Assembly: GCA_016199245.1 (NCBI GenBank)
Contig: JACQHC010000061.1
Location: forward strand, 1-37,561
From: Gemmatimonadota bacterium
Lineage (GTDB): Bacteria > Gemmatimonadota > Gemmatimonadetes > Gemmatimonadales > GWC2-71-9
Direction: 5' to 3'
Length of the DNA stretch: 37,561 nt
In this document: piece after piece, positions 1-37,561 of the stretch
How positions within the stretch are numbered: the stretch's first letter is position 1
Layout: the number at the start of each line of letters is the position of its first letter
Notes under the pieces: generated by a model
What the model was told of the DNA's origin: nothing
Seen by the model: the letters and a program-made list of their open reading frames with translations, nothing else
Databases searched by the model: none
Made by a program: the position numbers and the translations under genes

Positions 1-203
1 ACTTTGACCTGATCGTGCCGTGCGGGATTCCCGACGTGCAGATGACCAGCGTGCAGCGGGAGCTGGGCGAGCGGGCGCCGCGTGATCTATGGGTGCGGGC
101 AACCGATGCGGTGATCCTGGGTTTCGCGGAAACGTTCGGACAGCGGCCGCAAGCAACCGCGGTCGAGCAGCTGGTACGGGATAGCTTTGCCAAAAAGGCG
201 TGA
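1..203 (+). CDS. lipB: Octanoyltransferase LipB, 3' end only (5' partial)
   Basis: The open frame enters from the left edge and ends at the TGA of 201-203, giving the last ~66 residues. The start matches the LipB C-terminal signature, FDLIVPCGI followed by MTSV, and PCG holds the cysteine that carries the octanoyl intermediate in this family. LipB transfers octanoyl from acyl carrier protein to the lipoyl domains of 2-oxoacid dehydrogenases and the glycine-cleavage H protein, in the cytoplasm. The catalytic lysine lies outside the window. The GTG at position 15 used by the ORF track is internal to the gene. The stop lies only six bases from the left end of an insertion sequence, so the downstream neighbourhood has been rearranged. 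Confidence 0.85.
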   Translation, partial: FDLIVPCGIPDVQMTSVQRELGERAPRDLWVRATDAVILGFAETFGQRPQATAVEQLVRDSFAKKA

Positions 204-209
204 GAGGTG

Positions 210-228
210 AGAGCCTGTGAATCTATTG
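210..228 (+). repeat. Left terminal inverted repeat of the IS
   Basis: The sequence agagcctgtgaatctattg pairs with the complement of 1768-1786. The first 12 bases and the last four (attg) match; the three between do not. Confidence 0.8.
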
Positions 229-357
229 AGCTGTTACGTTGCGGCATGCGGGTGGAGCGATTGATGCCGTGGTTGGCGTGAGCATCACTACCGTCTGTGG
301 TGTGAGGCGTGCGCTTCAGGGTCGGTGACTGTGGACCGCTTCCCGCGCTCGGCGCGC

Positions 358-1689
358 CTACGTGGCGGTGGCCGCCGCTCGCAGCGCATGCCCGTGCAGG
401 AGGTTGATCGCGAGCGCGTGCCACAGCACCACCGCCCGCACCTTCGCCAGGCCGCGGACCCGCACGCGGATCAAGCCGCGGTTGCTCACTTGGGCGTTCA
501 CCCACTCGGCCGCCCCTGGCCGCTGACGCAACAGGGCCCGGGCTGCTGCCGTGGCCATGCGCCGACGCCACGCGGCGACGGCGGGCGGATCCCCGCAGCG
601 CGGCGCGTAGCGATCCTGCCCCGGTTTCTTCGGTGCCAGCACGGGTGCGATCACGGTGCAGGGATGCGGTGGCGCACTCAGCGTCACCAGATCCGCCTTC
701 TTCGCAAAGCCGCCATCCGCCACCACGGTGGACGGGGTCTGGCCATAGCGGGCCTCGAGCTGCGCGAGCATGGGCGGGAGCTGGCCGAAATCGCTGCCGG
801 CATTGGTGGCCTCTACGCCCACCACAATGGGCGCATCCAGCGGGCGCGCCAATTGCACGTTGTACGCCGGCCGATACCCGCCATCACTCATCTTCATGAC
901 GCGGGCCTCGGGATCGGTGCTCGACGCCCGCGGTTCTCGCGGGTTGCGGTTGCGCTGCGCCTGCTTGGCCCGCTCCAACTCGGCGACATGAGTCAGGGCC
1001 GCCCGCGCCCGCTGCTCCCGCGCCCGCGCCGCGCGCTCCCGGGCCACCTGCTGGCGCCGGGTCAGCGCCGCCGGATCAGCCGCCACCTCCTGGCGCAACC
1101 GTGCTACGTGGCGCCGGGCCACCTTCAGGCACCGCTGCAACGTGCCGCGCCGGTGGAACGACGCCGCTCCGGCGCTGGCCCGCACCTTGTAGCCGTCCTG
1201 GGTCACCACGGCGAGCGTGACCAAGCCCGCGTGCAGCAACGCCGCCACGCTCTGGGTAAGCAAGTCATCCAGGATTTCCACGTGCTGCACCCGGAAGTCG
1301 GCGAGCGTGTGATAGTTCACGCTCACGCCGCCGCACAACCACTGATAGGCCACGTGCTCGGTGCACAAGCGATCCACCGCCCGGGCGCTGCCCACGCCCT
1401 CCAGCGTGGCGTACAGCCACAGGGCCACCAGGATCTGCGGATCGATGGCCGGCCGGCCGGGCGTCCCCTCGACGGCCGCAATGCGGGCGTACAGCGGGCC
1501 GAGATCCAACCCCTCGACGAACCGCCACACCAAGCGGGCGCGGTGCTCCGGCGGCACCAGCTGATCGAGCGCCAGCGGCCGCCACTCGATCTGCGTCCGG
1601 TCCGCACGCTCCACCCGCGGGCGGCCGCTGCCCTGAGTCGATGCGGCGGGGACCGTCGGCCGCAGCGGGAACAGCGTGGGCTCGTCCAT
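358..1689 (-). CDS. IS1182-family-like DDE transposase
   Basis: About 443 residues. I start it at MDEPTLFPL (ATG 1689-1687) rather than at the upstream ATG in the ORF track, because the 27 extra residues run towards the inverted repeat and look non-coding. It has the two-part layout of IS1182/IS5-type transposases. The N-terminal DUF772-like part (roughly residues 25-130) contains GRPAIDPQILVALWLYATLE. The C-terminal part is an RNase-H-like DDE domain. Candidate catalytic residues are the Asp in TQDGYKVRA, the Asp in VVADGGF, and the Glu in GAAEWVNAQ. The family signature RVRGLAKVRAVVLWHALAINL sits close to the end. It appears intact, so the element may be active. It is cytoplasmic and acts on its own inverted repeats. 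Confidence 0.88.
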   Translation of the reverse strand: MDEPTLFPLRPTVPAASTQGSGRPRVERADRTQIEWRPLALDQLVPPEHRARLVWRFVEGLDLGPLYARIAAVEGTPGRPAIDPQILVALWLYATLEGVGSARAVDRLCTEHVAYQWLCGGVSVNYHTLADFRVQHVEILDDLLTQSVAALLHAGLVTLAVVTQDGYKVRASAGAASFHRRGTLQRCLKVARRHVARLRQEVAADPAALTRRQQVARERAARAREQRARAALTHVAELERAKQAQRNRNPREPRASSTDPEARVMKMSDGGYRPAYNVQLARPLDAPIVVGVEATNAGSDFGQLPPMLAQLEARYGQTPSTVVADGGFAKKADLVTLSAPPHPCTVIAPVLAPKKPGQDRYAPRCGDPPAVAAWRRRMATAAARALLRQRPGAAEWVNAQVSNRGLIRVRVRGLAKVRAVVLWHALAINLLHGHALRAAATAT

Positions 1690-1767
1690 GCGACCTCGCT
1701 GGAAGGAGGTGAACTTCGCAATACGACCCGCGCCCAAAATACAACTTCTCAAACCTCGAACCAGAGG

Positions 1768-1786
1768 CAATTATTTCACAGGCTCT
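1768..1786 (-). repeat. Right terminal inverted repeat of the IS
   Basis: The complement reads agagcctgtgaaataattg, matching the left end in 16 of 19 positions. The transposase start lies about 80 bp inside this end. Confidence 0.8.
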
Positions 1787-2056
1787 GACTTCTCGTACAG
1801 CGTGGGCGCCGTGCTTTTCTATCTGCTCTACGGCGTCGTCGGACCCGAGCGGTTTCGAGCCATCATCGGCGGGTTTTACCGGCAATACGCCGAGGCCGGA
1901 GGGGGCACCGACGATTTCGTCGCGTTCGCGAGCAAGACCGCGGGGTTGAATCTGACGAAGGCGTTCGACGATTGGGTCTATACCGTCGGCTGGTGGGACG
2001 CGATCCAGGGCGGGGCGACGTATCAGGAGCTGGTCCAGCGGTACCGGCCGAGGTAG
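1787..2056 (+). pseudogene. M1-family aminopeptidase, C-terminal fragment
   Basis: An open frame of ~90 codons begins abruptly at the right end of the insertion sequence and runs to TAG 2054-2056. It reads like the C-terminal helical part of secreted M1 metallopeptidases: SYSVGAVLFYLLYGVVG, then a helix, then TDDFVAFASKTAGLNL and a terminal DWVYTVGW. The zinc-binding HExxH and GAMEN regions are absent, and no start codon or ribosome site precedes the fragment. On the other side of the element is the end of lipB, not the missing N-terminus, so this is not a simple interruption. It is best read as a remnant left by IS-mediated deletion or recombination between IS copies, although an assembly join cannot be excluded. 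Confidence 0.75.
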
Positions 2057-2141
2057 AGTGGGCGAGCACCCACGCTGACGCTTGACGCTCTCTTGCGCCT
2101 GACCACCTACCGTCGGGTCAGTCACAGCAAGAAGGTGTCCA

Positions 2142-2511
2142 ATGCGTCGCACCGCGCTCATCCTTGCCACCCTGATGGCGGCGGCCGGCCGCGGTTCTTC
2201 GCAACGCCGCGCTTGGTCTGGTCGTTGGAGCGGCGACGGGCGCCGTCGCCGGGCCCGTGCTGCTCTCCCGTTCCTGCCTGACGTGGAAGCGCGACCTTGC
2301 AAACCAGGTGAATTGCGCCGAGGACTTGCTGGACAATGGGACCCGAGCGCAGGCTGCCGTGATTTTCGGTGGTGCCGGCGTCGGTCTCGGCGCCCTGGTT
2401 GGGATCCTGACAGGGCGAGAGCGCTGGCAGGAGCTGGACGCCCGAGGCTGGCAGCTGGCCACGGTTCCGCTGCCTGGGCAGATCGCGTTCAGGGTTTCAA
2501 CGAGGTTCTAG
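2142..2511 (+). pseudogene. Small exported or membrane protein, frameshifted (unknown function)
   Basis: The ATG at 2142 has a good ribosome site (AGAAGGTG) and begins a signal-peptide-like stretch, MRRTALILATLMAAAG. The frame then turns arginine-rich, while the +1 frame becomes protein-like from about 2190: AALGLVVGAATGAVAGPVL, then NQVNCAEDLL and a glycine-zipper-like GGAGVGLGALVGILTG, ending at 2511. Joining the frames near 2185-2195, where a base seems to be missing in a GC-rich run, gives one exported or inner-membrane protein of ~122 residues. It could be a real frameshift or a base error in the assembly. I do not recognise a family. Two cysteines in the middle might form a disulphide. 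Confidence 0.55.
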
Positions 2512-2638
2512 AAGCGGCGACGGCTGCCGCGTGGAACGGAAGGCATTCGCAAGGCGTCGCCCCGGGCGCGCCAGCTCGGGGCGACCGGCCCGTTCGCGAA
2601 ACGCGCCCCCTTTCTGGCCAGCCCACGCGGCCAACCTG

Positions 2639-2644
2639 TATCTT
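2639..2644 (+). promoter_or_regulatory. Candidate -10 element (TATCTT) for a leaderless kinase transcript
   Basis: TATCTT lies five bases before the ATG at 2650, and no Shine-Dalgarno sequence intervenes. The same hexamer sits at the same spacing before the gene at 9289. No clear -35 is visible. A start about seven bases downstream would make the mRNA leaderless. Confidence 0.35.
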
Positions 2645-2649
2645 GGTTC

Positions 2650-4545
2650 ATGGCCCCGTCCCCGCCCCCGGCCGATCCCCTCTTCCTGTCATTCCAGCTC
2701 GCTCTGGCCGGCCGGTACTCGATCGACCGCGAGATCGGCCGCGGTGGCATGGGGATCGTCTATCTCGCCCGCGAGGTGCATCTCGATCGCCCAGTCGCGA
2801 TCAAGCTGCTCCCGCCTGACCGCGCCAGCCAGCCGTCGCTGCGCCAGCGCTTTCTCCGCGAAGCCCGGCTGGCCGCCAAGCTCTCCCATCCCAACATCAT
2901 CCCCATCCACGCCGTCGAGGACACGGGTGGCTTTGTGTTCTACGTGATGGCGTTCGTGGATGGCGAGACGCTGGCCCACCGTGTCCGCACTCGCGGTCCC
3001 CTCCCGGGCGCGGAGGCGGCGCGCGTGCTGCGGGAGGTCGCCTGGGCGTTGGCCCACGCCCACCAGCAGGGGCTGGTGCACCGCGACGTGAAGCCGGACA
3101 ACATCCTGTTGGAAGCCGGGACCGGGCGCGTCCTTGTAGCGGATTTCGGCATCGCCGCGGCGGCTGGGGACTCGGGGCCCGACGGCATCACCGGCACACC
3201 CGAATTCATGAGCCCGGAGCAGGCACTCGGCGCGCCAGTCGACCAGCGCAGCGACCTGTACGGGTTGGGTGCCAGCGCGTTCTATGCTCTGTCAGGACGG
3301 TATCCCTTCGAGGGACAGAGCGCGACGGAGGTTCTGGCGAAGCAGGTCACCGAGCCGCCGCCCTCGCTCGCGTCGCTCGGCCTCATTGTACCGCGCAAGC
3401 TCGCGGCCCTGGTAGATCGCTGCCTGGCCAAGGCCCCCGACCACCGGCCGGCGAGCGCCCAGGCGCTGGCTGAGCAGCTCGGCGTGGCACTCGAGCAACG
3501 GCGCGAGCTGCCCGCAGCCCTGCGAGCATTCGTGAAGCGCAGCGCCAGGTTGAATGGAGTCGGCACGCTCGCCACCGCGCCGCTCGTGCTTTCGGGATCG
3601 ATCAGCGTTGCAGCCGTGTTCGGCGCTGTCGCGGGTTATGTCACCTTCTTCGGCGGATTGGCCGCAGTACCACTGGCGTACTTCGTGGGAGCGGCGCGAC
3701 GCCTCTTACGGCTGGGATTCACCCATCAGGATCTTGGGCCCGCGTTCCAGGGAGAGATGGAGCAGACCAGAGAGGAGCTCGCCGTCGAGCGCCGCCGCAG
3801 CCACCCAGCGTGGCTCGCCAGCGGACTTCGTATCGCCGCAAAGGCCGCCGGCGCGGTCTCCGGCTCAGCGCTGCTGGTAGGCCTCGTCATCGATGTTGGC
3901 GATTTCTTTCTGGTCCCGCTCGTAGGGCTCGCCGGTGGCGTGGCGGTGTTCACCACCATTGGGTTTGTCGCGCTGGAGCAACGCCATCGAGACGTGGACA
4001 CGGCATTCTGGTCCAGAATGTGGATGGGCAGGATCGGCAAGCTGGTGTTCGCGCTCGCCCGGAAGCTCCCGGGCGGCCGCGCGGTGCAATCCGCAATGAC
4101 GCATCGTGCCACCGAGCTGTCACTCGGCATGGCTGCCGAGCACCTGTACGAGAGCTTGCCCAAGGAGACACGACAAGCGATCCCCGGTTTGCCAACCGTG
4201 CTTCACCGCCTTCAGGACGACGCTCAGGCGCTCCGTAGCCGGTACGATGAACTCCAGGACGTGCTCGCGGACGTGGGGGACGCCGCCGCGTCAGCCGAGT
4301 ACAGCGATTTACGCGCCGCGCGAGATGTCGTGCACGCCAAGCTGGGCGACGCTGTGGGCGCGCTGGAGACCATCCGCTTGAACCTCCTGCGACTGCACGC
4401 CGGCTCAGCGACGGTCGAAGGGCTGACAACTCACCTGGGCCTCGCTGCCGAAGTGTCCGAGGACGTCGAGCGGCTCATCGCCGCACACGAGGAAGTGGAG
4501 CGCACGCTGAAATTCCCGCGCCTGGAGGCATCGACACCGGTCTGA
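2650..4545 (+). CDS. Membrane Ser/Thr protein kinase (Hanks type, PknB-like)
   Basis: 631 residues. The kinase domain occupies about residues 23-280: glycine loop GRGGMG (30-35), VAIK with Lys52, HRDVKPDN in the catalytic loop, DFG, and GTPEFMSPEQ in the activation segment. All key residues are present, so it should be active. It should phosphorylate Ser/Thr on unknown cytoplasmic targets. The C-terminal half has no PASTA or TPR units. It carries two pairs of hydrophobic segments (around VLSGSISVAAVFGAVAGYV and GSALLVGLVIDVGDFFLV) separated by a charged linker, then a long helical, probably coiled-coil region that ends in the cytoplasm. This layout suggests a kinase anchored by about four membrane helices with a helical output or sensor domain. 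It precedes the secreted M14 peptidase on the same strand. Confidence 0.9.
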   Translation: MAPSPPPADPLFLSFQLALAGRYSIDREIGRGGMGIVYLAREVHLDRPVAIKLLPPDRASQPSLRQRFLREARLAAKLSHPNIIPIHAVEDTGGFVFYVMAFVDGETLAHRVRTRGPLPGAEAARVLREVAWALAHAHQQGLVHRDVKPDNILLEAGTGRVLVADFGIAAAAGDSGPDGITGTPEFMSPEQALGAPVDQRSDLYGLGASAFYALSGRYPFEGQSATEVLAKQVTEPPPSLASLGLIVPRKLAALVDRCLAKAPDHRPASAQALAEQLGVALEQRRELPAALRAFVKRSARLNGVGTLATAPLVLSGSISVAAVFGAVAGYVTFFGGLAAVPLAYFVGAARRLLRLGFTHQDLGPAFQGEMEQTREELAVERRRSHPAWLASGLRIAAKAAGAVSGSALLVGLVIDVGDFFLVPLVGLAGGVAVFTTIGFVALEQRHRDVDTAFWSRMWMGRIGKLVFALARKLPGGRAVQSAMTHRATELSLGMAAEHLYESLPKETRQAIPGLPTVLHRLQDDAQALRSRYDELQDVLADVGDAAASAEYSDLRAARDVVHAKLGDAVGALETIRLNLLRLHAGSATVEGLTTHLGLAAEVSEDVERLIAAHEEVERTLKFPRLEASTPV

Positions 4546-4627
4546 ATGTGACAAGCGCCGTCTTTGCTACTCGCGAACCCGCGCAGACCGGGGCACGCCC
4601 GGCCCTTCCAGCCCCTCCCCCCCGGCC

Positions 4628-4633
4628 TATCTT
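4628..4633 (+). promoter_or_regulatory. Candidate -10 element (TATCTT) upstream of the M14 peptidase gene
   Basis: TATCTT in the context ccggcctatcttcccc lies 37 bases before the chosen ATG at 4671. This gene also has a purine-rich site (aagggg) before its start, so the transcript would have a leader. No convincing -35 is visible. Confidence 0.3.
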
Positions 4634-4670
4634 CCCCAAGTCCTCGCTGACTCGTTCCAAGGGGTTTGTC

Positions 4671-7592
4671 ATGCCGTCCCGTGTCCGCCGCCACCTGTCG
4701 CTCGTGCCGACCGCGGTTTCGAGCCTCGTCCTCGCGCTCCCGCTGGGCGCCCAAACCCTGCCGTCGCCCGCACAGGTCTTCGGCCACGAGATTGGCGCCG
4801 ACCGGAAGCTGGTGGACTGGGACGGGATCGTTCGCTACATGCAAATGGCCGACCAGGCCTCAGACCGCGTGAACCTGCGAGAGGTCGGGAAGTCGAGCCA
4901 TAACCGCCCGTTCCTGCTCCTGGAGATCTCGAGCCCGCAAACGATCGCCAACATCGACCGCTACAAGGCGCTCCAGCGGCGGCTCTACTTCCAGGATCAC
5001 GTGCCGGGACAGGACGCGAGCGCAGTGCACACCGCAGCGCAACGCGAGGAGCTTTTCACTCAGCACAAGGCCGTGGTTCTGATCACGTGCACCATTCACG
5101 CGACCGAAGTGGGCGCGGCGCAGATGACGCTGGAGCTGGTCTACAACCTGGCCACCGCCAACGACGAGCGGACGCGGAAGATCCTGGACAACGTGATCTT
5201 CCTGCTGGTGCCGAGTCTGAACCCTGACGGACAGGACATGGTGGTGGAGTGGTACAACCGCTACGTCGGGACCGAGTTTGAGGCCGGCAACATTCCGTGG
5301 CTCTATCACCCCTACGTGGGCCATGACAACAACCGCGACCTGTACATGCTCACGCAGGCGGAGTCGCGCAACATCTCGCAGATCCTCTACAAGGATTGGT
5401 TCCCCTCCATCTGGTTGGACGAGCACCAGATGGGCTCCACCGGCCCGCGGATCTTCACCATGCCGGCCACCGATCCCATCAACCTGAACGTCCATCCTCT
5501 TATCTATCGACTGAACGGGATCTACGGCCAGGCGCAGGCCGCCGCGCTCGAGGCTGCCGGGAAGACCGGCATCATCTACGACTACACCTACACCAACTTC
5601 TGGCCCGGCGCGATGGCGTGGACCGGCTGGTGGCACAACCAGGTGGGCATGCTCACCGAGGTCGCGAGCGTGCGCATCGCCACACCGACGTACCAGCGCA
5701 TGGCCCGGATGGGTGAGACGCCGAGTGGGCAAGCGGGTGGATTTGGCGGATTCGACGGCGGGCGTGCGACCGACACACTTCCACCGCCGCGCGACACGCA
5801 ACCGCGCACCAACTACGCGCGACCCTGGCTCGGGGGCGAGTGGCGGCTCCGGGACATCGTGGAATACGAGCTGATCGCGACGATGGCGCTGCTGGAATCG
5901 GCGGCCGACACGCGGCGCACGTTGTTGGAGCAGTTGTACGAGGTGAATCGGACGGCGATCAATCAATTCCGCGGCACGGCCGCGAGGGCGGCAGACGCGG
6001 GAGGAGCGGCAGCGGCGGCAGCCGGGAACGGACAGCAGGCGATGACAGGCGATGGCGGGCGATCACGGGCGACGCCGGCAACGGGCCGAGTGATGGACTT
6101 GTCGGCCGCGGCGAATGGGACGCCCTACGCGGTCATCGTGGACCCCGAGCAGAAGAGCCCGATCGACGCCGCCAAGATGCTCCAGCTGCTCGAGCACAAC
6201 GGCGTGATCGTTGAGCGCGCCACGCAGCCGTTCGACGCGGCGGGCCAGCGACACGCGGCGGGCACGTGGGTCATTCGCCTGGGCCAGGTGTTCGGCGCGT
6301 ATGCCAAGGAGATGCTCGAGACGCAAGTCTATCCGGAGGTGCGCCTGTCCCCAGAATCACCGCCGCGGCCGCCGTACGACGTCACCGCGTGGACGCTGGG
6401 GATGTTGATGGACGTAGACACGCGGTTCGTCCCGGCGCCGTTCGACGCCGCGCTGGAGGTGGTGCGCGGCGTGCCGCTGCCCCGCGGCCGCATCACGGGC
6501 TCGGGTGGGACGTTTCTGATCGACGGGTCACACAATGACGGCTTCACCGCAGCCAACCGGCTGTGGAAGTCCGGTGCGCGCATCCACCGCGCCTCCGCGG
6601 CTTTCACGGCAGCGAACACACGGTTCGGGGCCGGCACCTGGGTCGTCGAAGGTGTCTCGACCCAACGGATGCGAGAGGTTGCCGAACCCCTAGGCCTCCC
6701 AGTGGTCGCAGTGGGCTCCGTCCCAGCTGCCGCCTCTGCCGCTCCTGCCGCTTCTGGCGCCCCTCGCGTTGCCCTGTACCAACCCTGGGGCTCCAACATG
6801 GACGAAGGCTGGACGCGCTGGGTGCTGGAGCATTTCGGCTTCGACTACACCACGCTGCACCCCCAGGACCTGCGCGCCGCGGCCCCGAACGCGACTGGGG
6901 AGTTCGAGATTCCGGCGGCGGAGCGCGCCCAGTGGCCCGGTCATGTGAAGGACCACACGCCGCCCAGCGTGCTGAAGCAGCCGCTGGCTGGCCGGTTCGA
7001 CGTCGTGCTGTTCACCGACCAGGGAGCGGAGAGCATCCTGCGTGGCACCAGCTCGTCAGCCACACCGCCCGTCTACCGCGGCGGGATCGGTGAGGAAGGC
7101 ATCACCGCGCTCAAGGCGTTCGTCGCGAGTGGCGGTACGGTCGTGGCCCTGGGGAGCGCGGGCGACTTGTTCATCGAGCACTGGCCGATCCCAGTGAAGA
7201 ACGTCGCACGCACGCTGAGCGACACTGAGCTGCTGATCCCCGGCTCCATTCCACGCCTTCAGGCCGACCCCAGTCATTCCCTCACCTGGGGGATGCCGGA
7301 GTCCACGTACGGGTTCTTCATTCGCAGTCCGTTCTATGCGCTGACAGATGGATTCAACAGCCAACGGGTCAGCGTGCCGCTGCGTTACCCAAACACCGAC
7401 GTCCGGGCGTCGGGGTGGATTCGCGGCGAAGAGCACCTCCAGGGCCGAGCGGCTGCCGTGCAGGTGGACTTCGACGGTGGTGGCAGGATCATCTTGATCG
7501 GGATCCGGCCACAGCACCGCGCGCAGACCCATGCGACGTTCAAGGTCCTGTTCAATGCGCTGGTCAATGCGGGGTCCAAGAGGCCGGCGTAA
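4671..7592 (+). CDS. Secreted M14-family zinc metallopeptidase
   Basis: 973 residues from MPSRVRRHLS. I prefer this start to the GTG-like start at 4548 because it gives a classic signal peptide (charged start, LVPTAVSSLVLALPLGAQ) and has aagggg upstream. The carboxypeptidase domain follows: HATE (His143, Glu146) supplies two zinc ligands and DEHQMGS (His252) the third. NPDG and HDNNRD match substrate-binding elements of the family, and LTEVAS probably holds the catalytic Glu. After residue ~440 comes a low-complexity stretch partly built from 10-bp DNA repeats, then alpha/beta regions; the last (VALYQPWGSNMDEGW to LKAFVASGGTVVALG) resembles a class-I glutamine-amidotransferase-like fold without obvious catalysis. 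It probably cleaves peptides in the periplasm or outside the cell. Ala/Ser/Gly-rich linkers near residues 440-470 and 683-698 are unusual. Confidence 0.88.
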   Translation: MPSRVRRHLSLVPTAVSSLVLALPLGAQTLPSPAQVFGHEIGADRKLVDWDGIVRYMQMADQASDRVNLREVGKSSHNRPFLLLEISSPQTIANIDRYKALQRRLYFQDHVPGQDASAVHTAAQREELFTQHKAVVLITCTIHATEVGAAQMTLELVYNLATANDERTRKILDNVIFLLVPSLNPDGQDMVVEWYNRYVGTEFEAGNIPWLYHPYVGHDNNRDLYMLTQAESRNISQILYKDWFPSIWLDEHQMGSTGPRIFTMPATDPINLNVHPLIYRLNGIYGQAQAAALEAAGKTGIIYDYTYTNFWPGAMAWTGWWHNQVGMLTEVASVRIATPTYQRMARMGETPSGQAGGFGGFDGGRATDTLPPPRDTQPRTNYARPWLGGEWRLRDIVEYELIATMALLESAADTRRTLLEQLYEVNRTAINQFRGTAARAADAGGAAAAAAGNGQQAMTGDGGRSRATPATGRVMDLSAAANGTPYAVIVDPEQKSPIDAAKMLQLLEHNGVIVERATQPFDAAGQRHAAGTWVIRLGQVFGAYAKEMLETQVYPEVRLSPESPPRPPYDVTAWTLGMLMDVDTRFVPAPFDAALEVVRGVPLPRGRITGSGGTFLIDGSHNDGFTAANRLWKSGARIHRASAAFTAANTRFGAGTWVVEGVSTQRMREVAEPLGLPVVAVGSVPAAASAAPAASGAPRVALYQPWGSNMDEGWTRWVLEHFGFDYTTLHPQDLRAAAPNATGEFEIPAAERAQWPGHVKDHTPPSVLKQPLAGRFDVVLFTDQGAESILRGTSSSATPPVYRGGIGEEGITALKAFVASGGTVVALGSAGDLFIEHWPIPVKNVARTLSDTELLIPGSIPRLQADPSHSLTWGMPESTYGFFIRSPFYALTDGFNSQRVSVPLRYPNTDVRASGWIRGEEHLQGRAAAVQVDFDGGGRIILIGIRPQHRAQTHATFKVLFNALVNAGSKRPA
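6031..6079 (+). repeat. Degenerate 10-bp tandem repeat inside the M14 gene
   Basis: Consecutive 10-bp units are gacagcaggc, gatgacaggc, gatggcgggc and gatcacgggc, followed by a partial unit. They encode the linker GQQAMTGDGGRSRATPAT. The unit gatcacgggc is found again, in the same kind of 10-bp array, at 31901-31910. Confidence 0.7.
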
Positions 7593-7608
7593 CCCGCCGG
7601 GAAGCGAG

Positions 7609-7685
7609 GTTCGATACTCGATGCTCGTTGTTCGATGTTCGAAGCGCCGTCTCGAGTATCGGACATCGAACATCTAACATCGAAG
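7609..7685. repeat. Intergenic palindromic repeat of the ttcgat/atcgaa type
   Basis: This stretch lies between the M14 gene and the next gene and is made of short ttcgatgttcga-like words and their complements. Two pairs are visible: cgatactcga (7612-7621) with tcgagtatcg (7652-7661), and gatgttcga (7634-7642) with tcgaacatc (7666-7674). The pairs interleave, so either hairpin could form but not both as simple nested stems. A related array is at 9188-9273. It could act as a transcript end or be a dispersed repeat; there is no U-run. Confidence 0.65.
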
Positions 7686-7725
7686 GTCGTTCACCGCCAT
7701 CGGACGATCGGGAGGGAGGCTAGCA

Positions 7726-8028
7726 GTGGGCATCGAACTCGAGCTGGGAGTCCTGCTGGCGATCTCGATCGTCGGGTGTCCCGTGTTTGCCGTTTTCGAG
7801 GTCGAGACCGCCCGGTGGAGAAAAGTCCTGAAGTGGCTGATCATCAGTGGCGCAACTGTCGGCCTGTATTACGCCATCGGCCACACCGCGCTTGCGGTGC
7901 CGCTCGGGCTTGGCGTTGTGGGATTGTCGTTTCACTTCTGGTGGTGCAACAAGCACGGAATCCATCCGCTCTACGCGACGCCGCGGCGGCGGTATTACGA
8001 GTTGCGCGGTTGGAGTTGGCCCGAGTAG
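7726..8028 (+). CDS. Small hydrophobic membrane protein, unknown function
   Basis: 100 residues starting at GTG 7726, eight bases or less after a strong purine site (ggagggagg). About three hydrophobic segments are visible: LELGVLLAISIVGCPVFAVF, a segment around WLIISGATVGLYYAIG, and ALAVPLGLGVVGLSFHFWW. The cytoplasmic-looking tail HGIHPLYATPRRRYYELRGW is rich in Arg, Tyr and His and looks conserved in character. I do not recognise a family. It stands alone between two intergenic repeats, with the convergent yceI gene behind it. Confidence 0.7.
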   Translation: MGIELELGVLLAISIVGCPVFAVFEVETARWRKVLKWLIISGATVGLYYAIGHTALAVPLGLGVVGLSFHFWWCNKHGIHPLYATPRRRYYELRGWSWPE

Positions 8029-8107
8029 ATACCAGACGACAGTAGAAGCGGCACACGGCCCACCGGCGCTTCCGCCGACTGGGCCGAGTGCTCCTGAGGC
8101 GCCTCCG

Positions 8108-8668
8108 TTAAGCCGCCGCCGCTTCCGCTGACGCCGCCTCCGCCGCCGCTGCCTCTGCGACCACCTCGATATCGAGATTGAACCGGACCTCCTCGCCCAC
8201 GACCAATCCGCCCGTCTCGAGCAGCTGGTTCCACGTGAGCCCCCACTCCTTCCGATTCAGCTTCCCCGTTGCCCGTCCCGCGATCCGCCGGTTCCCCCAC
8301 GGATCGGTGACCGGCTGCTCCACCTCGGCCGTGAATGAGACCGGCCGCGTCACACCGCGCATGGTCAGATCCCCTTCGATCCGATACGTGCCGTCCGGGT
8401 TGGGCGTCACGGCGGTGCTGCGGTACGTGATCTCGGGATACTGCTGGACGTCGAAGAAATCTGCCGACTTCAGATGCGCGTCGCGGTCGGGCACGTTGGT
8501 GTTGATGCTGGCCGCGTCAATGGCGACTTCCAGGGCCCGAAGCGCGCCGTCGGGAGCCGTCCTCACGCTGCCCTGGAATGCCTGAAACCGTCCTTTGGTG
8601 GTCGAAATGCCCAGGTGCTTGACGCCGAACTCGATGGCGCTGTGGGCTGCGTCGATGTTCCACTGCAT
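8108..8668 (-). CDS. YceI-family lipocalin-like protein
   Basis: 186 residues, starting at the ATG of 8668-8666 behind an aaaaggag ribosome site. The whole length fits the YceI fold: N-terminal WNIDAAHSAIEFGVKHLGIS, then FQGSV, then the central DFFDVQQYPEITYRST and LTMRGVTRPVSF, and GRATGKLNRKEWGL near the end. YceI proteins are beta-barrels that bind isoprenoid-type or amphiphilic lipids; this one has no signal peptide, so it is probably cytoplasmic. The last ~16 residues are an Ala/Glu/Ser tail (AEAAAAEAASAEAAAA) encoded by 9-bp GC repeats and are not part of the fold. It is divergent from the HxlR regulator gene, which probably controls it. Confidence 0.9.
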   Translation of the reverse strand: MQWNIDAAHSAIEFGVKHLGISTTKGRFQAFQGSVRTAPDGALRALEVAIDAASINTNVPDRDAHLKSADFFDVQQYPEITYRSTAVTPNPDGTYRIEGDLTMRGVTRPVSFTAEVEQPVTDPWGNRRIAGRATGKLNRKEWGLTWNQLLETGGLVVGEEVRFNLDIEVVAEAAAAEAASAEAAAA

Positions 8669-8724
8669 GGTTGCTGCACTCCTTTTGTAGATACCGGTCG
8701 TAGCACTGATCTCAGGAACGGTAG

Positions 8725-8745
8725 TATACTAGCAATAGCAGTATA
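8725..8745. promoter_or_regulatory. Inverted-repeat operator candidate between yceI and hxlR genes
   Basis: The sequence tatact-agcaatagc-agtata is a perfect 6-bp inverted repeat with a 9-bp spacer, in the AT-rich gap between the divergent yceI-like and HxlR genes. It covers the predicted -10 of the yceI promoter and lies beside a perfect TATAAT (8742-8747) facing the regulator. HxlR proteins bind such symmetric sites as dimers, so this is the natural operator candidate. Confidence 0.5.
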
Positions 8746-8754
8746 ATTTGTCAA
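8726..8754 (-). promoter_or_regulatory. Promoter of the yceI-like gene
   Basis: On the minus strand, TTGACA (8754-8749) and TAGTAT (8731-8726) are separated by 17 bases. The -35 is a perfect match to the consensus and the -10 matches at four of six positions. The transcript would begin near 8719, leaving a ~50-base leader with a good ribosome site. Confidence 0.55.
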
Positions 8755-8794
8755 GCACTTGACTAAATAGAGCGCTTTCAATACTTTCCGTTCC

Positions 8795-9178
8795 ATGGCA
8801 AGGCGGGCGATAACACGCGGGACTGAGGGTGAGCATTCCTTCTGCCCGGTTACGGCCTCCATCGAGATCCTTCAGGAGAAGTGGTCCCTCCACATCATCC
8901 GGCGGCTGCTGGATGGCGGGGAGCAGGGGTTCAACGAGTTGCGGCGCAGCGTGGGCGCCAACCCCGCGACCCTGACTGAGCGGTTGGAGCATCTGGAGGA
9001 ACTGGGTATCGTGCGTCGCACGGTACACTCCCTGATGCCTCCCAGGACCAGCTACGCTCTGACCCCCGCAGGCGTGGCGCTCAGCGGCGTCATCAACGCC
9101 ATCAGCGATTGGGGGCGGGAATACCTCGATCAGTCCAAGGGGAAGAAGGGGCTGGTTGCGGTGCGGAAGGCAGGCTGA
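8795..9178 (+). CDS. HxlR-family winged-helix transcriptional regulator
   Basis: 127 residues, about the family length. The signature is clear: FCPVTASIEILQEKWSLHIIRRLLDG, then FNELRR and NPATLTERLEHLEELGIVRR forming the recognition helix, then the wing PPRTSYALTPAG. The Cys in FCPV matches the N-terminal cysteine that senses thiol stress or electrophiles in several HxlR proteins (HypR, YodB). It is transcribed away from the yceI-like gene, and the shared gap holds an inverted repeat and promoters for both, so it probably represses or activates that gene and itself. There is no ribosome site before the ATG. A TACTTT seven bases upstream would allow a leaderless message. Confidence 0.9.
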   Translation: MARRAITRGTEGEHSFCPVTASIEILQEKWSLHIIRRLLDGGEQGFNELRRSVGANPATLTERLEHLEELGIVRRTVHSLMPPRTSYALTPAGVALSGVINAISDWGREYLDQSKGKKGLVAVRKAG

Positions 9179-9187
9179 GCGGCTCAG

Positions 9188-9273
9188 CCGATGTTCGATG
9201 TCAGGTATCCGATGTCCGACGTCAGATATCCGATGTTCGAAATCTGTTGCGTCGGACATCGGATGTCGGACAT
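9188..9273. repeat. 21-bp tandem repeat plus inverted copy (ccgatgt type)
   Basis: Two full 21-bp units and a partial third begin at 9189, 9210 and 9231, each starting ccgatgttcga or ccgatgtccga. From 9252 the same words run in the opposite orientation (gtcggacatcggatgtcgga). The whole stretch can fold back on itself. It fills the gap between the HxlR and YbaK genes. It is related in sequence to the repeat at 7609-7685. Confidence 0.7.
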
Positions 9274-9277
9274 TTGC

Positions 9278-9283
9278 TATCTT
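9278..9283 (+). promoter_or_regulatory. Candidate -10 element (TATCTT) for a leaderless ybaK-like transcript
   Basis: TATCTT lies five bases before the ATG at 9289, the same hexamer and spacing as at the kinase gene start (2650). No Shine-Dalgarno sequence fits between them. Confidence 0.35.
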
Positions 9284-9288
9284 GTCTC

Positions 9289-9771
9289 ATGTCATCCGTC
9301 TTCGAGCGCATCCGTCAACTTCTGAGCGGTAGGGGCGTGGCGTTCCGCGAAGTGCACCACGAGCCCACGCGCACGTCCGAAGAGTCGGCGAAAGCGCGTG
9401 GCGAGCTGCTCGAGGTGGGTGGGAAGGCCATCGTTCTCAAGGTCGGTGACACGTTTCGGCTGTTCGTCCTTTCCGCCGCGAGGAGTCTGGATTCTGCGGC
9501 GATCAAGCGACATTTCGGCGTGAAGAAGACTCGCTTCGCCACCGCCGAGGAGCTCAATGCCCTCACGGGGCTCCCGCCCGGCGCCGTGCCGCCGTTCGGG
9601 CGGCCGGTTCTGGACTTCGACGTCTACGCGGATCGCTCGATTCTCGCCAATGACCGTATCGCGTTCAACGCAGGATCGCTCACGGACTCCATCATCATGC
9701 GTGTGAAGGACTACGTCGAGATCGCCCAACCCGAGTTGCTGGACTTCTCCGCGCCGGCCGGTGAGCGGTGA
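9289..9771 (+). CDS. YbaK/ProX-type aminoacyl-tRNA deacylase domain protein
   Basis: 160 residues. I start it at ATG 9289 (MSSVFERIRQLLSG); the longer frame in the track only reads through the upstream 21-bp repeat. It matches the YbaK/EbsC fold: VAFREVHHEPTRTSEESAKARG near the start, GKAIVLKVGDTFRLFVLSA with the conserved lysine, then ATAEELNALTGLPPGAVPPFG and NAGSLTDSIIMRVKDY. Family members hydrolyse mischarged tRNAs such as Cys-tRNA(Pro) or Ala-tRNA(Pro) in the cytoplasm; the exact substrate cannot be told from sequence. The next gene overlaps its stop (GTGA), so both are made together. Confidence 0.88.
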   Translation: MSSVFERIRQLLSGRGVAFREVHHEPTRTSEESAKARGELLEVGGKAIVLKVGDTFRLFVLSAARSLDSAAIKRHFGVKKTRFATAEELNALTGLPPGAVPPFGRPVLDFDVYADRSILANDRIAFNAGSLTDSIIMRVKDYVEIAQPELLDFSAPAGER

Positions 9772-10250
9772 GCAGGGTCGCCATCCAAGATCAATATCCG
9801 GACGAGTTCAGTCACTGTTACGGCTGCGGACGGCTGAACCGGCACGGGCTCCACATCAGGAGCTACTGGGAGGGCGACGAGGCCGTCGCCACGTTCGCGC
9901 CCACGGCTTACCAGATCGCGGTTCCCGGATTCGTATACGGCGGCCTGATCGCGTCCCTGCTCGACTGCCACGGGATCGCGGCCGCAGCGGCGGCGCAGCT
10001 TCAGGCAGAAGGCCGTACGATCGGCGACGGCCCGGTCCCGCGCTTCGTCACGGCGGCGCTGCGGATCGACTACCTGAAGCCCACGCCGCTCGGCCCGGAC
10101 CTCGAGATCCGCGGCAGGCCGAAGGCACTGCAGGGTCGTAAGGTGATCGTGGATGTCTCGCTGGCAGCCGAAGGAGTCCTGTGCGCGCGCGGGGAGCTGA
10201 TCGCGGCCCAGATGCCGGAGTCCATGAACCTGGGGCACGGCCGCCCATGA
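9768..10250 (+). CDS. PaaI-type hotdog-fold acyl-CoA thioesterase
   Basis: 160 residues beginning at a GTG that overlaps the ybaK-like stop (GTGA), so translation is probably coupled. It carries the family opening HCYGCGRLNRHGLHI, the helix GFVYGGLIASLLDCHG containing the active-site Asp position, and the strands RIDYLKPTPLGPDLEIRG and GRKVIVDVSLAAEGVLCARGE typical of single hotdog domains that work as dimers or tetramers. The reaction is presumably hydrolysis of a small or aromatic acyl-CoA in the cytoplasm. Pairing with a tRNA-editing protein gives no obvious shared pathway. Confidence 0.87.
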   Translation: MSRVAIQDQYPDEFSHCYGCGRLNRHGLHIRSYWEGDEAVATFAPTAYQIAVPGFVYGGLIASLLDCHGIAAAAAAQLQAEGRTIGDGPVPRFVTAALRIDYLKPTPLGPDLEIRGRPKALQGRKVIVDVSLAAEGVLCARGELIAAQMPESMNLGHGRP

Positions 10251-10443
10251 CCTTCCGCGTGGTTCCGCGAACGCAAACGACACTGGAGAACGCCCGGCAC
10301 GGATCGCCAACAAGGCGCTGAAGCGGCGGCTTCGCGACCACTCGCCACCGGCTCGCTGAGCCCACGGCTCCGCCGTCCCTCCTCATTGACTGCACGCTTC
10401 CGGTAGGCCCTATTTGTGGCCGCCTGGCACGACCGGACTGTAC

Positions 10444-11892
10444 ATGACACTCGATTCCGAGTCGCTGGATCGTCGGACATTCATCAAGACGGCGGGTGTC
10501 GGCGCGCTGGTCGGTGCGCGCGCGCTCCACGGGGTGTGGGGGTTCCCCGCCCCGGTGACCAGAGCGCCGGAGATCGTCGTGATCGGGGCCGGCGCGTTCG
10601 GTGGCTGGACGGCGCTCCACCTCCGTCAGATGGGCGCGTCCGTGACGCTGCTCGATGCGTATGGTCCGGGGAATTCGCGCGCCACGTCCGGCGATGAGTC
10701 CCGCGGGATTCGCAGCTCGTACGCCGAGCGGGAGCTGTGGGTGCGCCTGGCCAGCCAGGCGATCGCCAAATGGAAGGAATGGGACGCCGAGTGGGCCAAG
10801 CCGTTCCGCATGCAGTTGTTCTTTCACACCGGCGACCTCATTCTGCGTGCAGAGGCGACCGATCGTTTCATCGTCAACAATCGCGCTTCGTGGGACAAGC
10901 TGGGGATTCCGTACGAGGTGCTCACGATTGACGAAGTGCGGCGCCGCTGGCCCCACGTCAATTGCGACGGCATGAGCGCCGCGCTGTTCGAGACCGGCGC
11001 GGGCGTTGCGCGTGCGCGCCGCTCGTGCGAGGTCGTGGCCGAGGCGTTCCGCCAGAAGGGCGGCAAGATCGTCATCGCGCGCGCGAGCCTGGGGCGGAGC
11101 GCCGGCGGCCGGCTCTCACACGTCACGCTCGACTCGGGCGAGACCCTCGGCGCCGATCGGTTCGTGTTTGCCTGCGGCCCGTGGCTTCCCAAAGTGCTGC
11201 CGGACGTGATGACGGATCGGTTGCGCACGCCGCTCGGGCGCGTGATCTACTTCGGCACGCCGCCGGGCGATCGGCGATTCCTCTTCCCCAACCTGCCGTC
11301 GTTCAATTTCCCGGGTGTCACCGGATGGCCCGGGCTGGGGCCGGACAACCGCGGATTCCGCGTGCGAGGTGGGGGCGGAGGTCAGGGCGGTCGCGGCGGT
11401 CAGGAAGCTCAGGGAGACCAAAGCGGTCAGGTCAGTGGGGGCGGTCAAGCCAATCCGCAACGCGCCGCACCGTCCCAGGCTGACAGTGTGCCGCCCGGCC
11501 CACCGCGGGCACCCGTAGACCCGTCGCAGCTCGACCCGGATCTCTCCAGTCGCTGGGTGCCGCCCGAAGCCCACGAGGGGCCGCGACGGTTTCTCGCGGA
11601 ACGGTTTCCCGATCTCAAGGACGCGCCCATCCTTGCGACCCACGCGTGCCACTATGAGAGCAGCGTGGACCGGAACCCGATCGTGGACCATTGCCCCGGC
11701 CTCGACAACGTGTGGATCGCCGGCGGCGGCTCTGCCGAAGGATTCAAGCTCGGCCCCGTGATCGGCGAGTACGTCGCGCGGCGCGTGCTCAACAAGCAGA
11801 CGGATCCCGAGTTGGACGCGACGTTCAAGTTGAAGGAAGAGAAGTTCGATCCGCTCGTCACGCGGCCTGGAGATTCCGACGGAGAAATCTGA
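10444..11892 (+). CDS. Tat-exported FAD-dependent amine oxidase (sarcosine-oxidase-like)
   Basis: 482 residues from ATG 10444. The start has a twin-arginine leader (DRRTFIKTAGVGAL). A dinucleotide fold follows (IVVIGAGAFGGWTALHL), then SGDESRGIRSSYAE typical of the sarcosine/N-methyl-tryptophan oxidase branch of the DAO family. Near the end are HACHYESS and AGGGSAEGFKLGPVIGE. The Cys of ACHYE (residue ~402) aligns with the cysteine that binds FAD covalently in monomeric sarcosine oxidase. It probably oxidises a secondary amine or N-methyl amino acid in the periplasm, after folding with FAD in the cytoplasm. Between residues ~306 and 365 sits a Gly/Gln then Pro-rich insertion encoded by 9-bp repeats, which ordinary family members lack. 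The 193 bp upstream hold nothing I can identify. Confidence 0.85.
   Translation: MTLDSESLDRRTFIKTAGVGALVGARALHGVWGFPAPVTRAPEIVVIGAGAFGGWTALHLRQMGASVTLLDAYGPGNSRATSGDESRGIRSSYAERELWVRLASQAIAKWKEWDAEWAKPFRMQLFFHTGDLILRAEATDRFIVNNRASWDKLGIPYEVLTIDEVRRRWPHVNCDGMSAALFETGAGVARARRSCEVVAEAFRQKGGKIVIARASLGRSAGGRLSHVTLDSGETLGADRFVFACGPWLPKVLPDVMTDRLRTPLGRVIYFGTPPGDRRFLFPNLPSFNFPGVTGWPGLGPDNRGFRVRGGGGGQGGRGGQEAQGDQSGQVSGGGQANPQRAAPSQADSVPPGPPRAPVDPSQLDPDLSSRWVPPEAHEGPRRFLAERFPDLKDAPILATHACHYESSVDRNPIVDHCPGLDNVWIAGGGSAEGFKLGPVIGEYVARRVLNKQTDPELDATFKLKEEKFDPLVTRPGDSDGEI
11380..11451 (+). repeat. 9-bp tandem repeat (ggtcagggc type) inside the flavoprotein gene
   Basis: Eight consecutive 9-bp units related to ggtcagggc (for example ggtcgcggc, ggtcaggaa, ggtcaggtc, ggtcaagcc) encode a Gly-Gln-rich tripeptide array. 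Nine bases keep the frame, so the array expands as a surface loop within the enzyme. Confidence 0.8.
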
Positions 11893-11976
11893 CGTGTGTC
11901 CGCGGTGTCCGGCGCGGCGTTCGCGACCGGTACCCATCCGACAGTCCAATGTAGTCTCTTCCCAGCGAGTTGCATC

Positions 11977-12711
11977 GTGACCGAACCAATGGCAGCCTCA
12001 TCGCCCACGCCGCCCGCGAAGGCCTCGGTGTGGGAGGACTTCGTCGACATCCTGTTCACGCCGGCTGCCGTATTCGCGCGGCGCGAGAACGGGAATCCGT
12101 GGATTCCCCTGCTGGTCGTCACACTCGCACTCGGGGGCCTGTTCCTGGCGAACAGCCGCCTGCTCGAGCCGATCTTCGATGCCGAGTTCGAGCGTGGCAT
12201 GGCGACCGCGATGCGCGATAACCCGCAGATCACGCCGGAGATGGTGGCACAGGGCCGTCGGTTCGCACGGATATTTGCCACAGCCGGTGCGTTCGTGTTC
12301 GTGCCGATCGCCATCGGCCTCATCGGCCTCGCGTTGTGGCTGTTCAGCAAGGCGGCGGATGCCCGGATCTCGTACCGCACCGCGGCACTGGTCGCTGCCT
12401 ACGCGTACGTACCCAGGGTGATCGAGGGGTTGATTTCCGGCGTGCAGGGACTTCTGCTCGACCCCGCCACCCTGGATGGCCGATACCGCGTGACGCTCGG
12501 CATCGGCCGGTTTCTCGATCCCGACACCGCGGCCCCCATCCTGCTTGCCCTGGTCGGCCGAGTGGACGTGTTCACGATCTGGGTGACCGCGCTGCTCGCC
12601 GTGGGGCTCGCAGTCACGGGCAAGACCAGCCGGCTCAGCGCGGCTGTGGTGGCGGCCTTCGTATGGGTCGCCGGGGCATTACCGGGCCTGTTCCAGGCCA
12701 TGCGGAGCTGA
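11977..12711 (+). CDS. YIP1-family polytopic membrane protein
   Basis: 244 residues from GTG 11977 (VTEPMAASS); ATG 11989 is an equally possible start. The 27 residues before it in the track look non-coding. After a Pro/Ser-rich cytoplasmic N-terminus comes the typical Yip1 entry SVWEDFVDILFTPAAVFARREN, then about five membrane segments (LLVVTLALGGLFLAN, IFATAGAFVFVPIAIGLIGLALWLF, a segment with YRTAALVAAYAYVPRVIEGL, FTIWVTALLAVGLAV and VVAAFVWVAGALPG). Bacterial members have no settled function. The next gene begins 37 bp downstream in the same direction. Confidence 0.8.
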   Translation: MTEPMAASSPTPPAKASVWEDFVDILFTPAAVFARRENGNPWIPLLVVTLALGGLFLANSRLLEPIFDAEFERGMATAMRDNPQITPEMVAQGRRFARIFATAGAFVFVPIAIGLIGLALWLFSKAADARISYRTAALVAAYAYVPRVIEGLISGVQGLLLDPATLDGRYRVTLGIGRFLDPDTAAPILLALVGRVDVFTIWVTALLAVGLAVTGKTSRLSAAVVAAFVWVAGALPGLFQAMRS

Positions 12712-12748
12712 ACCCCGTCCAAGGCCGTCAGCGCCGACGCCGGACCGC

Positions 12749-13525
12749 ATGTTCTTGTCCAAGTGGTATTGCGACTGTGTGACCGACGCGGGCGCCGCGT
12801 TCATCGGCTACTGGGCCCGGCTGCGAGTGGGGCCGGTCACGATTCCGTACGCCGCGACCCTCCACAAACCCGTGGGCCAGGCGACGGCGGAGCAGACGCG
12901 CCTTCTCCCCACCGAAGCACCCGCCGTGAAGAACGGCGACCTGCGCTGGGATTGCAGGCGCCTCGGCGTCCGCGTCGCATGGAACGCGCGCGCCCGGGCG
13001 ATTCACCGCACGCTGCTCGAGTGTGCCCACGGAAGCATCATCTGGCACTGCCACGTGCCGGCCGGCCGCGCACGTGTCGACTTCCGCGACGCGGCTCCGC
13101 TCGAAGGGCTCGGCTATGCCGAGCACCTCACCATGTCCCTGAAGCCGTGGGAGCTCCCGTTTCACGAAGTGCGGTGGGGGCGCTTCCTGTCGCACGCGGA
13201 TGCCCTGATCTGGATCGAATGGCGCGGTGCGGATTCGCGCCACTGGGTGTTTCACAACGGCGTCGAGATTCCGGACGCGGTGATAGATCCCGAAGGCGTT
13301 CAGCTCCCATTCGATCACGGCTGGCTTCAGCTTTCCGGTGACGCTCCCGTGCGTGACGGGCCGCTGCTGTCCACGGCGTTGCGCGCGTTTCCCGCGAAAC
13401 GACTCTGGCTCTCCGGCCGGCTGGAGGGTGCGCACGAGACGAAGTGGGTGGCGCGCGGAAGGTTCACCGCCGGCGGGCGACACAGCACCGGCTGGGCCAT
13501 TCACGAGGTCGTGCGGCTGAGATGA
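12749..13525 (+). CDS. AttH/CrtC-like lipocalin-fold protein, putative
   Basis: 258 residues, rich in Trp, His and Arg and poor in hydrophobic helices, so a soluble beta protein is likely. The segment GLGYAEHLTMSLKPWELPFHEVRWGRFLS, with later IWIEWRG, has the order of the GxGYxxH...WGR core seen in AttH/CrtC proteins (carotenoid 1,2-hydratase and hydroxyneurosporene synthase relatives). The match is only in pattern. The start MFLSKWYCDC has two close cysteines and lacks a signal peptide. Its stop overlaps the start of the next gene (ATGA), so it is very probably made with the methyltransferase/PAP2/Lgt fusion and may supply or bind its lipid substrate. Function remains unassigned. Confidence 0.6.
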   Translation: MFLSKWYCDCVTDAGAAFIGYWARLRVGPVTIPYAATLHKPVGQATAEQTRLLPTEAPAVKNGDLRWDCRRLGVRVAWNARARAIHRTLLECAHGSIIWHCHVPAGRARVDFRDAAPLEGLGYAEHLTMSLKPWELPFHEVRWGRFLSHADALIWIEWRGADSRHWVFHNGVEIPDAVIDPEGVQLPFDHGWLQLSGDAPVRDGPLLSTALRAFPAKRLWLSGRLEGAHETKWVARGRFTAGGRHSTGWAIHEVVRLR

Positions 13526-15459
13526 CGCGCGTGGTGCTCGGCAAGATCGCCTACGGCGCATTGTCCGTGGCCGTGGTCCCGGCGGCCCTCGCGTGGTGGG
13601 CCATGAAAGCCGACGCGCTGGTGCCCCTGCCCACGATACCGTATCCCTGGGGCGGCTGGGTGCTGGTGGCTATCGGCGTTCCGCTGATCGTGGCGGGCGC
13701 GTCGGCGCTGATCATCCACGGACGCGGGTTACCGATGAACCCGTATCCTCCGCCGGTCTACGTGACGCGCGCGATCTACCGCTTCACGCCGCACCCGATC
13801 TATGTGGGGTTCGGCATGGTGTGCTTCGGCGCCGCCATGCTGTGGGAGTCGCCCGGCGGGCTGTGGTTGGTTGCGCCCGCGACATCGCTTGCCATGGCCG
13901 CCCTGGTCCTTGGATACGAGCGCCATGACCTGCGCCGGCGGTTCGGTCACCAGAATATCGCGAAGCCCCTCGTATCCCTCCCTCCGGACAGCCCTGAGCA
14001 GCCTACCCGGTGGCACCGGGCCTCGATCTACATCCTGGTCCTCATCCCGTGGTCGGCGGCGTTCGAAGCCGTCTATCGCCTCGGGATCCCGTCCGACGCG
14101 GTCAGCGCCCACTTCCCGCTCGAGCGAGATTGGCCGGTGATGGAGTGGACCGAGGCTGTGTACGGCAGCGTATACGTCTTTGTCCTGGCCACGCCGCTCG
14201 TGGTCACCACGCAGCGGGCTCTGCGCCATCTGGCGTTGACCGGTCTGATTGCGACCGCCGTGGTCACGCTGGTCTACCTGACCGTGCCCGTCGTGGCGCC
14301 GCCGCGCCCGTTCGAGCCACGGACCATCCTCGGTCACGCGCTGATGATCGAGCGCGCCATGTCGCACACAGTCGCCGCGTTCCCGTCGTTTCACGTGATC
14401 TGGAGTCTCATCGTGGCCGAGGCATGGGCGTCGCGATCCCGCGCGTGGGGTGTGGCAGGCTGGACATGGGCGGCGCTCATCATCGTGAGTTGCATCACCA
14501 CGGGCATGCATGCCCTCGTGGACATCGCGGCAGCCATCGTGGCGTTCGCGGTGCTACGGGAATACCGCCGCGTCTGGCGGCTCATGCTGCGGGCGGCGGA
14601 ACGGGTGGCCAACTCGTGGCGTGAGTGGCGATGGGGTCCGGTACGCGTCATCAACTACGGAGCCTATGCAGGCCTGGGCGCGGCGGCAGGCTTCTGGGTG
14701 GGAAATTCTCTGGCTGGCCCCACGGTGTTTTGGCCGCTCGTCTTCATCCACGTGTGCGGACTGGTGGCGTCCGCCGCGTGGGCACAGCAGCTGGAGGGCT
14801 CGCCCAAACTCGCCCGGCCCTTCGGCTACTACGGAGGCGCGATCGGCGGGGCGATTGGAGCCGTGATCGCGGGAACCGTCTCCGGCAACACGACGATGCT
14901 CCTCGCGCTGATCGCGATGGAAGGGCCGTGGCTGCAGGGGATAGGCCGGCTGCGGTGCCTCGTGCAGGGCTGTTGCCACGGCGCGAGGGCCCCGGCGGAT
15001 GCCGGTATCAGATATCTGGAGCCCCGTTCGCGCGTGGCAGCGATCGCCGATCTGGCCGGGGTTCCGGTCTACCCCACCCCCCTGTACTCGATTCTCACCA
15101 ACGTCGTGATCGGCGTGCTGCTGATTCGACTCTGGTCGCTCCACGCCTCCTTCGGCATCATCGCCGGCGTGTACTTGTTGTCGAACGGCATCGCGCGGTT
15201 CGTGGAGGAGTCGTATCGCGGCGAGCCACAAACCCCTGTGATCGGTGGACTGCGGCTGTATCAGTGGGTCGCGCTGCTTTCGGTGACGGCCGGGGCATGG
15301 CTCACAACGATATCCAGCGGTACTGCCCCGGGATTGTCGCTGCACTTCGATTCACGCATGCTGCTGGCCGGCGCGCTGTACGGGCTGCTGGCCGGCGCCG
15401 CGATGGCCATCGATTTCCCCGCGTCCTCGCGGCGGTTCGCGCGGCTCGCGCCGCCGTGA
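13522..15459 (+). CDS. Three-domain membrane fusion: ICMT-like methyltransferase / PAP2 / Lgt-like
   Basis: 645 residues from ATG 13522, which overlaps the previous stop (ATGA); the track start is 26 codons too early. Residues 1-150 resemble isoprenylcysteine carboxyl methyltransferases: RFTPHPIYVGFGMV (HPIY, 91-94) and YERHDLRRRFG (132-142). Residues ~165-350 resemble a PAP2_3/AUR1-type phosphotransferase: AFPSFH (His291) and TTGMHALVD (His330, Asp334), with only a weak first PAP2 motif (PPRPF). Residues ~375-600 resemble prolipoprotein diacylglyceryl transferase: GRLRCLVQGCCHG (475-487), PTPLYS and ARFVEESYRG, keeping the Arg and Glu positions important in Lgt, with the GCCHG variant seen in Lgt-like proteins of unknown role. 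It is a polytopic inner-membrane protein. The combination suggests lipid headgroup or lipid-anchor modification, but this is an inference. Confidence 0.72.
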   Translation: MTRVVLGKIAYGALSVAVVPAALAWWAMKADALVPLPTIPYPWGGWVLVAIGVPLIVAGASALIIHGRGLPMNPYPPPVYVTRAIYRFTPHPIYVGFGMVCFGAAMLWESPGGLWLVAPATSLAMAALVLGYERHDLRRRFGHQNIAKPLVSLPPDSPEQPTRWHRASIYILVLIPWSAAFEAVYRLGIPSDAVSAHFPLERDWPVMEWTEAVYGSVYVFVLATPLVVTTQRALRHLALTGLIATAVVTLVYLTVPVVAPPRPFEPRTILGHALMIERAMSHTVAAFPSFHVIWSLIVAEAWASRSRAWGVAGWTWAALIIVSCITTGMHALVDIAAAIVAFAVLREYRRVWRLMLRAAERVANSWREWRWGPVRVINYGAYAGLGAAAGFWVGNSLAGPTVFWPLVFIHVCGLVASAAWAQQLEGSPKLARPFGYYGGAIGGAIGAVIAGTVSGNTTMLLALIAMEGPWLQGIGRLRCLVQGCCHGARAPADAGIRYLEPRSRVAAIADLAGVPVYPTPLYSILTNVVIGVLLIRLWSLHASFGIIAGVYLLSNGIARFVEESYRGEPQTPVIGGLRLYQWVALLSVTAGAWLTTISSGTAPGLSLHFDSRMLLAGALYGLLAGAAMAIDFPASSRRFARLAPP

Positions 15460-15468
15460 AAGCCGGGC

Positions 15469-15894
15469 TCAGGTCCGTACAGTCCGAAACCCTTCGCGGC
15501 TCGCTGCATCGCTGAGTCGCTCGTCGAGGCATACGAATGGCAAGGACGCCGGGTCGTGCTCGGCCGCCACAATAGCTGCCGCGAGCTGTAGGCTGTCCGC
15601 CGCCCGGAGTGGATGAACCCGTAGGAGGCGCCGGGCCGTGCTTCGCACTGCGTCGCCCGGTAGGATTTCTTGCCACGCTCGGGCAAGACCGTCCAGATGT
15701 TCCAGGACGGTGGCGACGTCGGTCAGGGCGAGCGCGCCTTCTCGCTCCCGCCGCGCGATGGCCGACACGCATTCCACCGGCGTGCCCCACCATGCGAGCA
15801 TGACCGGATCTTCGTCGAGTAGGTCGAGCAGCGGGCCGCGGGCGGGTTCGTCGAGCAGCAGGGCGGCTACCGCGGATGCATCCCAGAACTTCAC
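15469..15894 (-). CDS. vapC: VapC-type PIN-domain ribonuclease toxin
   Basis: 141 residues, starting at the ATG of 15894-15892, which overlaps the stop of the upstream antitoxin gene (ATGA). The PIN acidic residues are all present: Asp5 in FWDASAVA, Glu41 in TPVECVSAIARRE, Asp100 in RAADSLQLAAAI, and Asp124 in FVCLDERL. This is a magnesium-dependent RNase that, when free of antitoxin, cleaves tRNA or rRNA and stops translation. It ends nine bases from the convergent fusion gene. Confidence 0.9.
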   Translation of the reverse strand: MKFWDASAVAALLLDEPARGPLLDLLDEDPVMLAWWGTPVECVSAIARREREGALALTDVATVLEHLDGLARAWQEILPGDAVRSTARRLLRVHPLRAADSLQLAAAIVAAEHDPASLPFVCLDERLSDAASREGFRTVRT

Positions 15895-16178
15895 CGGCCT
15901 TCCCGCCGCTCCTCGAGCAACCCGTCCACGACGCTCGCGCCGGAGCGCGGAGCCGGACCGCGAAGTGCCGGGACGTCCACGTTACCCCCGCCCCGCCGCA
16001 GGAGACCGGCTCGCTCTAAGCGCGTAAGCCGGTCGTCCGTCGTGCCACCGGCCTCCACTCGCTCCAGCCGAGCCACGGGCTCGTCCCGATCAAGGACCAG
16101 GATGGTCTGGCCCGCCCTTACCTTCTTCAGGTACGCGCTCAGGCGGTTCTTGAGCTGTGATATTGTAGCCTTTTGCAC
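15891..16178 (-). CDS. vapB: Phd/YefM-type antitoxin of the VapBC pair
   Basis: 95 residues from a GTG at 16178-16176. The N-terminal half is a Phd/YefM DNA-binding fold: TISQLKNRLSAYLKKVRAGQTILVLDRDEPVARLE. The C-terminal half (GGNVDVPALRGPAPRSG) would be the disordered part that wraps and inhibits the PIN toxin. It is coupled to the toxin gene by a 4-base overlap. Upstream, six bases from the start, is TATATT within a perfect palindrome, so the pair is probably autoregulated and its message may be leaderless. Confidence 0.88.
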   Translation of the reverse strand: MQKATISQLKNRLSAYLKKVRAGQTILVLDRDEPVARLERVEAGGTTDDRLTRLERAGLLRRGGGNVDVPALRGPAPRSGASVVDGLLEERREGR

Positions 16179-16184
16179 AAGGCT

Positions 16185-16198
16185 AATATAGCTATATT
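16185..16198. promoter_or_regulatory. Palindromic operator / -10 of the vapBC operon
   Basis: AATATAGCTATATT is a perfect 14-bp palindrome. On the minus strand it contains TATATT six bases before the antitoxin GTG, so it is both a likely -10 and the likely binding site of the antitoxin dimer. There is no Shine-Dalgarno sequence in the remaining gap. Confidence 0.6.
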
Positions 16199-16263
16199 GC
16201 TAGCGTCTACAAGGACATTAGGCAGATTGGCAGTGCCGCATTGCCGGGCTCAGGTCGGCTCGG

Positions 16264-19191
16264 CTAGCGTCTCTCCTTGGTCAGCCTCCCCAGCTCCCCG
16301 CGCACCTGCTCGACCTCGGGCGCCACGGAAGGCTCCGGGTTGGGTCGGAGCGCCAGGTAATGGGAGTACGCCGCGATCGCCGCGGCGGTGTCGCCCGCCA
16401 GCGCCGCCAACCGGCCCTCTTCGCGCAGGTGCGTGGCGAGATACGTCGTTGTGTGCTGGTGATAGGGACGGCGCCGCACCGTGGTGAGGGCGCCCCGCAC
16501 GTCCCCCGCGCGCTCGAGGAGCAGCGCCAGATCGAGCGTCGGGGTGACGGGGAACGGTGCACCGGTCGCGCCGATGCCGCCCGTCGCACTCAGAGAGTCC
16601 AGCCGCCGCACCGCGCCTCGCCATTCAGGGCGCCCCTCGGCTGCACCGAGCAACGCGTCCACCGCGACCCAGCAGAGTTGGGTTAGCGTGGGCAGATCCC
16701 GGTCCCGGACCGTGGCATAAGCCTGAGCCCTCGCGCGCAGGCGCGACGCTCGCTCGTTATCTCCAACCGCGACGTACCACCGGGCGAGCGTGCAGGCCCT
16801 ACCATACTGTGCCTGTCGCTCGAGCGTGTCACGGGATGCTGGACCCAGGGCTGGCTCTTGCCTCGTGGCTGCTCCAGCCGCCGCGACACTATCCCCGCTA
16901 ATGTAGAGTGCGCTGCCAATGGCTGCGTCGTCCGCCGCCGCCGAGCCCAAACGATCCCGCAGTAGTGCGGTTGCCTCCGCCGGCCGGCCGGCATTGTGGA
17001 GATACGCCCAGCCGTAATAGACCGCGAAGTTCGGCACGCCGGGCTGCACCAGGGCGTGACGCCACCCCTGGAATACTTGCGGTGCATCGTCGAGCGCAAC
17101 ACCGTCCACCTGCGTCCAGCCTAGAATCCGCCGCAAGTTGTTTTCGGACATCCGGTCGAACCGCGCCCGCAGCGCCTCAACCCGTGCCTCGTCACCCGAG
17201 GCGACAGCAACACGCCACCGGACGTAGTCAGCATTGTCCGCCGCGGAATCTGCGGCAAAAAAGAGTCGACTCCAGCGCATCGCCGCCTCGCGATCTCGCG
17301 CCGCAGCTGCGACGTCCGTGAGGTGTTGCAGCGGCCCGGAGAACGTGGAGTCAAACGCCGCCGCGCGCTCAAACGCGTCCCGGGCCCGCTCGCGCCAGTC
17401 GCCGATGTCCAGCGTGGATCCCACATGGAACAGTTGGTCGCCAGCCCAATACCACACCTCGGGCTGGTCGGGCATCGCCTCCACGGCCCGCTCCCACGCC
17501 TCCAGGAGCTCGCGCTCCGTCGAGGGGGCCGGATAGCCCGGCCCTGCCCATGCCGCGAGCAGCAAGCGATCGCGAGCCCCGAGGCGCTCCCGGTGCGTGG
17601 TTCCGAGCCGTAGCGCCCGGAGCACGGCGTCCCCTCGCCCGGTCACCCAGAACGCCGTGGAATACAGACCCATGCTCGCGAGCGCGAAACCGGAGTCTAG
17701 CGCCAGGGCGCGCTCGAACTGCCCAATCGCATCCAGGTAACGGCCGCGGCGGTACGCCGCGCGCCCGTCCAGGTACGCCCTCAGCGCCGGCAGTGAGGTA
17801 CTGGTGGCGACGTCGAGTCGCTGGCCCTCGCCCGCATCCAGCGCAAGCAGCCGCGCCGCAAGATGGTCCACCAGCGGCAGGAGGCTGTCGGGGGACCCCT
17901 CGATGCTCGTCCGTTCGGGGCGCGCGAGGCCCGTGACCGGTACAAGGGATGCGTTGATCACCAGCCGCTGGCCCGTCCCCACGATCTCCCCGAGGAGGAC
18001 ACGTCCGGAGCGAAGTCCGCGCGCCACCTGCACTGCCTCATCCTGTGTTAGGTCGTTCTCCGTCGAGCCGCCGGCGCGGCGCCACGCTGCCAGCGCAGTA
18101 CGTGGATCGACGGCCCGCGGGCCTCCCTCCCCCGTGAGCTTAGCGGCCAGCAGATCGACCATTCCTTCCCGCAGGTACTCAAGCGACGGATCCGCGCCGC
18201 TCACGCGGAATGGCAGCATGGTCACCACGTTCGCGTCGAGCGGCCCGCTGGTGCTGTCGCGCCGCGCGAGCATCGTCACCGCCACGATGACCACGGCGAT
18301 CGCGGCGGCCGCTCCGATCACCACGCGCCGGCGGGGAACGCCCGCCTCCGTCGCGAGCCCAATCCCGATCGCGTCCCGGAACTCGGCGGCGCTGCGATAT
18401 CGTTCGTCCGGCGTCTTGGCAAGAGCGGTGGCAAGCGCGGCCTCGAGCCGCGGAGGCACGTCGGGCCGCAGTTGACGGATCGGCCTGGGCGGCTCAGTGA
18501 GGTGCGCCGCGAGGACCGCCTGTGCCGTGGGTCCCTCGAATGGCGGTTTCCCGGCGAGCATCTCGTAGCCCACGACCGCCAGTGCGTAGACGTCCACGCG
18601 CGCGTCCACATTGCGCTCTCCCGCCACCTGCTCCGGCGACATGTACCCCGGCGTCCCCACCGCCATGCCGGTCTCGGTGAGCGCGCCGCCGCTCCGCGAC
18701 GCGGCCAGGGCCCGGGACACGCCGAAATCCGTGAGCACGGCGTGCCCGCCCTCGAGCAGAATGTTCTCGGGCTTGATGTCCCGGTGGATCACGCCCTGGC
18801 CGTGTGCGTGCGTCAGCGCATCGGCCACCTCGTGGAGAATCCGAGCAGCGTCAGCCAGGGAAAGCTTGCCCTCGCGGGTCAGCCGGTGGCGCAGCGACTC
18901 ACCCGTGACATAGGGCATGATGTAATAGAGGAGTCCCTCACTTGCACCGGCGCTCAACACGGGAAGGATGTTGGGATGCTGGAGATGCGCCGCGAGCTCG
19001 ATCTCCTGCGTGAAGCGGGCGGCACTCACGTCGCTGGCGAACTCGGGCGGGAGAATCTTGATCACCACGGACCGCCGTAGCGACGCCTCGGTGGCCAAGA
19101 ACACTCGGCTCATGCCGCCGCCGCCCAGCTCTCGTTCCAGCCGATAGGCGTCGCCGAGGGCGTGCTGGAGGCGGTCGGTCAGGTCGCTCAG
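16264..19191 (-). CDS. Membrane Ser/Thr protein kinase with TolB-like and TPR-rich C-terminus (CTG start)
   Basis: About 975 residues. The ATG used in the track (19113) lies inside the glycine loop, so it cannot be the true start. Reading upstream gives SDLTDRLQHALGDAYRLEREL then GGGGMSRVF, and the frame is closed by TGA ~10 codons earlier. The only sensible start before SDL is CTG at 19191-19189, behind gggag. Kinase motifs: Lys45 in VVIKIL, HRDIKPEN (Asp138), DFG (155-157), GTPGYMSPEQ. One membrane helix (about 290-309) follows, then a TolB/FlgO-like region (NVVTMLPFRVSG, GRVLLGEIVG) and a long helical array with TPR-like units (RAYLDGRAAYRRGRYLDAIG). It is a cytoplasmic kinase with an extracytoplasmic TPR sensor. 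It may be coupled to a doubtful 77-aa ORF whose stop is one base upstream of the CTG. Confidence 0.88.
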   Translation of the reverse strand: MSDLTDRLQHALGDAYRLERELGGGGMSRVFLATEASLRRSVVIKILPPEFASDVSAARFTQEIELAAHLQHPNILPVLSAGASEGLLYYIMPYVTGESLRHRLTREGKLSLADAARILHEVADALTHAHGQGVIHRDIKPENILLEGGHAVLTDFGVSRALAASRSGGALTETGMAVGTPGYMSPEQVAGERNVDARVDVYALAVVGYEMLAGKPPFEGPTAQAVLAAHLTEPPRPIRQLRPDVPPRLEAALATALAKTPDERYRSAAEFRDAIGIGLATEAGVPRRRVVIGAAAAIAVVIVAVTMLARRDSTSGPLDANVVTMLPFRVSGADPSLEYLREGMVDLLAAKLTGEGGPRAVDPRTALAAWRRAGGSTENDLTQDEAVQVARGLRSGRVLLGEIVGTGQRLVINASLVPVTGLARPERTSIEGSPDSLLPLVDHLAARLLALDAGEGQRLDVATSTSLPALRAYLDGRAAYRRGRYLDAIGQFERALALDSGFALASMGLYSTAFWVTGRGDAVLRALRLGTTHRERLGARDRLLLAAWAGPGYPAPSTERELLEAWERAVEAMPDQPEVWYWAGDQLFHVGSTLDIGDWRERARDAFERAAAFDSTFSGPLQHLTDVAAAARDREAAMRWSRLFFAADSAADNADYVRWRVAVASGDEARVEALRARFDRMSENNLRRILGWTQVDGVALDDAPQVFQGWRHALVQPGVPNFAVYYGWAYLHNAGRPAEATALLRDRLGSAAADDAAIGSALYISGDSVAAAGAATRQEPALGPASRDTLERQAQYGRACTLARWYVAVGDNERASRLRARAQAYATVRDRDLPTLTQLCWVAVDALLGAAEGRPEWRGAVRRLDSLSATGGIGATGAPFPVTPTLDLALLLERAGDVRGALTTVRRRPYHQHTTTYLATHLREEGRLAALAGDTAAAIAAYSHYLALRPNPEPSVAPEVEQVRGELGRLTKERR

Positions 19192-19300
19192 TTCAGGAAC
19201 TCCCGCGCGAGGCGGTCATAACATACGGAGCGACAGCGACAGCAGCCAGCACGCTCACGCGCACCAGCAGTTGTCTCCTCTCCAGCAGTGCCCGATCCCT

Positions 19301-19360
19301 CAGGTTCTCGGCACCGCGCGCGGCCGCTGACACGACAGTACCCGCCCAGACTTCGCCTCG
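19301..19360 (-). repeat. Diverged copy of the amidohydrolase gene 3' end (left direct repeat)
   Basis: These 60 bases match 19971-20030 at 51 positions with no gaps. Read on the minus strand in the amidohydrolase frame, this copy still spells EAKSGRVLSCQRPRAVPRT followed by the stop, against EAKPGRALSRQRPRAVPRT in the intact gene. About half of the differences are at third codon positions. Similarity fades quickly on both sides. Confidence 0.75.
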
Positions 19361-19437
19361 GTATGGCTGCAATGATTCGGCCCTCCTCGTCAGTGTTTCG
19401 ATGATGCCCTCCGGTCCGGCCACCACGATCTTGCAGC

Positions 19438-20000
19438 ATGCCGCCGCATCGCGCCCTGGTTCCTGTGGATCAGATCACGGCGGTCATTCACGTCATCCGC
19501 GGGCATCGCGTAATGCTGGACATGGACCTGGCCGTACTGTACGGTGTGACGACCAAGCGGCTCAACGAGCAAGTCAAACGCAACCGGTCGCGCTTCCCGA
19601 TCGATTTCATGTTTCAGTTGACCCGTCAGGAAGCCACCAACTTGAAGTCGCAATTTGCGACTTCAAGTTTGGCATGGGGCGGTCGTCGCAAACTGCCACA
19701 TGCCTTCACCGAACACGGCGCCGTCATGCTGGCGAGCGTCCTCAACAGCCCACTCGCCGTCAAAGCCAGCATTCAGGTCGTGCGCGCCTTCGTACAACTC
19801 CGCGGGATTCTGGCAGCTCATGCCGAGCTCGTGCGGAAGCTCCACCCGCTGGAGCGCAAGTACGACGCGCGGTTTCGCGCGGTGTCCACGCGATACGTGA
19901 ACTCATGGAGCCGTCCGCCCCAGAAGAGCGGAAGCGCATTGGCTTCCGGGCCAGCGCGCCGCCCGAGGGTCAGGTCCGCGGCACCGCCCGCGGCCGCTGA
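19438..20000 (+). pseudogene. ORF6N-domain protein, frameshifted near the C-terminus
   Basis: The N-terminal ~150 residues from ATG 19438 fit the ORF6N domain of phage and mobile-element DNA-binding proteins: IRGHRVMLDMDLAVLYGV, TKRLNEQVKRN, FPIDFMFQLT, GGRRKLPHAFTEHGAVMLASVL and VKASIQVVRAFVQLRG. After KYDARFRAV (about 19885) the frame becomes unlike the family, while the +2 frame gives HAIRELMEPSAPEERKRIGF, the expected family ending, and stops at 20000. One T appears to be missing in ggtgtccacg. In the uncorrected frame the ORF would run on to 20082. The gene lies between two copies of the amidohydrolase 3' end and converges on that gene. Its role is unknown; the domain is usually linked to phages or selfish DNA. 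Confidence 0.75.
19639..19669. repeat. Perfect 15-bp inverted repeat inside the ORF6N gene
   Basis: aacttgaagtcgcaa (19639-19653), one T, then its exact complement ttgcgacttcaagtt (19655-19669). It would form a nearly loopless hairpin in DNA, or a cruciform. It encodes the variable loop NLKSQFATSS between two conserved parts of the domain. Confidence 0.9.
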
Positions 20001-21700
20001 CGCGACAGCGCCCGTCCGGGCTTCGCCTCGGTGGGCTTCCCGCCGTCCACCACGAAGCGACCGTTCACCAGCACGTAGTTGATCCCCTCGCTGTACTGGA
20101 ACGGCTCGAAGTACGTCCCCTTGTCACGAATCGTCTCCGGATCGAACACTACGACATCCGCTCGCATGCCAGGCGCGATCCGACCGCGATCGGTGAACCC
20201 CAGGATCTGCGCCGGCAGCCCGGTGAGTGAGCGAATGGCGTGCGGCAAGGAGATCACGCGCTTGTCGAGGGCGAAGTGGCGGATGAGCCGCGTCGTGGTC
20301 CCGAACGTGCCCGGATGGACGAAGTCGTTCTCACGCATCGCGGGCGTGTCGCCCGAGCGATCGGTGCACACGCCGGTGTAATCCTGCCGCATGAACTCCA
20401 CGAGATCGAGCAGCGAGACGGCGAACGCGCGCCACTCCACGCCGCCCGGCCGGTCGAAGCCGTTCATCTGCATCCAGATCGCCGTGTCGACCGGGTCCTC
20501 GTTCCGCATCCGCGCCACCTGACCGAGCGTCTTCCCGACCAACGATTTGTCCGGGTAGTCCATGATCAACAGGCCGCCCGGTCCCCCACCCCGATCGATC
20601 TCATAGGCGATATCCGTACGGATGATCCGAGCCGTGTCCGGGTGCGCCAGGCGCCGCTGGAGCGTCGCGCGCATGTTGGTGTAATCGGCGCCCGGCACAT
20701 TGGAGTCGAACTGGCCGAGGTTCTTCACGGGCTTCGCGACGAGCGCCCAGCGCGGCACCAGCACGATGGTTTCGTCGTACGCCTCGTAGGAATGCATGTT
20801 GATGTACACCTCGTGGCCGTCCTGCCATGCCCGGTCCACCAGCTGCGTAATGATCCTCCCGGAACCCCACTCGCGCGGCCCCTTGGGGTGCAGATGGTCC
20901 ATCATCGCGGGGATGCCGGCGCGGCGCGCGATGTTGATGGTCTCCATGACGGCGTCAATGTTCGTAACGGGCTTTGACGGATAGCTCGGCAGCTGCCACT
21001 TGGGATGCTGTCCCTGGCTTCGCAGATGCGCCTGATAGTGCCCGCCGTACGGCGCCACGGCCTTCGCGAGCTCGAGCACTTCCTCCTCCGTGCTGTACCG
21101 CATGGGCACGTACTCAAGGCCAGTGCTGAGCCCGAAGGCTCCCTCCTCCATGCCCAGTCGCACGAGCTCTTTCATCCGCTCCACCTCGGCGCGGGTGGCC
21201 GGCCGCTCGACGTCGCTCCCCATCGCCATCCCGCGCACGGTGCCGTGCCCCACCATCATCACCAGATTGAGCGCCGATCCCGCCCGCTCGAGGTCCTGCC
21301 GCTGCTTGGTAATGGGCCACACGGCGGTGCGGCCGTCCGCGTTGATCACGGCGGTGCTGAAGCCCTGCGTGGTGAAGTTCGGCAGTGTACCGAAGCCGCG
21401 GAGAATCGCCGACTCGATGTGCTCGTGCAGCGCGATGAAGCCGGGGGTCACGTACTGGCCCCGCGCGTCGATCACGCGGTCCGCCGTGGCCTGGCCCAGC
21501 TGCCCTACGGCGACGATCGTGTCCCCACGGATCCCGACGTCGGCGTGGAAGAACGGATTGCCGCTGCCGTCGAGCACGCGGCCGCCGCGGATAATGAGAT
21601 CGTAGCGGGCCTGACCCGCGAGCGGGTGCGCAGCCGAGAGTATCGCGAACACGGACGCCAAAACCGAGCGGCCCGGCGCGACAGAGCAGCGGACGGACAT
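19970..21700 (-). CDS. Secreted D-aminoacylase-like amidohydrolase (N-acyl-D-amino-acid deacylase family)
   Basis: 576 residues from the ATG of 21700-21698, which has ggggag upstream; the 18 codons before it are not needed. A signal peptide (VLASVFAILSAAHPLAGQA) precedes the amidohydrolase barrel: YDLIIRGGRVLDGSG, then GFIALHEHIES (His92, His94 metal site), LVMMVGHGTVRG, EGAFGLSTGLEYVP, HYQAHLRSQG, IPAMMDHLHPKG and CTDRSGDTPA, with the closing APGMRADVVVFDPETI and DKGTYFEPFQYSEGINYVLVNG characteristic of D-aminoacylases. It hydrolyses N-acyl-D-amino acids or related cyclic amides, probably in the periplasm. Its last 60 bases are duplicated at 19301-19360, on the far side of the ORF6N gene. 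Confidence 0.88.
   Translation of the reverse strand: MSVRCSVAPGRSVLASVFAILSAAHPLAGQARYDLIIRGGRVLDGSGNPFFHADVGIRGDTIVAVGQLGQATADRVIDARGQYVTPGFIALHEHIESAILRGFGTLPNFTTQGFSTAVINADGRTAVWPITKQRQDLERAGSALNLVMMVGHGTVRGMAMGSDVERPATRAEVERMKELVRLGMEEGAFGLSTGLEYVPMRYSTEEEVLELAKAVAPYGGHYQAHLRSQGQHPKWQLPSYPSKPVTNIDAVMETINIARRAGIPAMMDHLHPKGPREWGSGRIITQLVDRAWQDGHEVYINMHSYEAYDETIVLVPRWALVAKPVKNLGQFDSNVPGADYTNMRATLQRRLAHPDTARIIRTDIAYEIDRGGGPGGLLIMDYPDKSLVGKTLGQVARMRNEDPVDTAIWMQMNGFDRPGGVEWRAFAVSLLDLVEFMRQDYTGVCTDRSGDTPAMRENDFVHPGTFGTTTRLIRHFALDKRVISLPHAIRSLTGLPAQILGFTDRGRIAPGMRADVVVFDPETIRDKGTYFEPFQYSEGINYVLVNGRFVVDGGKPTEAKPGRALSRQRPRAVPRT
19971..20030 (-). repeat. Native amidohydrolase gene 3' end (right direct repeat)
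   Basis: This is the right copy of the 60-bp direct repeat, forming the functional end of the amidohydrolase gene. The start-to-start distance to the left copy is exactly 670 bp, and the ORF6N gene occupies the space between. Confidence 0.75.
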
Positions 21701-21967
21701 GAGAGAATTCTCCCCGAGGGACGGCAAACGTTGCGCCGCGAGACCGTTCCGCACAAGCGCGCTCGCAGAGCGGGCGGAGGGCGCCCTGCGGCGAACGTCA
21801 CGCGTGAGTCATCCTGCCCCGTGTTTCATGTCCCCGACCGGCAGCACGACCGGGCATGAGATCCCGGGAAGGTGATCCCGGACCCGGCAGCACACCAACC
21901 TGAGCTGCCGCGCGTGCGTCCCCCGCCTTACACTTTGTTCTCACTTCCAGCCCCTTTCTCCACTCAC

Positions 21968-23647
21968 ATGGCCGGCCCGCAGTACATCTTCACCATGTAC
22001 GACCTGCGGAAGGTCGTGCCTCCCAGCCGGGAGATCCTGAAGGGCATCAACCTCGCGTTCTTCCCGGGCGCGAAGATAGGCGTCATCGGCGCCAACGGCT
22101 CCGGCAAGAGCTCCCTGCTCAAGATCATGGCCGGCGTGGATCACGATTTTCAGGGTGAGGCCCGCCCCGCGGACGGGATCACGATCGGTTACCTGCCGCA
22201 GGAGCCGGAGCTCGACCGCACCAAGGACGTCCGGGGCAACGTGGAGGAGGCCGTGGCACCCGTTCGCGCGCTGCTGCAGGAATTCGAGGCGCTGTCGGCG
22301 AAGTTCGCCGAGCCCATGTCCGACGACCAGATGAACGCCCTGCTCGAGAAACAGGGCAACCTCCAAAACCGGATCGAGGCGCTTGGCGCCTGGGAGCTGG
22401 ACCGGAAGCTCGACATCGCGATGGACGCGCTCCGGCTGCCCCCGGGCGACGCGGACGTGACAACGTTATCGGGCGGCGAGAAGCGGCGCGTCGCCTTGTG
22501 CAACGTGCTGCTCCAGCAGCCGGACCTCCTGCTGTTGGACGAGCCCACCAACCACCTCGACGCCGAATCCGTGGCCTGGCTCGAGCGGCACCTCGCCGAA
22601 TTCCCGGGGACGGTCGTGGCCGTCACGCACGACCGGTACTTCCTGGACAACGTGGCGCAGTGGATCCTCGAGCTGGACCGCGGCGAAGGGATCCCCTGGA
22701 AGGGGAATTACTCCTCGTGGCTGGAGCAGAAGCAGGCACGACTGGCCAACGAGGAGAAGGCAGCATCGGCGAAGCGCCGGACGCTGGAGCGCGAGCTCGA
22801 GTGGATCCGCATGGCGCCGCGGGCGAGACAGGCCAAGCAGAAGGCGCGCATCAATCGCTACGAGGAAATGCTGGCCGAGAGGGGAGGGGAGCGGGACGCC
22901 GCGGCGGAGATCCTGATTCCTCGCCCGCCGCGGCTGGGTGATGAGGTCGTGATCGCGGAGGGCCTCGCCAAGGCGTACGGCGACCGGTTGTTGTTCGAGA
23001 ACCTGAGCTTTCAGCTGCCGCGCGGCGGCATCGTGGGGGTGATTGGTCCGAACGGCGCGGGCAAGACCACGCTGTTCCGTCTGATCGTGAGCCAGGAACA
23101 GGCCTCGGCGGGCAAGCTCGTCATTGGGAAGACGGTCGAGGCGCGCTACGTGGATCAGAGCCGCGAGGCGCTGGATGCAACGAAGACCGTGTTTCAGGAG
23201 ATCACGGGCGGGAAGGAGCAGCTCGATTTCGGCGGGCGCGAGGTGAACGGCCGCGCCTACTGCGCGAGCTTCGGGTTCCGCGGAGCGGACCAGCAGAAGA
23301 AGGTTGGCACCTTGTCAGGCGGTGAGCGCAACCGGCTCCACCTGGCCAAGCTGCTCCGCGGCGGCGGGAATCTCTTGTTGCTCGACGAGCCCACGAATGA
23401 CCTCGACGTGGACACGCTGCGGGCGCTGGAGGACGCGCTGCTCGCGTTCCCGGGATGCGCTGTCGTGGTGAGCCACGACCGCTGGTTTCTCGACCGGATC
23501 GCCACGCACATCCTCGCGTTCGAGGGCGAGAGCGAGGCGTTCTGGTTCGAGGGGAATTACCAGGACTACGCGGCGGACTTCAAGCGGCGCAGGGGCGTGG
23601 ACGCCGAGCGGCCGCACCGGATCAGATACAAGAAGCTGGTGCATTGA
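21968..23647 (+). CDS. ettA: ABC-F protein EttA, energy-dependent translational throttle
   Basis: 559 residues from ATG 21968 (MAGPQYIFTMYDLRK), close to the 555 of E. coli EttA; the track's 32 extra residues are leader sequence. There are two ATPase domains: Walker A GANGSGKSS and GPNGAGKTT, signatures LSGGEKRR and LSGGERNR, Walker B LLLLDEPTNHLD and LLLLDEPTNDLD. The linker contains the arm and PtIM region (EKAASAKRRTLERELEWIRM, then KARINRYEEM) that distinguish EttA. It is a cytoplasmic factor that binds the ribosomal E site and gates the first elongation step according to ATP/ADP. A cttacactttg element about 35 bp upstream may be its promoter. Confidence 0.93.
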   Translation: MAGPQYIFTMYDLRKVVPPSREILKGINLAFFPGAKIGVIGANGSGKSSLLKIMAGVDHDFQGEARPADGITIGYLPQEPELDRTKDVRGNVEEAVAPVRALLQEFEALSAKFAEPMSDDQMNALLEKQGNLQNRIEALGAWELDRKLDIAMDALRLPPGDADVTTLSGGEKRRVALCNVLLQQPDLLLLDEPTNHLDAESVAWLERHLAEFPGTVVAVTHDRYFLDNVAQWILELDRGEGIPWKGNYSSWLEQKQARLANEEKAASAKRRTLERELEWIRMAPRARQAKQKARINRYEEMLAERGGERDAAAEILIPRPPRLGDEVVIAEGLAKAYGDRLLFENLSFQLPRGGIVGVIGPNGAGKTTLFRLIVSQEQASAGKLVIGKTVEARYVDQSREALDATKTVFQEITGGKEQLDFGGREVNGRAYCASFGFRGADQQKKVGTLSGGERNRLHLAKLLRGGGNLLLLDEPTNDLDVDTLRALEDALLAFPGCAVVVSHDRWFLDRIATHILAFEGESEAFWFEGNYQDYAADFKRRRGVDAERPHRIRYKKLVH

Positions 23648-23713
23648 AGCGGCAGGGGCGGCAGGAGATGGCGGCGACCAGAGGTCCCGAGTCGCCACAG
23701 GAGGGACTGAGTC

Positions 23714-24016
23714 TTGTTCATGCGCATCTGGGAGTTCCGGCCCTCGGCCGGAAGCGAGCGCGAGTTCGAGCGGGCGTACGGACCGGCTGGCGTCTGGGCC
23801 ACGCTCTTTCGTAAACACGCCGGCTACCTCGGCACGGACCTGCTGCGGAACGTGTCGACGCCAGGGCAGTACCTCACAATCGACCGGTTCACGAGCGCCG
23901 AGGCGTTCCAGACATTCAAGCTCCGCTACGCCGACGAGTACGACCGGCTGGACCGGGAGTGTGAGGCCCTCACGGCACACGAGCGAGCCATCGGTGACTT
24001 CACGGTGATCGCGTGA
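23714..24016 (+). CDS. Small ferredoxin-like-fold protein (antibiotic biosynthesis monooxygenase type)
   Basis: 100 residues. The ggaggg ribosome site (about 23701-23706) is best spaced for the TTG at 23714; ATG 23720, two codons later, is the alternative. The order [21 protein letters not shown], then [16 protein letters not shown], then [16 protein letters not shown] and a final EAIGDF-like AIGDFTVIA fits the ABM dimeric alpha/beta barrel, where small quinone- or haem-related oxidations or simple ligand binding occur. No catalytic residue can be assigned. Between EttA and this gene is a short run of agcggcagggg repeats. Its stop overlaps the permease start (GTGA). Confidence 0.7.
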
Positions 24017-25365
24017 CGGGGCTCAAGCGGTCGCTCACGGCCGTCGAGTATTTCACGTTCGGCTTCGGCACAATGATCGGAGTCGGCTGGCTGGTGCTGA
24101 TGCCCGACTGGCTGGGGCGCGGCGGGCCGGGCGGTGCCATGCTGGCGTTCGCCGTGGGGGGCGTCTTGCTCCTGCCCATCGCGCTCACCTACGGGCGGCT
24201 GGTGCGCCAGATCCCCGACGCCGGCGCGGAGATCGCCTACGCCGAGCGCGTGTTCCCGCCATTCGTGGCGTTCGCGGCCGGATGGATCATGGTGCTGGCC
24301 TACGCGATCGTATGCCCATGGGAAGCGGTGGTGATCGGCAACCTGCTCGCCCGTATCGTCCCCGTGATGGACACGATGCCGCTGTACGAGGTGGCGGGGC
24401 GCACGATCTACGCCCCGCGGCTCGCGGCCGGGCTCGTGCTCGCCGCCCTGATCACCGCAATCAACTACCGCGGGATCCGTCAGAGCGGCCTGTTTCAGGA
24501 CGTCACCACCTTCGGCCTGCTCGCGGCGTTCGCGGTCTTCGCCACGCTTGGCCTGCTGCGCGGGGAGTCGGAGCGCGTGACGCCGCTATTCGCCCGACCC
24601 GGGGCGGCCGGCGCGCTGGTTTCCACGGTGCTGGTGATGCAGATCGTGCCGTATTTCATGACGGGTTTCGAATCCGTGGTGAAGGGCTCGGAGGAAGCCC
24701 GATCGGGCTTCGAGCCGCGGCATTTCGGGCGCGCAATCAATCTGTCGGTGGCGTCCGGGGCGCTGTTCTACGTCGTGATTGTGGCCGCCGTGGCGTTTGT
24801 GTACCCGTGGCGCGAGATCGTCGAGGGGAACATCGGGACCGAAGCGGCGTTCCAGCGCGCATTCGGGTCGCGCACGATCACCAACGTGATCCTCATCGGG
24901 GCGTTTCTCTCGTTGTTCAAGGTATTCAACGGCAATTTCGTGGCGGCGACGCGGCTCGCGTTCGCGATCGGCAGGCGCGGGCTGGTTCACGCGTCACTCG
25001 GAAGCGTACACCCGGTCTACGGCACGCCGGGCGTCGCCATTCTCCTCATGGGCGCGTTCACGGCCGCGGCGTCTTTACTGGGGGACGCGCTGCTCATCCC
25101 GGTGACCGAGGTGGGCTCGCTCGCCTCCGGCGTGGGCTGGCTCTCGGCGTGCCTCGCGTATCTCCTGCTGCGGCCAGCGGGCGGATCACGCGCAGGCGTG
25201 GTGACCGCATCTGTCGGCGCGCTGGCCGCGCTCGGCATCATCGTGATGAAGGTCGTGCCCGGCGTCCCGGGAAGTTTCCGGCCCGCCGAATGGGTGGCGC
25301 TCGCCGCCTGGTGCGCGCTGGGCCTGGGGTTCTGGCTGGCGAGACCGCGAGCGGCATCACGCTGA
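24013..25365 (+). CDS. APC-superfamily amino-acid permease
   Basis: 450 residues from the GTG overlapping the previous stop (GTGA). The first helix has the APC signature [17 protein letters not shown] in form ([17 protein letters not shown] here), and about 12 hydrophobic segments follow, with the conserved [17 protein letters not shown] after helix 2 and [13 protein letters not shown] in the middle. It is an inner-membrane transporter that presumably imports an amino acid or amine by proton symport or exchange. Coupling to the small ABM-type protein is tight, but the substrate is unknown. Confidence 0.87.
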
Positions 25366-25469
25366 GCCCCGCCGCTTGCCAGCCTTGCGCGAGCCCCCGC
25401 TCCGCCGGCAGCTTAGCGCCGCAGGCCGGCTACGGCTCGCGAACAACTCGGAACGTCCGGAGCGCACTT

Positions 25470-27434
25470 ATGTCCACCACCCGCCGTCACTGCGTGCTCG
25501 TCGCCGCAGCACTCACGCTTACCGCCGCAGCCGCCGGCGCCCAGGCGCGCCCCGGCGGGCTCACACCCGAGCAGGTCCAGCAGCGCTGGGACTTGGAGAA
25601 CCAGCTTCAATCACTGGCCGTGGTCGAGCGCAAGGTGATGGTGCCCATGCGCGACGGCGCGCGCATGGCCGCGGACATCTACCGTCCGAAAGACACCACG
25701 AAGAGGTATCCCGCCATCTTCGTGCGCACGCCGTACAACTTCAACTTCTGGGACGTGCGGAACGGCGTGCCACGCGCCATGACCGCCGAGCTGGACGCCG
25801 TGAAGCGCGGCTACGCGTACGTGTCCATGAACGAGCGCGGGCATTTCTTTTCCGAGGGGAACTACGACATTCTCGGGCCGCCACTCACCGACGGTTACGA
25901 CGCAATCCAGTGGATCTCGACGCGGCACTGGTCCAACGGCAAGGCCGGATTGATCGGGTGCTCCTCGACCGCCGAGTGGCAGATGGCCGTGGCGTCCACC
26001 GACCCATCGGGACTCGCAACCCTGATCCCGCAGGGGTTTGGCGCCGGCGTGGGCCGGGTGGGGCCGTACTTCGAGCAGGGCAACTGGTACCGTGGCGGCG
26101 CCGTGCAGATGCTGTTCATCGCCTGGCTGTACGGCGAGCAGAACCAGGTGCGTCCCATGTTCCCGCCGAACACGTCCCAGGAGGACCTGATCCGCGCCTC
26201 TAAGTCCTACGACCTGGCACAGCAGCTCCCGCCGCTGGACTGGTCGAAGGCCCTGCGGCATTTGCCCGTGATGGACATCATGCGGGCCGTGGATGGACCG
26301 CCGGGGATTTTCGCGGACTCGATGCCGGTCGCGACCGGCGGCGCCATGATCAAGCGCGCACCTAACGATCCTGCCTGGTACCGAGGCGGCCTGTGGCACG
26401 ACGACATGCCGATCAACCTGCCCGCGTTGTGGATGATGTCGTGGTACGATGTGTCGGTCGGTCCTAACCTCGCCGCGTACAACCACGTGCGACGGACCGC
26501 GAAGGGCGAGGCAGCCAAACAGCAGTACGCCATGATCGCGCCCACGCTGCACTGCGCCCACAGACGGGCCACGGAGAACCTGGTGGTGGGCGAGCGGAAC
26601 GTGGGGGACCCGCGCTACGACTACGACGCGCTCACGTTCGGCTGGTTCGACATCTTCCTCAAGGGCGAGCGGTCCGCGTTGCTCGACACGCTCCCCAGGG
26701 TCCGCTACTACACGATGGGGATGAACAAGTGGCAGACGTCCGATACGTGGCCACCGGCCGGCGCGGCGCCGATGACGTTCCATCTGTCGAGCGGCGGCAA
26801 GGCGAACACGTTGAACGGCGATGGCCGGCTCACGCTGACCGCGCCCGGCACGGACGCGCCCGACCGCTTCATCTACGATCCCATGAACCCGGTGCCGTCC
26901 TACGGCGGCAACGTGTGCTGCACGGGCAACGCCGTGCAGGCCGGCGCGTTCGACCAGCGGAAGATGGAGGAGCGGCCCGACATCCTGGTCTACAGCACCG
27001 AGCCGCTCCCCGACGGAATGGAGGTGAGCGGCCCCATCGAGGTCACGCTGTACGCATCGAGCGACGTCAGGGACACCGACTTCACGGTCAAGCTCATCGA
27101 TGTCTATCCCGACGGCCGTGCCTACAACCTGGATGAGACCATCCAGCGGATGCGCTACCGCGACGGCTACGACAAACCACCCGTGTGGATGGAGGCGGAT
27201 AAGGTCTACCGGGTCACGTTCCAACCGATGACCACGAGCAATTACTTCGACGCGGGCCACCGGATTCGCCTCGAGGTCTCCAGCAGCAATTTCCCGCGCT
27301 TCGATCGGAACCTGAACACGGGTGGGCGCAACTACGACGAAGCGACAGGCGTCGTGGCGCACAACGCGGTGCACCACTCGACGCGCTATCCCTCGTCGCT
27401 CACGATCTCCGTCGTTCGACGGCCTCAGCCTTAG
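25470..27434 (+). CDS. Secreted CocE/NonD-family X-Pro dipeptidyl-peptidase-like hydrolase
   Basis: 654 residues from ATG 25470 ([26 protein letters not shown]), which gives a clean signal peptide; the track's longer frame runs back through the permease gene. The N-terminal part has the family entry [20 protein letters not shown] and VRTPYNF, then [12 protein letters not shown]. The serine nucleophile is probably in [12 protein letters not shown]; a His in [10 protein letters not shown] is a candidate for the triad. The C-terminal jelly-roll domain begins near [12 protein letters not shown] and includes [30 protein letters not shown]-type segments. It is a periplasmic or outer-surface esterase or peptidase acting on acyl or X-Pro substrates. 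Confidence 0.9.
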
Positions 27435-27456
27435 CCACGAGAAGGAGGCAACTCAC

Positions 27457-27726
27457 GTGACGGTTGCAGCAGCTGGCGCCGCCATCGCCAACGCGATCAA
27501 GGCCTCGGGGGTCATCGTGCGGCTGGAGCCCGAGACGTTCCAGCAGCTCGTTGGTCGCATGGAGGACCCGCTCATCGTGCGATCGAAGAGCACGTTCTTC
27601 GGCGAGCGGTTCCACTATCTCACGGGGTACAAAGGCCTCGCGTTCTACACGAAGACAAAGACCGCGCTGATGCTGCCGGGCCGCGCGGAGGTGATCGAAG
27701 CCAAGTCGATCTCCATGCCGGAGTAG
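27457..27726 (+). CDS. Small conserved-looking protein, unknown function
   Basis: 89 residues from GTG 27457, six bases after an ideal aaggagg site, only ~20 bp after the hydrolase stop, so probably cotranscribed. The body reads IANAIKASGVIVRLEPETFQQLV, then FGERFHYLTGYKGLAFYTKTKTAL and a final EVIEAKSISMPE. It is a mixed alpha/beta composition with no membrane segment or signal. I do not recognise a family. The upstream frame in the track (from 27322) only shadows the hydrolase. Confidence 0.75.
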   Translation: MTVAAAGAAIANAIKASGVIVRLEPETFQQLVGRMEDPLIVRSKSTFFGERFHYLTGYKGLAFYTKTKTALMLPGRAEVIEAKSISMPE

Positions 27727-27753
27727 CACCACAGCGACTTGCGCGAAGCTTCC

Positions 27754-29094
27754 CTAGAAGTTGTACTCCAGCCCCAGCGTCCACGCGACGCCGGGCCGCA
27801 GGCCGCCCCGGTTCAGCGGCCACAGCGAGTTGGTGACGATCGTGAGCCCGGGACGCGTCACGAACTTGAAGCCCAGCGACCCGTTCACGATGTCGTCGCG
27901 GCCGTCGGGGATGTTGGTGGGCTCGATGGTGCGGCGGAACGGCACGTCGATGTGCACGACTCCCGGAATCACCAGCCCGCTCTCACCCGCTTCCAGCTCC
28001 GAGATCAAGTCCACCGCCAGCGTGGCCCAGTCGGACAGCGCGTGATCGAAGCCGGCGGTGGCGAGGACGGCGTCATTCAGCTCGCCGCCGCTGCGGTACA
28101 CGTAGCCCACGTTGGCGTGCGGCGAGAAGCTGCCGAACCGCGCGGACACCATGCCGAGTCCGCGGACGGCCGTGTGCCCCGCGCCGAGCAGGTCGGTCGC
28201 GTCGCCGGTGGCGAAGCGGGCATCCGCCAGGATGCCGAACGCCGCCCGCTCGGATTGCGAGAGCCGCACTTTCAGCCGCGCGGCGACGTCGCCCACACCC
28301 GTGGCGGAGCCCTCCACGAACCGTGACGCCGCAAGCTCGGGGTTCGTGGGAACCCCCGCGAAGAAGTGCGTCGCGCTGGTGCCACCGAACGGCACGACCT
28401 GTGCCACGCTGGTGCCGCGCAACGACGCCGAGACCACGGGCACCGCCACGCCGACGTCCATCCAATCCAGCAGGCCGTAGCTCAACACGAACACCGTGGC
28501 CGTGACGTCGAGTTTGATTGAGAGATCGAGCGCGATGAAGTCGTTCTCGAGCGTCGGTCGTCCCATGACGGCGCAATCGCCCCCGAACAGCGTATCGCAG
28601 CCGGGGAAATTCGAGTTCGCGTGCGTGAAGTTGAGCTCGATGTTCGCGAGGTCCACGCCGCGCACGGACTGGAAATGCATGCGATTCACGTTGACGCCGG
28701 CGAGCACGCGGCCCCGCCCGAGCGTCTGCGCCCGCTCGGCGAAGATGGGGCCGGCGGACGTGGACGTGGCGACCGGCACCCCGCCCTCAAACCGGAAGGT
28801 CTGCCCGCTGCTCGTCGCGCTGATGGGCAGGTTCGCGACGGAGCTGCCGATAGCGCTGGTCAGGAATCCGATCAGCGTCGCATTGCCTTCCACCGCGGCC
28901 GGCACGAAGTGGCTGCCGTGCGCCTGAACGGACGCCGGATTGCTCGCCCCGGCGGTGCCGGCGAGGAACAGCGGCTGGCCACCCGAGCCGAAAATGAACA
29001 GGTCACTGATCAGGTCCCGGAGTCCCTGCGCCTGGAGCGGCGCAGCGATACCGGAGACGCTCACGACGACGAACACGCACAGAGAACGCGTCAT
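27754..29094 (-). CDS. Outer-membrane beta-barrel protein, unknown ligand
   Basis: 446 residues with a signal peptide (SLCVFVVVSVSGIAAPLQAQ) and many alternating amphipathic strands. It ends in LGLEYNF; a terminal Phe is the usual signal for outer-membrane barrel assembly. Two cysteines (FPGCDTLFGGDCAV) may make a loop disulphide. Strands such as VGVAVPVVSASL, ARFGSFSPHANVGYVYRSG and GLTIVTNSLWPLN resemble FadL/phenol-transporter-like 'transporter' barrels, but no family can be fixed. It starts 10 bases after the zinc-ribbon kinase stop on the same strand, so it is the last gene of the globin-kinase operon. Confidence 0.8.
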   Translation of the reverse strand: MTRSLCVFVVVSVSGIAAPLQAQGLRDLISDLFIFGSGGQPLFLAGTAGASNPASVQAHGSHFVPAAVEGNATLIGFLTSAIGSSVANLPISATSSGQTFRFEGGVPVATSTSAGPIFAERAQTLGRGRVLAGVNVNRMHFQSVRGVDLANIELNFTHANSNFPGCDTLFGGDCAVMGRPTLENDFIALDLSIKLDVTATVFVLSYGLLDWMDVGVAVPVVSASLRGTSVAQVVPFGGTSATHFFAGVPTNPELAASRFVEGSATGVGDVAARLKVRLSQSERAAFGILADARFATGDATDLLGAGHTAVRGLGMVSARFGSFSPHANVGYVYRSGGELNDAVLATAGFDHALSDWATLAVDLISELEAGESGLVIPGVVHIDVPFRRTIEPTNIPDGRDDIVNGSLGFKFVTRPGLTIVTNSLWPLNRGGLRPGVAWTLGLEYNF

Positions 29095-29104
29095 CCACCC
29101 TCCA

Positions 29105-31393
29105 TCATTGCACGCTCACGATCTGCCAACCCGCTGTCGAGCGGCGCAGCCGCAGCGTAAACGTCGTGTTCTGGGTCTGCCGGCGGTCCGAGCGGAACTC
29201 GTACACCGCCGCGATGCTGGCACGCGCGGAATCGCCGTCTGCCTCGAGCGCGGCAATGGCGAGGCGCGCCGACAGCTCACTCACGTTGCCGAAGAACGCG
29301 CGCCACCCTTGCTCCTGCTGCGCCGTGATCCCGGGGTACAGGCGGCGGATGCGCCCCAGGTCCTCGGCCTCGATGGCCTGGCGGTACTGCTCGACTACCT
29401 CCCGGATCTCGGGCCGCGGGTCCACCGCGGCGGCGGGCTTCGGCTGGGGCTCGGCGGGGGCGGCGGGTGGTGGTCGCTCCGGCGTCACGACCGGAGCGGC
29501 TGGAGCCGCGGCAGCCGCGACCACGACAGTGGTCGTGGCGGAGCGGCCTTCGCTCGTGCCGGTGATCGTCGCGGTTCCCGCAGCGGCCGCGGTCACCTCG
29601 CCGTCCGCGCTCACCGCAGCGATCCGCGGCTCCGACGACGTCCACGTCACCCGGCGATCGGGCAGCGACGACCCGTCCGCCGCCCGCGGCGATGCCGTGA
29701 GCCTGGCGGTTTCTCCCACGGTGAGCAGGAGTGTCGCGGGCGAGAGCGCGATCGCGGCGACCGGCGGCGGTGCCACGGCGCGGGGAGCGACAGGCGCCGA
29801 GGGCGCCGCAGCGACCGTGACAACCACGATCCCCGAGCTTCCGCCGCTCCGTGCCACCACCCTTCCCTGTCCGCTACTGATCCCCCGGACGACGCCCTGC
29901 GCGGATACTGCCGCGACGGCGGGATCGAGCGCCTCCCAGCTCACGTCGCTCGCGGTGGCCGCGCCGAGCGAGTCCCGCGGGACGGCCGACAGCCGCGCCT
30001 CGGTCCCCACGGTGAGCGCGAGCGACATGGGCGAAACGTCGAGCCGGGCGACGGCCGCGCGCGAGATCGAAGCCGCCGGTGCGAGTGGAGCTTCTTGCTC
30101 GCCGCGCGGCCGAACGAGCACGACGACGCCGACGACCGCGACCGCGACGGCCGGCACACTCCACGCGATCCATCGCCGGCCCCGCCACGCGCCGACCGCC
30201 GCGCTGGCGTAGGGCGCGGGCGTGCTGGGTGTCGTCGGGGGGAACGGACGCGCCGCACTCCGGGCGCCCGACGTCGGCGCCGGGCGGGGCGTCCGCGGGT
30301 GCGGCACCGGACTCGCCGGCGTGCGGAACTTGTCGAGCAGCTTCGCGGTCCCCGCGGACTGGACCAGCGTCAGGATCCGTGTGCGGACCGCGTCGTGCGT
30401 TTCCGAGGCCACGCCGACCGCCGCGACGGCCTCCTCGATGGTCGGGAACCGGTCCGCCGGGTCCTTGGCGATCATGTGCATGACGGCGGCCGCGAGCTCC
30501 GGCGGGCAATCGGCGCGGAACTCGTGGACCGGCGGCGGCGCCGTGTGACAGTGATCGTAGATCATGTTGACCATTGTCGCGCTCGCGAACGGCGGCCGGC
30601 CGGTCAGCATCTCGAACGCGACGATACCCAGGGAGTATTGGTCCGCCGCTCCGGTGACTTCCCCACCCTGGCATTGCTCCGGGCTCATATAGGCCGGCGT
30701 GCCCACCATGCCGCCGGTCATGGTGAGCGCCTCCGCTTGCGCCACCTTCGCGATGCCGAAATCGGTCATGATGAGCCAGCCGTCCTGGTCGAGCATGATG
30801 TTGCCCGGCTTCACGTCGCGGTGCACCACGCCGTTGCGGTGGGCGTGGCCCAGCGCCGCGCCGGCCTGATTGAGGATCGTCTGGATCACCGGAATGGGGA
30901 GCGGCCCGACTTCCTTGATCACGGACTCGAGCGACCGGCCCTCGACGTACTTCATCACGAAGTACACCAGGTCGCGGGACTCTTTGACCGCGAACACCGG
31001 GATGATGTGCGGGTGGCTGAGGCCCGCGGCGGTGCGCGCCTCGCGCTTGAACCGCTCCTGGATCTCCTTGTCCATGAGCATGAGGGCCGGCGCCATGCAC
31101 TTGATTGCCACGCGCCGGTTGAGCGCGAGGTCGTGTGCCAGGAACACGACGGCCATGCCACCGCGACCAATCTCGCTCAGCACTTCGTATTCGCCGAGCG
31201 TGGCGTCTCGCAGCGTTTTCAGGAGCCGCTGCTCACCGCTCGCGATGGACTCGGCACTCGGCCGGCGCCCGGGGCGGGATTCCGGCACGTCGCCGCGCGT
31301 TTCGGGCACGGCAACTACCTGGCTGCCGCACCGGGGACAGAAAGCGGCGTCGCCAGCGAGCGTGGCCCCGCACTTCGCGCAGTAGCCGGCCAC
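29105..31393 (-). CDS. Zinc-ribbon Ser/Thr protein kinase with two bacterial Ig-like domains
   Basis: 762 residues from a GTG (31393-31391). Residues 5-22 form a zinc ribbon (CAKCG and CPRCG). The kinase domain spans ~70-325: GRGGMA (76-81), Lys98 in VAIK, HRDVKPGN (191-198), DFG (211-213) and GTPAYMSPEQ. A Pro-rich linker leads to one membrane helix (408-427). Outside lie two Big_2-type Ig-like domains (about 449-528 and 545-628; each ends with an AATITG-like or GRVVARSGG strand and has WTSSEP or WEALDP), an Ala/Pro linker, and a terminal NTF2/DUF4440-like domain (EIREVVEQYRQAIEAEDLGRI). It is thus a transmembrane sensor kinase. Three bases separate it from the globin stop, and 10 bases separate its own stop from the outer-membrane protein gene. 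Confidence 0.9.
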   Translation of the reverse strand: MAGYCAKCGATLAGDAAFCPRCGSQVVAVPETRGDVPESRPGRRPSAESIASGEQRLLKTLRDATLGEYEVLSEIGRGGMAVVFLAHDLALNRRVAIKCMAPALMLMDKEIQERFKREARTAAGLSHPHIIPVFAVKESRDLVYFVMKYVEGRSLESVIKEVGPLPIPVIQTILNQAGAALGHAHRNGVVHRDVKPGNIMLDQDGWLIMTDFGIAKVAQAEALTMTGGMVGTPAYMSPEQCQGGEVTGAADQYSLGIVAFEMLTGRPPFASATMVNMIYDHCHTAPPPVHEFRADCPPELAAAVMHMIAKDPADRFPTIEEAVAAVGVASETHDAVRTRILTLVQSAGTAKLLDKFRTPASPVPHPRTPRPAPTSGARSAARPFPPTTPSTPAPYASAAVGAWRGRRWIAWSVPAVAVAVVGVVVLVRPRGEQEAPLAPAASISRAAVARLDVSPMSLALTVGTEARLSAVPRDSLGAATASDVSWEALDPAVAAVSAQGVVRGISSGQGRVVARSGGSSGIVVVTVAAAPSAPVAPRAVAPPPVAAIALSPATLLLTVGETARLTASPRAADGSSLPDRRVTWTSSEPRIAAVSADGEVTAAAAGTATITGTSEGRSATTTVVVAAAAAPAAPVVTPERPPPAAPAEPQPKPAAAVDPRPEIREVVEQYRQAIEAEDLGRIRRLYPGITAQQEQGWRAFFGNVSELSARLAIAALEADGDSARASIAAVYEFRSDRRQTQNTTFTLRLRRSTAGWQIVSVQ

Positions 31394-31396
31394 GGC

Positions 31397-31825
31397 TCAG
31401 TACCGTCCCTGCATGAACGCGATCCCGGGCGCGATTGCCGCGCGCCAGGCGTCGCCGACCTCGGCGGTGAACGCTGGGTCATGCTCGGCCACCGTCTGCA
31501 CAAGGGCATGCACGAAACTCGGGTACTGAGCCGGCCGGATGTCGAGGTCGCGCCGGCTGTGCCGATCCGCCACGCGCGTGAGCAGGACGGCGCCGTCGTC
31601 CGGCTGGGCGGGGAAGGCGAGCAGGAGTCCCAGCGCGTGCTTCATCAACTGATGTTGCCGCTCGAAGTCCGTGCGGGTGAACAGCGGCTCAACGTCGGGC
31701 GCCGCGCGGAACAAGTTGCGGTAGAAACAGGCGTAGAAATCCGGCACGGCCGAGCAGCGCTCGTAGCTCCCGCGGGCCAGTTGCAACGTGGCAGCGGGAA
31801 CCGCAGGTGGGGAGGGGGCCACCAT
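31397..31825 (-). CDS. Single-domain bacterial globin
   Basis: 142 residues. The globin fold is readable: an A-helix region SYERCSAVPDFYACFYRNLF, the CD corner PDVEPLFTRTDF with the conserved Phe (49), the E helix FERQHQLMKHALGLLLAF, the F helix LTRVADRHSRRDL with proximal His89, and the G/H helices ending in EVGDAWRAAIAPGIAF. It has no reductase or signalling domain. Such globins bind oxygen or nitric oxide on haem in the cytoplasm. The stop is three bases before the zinc-ribbon kinase start, which suggests joint translation and that the globin may feed an oxygen or NO signal to that kinase (inference). On the minus strand, TATCTA lies ten bases before the ATG and may be the -10. Confidence 0.85.
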   Translation of the reverse strand: MVAPSPPAVPAATLQLARGSYERCSAVPDFYACFYRNLFRAAPDVEPLFTRTDFERQHQLMKHALGLLLAFPAQPDDGAVLLTRVADRHSRRDLDIRPAQYPSFVHALVQTVAEHDPAFTAEVGDAWRAAIAPGIAFMQGRY

Positions 31826-31870
31826 TGTACCGCTCTAGATAACACGCTCCACGGAGGGGAGCAAACGGGT

Positions 31871-31910
31871 GATGGAGGGCGATCGAGGGCGATCGAGGCC
31901 GATCACGGGC
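31871..31910 (+). repeat. 10-bp tandem repeat, four units (gatcgagggc type)
   Basis: gatggagggc, gatcgagggc, gatcgaggcc and gatcacgggc follow one another in the gap between the divergent globin and small membrane protein genes. The last unit is identical to one at 6061-6070 inside the M14 gene. Confidence 0.8.
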
Positions 31911-31979
31911 AACCGACCCCCTGGCGTTCGCGCCAACGTGGCGGGACCTTTCATAGGGTCGTTCGAGAGGAGTGCCGCC

Positions 31980-32204
31980 ATGGCACCACTCGCCCGAGTC
32001 ACGGCAGACGCCGGCCGTCTCATCTTCCAGCTCGTCGAGGGTCATCCCACGCTCGGTGAGCGAGTGCACGCGTGGCGCGCAGCCGTCGCGCGGCGGCTTC
32101 CGGCAGGCCGTCGCCTGTTCGAGCTGACGCTGATCACGATCGTGGTGGCTGCCGCGCTGGTGTGGGTGTGGGTCCTCTGGACGCAGCCCATGAACCGGAG
32201 GTGA
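31980..32204 (+). CDS. Small single-pass membrane protein, unknown function
   Basis: 74 residues from ATG 31980, which has a gagaggag site upstream; the track's start at 31869 reads through the 10-bp repeat. A basic, helical N-terminal half (MAPLARVTADAGRLIFQL, then RVHAWRAAVARRL) is followed by one membrane helix (LFELTLITIVVAAALVWVWVLW) and a short end. No family is recognised. Its stop overlaps the VOC gene start (GTGA). Confidence 0.7.
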   Translation: MAPLARVTADAGRLIFQLVEGHPTLGERVHAWRAAVARRLPAGRRLFELTLITIVVAAALVWVWVLWTQPMNRR

Positions 32205-32602
32205 CACCGGCGAGGCCGAGCGGCATCCTTGAAACCGCGCTCTACGTCGCCGACCTCGAGCGGGCCGCGCGATTCTATCAAGCCACACTTGGATTCCAGG
32301 TCATGGTGTCCGGTGACCGATTGATCGCGCTCGCGGCGGCCGAGCAGCAGGTTCTGCTGTTGTTCAAGCAGGGGGCGTCGGCCACGCTGCCCGTGGGCTC
32401 TCATGACGGGGACGGACGGCTCCATCTGGCATTCGCGATCCCGGCGGCCGACCTCACGACGTGGGAGGATCATCTCGGGCGTCAGGGGATCGAGATAGAG
32501 GAGCGGCGTGTGTGGGAGCGCGGCGGAACCAGCGTGTATTTCCGCGATCCGGACGGGAACCTGGTGGAGCTGGCGACGCCCGGAGTTTGGCCGAACTACT
32601 AG
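32201..32602 (+). CDS. VOC-family (glyoxalase/dioxygenase-fold) protein
   Basis: 133 residues from the GTG that overlaps the previous stop. Two beta-alpha-beta-beta-beta modules are visible: ILETALYVADLERAARFYQATLGFQV, then RLHLAFAIPAADLTTWEDHL, ending in SVYFRDPDGNLVELATPG, the usual VOC close with a metal-ligand Glu. Candidate metal sites are His in RLHLAF and the Glu near the end. The reaction (isomerase, dioxygenase, or drug binding such as fosfomycin or bleomycin) cannot be told. It is followed by a truncated SugE gene. Confidence 0.87.
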   Translation: MTPARPSGILETALYVADLERAARFYQATLGFQVMVSGDRLIALAAAEQQVLLLFKQGASATLPVGSHDGDGRLHLAFAIPAADLTTWEDHLGRQGIEIEERRVWERGGTSVYFRDPDGNLVELATPGVWPNY

Positions 32603-32647
32603 GGCTCACACTAGCTTTCCGAGCCTCTCGACACGGTTAGCGCACCG

Positions 32648-32746
32648 ATGACCGTCCCCTGGCCCTTCCTGTTCTTCGCCGGCCTCGCCGAGGTGGTGTG
32701 GGCGGTCTTTCTCAAGCAGGCGCACGGCCTGGCGAGCCCCGCGTGA
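32648..32746 (+). pseudogene. SMR-family (SugE/Gdx-like) exporter, N-terminal fragment
   Basis: This 32-codon frame is too short for the ORF track. It reads MTVPWPFLFFAGLAEVVWAVFLKQAHGL and then stops. It matches the first membrane helix of SugE/Gdx small multidrug-resistance exporters, including the essential Glu (AGLAEVVWA). The other three helices are missing, and the TGA overlaps the GTG of the MOSC gene. It is probably a truncated remnant; a functional one-helix peptide is possible but unlikely. SugE-type proteins export guanidinium or quaternary amines as dimers of four-helix subunits. Confidence 0.65.
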
Positions 32747-33411
32747 CCGGACCGAACGGGCGGCGCGTGATCGCTGTGAGTGTCGGCCTGCCGCGCGAAG
32801 TGGAGTGGCGAGGCCAAGTGGTTGTCACCTCCATCTTCAAGACCCCGGTCGAGACCCGGGTGTGGGCGCGACAGCTCAACCTGGATGGCGACCGGCAATC
32901 GGATCTCGCGGTACACGGCGGCGTTCACAAGGCCGTGTACGCGTATCCATCGGAGCACTACGCCTGGTGGCGGGACTGGCTGCGGGCCACGGACCTGCCG
33001 TGGGGCGCGCTCGGGGAGAATCTCACGACCGAGGGGCTGCTCGAGGCCGCCGTGCGGATCGGCGACCGCCTGCGGATCGGCAGCGCCGAGTTCACGATCA
33101 CGCAGCCCCGCCTGCCGTGCTTCAAGCTCGGTATCCGGCACGGCCGGCCCGGCATCGTCAAGCACTTCGAGAAGAGCTGTCGATGCGGCTTCTACCTCTC
33201 CGTCGTGCGGGAGGGGGATGTGGGCGCGGGCGACGGAATCGAGATCCTCGACCGTGATCCCGGAGCCATGACCGTGGCGGAGACCGCGAGGCTTCGCACC
33301 AGCAAGCGACCGGAGCGCGAGTTGCTCCAGCGAGCGGCGGCGCAGGCCGGGCTGTCACCGAGCTGGCGCGAGCATTTCACCAAGAAACTCCTGGGAGATA
33401 CGACCGAGTGA
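32743..33411 (+). CDS. MOSC-domain protein (YiiM-like)
   Basis: 222 residues from GTG 32743, overlapping the SugE fragment stop (GTGA); a GTG about eight codons later, before IAVSVGLPREV, is another possible start. The MOSC signature is clear: VGLPREVEWRGQVVVTSIFKTPV, then LNLDGDRQSDLAVHGGVHKAVYAYPSEHY in family form, then ENLTTEGLLE and RLPCFKLGIRHG with the conserved Cys, and SCRCGFYLSVVREG. MOSC proteins handle sulphur on the molybdenum cofactor; YiiM reduces N-hydroxylated compounds. Its C-terminal helical part (TVAETARLRTSK onwards) is also of YiiM type. It is coupled to the next gene by a GTGA overlap. Confidence 0.88.
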   Translation: MTGPNGRRVIAVSVGLPREVEWRGQVVVTSIFKTPVETRVWARQLNLDGDRQSDLAVHGGVHKAVYAYPSEHYAWWRDWLRATDLPWGALGENLTTEGLLEAAVRIGDRLRIGSAEFTITQPRLPCFKLGIRHGRPGIVKHFEKSCRCGFYLSVVREGDVGAGDGIEILDRDPGAMTVAETARLRTSKRPERELLQRAAAQAGLSPSWREHFTKKLLGDTTE

Positions 33412-34631
33412 CCGGCCGCAAGCTCGTCCAACACCTGGCCGGCTGGCGCTGTCTCGCGGCCGTCCTGCTGCTCACCCACCCGGCGTTCGCGCAGGGCCCA
33501 GTCTCCGGCGTGGTGTTCGCGGACCGCGATGGGAATGGCCGGCGCGATGCCGGCGAACCGGGGATCGAACGCGCGTGGGTCTCGAACCAGGTGGACGTCT
33601 CGGCATCGGACGCCTCGGGCGCGTTCACGCTGCCGGGCGGCGGGAACGGCGTGGTGTTCGTGAGCGTGCCGGACGGCTACCGGGTGGTCGGGTCGTTCTG
33701 GCGCGCGGTCACACCGGAGACGGCCGCCGCGCCGATCACCTTCGGGCTCCAGCCGGCGGCCCGCGTGGAGGAGTTCACGTTCATCCACGCGTCGGACACG
33801 CACATCCAGGCGTCGGCGGTACCGCGGTTCGACCGGCTGCGCGCGGTCGTGGATTCCATGAAGCCCGCCTTCGTCCTGATCTCCGGGGATCTCGTGCGCG
33901 ACGCGTTGCGCGTGGGCGAGGCCGAAGCGCGCGGATACTATGAGCTATATGTGCGCGAGAGCGCGCGGCTCACGGCCCCGGCGTGGAACGTGCCCGGGAA
34001 TCACGAGATCTTCGGTATCGAGCGCCACCTCTCGCTGGTCGCCCCCACGCACCCGCTCTACGGTCGGAAGATGTACCGCAGCTATCTGGGTCCCGACTAC
34101 TACAGCTTCACGTACGGGGGCGTGCATTTCGTGGGCCTGAACACGGTGGACATCGCGGACCTGTTCTACTACGGCCACGTGGACAGCACCCAGCTGGTCT
34201 GGCTCGAGCGCGATCTCGCCGGCGTGCCGCCTGCCACGCCGGTCGTCACGTTCAACCACATCCCCTTCTTCAGCTCGGCACTCGCGCTGGGCGGCTACAC
34301 GGAGGATCCTCCGGCCCCCACACTGATCCGGGTCAACGGGCGCGACCAGTTCCGCCACGTGGTCTCCAACGCCCGGGATGTCCTGGCCGTGCTGCGCGAT
34401 CGACCCTATCCGCTCGCCCTGGGCGGGCACTTCCACATGCGCGAGCGGCTCGAGTACGGGACTGAAGGAGGCCGGCGGACGAGATTCGAGCAGACGGCGG
34501 CGGTGGTCGGGCCGAGCGGGTCGGAGGGGATGCGGATGGCGTCCGGGGTGACGGTGTATCGGGTGAGGCGGGGCGAGGTGTCGGTGGGAGAGTTCATCCC
34601 GCTGGACCCAAGGGACGGATCTCGTCATTAG
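33408..34631 (+). CDS. Secreted calcineurin-like metallophosphoesterase with SdrD-B-like N-terminal domain
   Basis: 407 residues from the GTG overlapping the MOSC stop. A signal peptide (LAAVLLLTHPAFAQG) is followed by a small beta domain of the SdrD-B/calcineurin-N type (GVVFADRDGNGRRDAGEPGI, with a DxDxNG calcium-like loop). The phosphoesterase domain then has all five metal blocks: ASDTHIQ, ISGDLVRD, VPGNHEIFG, TFNHIPFF and LGGHFHMRE. It acts outside the cytoplasm on phosphate esters, substrate unknown. The gene ends the coupled chain that begins at 31980. Confidence 0.88.
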   Translation: MTGRKLVQHLAGWRCLAAVLLLTHPAFAQGPVSGVVFADRDGNGRRDAGEPGIERAWVSNQVDVSASDASGAFTLPGGGNGVVFVSVPDGYRVVGSFWRAVTPETAAAPITFGLQPAARVEEFTFIHASDTHIQASAVPRFDRLRAVVDSMKPAFVLISGDLVRDALRVGEAEARGYYELYVRESARLTAPAWNVPGNHEIFGIERHLSLVAPTHPLYGRKMYRSYLGPDYYSFTYGGVHFVGLNTVDIADLFYYGHVDSTQLVWLERDLAGVPPATPVVTFNHIPFFSSALALGGYTEDPPAPTLIRVNGRDQFRHVVSNARDVLAVLRDRPYPLALGGHFHMRERLEYGTEGGRRTRFEQTAAVVGPSGSEGMRMASGVTVYRVRRGEVSVGEFIPLDPRDGSRH

Positions 34632-34845
34632 GTCATGGAAATACCTGCGACCGATCTGTTGAGCAAAGGCAGCGAGCTTAGCGGCGTTCGCGGGGACCTG
34701 TGTTGCGCCGAGAAGGCTCCAAAGTGTCGGCGGGACGGAAGTTGACGAGAGAGGGTCCGGCAACCGGGTCTTGTTTAGACTGCGCGCCTTGCAGGTTTCG
34801 TGCAGGCGTCAGAGTTTGTCAGTGCGGTCGAATTCATCGTTACTC
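34632..34845. other. Gap with possible gene remnant on the minus strand
   Basis: There is no gene on the plus strand here. On the minus strand, 34763 down to about 34610 reads like protein (VPPTLWSLLGATQVPANAAK), but the frame then becomes the antisense of the phosphoesterase, so at most a remnant is present. This is the boundary between the chromosomal-looking operon and the restriction-modification region. GC content falls slightly here. Confidence 0.3.
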
Positions 34846-35163
34846 ATGAGGGCCCTCATCTGCGACGCCATTGCAAGGCGACTCCGCCTATCCTTCACAT
34901 ACCTTGGTCAGCGCAGAGTCGTCGAACCCCACCTCTGTGGCCGGACGGAAACCGGTGACGACTTGATGCTCGCGTACGTTGTCGCCGGGCACAGCTCGTC
35001 CGGCCCTCTCCCAGGCTGGCGCAACTATCGCCTTTCTGAGATGCACGAAGTTCAGTTGTCGAGCGATGGGTTCGAAAGCCCGCGCCCGGGGTTCAACCCC
35101 CAAGATCCCCGTTTCGCGGTCGTCTACTGCCAGATTGTGGTCGCCCAGGCGGCCCCCGAATAA
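34846..35163 (+). CDS. WYL-like domain protein, putative
   Basis: 105 residues from ATG 34846 (MRALICDAIARRLRLSFTY); the 25 codons before it in the track look non-coding. The pattern LSFTYLGQRRVVEPHLCGRT, then DLMLAYVVAGHS, WRNYRLSEMHEVQL and PRPGFNPQDPRF follows the WYL fold, a ligand- or nucleic-acid-binding module found in regulators of defence and DNA-repair systems. Here it is free-standing, without a helix-turn-helix. It converges on the methyltransferase gene with a 13-bp gap, so it may belong to the same imported segment. Confidence 0.6.
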   Translation: MRALICDAIARRLRLSFTYLGQRRVVEPHLCGRTETGDDLMLAYVVAGHSSSGPLPGWRNYRLSEMHEVQLSSDGFESPRPGFNPQDPRFAVVYCQIVVAQAAPE

Positions 35164-35176
35164 CGCCACGGTGCCC

Positions 35177-36139
35177 TCACTCGAACCGGAATCGGCTCGC
35201 CTCGAGGTATTCAGGAGAGATCTCGATCGCGATCCACCGTCGGCCCAGCGTTTCGGCAACCGCACCGGTCGTATTGGAACCGGCGAACGGATCCACAACC
35301 AGGCTCCCCTCGTTCGTGAGCAAACGAATGAAGAAATCGGGTAGCGCAGAGGGGAATCTCGCTGGGTGGATCTTGATCCCTGCTGCCTTGCACCGCTTCG
35401 TGTAAGGGTCGTTCGCCGCGTTGTTGCCAAACCTCAGCAGATCATCCGTTTCCGATGGTTCGATCATGTTTCCGGGGATCGCCCCGCCGGGGTCGAGTTG
35501 GTCGAACTTGTCAGTGATGTTGTGCCCCGACGGACGCCGCGTGGCGCGAACGCCTCGCTGATTCAGTCGGATCATGTCCGCGCTGTACGGCTTCAGGACA
35601 TTTCGGTTGTTTGCTCGCGGGTGGGGCGTCTTGGCTAGCCACCACACATACTCCACCGCATCCTTGATGCGAACGCGCCTCACCGTTACCCACTCGGCTG
35701 GCATCGGCATCTTCGCTGGATTGTACCAAAAACACTCTTGTGCCAGGTGGAAGCCCACTTCGTCGACCAGAGCCAGTATCAGACGAAAGTGGTAGAGTGA
35801 CCGTGTTGGCTCCCCCTTGTTGTAGCTGCCACCGATGTTCAGAACAAAGCTCCCATCGTGCGCGAGCACGCGATGTATCTGTCGAGCAAACGGCAGGAAC
35901 CAGCCTACGTAGTCGTCCTTTGAGACGTTGCCGTACTCCTTCTTGAAGTGAAGTGCGTACGGCGGAGACGTGAACACTAGGTCCACGCTATTGTCCGGCA
36001 GACCGGTAAGCAGTTCCACCGAATCCCCGAGGTAAGCAGCCCCGCGATCGGTGGTGTACAAGGGCCTCCGACTTGGAAGCAGAGATTCCGGCCTCTCCTC
36101 ACTGCCGAAGCTGATGGACACCTGCTTCCCAACTCGCAT
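35177..36139 (-). CDS. Type II N4-cytosine DNA methyltransferase (M.PvuII-like)
   Basis: 320 residues. TSPPY (57-61) comes first and [10 protein letters not shown] (283-292) last, which is the beta-class order with the SPPY catalytic motif of m4C enzymes. The stretches [44 protein letters not shown] and TRRPSGHNI closely recall M.PvuII, which modifies CAGCTG (comparison from memory, no alignment run). It transfers methyl from AdoMet to protect host DNA. It is transcribed away from the small HTH gene and the putative nuclease, as in PvuII systems. A strong TTGACA-17-TAGAGT promoter lies upstream, inside the start of the HTH gene. Confidence 0.88.
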
Positions 36140-36208
36140 CCTTGGCCAACTCCCCCAGCTTGACGTTGCCCCCCGACTCCCAAATCTAGCCCTGGCCGCT
36201 CAGGATCA

Positions 36209-36214
36209 TATAAT
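36209..36214 (+). promoter_or_regulatory. Candidate -10 (TATAAT) for the HTH-nuclease operon
   Basis: A perfect TATAAT on the plus strand, about 33 bases before the TTG start at 36247, in an AT-rich gap between divergent genes. There is no good -35, which would fit a promoter needing an activator. Confidence 0.4.
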
Positions 36215-36230
36215 CAAAACAACGCACGCC

Positions 36231-36259
36231 ACTCTAACATAATTGGTTGTCATTGTCAA
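36231..36259 (-). promoter_or_regulatory. Promoter of the methyltransferase gene
   Basis: On the minus strand, TTGACA (36259-36254), 17 bases, then TAGAGT (36236-36231). The -35 lies within the first codons of the divergent HTH gene, so a protein bound there would affect both directions. The leader to the methyltransferase ATG is about 85 bases. Confidence 0.55.
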
Positions 36260-36471
36260 CTCATTATACCCTCAACCCGGATGACTGGATCTCACAGGCC
36301 GAGGCCGCCCGGCTTCGTCAGACTAGTCGCCAGGCAATCGCCCGCCTCATCAGCCGGGGCCGGCTCCGGACACTCGTCCTGGCTGGCCGGACTCTGGTGC
36401 ATCGCCCGGACGTGATGAGCTTCTCGAAGCGTCCGGCGGGCAGGCCTCATGGGAAACGGAAGGTTCCATGA
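36247..36471 (+). CDS. Small Xis/MerR-type HTH protein, putative R-M regulator
   Basis: 74 residues from a TTG at 36247 (no ATG or GTG is available in frame). Residues ~15-55 form a winged HTH of the excisionase/MerR type: ISQAEAARLRQTSRQAIARL, then RGRLRTLVLAGRTLVHRPDV, followed by a basic tail (RPAGRPHGKRK). Its stop overlaps the nuclease start (ATGA), and it diverges from the methyltransferase gene. This is the position of a C (controller) gene in PvuII-like systems, but classical C proteins are Xre/Cro-type. Role inferred from position only. Confidence 0.7.
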   Translation: MSLSTHYTLNPDDWISQAEAARLRQTSRQAIARLISRGRLRTLVLAGRTLVHRPDVMSFSKRPAGRPHGKRKVP

Positions 36472-37184
36472 GCCGGCTCGACGATGCGCTTGCTCTGATC
36501 GATGCGCTCAGTGTCCCAGAAAGACAGATGGTCTTGCGGCATCTCCGTCGTGCCTTGCCCCCTCACCCCATGGAAGCACGTCTCAAGGCGAGTGCCGAGA
36601 CGCTTCTCGAAGCGATCAAGCGAGCAAGCCCACTGACCATTCGGGGAATTGAGGGGATTCTCGCTGAAGCGAGCTTCGCGATGGAGGTCCTCCCCACGCT
36701 GCCTGGCTGGGAGGAACTGCCTCCCGAACCCGACGCGTCATACGACTTCCTCCTAACTGATGGGACCCAGGTTTCTCCGGTCCGCCTCCAGGTCAAGATG
36801 CAGCGAAGGAAGAACCATCAACCATGGATGGCCAACCAGGCGATGAAGAAGACGCGCTCTTGGCCTGCCGAGTACTACGTCGTGGAGGTGCAAAGAACCC
36901 GCGGTGGAACAGATACCGCCGGTAAGGGCACCAGACCTTATCGTTTCGAGGAGTTTGACATTCTCGGCGTATCCCTCGGCGCAGCCAAAGGTGAATGGCG
37001 TCATTTCACGTACACCGTTGCGCGCTGGCTCCTCCCGGAGCCCGACGACCCCAACAGTATCCTCAAGTATCAACCTGTGGCGCCATTCGACAACCAAGAC
37101 TGGACGAGCGAGTTCGTTCGAGCCGTGGCTTGGCACCGGAGCGGCATCGCAAGGACCATCGCTGGCAGCAGAGTTGGCGCCTAA
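36468..37184 (+). CDS. Putative type II restriction endonuclease (PD-QxK variant)
   Basis: 238 residues from ATG 36468, overlapping the HTH stop (ATGA). The N-terminal ~50 residues are helical (dimerisation or linker). The middle has a PD-(D/E)xK-like core: Glu in GILAEASF, Asp93 in SYDFLLTDG, then VRLQVKMQRRK with Gln108 and Lys110, so the usual acidic residue before the lysine is a Gln. Later come YYVVEVQRTRGG, RPYRFEEFDILGVSLG and WLLPEPDD. It sits next to an m4C methyltransferase, so it is most likely the cognate nuclease, with the same recognition site as the methyltransferase. The stop TAA is inside the first core box of the attC site. Confidence 0.72.
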   Translation: MSRLDDALALIDALSVPERQMVLRHLRRALPPHPMEARLKASAETLLEAIKRASPLTIRGIEGILAEASFAMEVLPTLPGWEELPPEPDASYDFLLTDGTQVSPVRLQVKMQRRKNHQPWMANQAMKKTRSWPAEYYVVEVQRTRGGTDTAGKGTRPYRFEEFDILGVSLGAAKGEWRHFTYTVARWLLPEPDDPNSILKYQPVAPFDNQDWTSEFVRAVAWHRSGIARTIAGSRVGA

Positions 37185-37323
37185 CCCGCGCTTGCACACC
37201 GACGGGCGCTGTTCGCTGCTAAGGAACCCATTCATTTGCGCGCCCGCGCTCATCACTGCACGTTTGAACATCGCGCTGCCCGTTGCGCACGTCGCCCGCG
37301 GGTGAAGCGCAGCCCGGTTAGGC
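37179..37323 (+). other. Integron attC recombination site
   Basis: It opens with GCCTAAC (R'', 37179-37185) and closes with GTTAGGC (R', 37317-37323), the complementary core boxes of attC sites. Inside, GCGCTTGCAC (37188-37197) pairs with GTGAAGCGC (37302-37310), leaving one unpaired G (37194), and CCGACGGGCG (37199-37208) pairs with CGCCCGCGG (37293-37301), leaving an unpaired A. All unpaired bases are on one strand, as in folded attC. Length is 145 bp, at the upper end of the usual range. The nuclease stop codon lies in R'', which is typical of integron cassettes. No integrase is in the window. Confidence 0.75.
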
Positions 37324-37341
37324 GGCCGCAAGCTCACGTCA

Positions 37342-37561
37342 CGGGATCGGTGATGAACCACGACCGTTTGTAAGCCGCACATGGCCGTTTGCAAGCTGAC
37401 TATTGTCGTGTGCGAGTCCCTTTCCCCCGCTCGCACGCTCACAATCGCCCGTTGCAAGTTTGCAAACGCCGTTTGGCGGCTTACAACGCTCGATGCGCGG
37501 CCCACAAACCACGATTGCCGGCTCCCAAACGAGCATGTAGGGCTTCCAAACCATCGATGTG
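37342..37561 (-). repeat. Degenerate 21-bp tandem repeat, at least nine units
   Basis: Read on the minus strand from the window end, successive 21-bp units begin gtttggaagcc, gtttgggagcc, gtttgtgggcc, cgttgtaagcc, gtttgcaaact and so on, with tails such as gcaaacgg. One minus-strand frame stays open through it (37339-37554) and gives heptads such as VWKPYML, VWEPAIV and VCKLATG. It begins just after the attC site and runs off the window. It may be an intergenic minisatellite or part of a repeat protein gene; I cannot tell which. Confidence 0.75.

Follow-up and report, generated by a model that had tools for sequence, protein, structure and literature searches.

The locus consists of two overlapping genes on the forward strand of the window, the 37,561-nucleotide stretch of Gemmatimonadota DNA that we analyzed (Table 1). 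The downstream gene had been read in an earlier note as an ICMT-like methyltransferase, a PAP2 phosphotransferase, and an Lgt-like transferase joined in one membrane protein. Its reading frame runs from an ATG at 13522 to a stop codon ending at 15459 without internal stops, and it contains all six of the motifs quoted in that note: HPIY (residues 91-94), YERHDLRRRFG (132-142), FPSFH (287-291), GMHALVD (328-334), GRLRCLVQGCCHG (475-487), and ARFVEESYRG (558-567). Pfam places three domains in order along this one uninterrupted frame, all above their curated cut-offs: PEMT (residues 45-142, E 6.5e-6, 27.0 bits against a cut-off of 25.0), PAP2_3 (186-342, E 8.5e-15, 55.5 against 27 bits), and LGT (372-595, E 6.3e-18, 65.4 bits against a gathering score of 24.9). 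The motifs and domains confirm that the three signatures occur in order in a single 645-residue frame. The first domain is indeed a membrane methyltransferase, but the ICMT profile falls below its cut-off (E 0.037, 14.9 against 24 bits), so PEMT/ICMT-like is a more exact label than ICMT-like. No NCBIfam family covers the fusion over its whole length.

Table 1 Features of the locus and of related loci in other contigs and genomes.
Feature	Position	Strand	Description
Partner gene up258	12749..13525	+	258 aa; soluble, all-beta, AttH/CrtC-like lipocalin fold; 4-bp ATGA overlap with fusion
PEMT-PAP2_3-LGT fusion	13522..15459	+	645 aa, 18 predicted TM helices
Domain 1, PEMT/ICMT-type SAM-dependent membrane methyltransferase	13522..14001 (residues 1-160)	+	Pfam PEMT; site predicted cytoplasmic
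Domain 2, PAP2_3 phosphatase/phosphotransferase	14002..14562 (residues 161-347)	+	Pfam PAP2_3; site predicted periplasmic
Domain 3, LGT-type diacylglyceryl transferase	14614..15306 (residues 365-595)	+	Pfam LGT, 5azb fold; predicted inverted, site cytoplasmic
Extra TM helix 18	15352..15408 (residues 611-629)	+	Beyond the seven-helix Lgt core; conserved RRFxRL tail follows
Phd/YefM antitoxin and PIN-domain genes	15469-16178	-	Convergent, directly downstream; PIN match weak
Split six-gene cluster	L040: 6994-12925; L167: 4654-10441		PAP2_3, partner homologue, LysA-like PLP decarboxylase, PEMT-acyltransferase, ABC ATPase, ABC permease
Lone PAP2_3 frame (G169)	L039: 8957-9628	+	Like the middle domain alone; ends at the PAP2/LGT border near contig end
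Orphan partner homologue (complete genome G075)	L163: 8688-9557	-	Fusion absent; adjoining short stretch masked as N
Repeated partner gene	L112: 1115-1912 and 3095-3892		Near-identical copies; the first followed by a truncated fusion
Third LGT-family gene and radical SAM gene (G000:C37)	L045: 2-661 and 654-1346	- (both)	LGT protein of 230 aa
LGT protein with long C-terminal part	L081: 2915-4744	+	609 aa, LGT N-terminal; 120 bp upstream of a cassette

Profile searches assigned neither terminal third to an unrelated membrane family; the PEMT and LGT profiles each score above cut-off. We could also reject a frameshift or assembly artefact: the same architecture recurs in one frame in independent assemblies from at least ten phyla, and AlphaFold2 predicts a single compact model (pLDDT 94.6, pTM 0.93). 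Among solved structures, this model matched E. coli Lgt (5azb, E 7e-6), with weaker matches to SMSr (8ijq) and AUR1 (9vj4).

The fusion occurs in Gemmatimonadota, Acidobacteriota, Bacteroidota, Ignavibacteriota, Zixibacteria, Planctomycetota, Verrucomicrobiota, Myxococcota, Pseudomonadota, and Calditrichota, which is to say in at least ten phyla; cultured carriers include Minicystis rosea, Actibacterium atlanticum, and Chitinophaga hostae. A scan of the GTDB species genomes yielded 189 relatives, and the best 80 of these are nearly all full length (37-69% identity, mostly about 620-650 aa), a set that by its selection favors full-length members. In a tree of the fusion, phylum labels cluster, yet 16 label changes are needed against a minimum of 9, which points to a patchy history that includes mixing of phyla. 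Judging from these sequences, horizontal transfer of the fusion between phyla is likely; no match was found among 72,556 plasmid records. A literature search found no published description of the PEMT-PAP2_3-LGT architecture, and where Lgt and PAP2 come up in the lipocone paper, it is in different settings.

The partner gene is nearly constant. Among the best 80 of the 189 fusion relatives, a member of its family lies directly upstream on the same strand in 77, and in the other 3 the contig begins no more than 219 bp from the fusion. In 73 of 75 loci a fusion start codon is available no more than 26 nt from the partner stop codon, with the -4 overlap in 32, although this spacing was taken from the nearest start codon and is biased toward short distances. 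Among 395 sampled genomes from this phylum, the fusion was matched in 19, the partner in 17, and both in 16 (Fisher p 1.3e-24, counting the split version in genome G220 as both). Distances between partner proteins follow those between fusion proteins (Mantel r 0.73; the highest of 2000 permutations reached 0.31).

Attempts to assign the partner by sequence or profile failed. Among 60 members there was no Pfam match, CrtC and AttH included; there was no sequence relative in the PDB; and hhalign against a 10-sequence alignment of PF07143 aligned 12 columns (prob 3). Fold alone placed the protein: Foldseek searches with its AlphaFold2 model (pLDDT 94.4) returned the pericyclases CghA, Fsa2, and Phm7, as well as 25-phosphosteroid lyase, kievitone hydratase, and the AttH protein NE1406 (E 1e-8 to 1e-10, prob 1.00). 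The model thus assigns the partner to the lipocalin-like AttH fold, a link by fold only. Unlike these relatives the partner is short (258 aa versus 320-380 aa), and it carries a motif of its own, GYxE...PWxLP...WGRF. The AttH fold has been proposed to act in lipid and isoprenoid metabolism, and CrtC (PF07143) is a related family (PMC2954199) whose catalytic residues are His, Trp, Tyr, and Asp (PMC4717167). At one locus (L112) the partner gene appears twice, probably through misassembly.

The signature catalytic residues are conserved in the first two domains of the fusion. Across 60 diverse members, P92, Y94, G96, and E133 are invariant and H91 is found in 53, so that the four-helix methyltransferase domain keeps the HPxY...G...E pattern of PEMT and ICMT enzymes (PF04191, PF04140); it differs from them in being fused into the cassette protein. 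The PAP2_3 domain has the fold and the His-His-Asp triad of the inositol-phosphorylceramide synthase AUR1 and of SMS/SMSr (H291 and H330 in 59/60, D334 in 58/60). The C1 lysine is absent and the C1 Arg and Pro vary, being present in 51/60 and 39/60 members, respectively. Fold neighbors also include phosphatases such as LpxE and the B. subtilis PGP phosphatase. By profile and predicted fold the domain appears closer to the phosphotransferases AUR1 and SMSr, but the match to the AUR1 profile is weak (E 0.027) and nothing indicates sphingolipid substrates.

The C-terminal third combines the fold of Lgt (PF01790; E. coli 5AZB) with a changed active site. R476, R559, E563, and R566, mapped by motif to R143, R239, E243, and R246 of E. 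coli Lgt, are present in 60/60 members, preserving the essential Arg/Glu cluster. In contrast to Lgt, the domain sits behind two others, lacks the long arm segments, and scores far below the NCBIfam Lgt equivalog cut-offs (63.9 versus 334 and 32.1 versus 118.9 bits). The signature of the E. coli enzyme, GRLGNFINGELWG (PMC4728403), reads GRLRCLVQGCCHG in the fusion. Cys, Cys, and Ser (C479 and C484 in 60/60, S523 in 58/60) take the places of N146, E151, and E202, residues of the E. coli enzyme that bind phosphatidylglycerol or form the lining of the site; the donor may therefore not be phosphatidylglycerol, or may not be used in the manner of Lgt. The canonical Lgt of the same genome likewise departs from the signature, yet it keeps E202. 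The Tyr at the H103 position is nothing special, as that canonical Lgt has Tyr there too. Taken together, the catalytic residues conserved in each of the three domains support the earlier idea that all of them act on lipid.

Most genomes with the cassette, including the source genome, encode a separate canonical Lgt that scores better than the fusion (170-250 bits versus 58-88), so we rejected canonical Lgt activity as its primary role; no separate Lgt was seen in two possibly incomplete genomes (G223, G287). Other LGT relatives were found in passing. A third LGT-family gene in the source genome (Pfam E 8e-16) overlaps the 5' end of a radical SAM gene. The contig end cuts the latter, and what is visible of it is similar to TrsS (NCBIfam E 1e-57) and to the tetraether lipid synthase Tes (1.5e-49); this pair is another sign of LGT relatives working outside lipoprotein lipidation. 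In a Bacteroidales bin (L081), a gene just upstream of a cassette encodes a protein that begins with an LGT domain and continues into a long C-terminal part lacking annotation.

The active site of E. coli Lgt lies on the periplasmic side of the membrane (PMC4728403). With 18 helices and the N-terminus inside, the positive charge of the fusion's loops alternates according to the positive-inside rule over the full length of the protein, which puts the methyltransferase site inside, the PAP2 motifs outside, and the LGT motifs inside. Five helices lie between the last PAP2 motif and the LGT motif, so the two should lie on opposite sides of the membrane. Moreover, the four loops that are cytoplasmic in canonical Lgt carry on average 3.0, 3.1, 3.3, and 2.7 Lys and Arg residues, versus 0.2, 0.1, 1.0, and 0.3 in the fusions (9 fusions aligned with 16 fusion-free LGT proteins, mostly canonical Lgts of the same phylum). 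Helix counts and loop charges thus predict an LGT domain inverted with respect to Lgt, its site facing the cytoplasm beside that of the methyltransferase; the 18th helix, which Lgt lacks, would bring the C-terminus back inside.

Clustering of about 3,400 neighboring ORFs revealed no third gene that is generally conserved near the fusion; neighbors beyond the partner vary, and the pathway cannot be read from context. In seven Acidobacteriota loci, all of one group, a UbiA prenyltransferase gene lies directly upstream of the cassette; its nearest models are archaeal DGGGP synthases, with scores far below cut-off. In the window, the two genes that follow the fusion are likely to be a toxin-antitoxin pair and show no sign of belonging to the cassette.

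A search for split versions, proposed in the earlier note, found a syntenic one in a single genus of the same family (G220 and G395). Here PAP2_3 stands alone, PEMT is fused to an acyltransferase, the partner homologue is distant, and LGT is absent. The profile of the fusion matches the split PEMT and PAP2 proteins with E-values of 1.7e-30 and 3.7e-23, and a related lipid may be the product of the six-gene cluster. The second of the two clusters turned up when relatives of G220 were searched, and a query with the PEMT-acyltransferase returned ordinary acyltransferases and the PEMT domain of one fusion. In an Opitutaceae genome (L087, Verrucomicrobiota), an ABC pair directly upstream of the partner and fusion is 47% and 37% identical to the pair of the split version. 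The lone PAP2_3 frame in genome G169 may be either a remnant or a further split form.

These observations describe one 18-helix protein with three domains and conserved catalytic residues, whose gene follows that of a soluble AttH/CrtC-fold protein and is inherited together with it. Three lipid enzymes in one chain, a spread over at least ten phyla, and a nearly constant partner argue that the fusion and the partner probably belong to an uncharacterized lipid pathway. We infer that the fusion is a dedicated lipid-building enzyme with a cytoplasmic acceptor, not a lipoprotein transferase. As a tentative model, to which we give somewhat less than an even chance, the locus is a two-gene cassette that makes or modifies a membrane lipid. 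The inverted LGT domain would take a diacylglyceryl group, or a glycerolipid group like it, from a phospholipid and attach it to a small acceptor in the cytoplasm instead of to the lipobox cysteine of an exported lipoprotein; PEMT would methylate the same lipid with SAM on the cytoplasmic side; PAP2_3, on the periplasmic side, would remove a phosphate or swap a phospho-headgroup as AUR1 and SMS do; the partner would bind or chemically alter a hydrophobic substrate; and in some lineages an ABC-2 exporter would transport the product. In betaine-lipid synthesis by BtaA/BtaB, diacylglycerol is joined to a cytoplasmic small molecule and the product is methylated; the likeness is by analogy only, as the enzyme families differ, and we claim no homology. 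The bolder version is that the cassette makes an undescribed class of bacterial membrane lipid: an inside-out Lgt-type transferase would link diacylglycerol to a small molecule of the cytoplasm, and the same polypeptide would also carry out methylation and phospho-headgroup chemistry. This version strikes us as rather doubtful.

In favor of the cassette model, the split version joins PEMT, PAP2, and the partner with an acyltransferase and an ABC exporter, and UbiA adjoins some cassettes; against it, the split version has its acyltransferase but no LGT, and one complete genome (G075) carries the partner but no fusion. UbiA could also speak for an isoprenoid branch, in which the cassette modifies a carotenoid, quinone, or polyprenyl phosphate: the partner would hydrate or dehydrate the terminal isoprene unit, PEMT would methylate as CrtF does after CrtC, and PAP2 would remove a phosphate. 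Two of the partner's fold neighbors, kievitone hydratase and 25-phosphosteroid lyase, have isoprenoid C=C bonds as their targets, and the kinship of CrtC with AttH fits as well. However, the partner has no family-level link to CrtC or AttH, conserved carotenoid genes are not among the neighbors, UbiA is confined to its one group, and the LGT domain has no obvious place in such a branch, which makes it unlikely. It is quite unlikely that the fusion recycles or detoxifies, breaking down or scrambling a phospholipid instead of building one; PAP2 and LGT folds could hydrolyze as well as transfer, and a sporadic distribution is typical of accessory functions, but every member keeps the SAM methyltransferase domain, which points to synthesis, as do the acyltransferase and exporter of the split version.

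Two further readings are less probable still. With the equivalents of N146, E151, and E202 gone from LGT, and with the C1 lysine missing from PAP2 and its C1 Arg and Pro inconstant, one domain or more might be catalytically dead and serve as a membrane scaffold or lipid-binding module; the near-invariance of E133, of H291/H330/D334, and of R476/R559/E563/R566 makes this improbable. Least probable is a second lipoprotein-type pathway, in which LGT lipidates a dedicated protein and the PEMT/ICMT domain methylates its end. The LGT score above the Pfam cut-off would suit it, and ICMTs methylate lipidated cysteines; yet the Lgt signature and phosphatidylglycerol contacts are lost, the predicted LGT orientation is cytoplasmic, no conserved gene for a substrate protein adjoins the cassette, and the ICMT model stays below cut-off.

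The domains, their order, and the single frame described earlier all stand; the partner gene, the spread across phyla, the split version, and the predicted inversion of LGT had been missed. Each domain belongs to a known family; the novelty lies in how they are combined, in the partner, and in the probable inversion. Three enzymes of membrane lipids, usually separate proteins, are here a single polypeptide, and one unnamed gene accompanies it across at least ten phyla. In databases the C-terminal third of the fusion is likely labeled 'prolipoprotein diacylglyceryl transferase', which would be misleading. If the cassette model is true, a lipid of bacteria from soil, sediment, and groundwater would come to light, and the Lgt fold would be shown to serve, in inverted orientation, for the lipidation of small molecules.

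Follow-up and report, generated by a model that had tools for sequence, protein, structure and literature searches.

A lone attC site beside a putative restriction-modification gene set in a member of the Gemmatimonadota

Background

Does an attC site that stands by itself at the end of a contig mark the edge of an integron array, a single stray cassette, or only a hairpin that imitates an attC? This question is raised by a stretch of 37,561 nucleotides from a Gemmatimonadota genome (hereafter the window, meaning the whole stretch that was analysed), near the right end of which lies an imperfect palindrome of 145 bp (positions 37179-37323). Gemmatimonadota are named among the integron-bearing phyla (PMC8618304), and single attC sites lacking an integrase (SALIN) are a recognised class (PMC12690207; see also PMC9024848).

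Structure of the site and covariance model analysis

The left side of the palindrome is composed, in this order, of the R'' box GCCTAAC, the spacer CC, GCGCTT, G, CAC, A, CCG, A and CGGGCG, and the right side of CGCCCG, CGG, GTG, AAGCGC, the spacer AGCCCG and the R' box GTTAGGC (Table 1). The two boxes are complementary in 7/7 pairs and fit the consensus RYYYAAC and GTTRRRY, respectively, and the arms pair as GCGCTT/AAGCGC, CAC/GTG, CCG/CGG and CGGGCG/CGCCCG. A total of 25 bp is paired in this way, and the 3 bulges (G37194, A37198 and A37202) are all located on the 5' arm. The extrahelical G lies at offset 15, counted from the first base of R'', which is the register of most bona fide attCs in the order Gemmatimonadales, and the 2-nt left spacer is the same as that found in sites of two members of the same family (genomes G049 and G020). 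A folding energy of -40.1 kcal/mol (z -2.1) was obtained for the bottom strand and of -36.5 kcal/mol for the top strand; the modest z-score of -2.1 is a point against the explanation preferred below.

In order to assess the palindrome against real sites, a covariance model of 25 pairs was built from 21 attCs of the integrons of relatives, with the window left out. In the alignment of these attCs (n = 21), 90% of the cells pair and 99 cells have changed on both sides, and none of the shuffled or slid versions of the alignment came near the real pairing. One match to the model was obtained in the window, at the palindrome and on the plus strand (39.4 bits, E 2e-7; genome-wide E 1.4e-5 with the same model), and the opposite strand gave no match at E<10. 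As positive control, the attCs of two class 1 integrons were used, which scored 52.7, 48.5 and 23.7 bits; in the negative control, for which other, array-free loci were taken (143 kb), the best score was 16 bits. The attCs in the arrays of relatives score about 24-88 bits, many of them 36-45, and the 39.4 bits of the window's site fall in the lower half of this range, which counts against the explanation preferred below. A search of the window against Rfam returned no matches. An integron integrase that passes the NCBIfam cut-off is encoded in 51 of the 101 genomes searched, and the attCs of Gemmatirosa kalamazoonensis and of other Gemmatimonadales arrays have the same architecture as the site in the window. 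The host belongs to the same order as Gemmatirosa but to another family.

The site at 37179-37323 is a genuine attC. A preliminary description of this DNA had presented it as a well-formed attC with arms pairing over 7+9+9 bases, and both statements hold, since the boxes, their pairing, the bulges restricted to one strand and the model score agree with the former and the count gives a total identical to the latter. Similar sites in related genomes, on whose existence that description had made its case depend, are present, and the model derived from them recovers the site.

Table 1. Features of the window and of one further contig of the same genome
Feature	Position	Strand	Details	Basis
Cassette-like region	about 34632-37323		ends with the attC	GC
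GTTGAGC, candidate left border	34658-34664	+	sole GTTRRRY in 34500-36300	sequence; near GC change point
WYL-like ORF	34846-35163	+	105 aa	PF13280 E 7e-4, just under cut-off
Type II DNA methyltransferase, M.PvuII-related (N4-cytosine)	35177-36139	-		PF01555, PADLOC, PDB
Small HTH_17-like ORF, possible controller	36247-36471	+		PF12728 E 0.0017, under curated cut-off; translation
Candidate type II restriction endonuclease	36468-37184	+	238 aa	conserved motif, paired methyltransferase
attC	37179-37323	+	145 bp	covariance model and fold
R'' box GCCTAAC	37179-37185	+	includes TAA stop of upstream gene	sequence; ORF list
L'' arm	37188-37208	+	extrahelical G37194, bulged A37198 and A37202	sequence, fold
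L' arm CGCCCG-CGG-GTG-AAGCGC	37293-37310	+		sequence, fold
R' box GTTAGGC	37317-37323	+		sequence
attC cluster without integrase	C104 (locus 7202-8634)		45.2, 36.5 and 20 bits	model

Neighbourhood of the attC and left border of the cassette

The contig that contains the window (C35) stops 238 bp past the attC. Its last 30 bases (37532-37561) have only one other match in the genome, which is exact and corresponds to the first 30 bases of another contig (C84). This is probably an assembly-graph overlap that allows the contig to be extended, and an open frame with a terminal OmdA/YdeI domain crosses the join; the dependence of the link on one 30-base overlap has to be counted against the explanation preferred below. 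The genes of C84, as called by eye, are ordinary (amidohydrolase, membrane protein and transporter), and this contig contains neither an attC detectable with the covariance model nor an intI. The integron or cassette cluster that had been proposed just to the right of the window is, therefore, not there. To the left, where no matching attC had been noticed, the model likewise finds none elsewhere in the window, and the 37 kb on that side of the site also lack an intI. An intI fragment and a separate attC cluster do exist on other contigs of the genome (see below). The intI fragment is on a separate contig (C184), so that a complete integron with intI beside the cassette is not found, and, given the C35-C84 join, neither a further attC nor an intI is located near the site, as in a SALIN.

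Irregular short repeats around TTTGCAAGC/CAAACG occupy positions 37340-37561 and positions 1-180 of C84. They lie between the attC and the gene with the OmdA/YdeI domain, and read in frame as degenerate VCKL-like peptide repeats.

The orientation of the attC places the cassette gene to its left. The GC content is 0.60 in the cassette-like region versus 0.68, with the drop at a change point at 34588-34618. A left border within 34632-34846 had been put forward, and the region does start approximately there, as indicated by this GC step and by the box GTTGAGC at 34658; the border itself is only a candidate, suggested by one heptamer and the GC step, with no second attC at that place. If located at 34658, the border would imply a cassette of 2,659 bp. 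An off-target (attG) insertion by IntI would leave the TTRRRY of the cassette next to a target G, and relatives would show an empty site: the candidate GTTGAGC was seen, and an empty site syntenic with the left flank was not found near the homologues of the metallophosphoesterase gene (33408-34631) in six relatives.

Genes of the cassette-like region

The product of the methyltransferase gene matched PF01555 (E 4e-45), PADLOC MTase_II (E 7e-111) and PDB 1boo (E 8.8e-98), and its similarity to M.PvuII (1boo) extends over nearly the full length. The HTH_17-like ORF overlaps the start of the endonuclease candidate by ATGA, and the TAA stop of the latter sits within the R'' box of the attC, a position that was counted as support for the cassette reading. 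No match to the 238-aa protein was found in Pfam, NCBIfam, PADLOC or PDB sequences, and its AlphaFold model (pLDDT 43) was too poor for a structure search. A 41% homologue is encoded in a Phycisphaerales MAG, divergently from a methyltransferase 65% identical to that of the window, and one phage record, Dolichospermum phage Dfl-JY14, also contains a 41% homologue; a search of plasmids with the same protein found nothing. Three homologues have in common a Y-D...V-R-x-Q-V-K motif, which by our own reading would be of the type found in PD-(D/E)XK nucleases. The methyltransferase match, the conserved divergent partner and this motif make it likely, at the level of sequence, that the methyltransferase, HTH_17-like and candidate endonuclease genes constitute a type II restriction-modification set.

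In the PvuII system, the methyltransferase gene is divergent from a small regulator gene and the endonuclease gene. The window resembles this layout, with a methyltransferase strongly related to M.PvuII (PDB 1boo) encoded divergently from a small regulator-like gene and a candidate endonuclease. It differs in that no solved chain is detectably similar in sequence to the candidate endonuclease and in that the small gene, which is HTH_17-like, encodes only a putative C protein. Restriction and methylation genes are among the common functions of integron cassettes (PMC8618304), and genes of this kind are likewise found upstream of the attC in the window, although here the methyltransferase gene and the attC are on opposite strands and no match to a curated family was obtained for the candidate endonuclease.

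Integron components in the same genome and in relatives

The source genome is a MAG of 2.58 Mb in 197 contigs, 67% complete. Contig C184 opens with an N-terminal fragment of intI, the 3' side of which is cut off by the contig end. Two of the attCs of the cluster on C104 (Table 1) are well supported and the 20-bit one is weaker; the genes of this cluster correspond to a toxin-antitoxin cassette of BrnT/BrnA type plus a small ORF that resembles a membrane protein. On contig C5 (about 24880-25005), a non-coding stretch of ~125 bp is homologous to the attC of the window (local alignment score 47 versus a shuffle maximum of 19); its R boxes are ruined and it looks like a decayed attC related to that of the window.

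The placement known from class 1 integrons, with attCs upstream of intI, was tried first at the intI loci of relatives and was discarded, since almost no attCs are present on that side. At each of the 13 loci with a match (an attC within 1.5 kb of intI), the site lies on the downstream side of intI and shares its strand. Transcription of intI in the direction of its cassettes, opposite to the class 1 arrangement, is apparently general in Gemmatimonadales; a layout of this type is known in Treponema (PMC3607928). Because the first attC of the relatives lies downstream of intI, the lost side of C184 is the expected place of the main array of this genome.

The closed genome G020, from the same family, has attCs at about 1.44, 1.62, 1.66, 1.75 (two), 2.54 (a cluster of five), 2.73, 4.96 and 5.24 Mb, that is, at eight chromosomal places and mostly singly, and no attC was found beside its intI at 3.08 Mb. 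In three Gemmatimonadaceae genomes (G094, G082 and G067) there are attCs adjoining intI plus several far off. From the positions in these four genomes, a scattered placement of attCs seems to be usual in the order Gemmatimonadales. The complementarity of R'' and R' was also considered as a separator of isolated and arrayed attCs, and it does not discriminate between them.

Discussion

The best explanation for the site, to which we assign a probability of about 0.8, is that it represents the attC of one integron cassette that lies outside any array (SALIN) and comes from the lineage's own integron system. The cassette would span from about 34632-34660 to 37317, and its load would consist of the M.PvuII-like methyltransferase gene, transcribed away from an operon formed by the HTH_17-like and endonuclease candidate genes, the last codon of which enters the attC. 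The attC is of the type proper to the host family; its bottom strand would fold into a hairpin to be recognised by IntI via the extrahelical bases, and strand exchange would fall at G37317/T37318, which from general knowledge of attC sites we take to be the crossover point. The cassette could leave or re-enter when the integrase acts in trans. It probably came to be here in one of two ways: the IntI of the lineage inserted a circular cassette off-target, or an array decayed until only this cassette was left. Like SALIN and CALIN elements (the IntegronFinder names for single and for clustered attCs without integrase), the locus has one attC preceded by a gene set, and intI is missing from its surroundings; it differs from them in its left border, which is only a candidate, and in that the attCs of the host family appear dispersed over the chromosome. 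The chromosomal integrons of Gemmatimonadota are arrayed, whereas this site is outside any array and the intI of its genome is a contig-end fragment. That the MAG is only 67% complete counts against a single-attC reading.

A chance palindrome, a transposon end or a terminator could imitate an attC, since hairpins are easily formed in GC-rich DNA, and pattern alone also picks out a second RYYYAAC/GTTRRRY pair in the window, at 28480-28636, whose size is suitable. This pair scores nothing in the covariance model, whereas the site at 37179-37323 reaches E 2e-7 with a model made without it, lies on the right strand, has the extrahelical base in register and the stop codon in R'', and shares its genome with an intI fragment and with further attCs; imitation is largely refuted and, in our opinion, very hard to credit. 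It is less far-fetched, but still improbable, that the attC marks the border of a more extensive array lost in assembly and that the C35-C84 join is wrong. Arrays break assemblies, many contigs of relatives end a few hundred bases past intI, draft genomes have been described likewise (PMC9024848), and an R' box fully complementary to R'' is common among arrayed sites. Against such a loss, the end of C35 matches only the first bases of C84, the open frame crosses the join, the genes of C84 are ordinary and without attC, and no attC is present to the left.

Within the single-cassette reading itself, the site may be the remnant of an array from which the other cassettes were lost and one stayed, a sub-case that we consider a real possibility at somewhat below even odds. 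The full complementarity of R' and R'', which is not expected from a random target, and the retention of GTTAG at most of the isolated attCs of G020 fit an origin in arrays, and the ORF located ~60 bp to the right could be the next cassette minus its attC. On the other hand, the window and C84 lack a second attC, and the many dispersed singles of G020 would require as many decayed arrays; these scattered sites fit insertion, and published work describes cassettes inserted at attG sites of a non-classical kind (Loot et al. 2024, as cited in PMC11023631; PMC12901181). A bolder proposal, which we regard as rather doubtful, is that in this family an IntI that is lax in its choice of targets places cassettes one by one at numerous points of the chromosome, which would itself act as the cassette store; restriction-modification and toxin-antitoxin cassettes such as those described here would become fixed away from the array, and the integrons of the group would also have the uncommon layout in which intI points towards the cassettes.

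As a mobile gene cassette, a lone attC with a restriction-modification-like load is nothing out of the ordinary and belongs to a kind already known. With this locus, a single-attC element that probably carries restriction-modification genes is documented in a phylum with few descriptions of integrons, and it helps to establish that stray cassettes lie singly at scattered points in the genomes of the little-studied Gemmatimonadales. The dispersed attCs of G020 offer a test case for off-target spread by the integrase versus remnants of decaying arrays.
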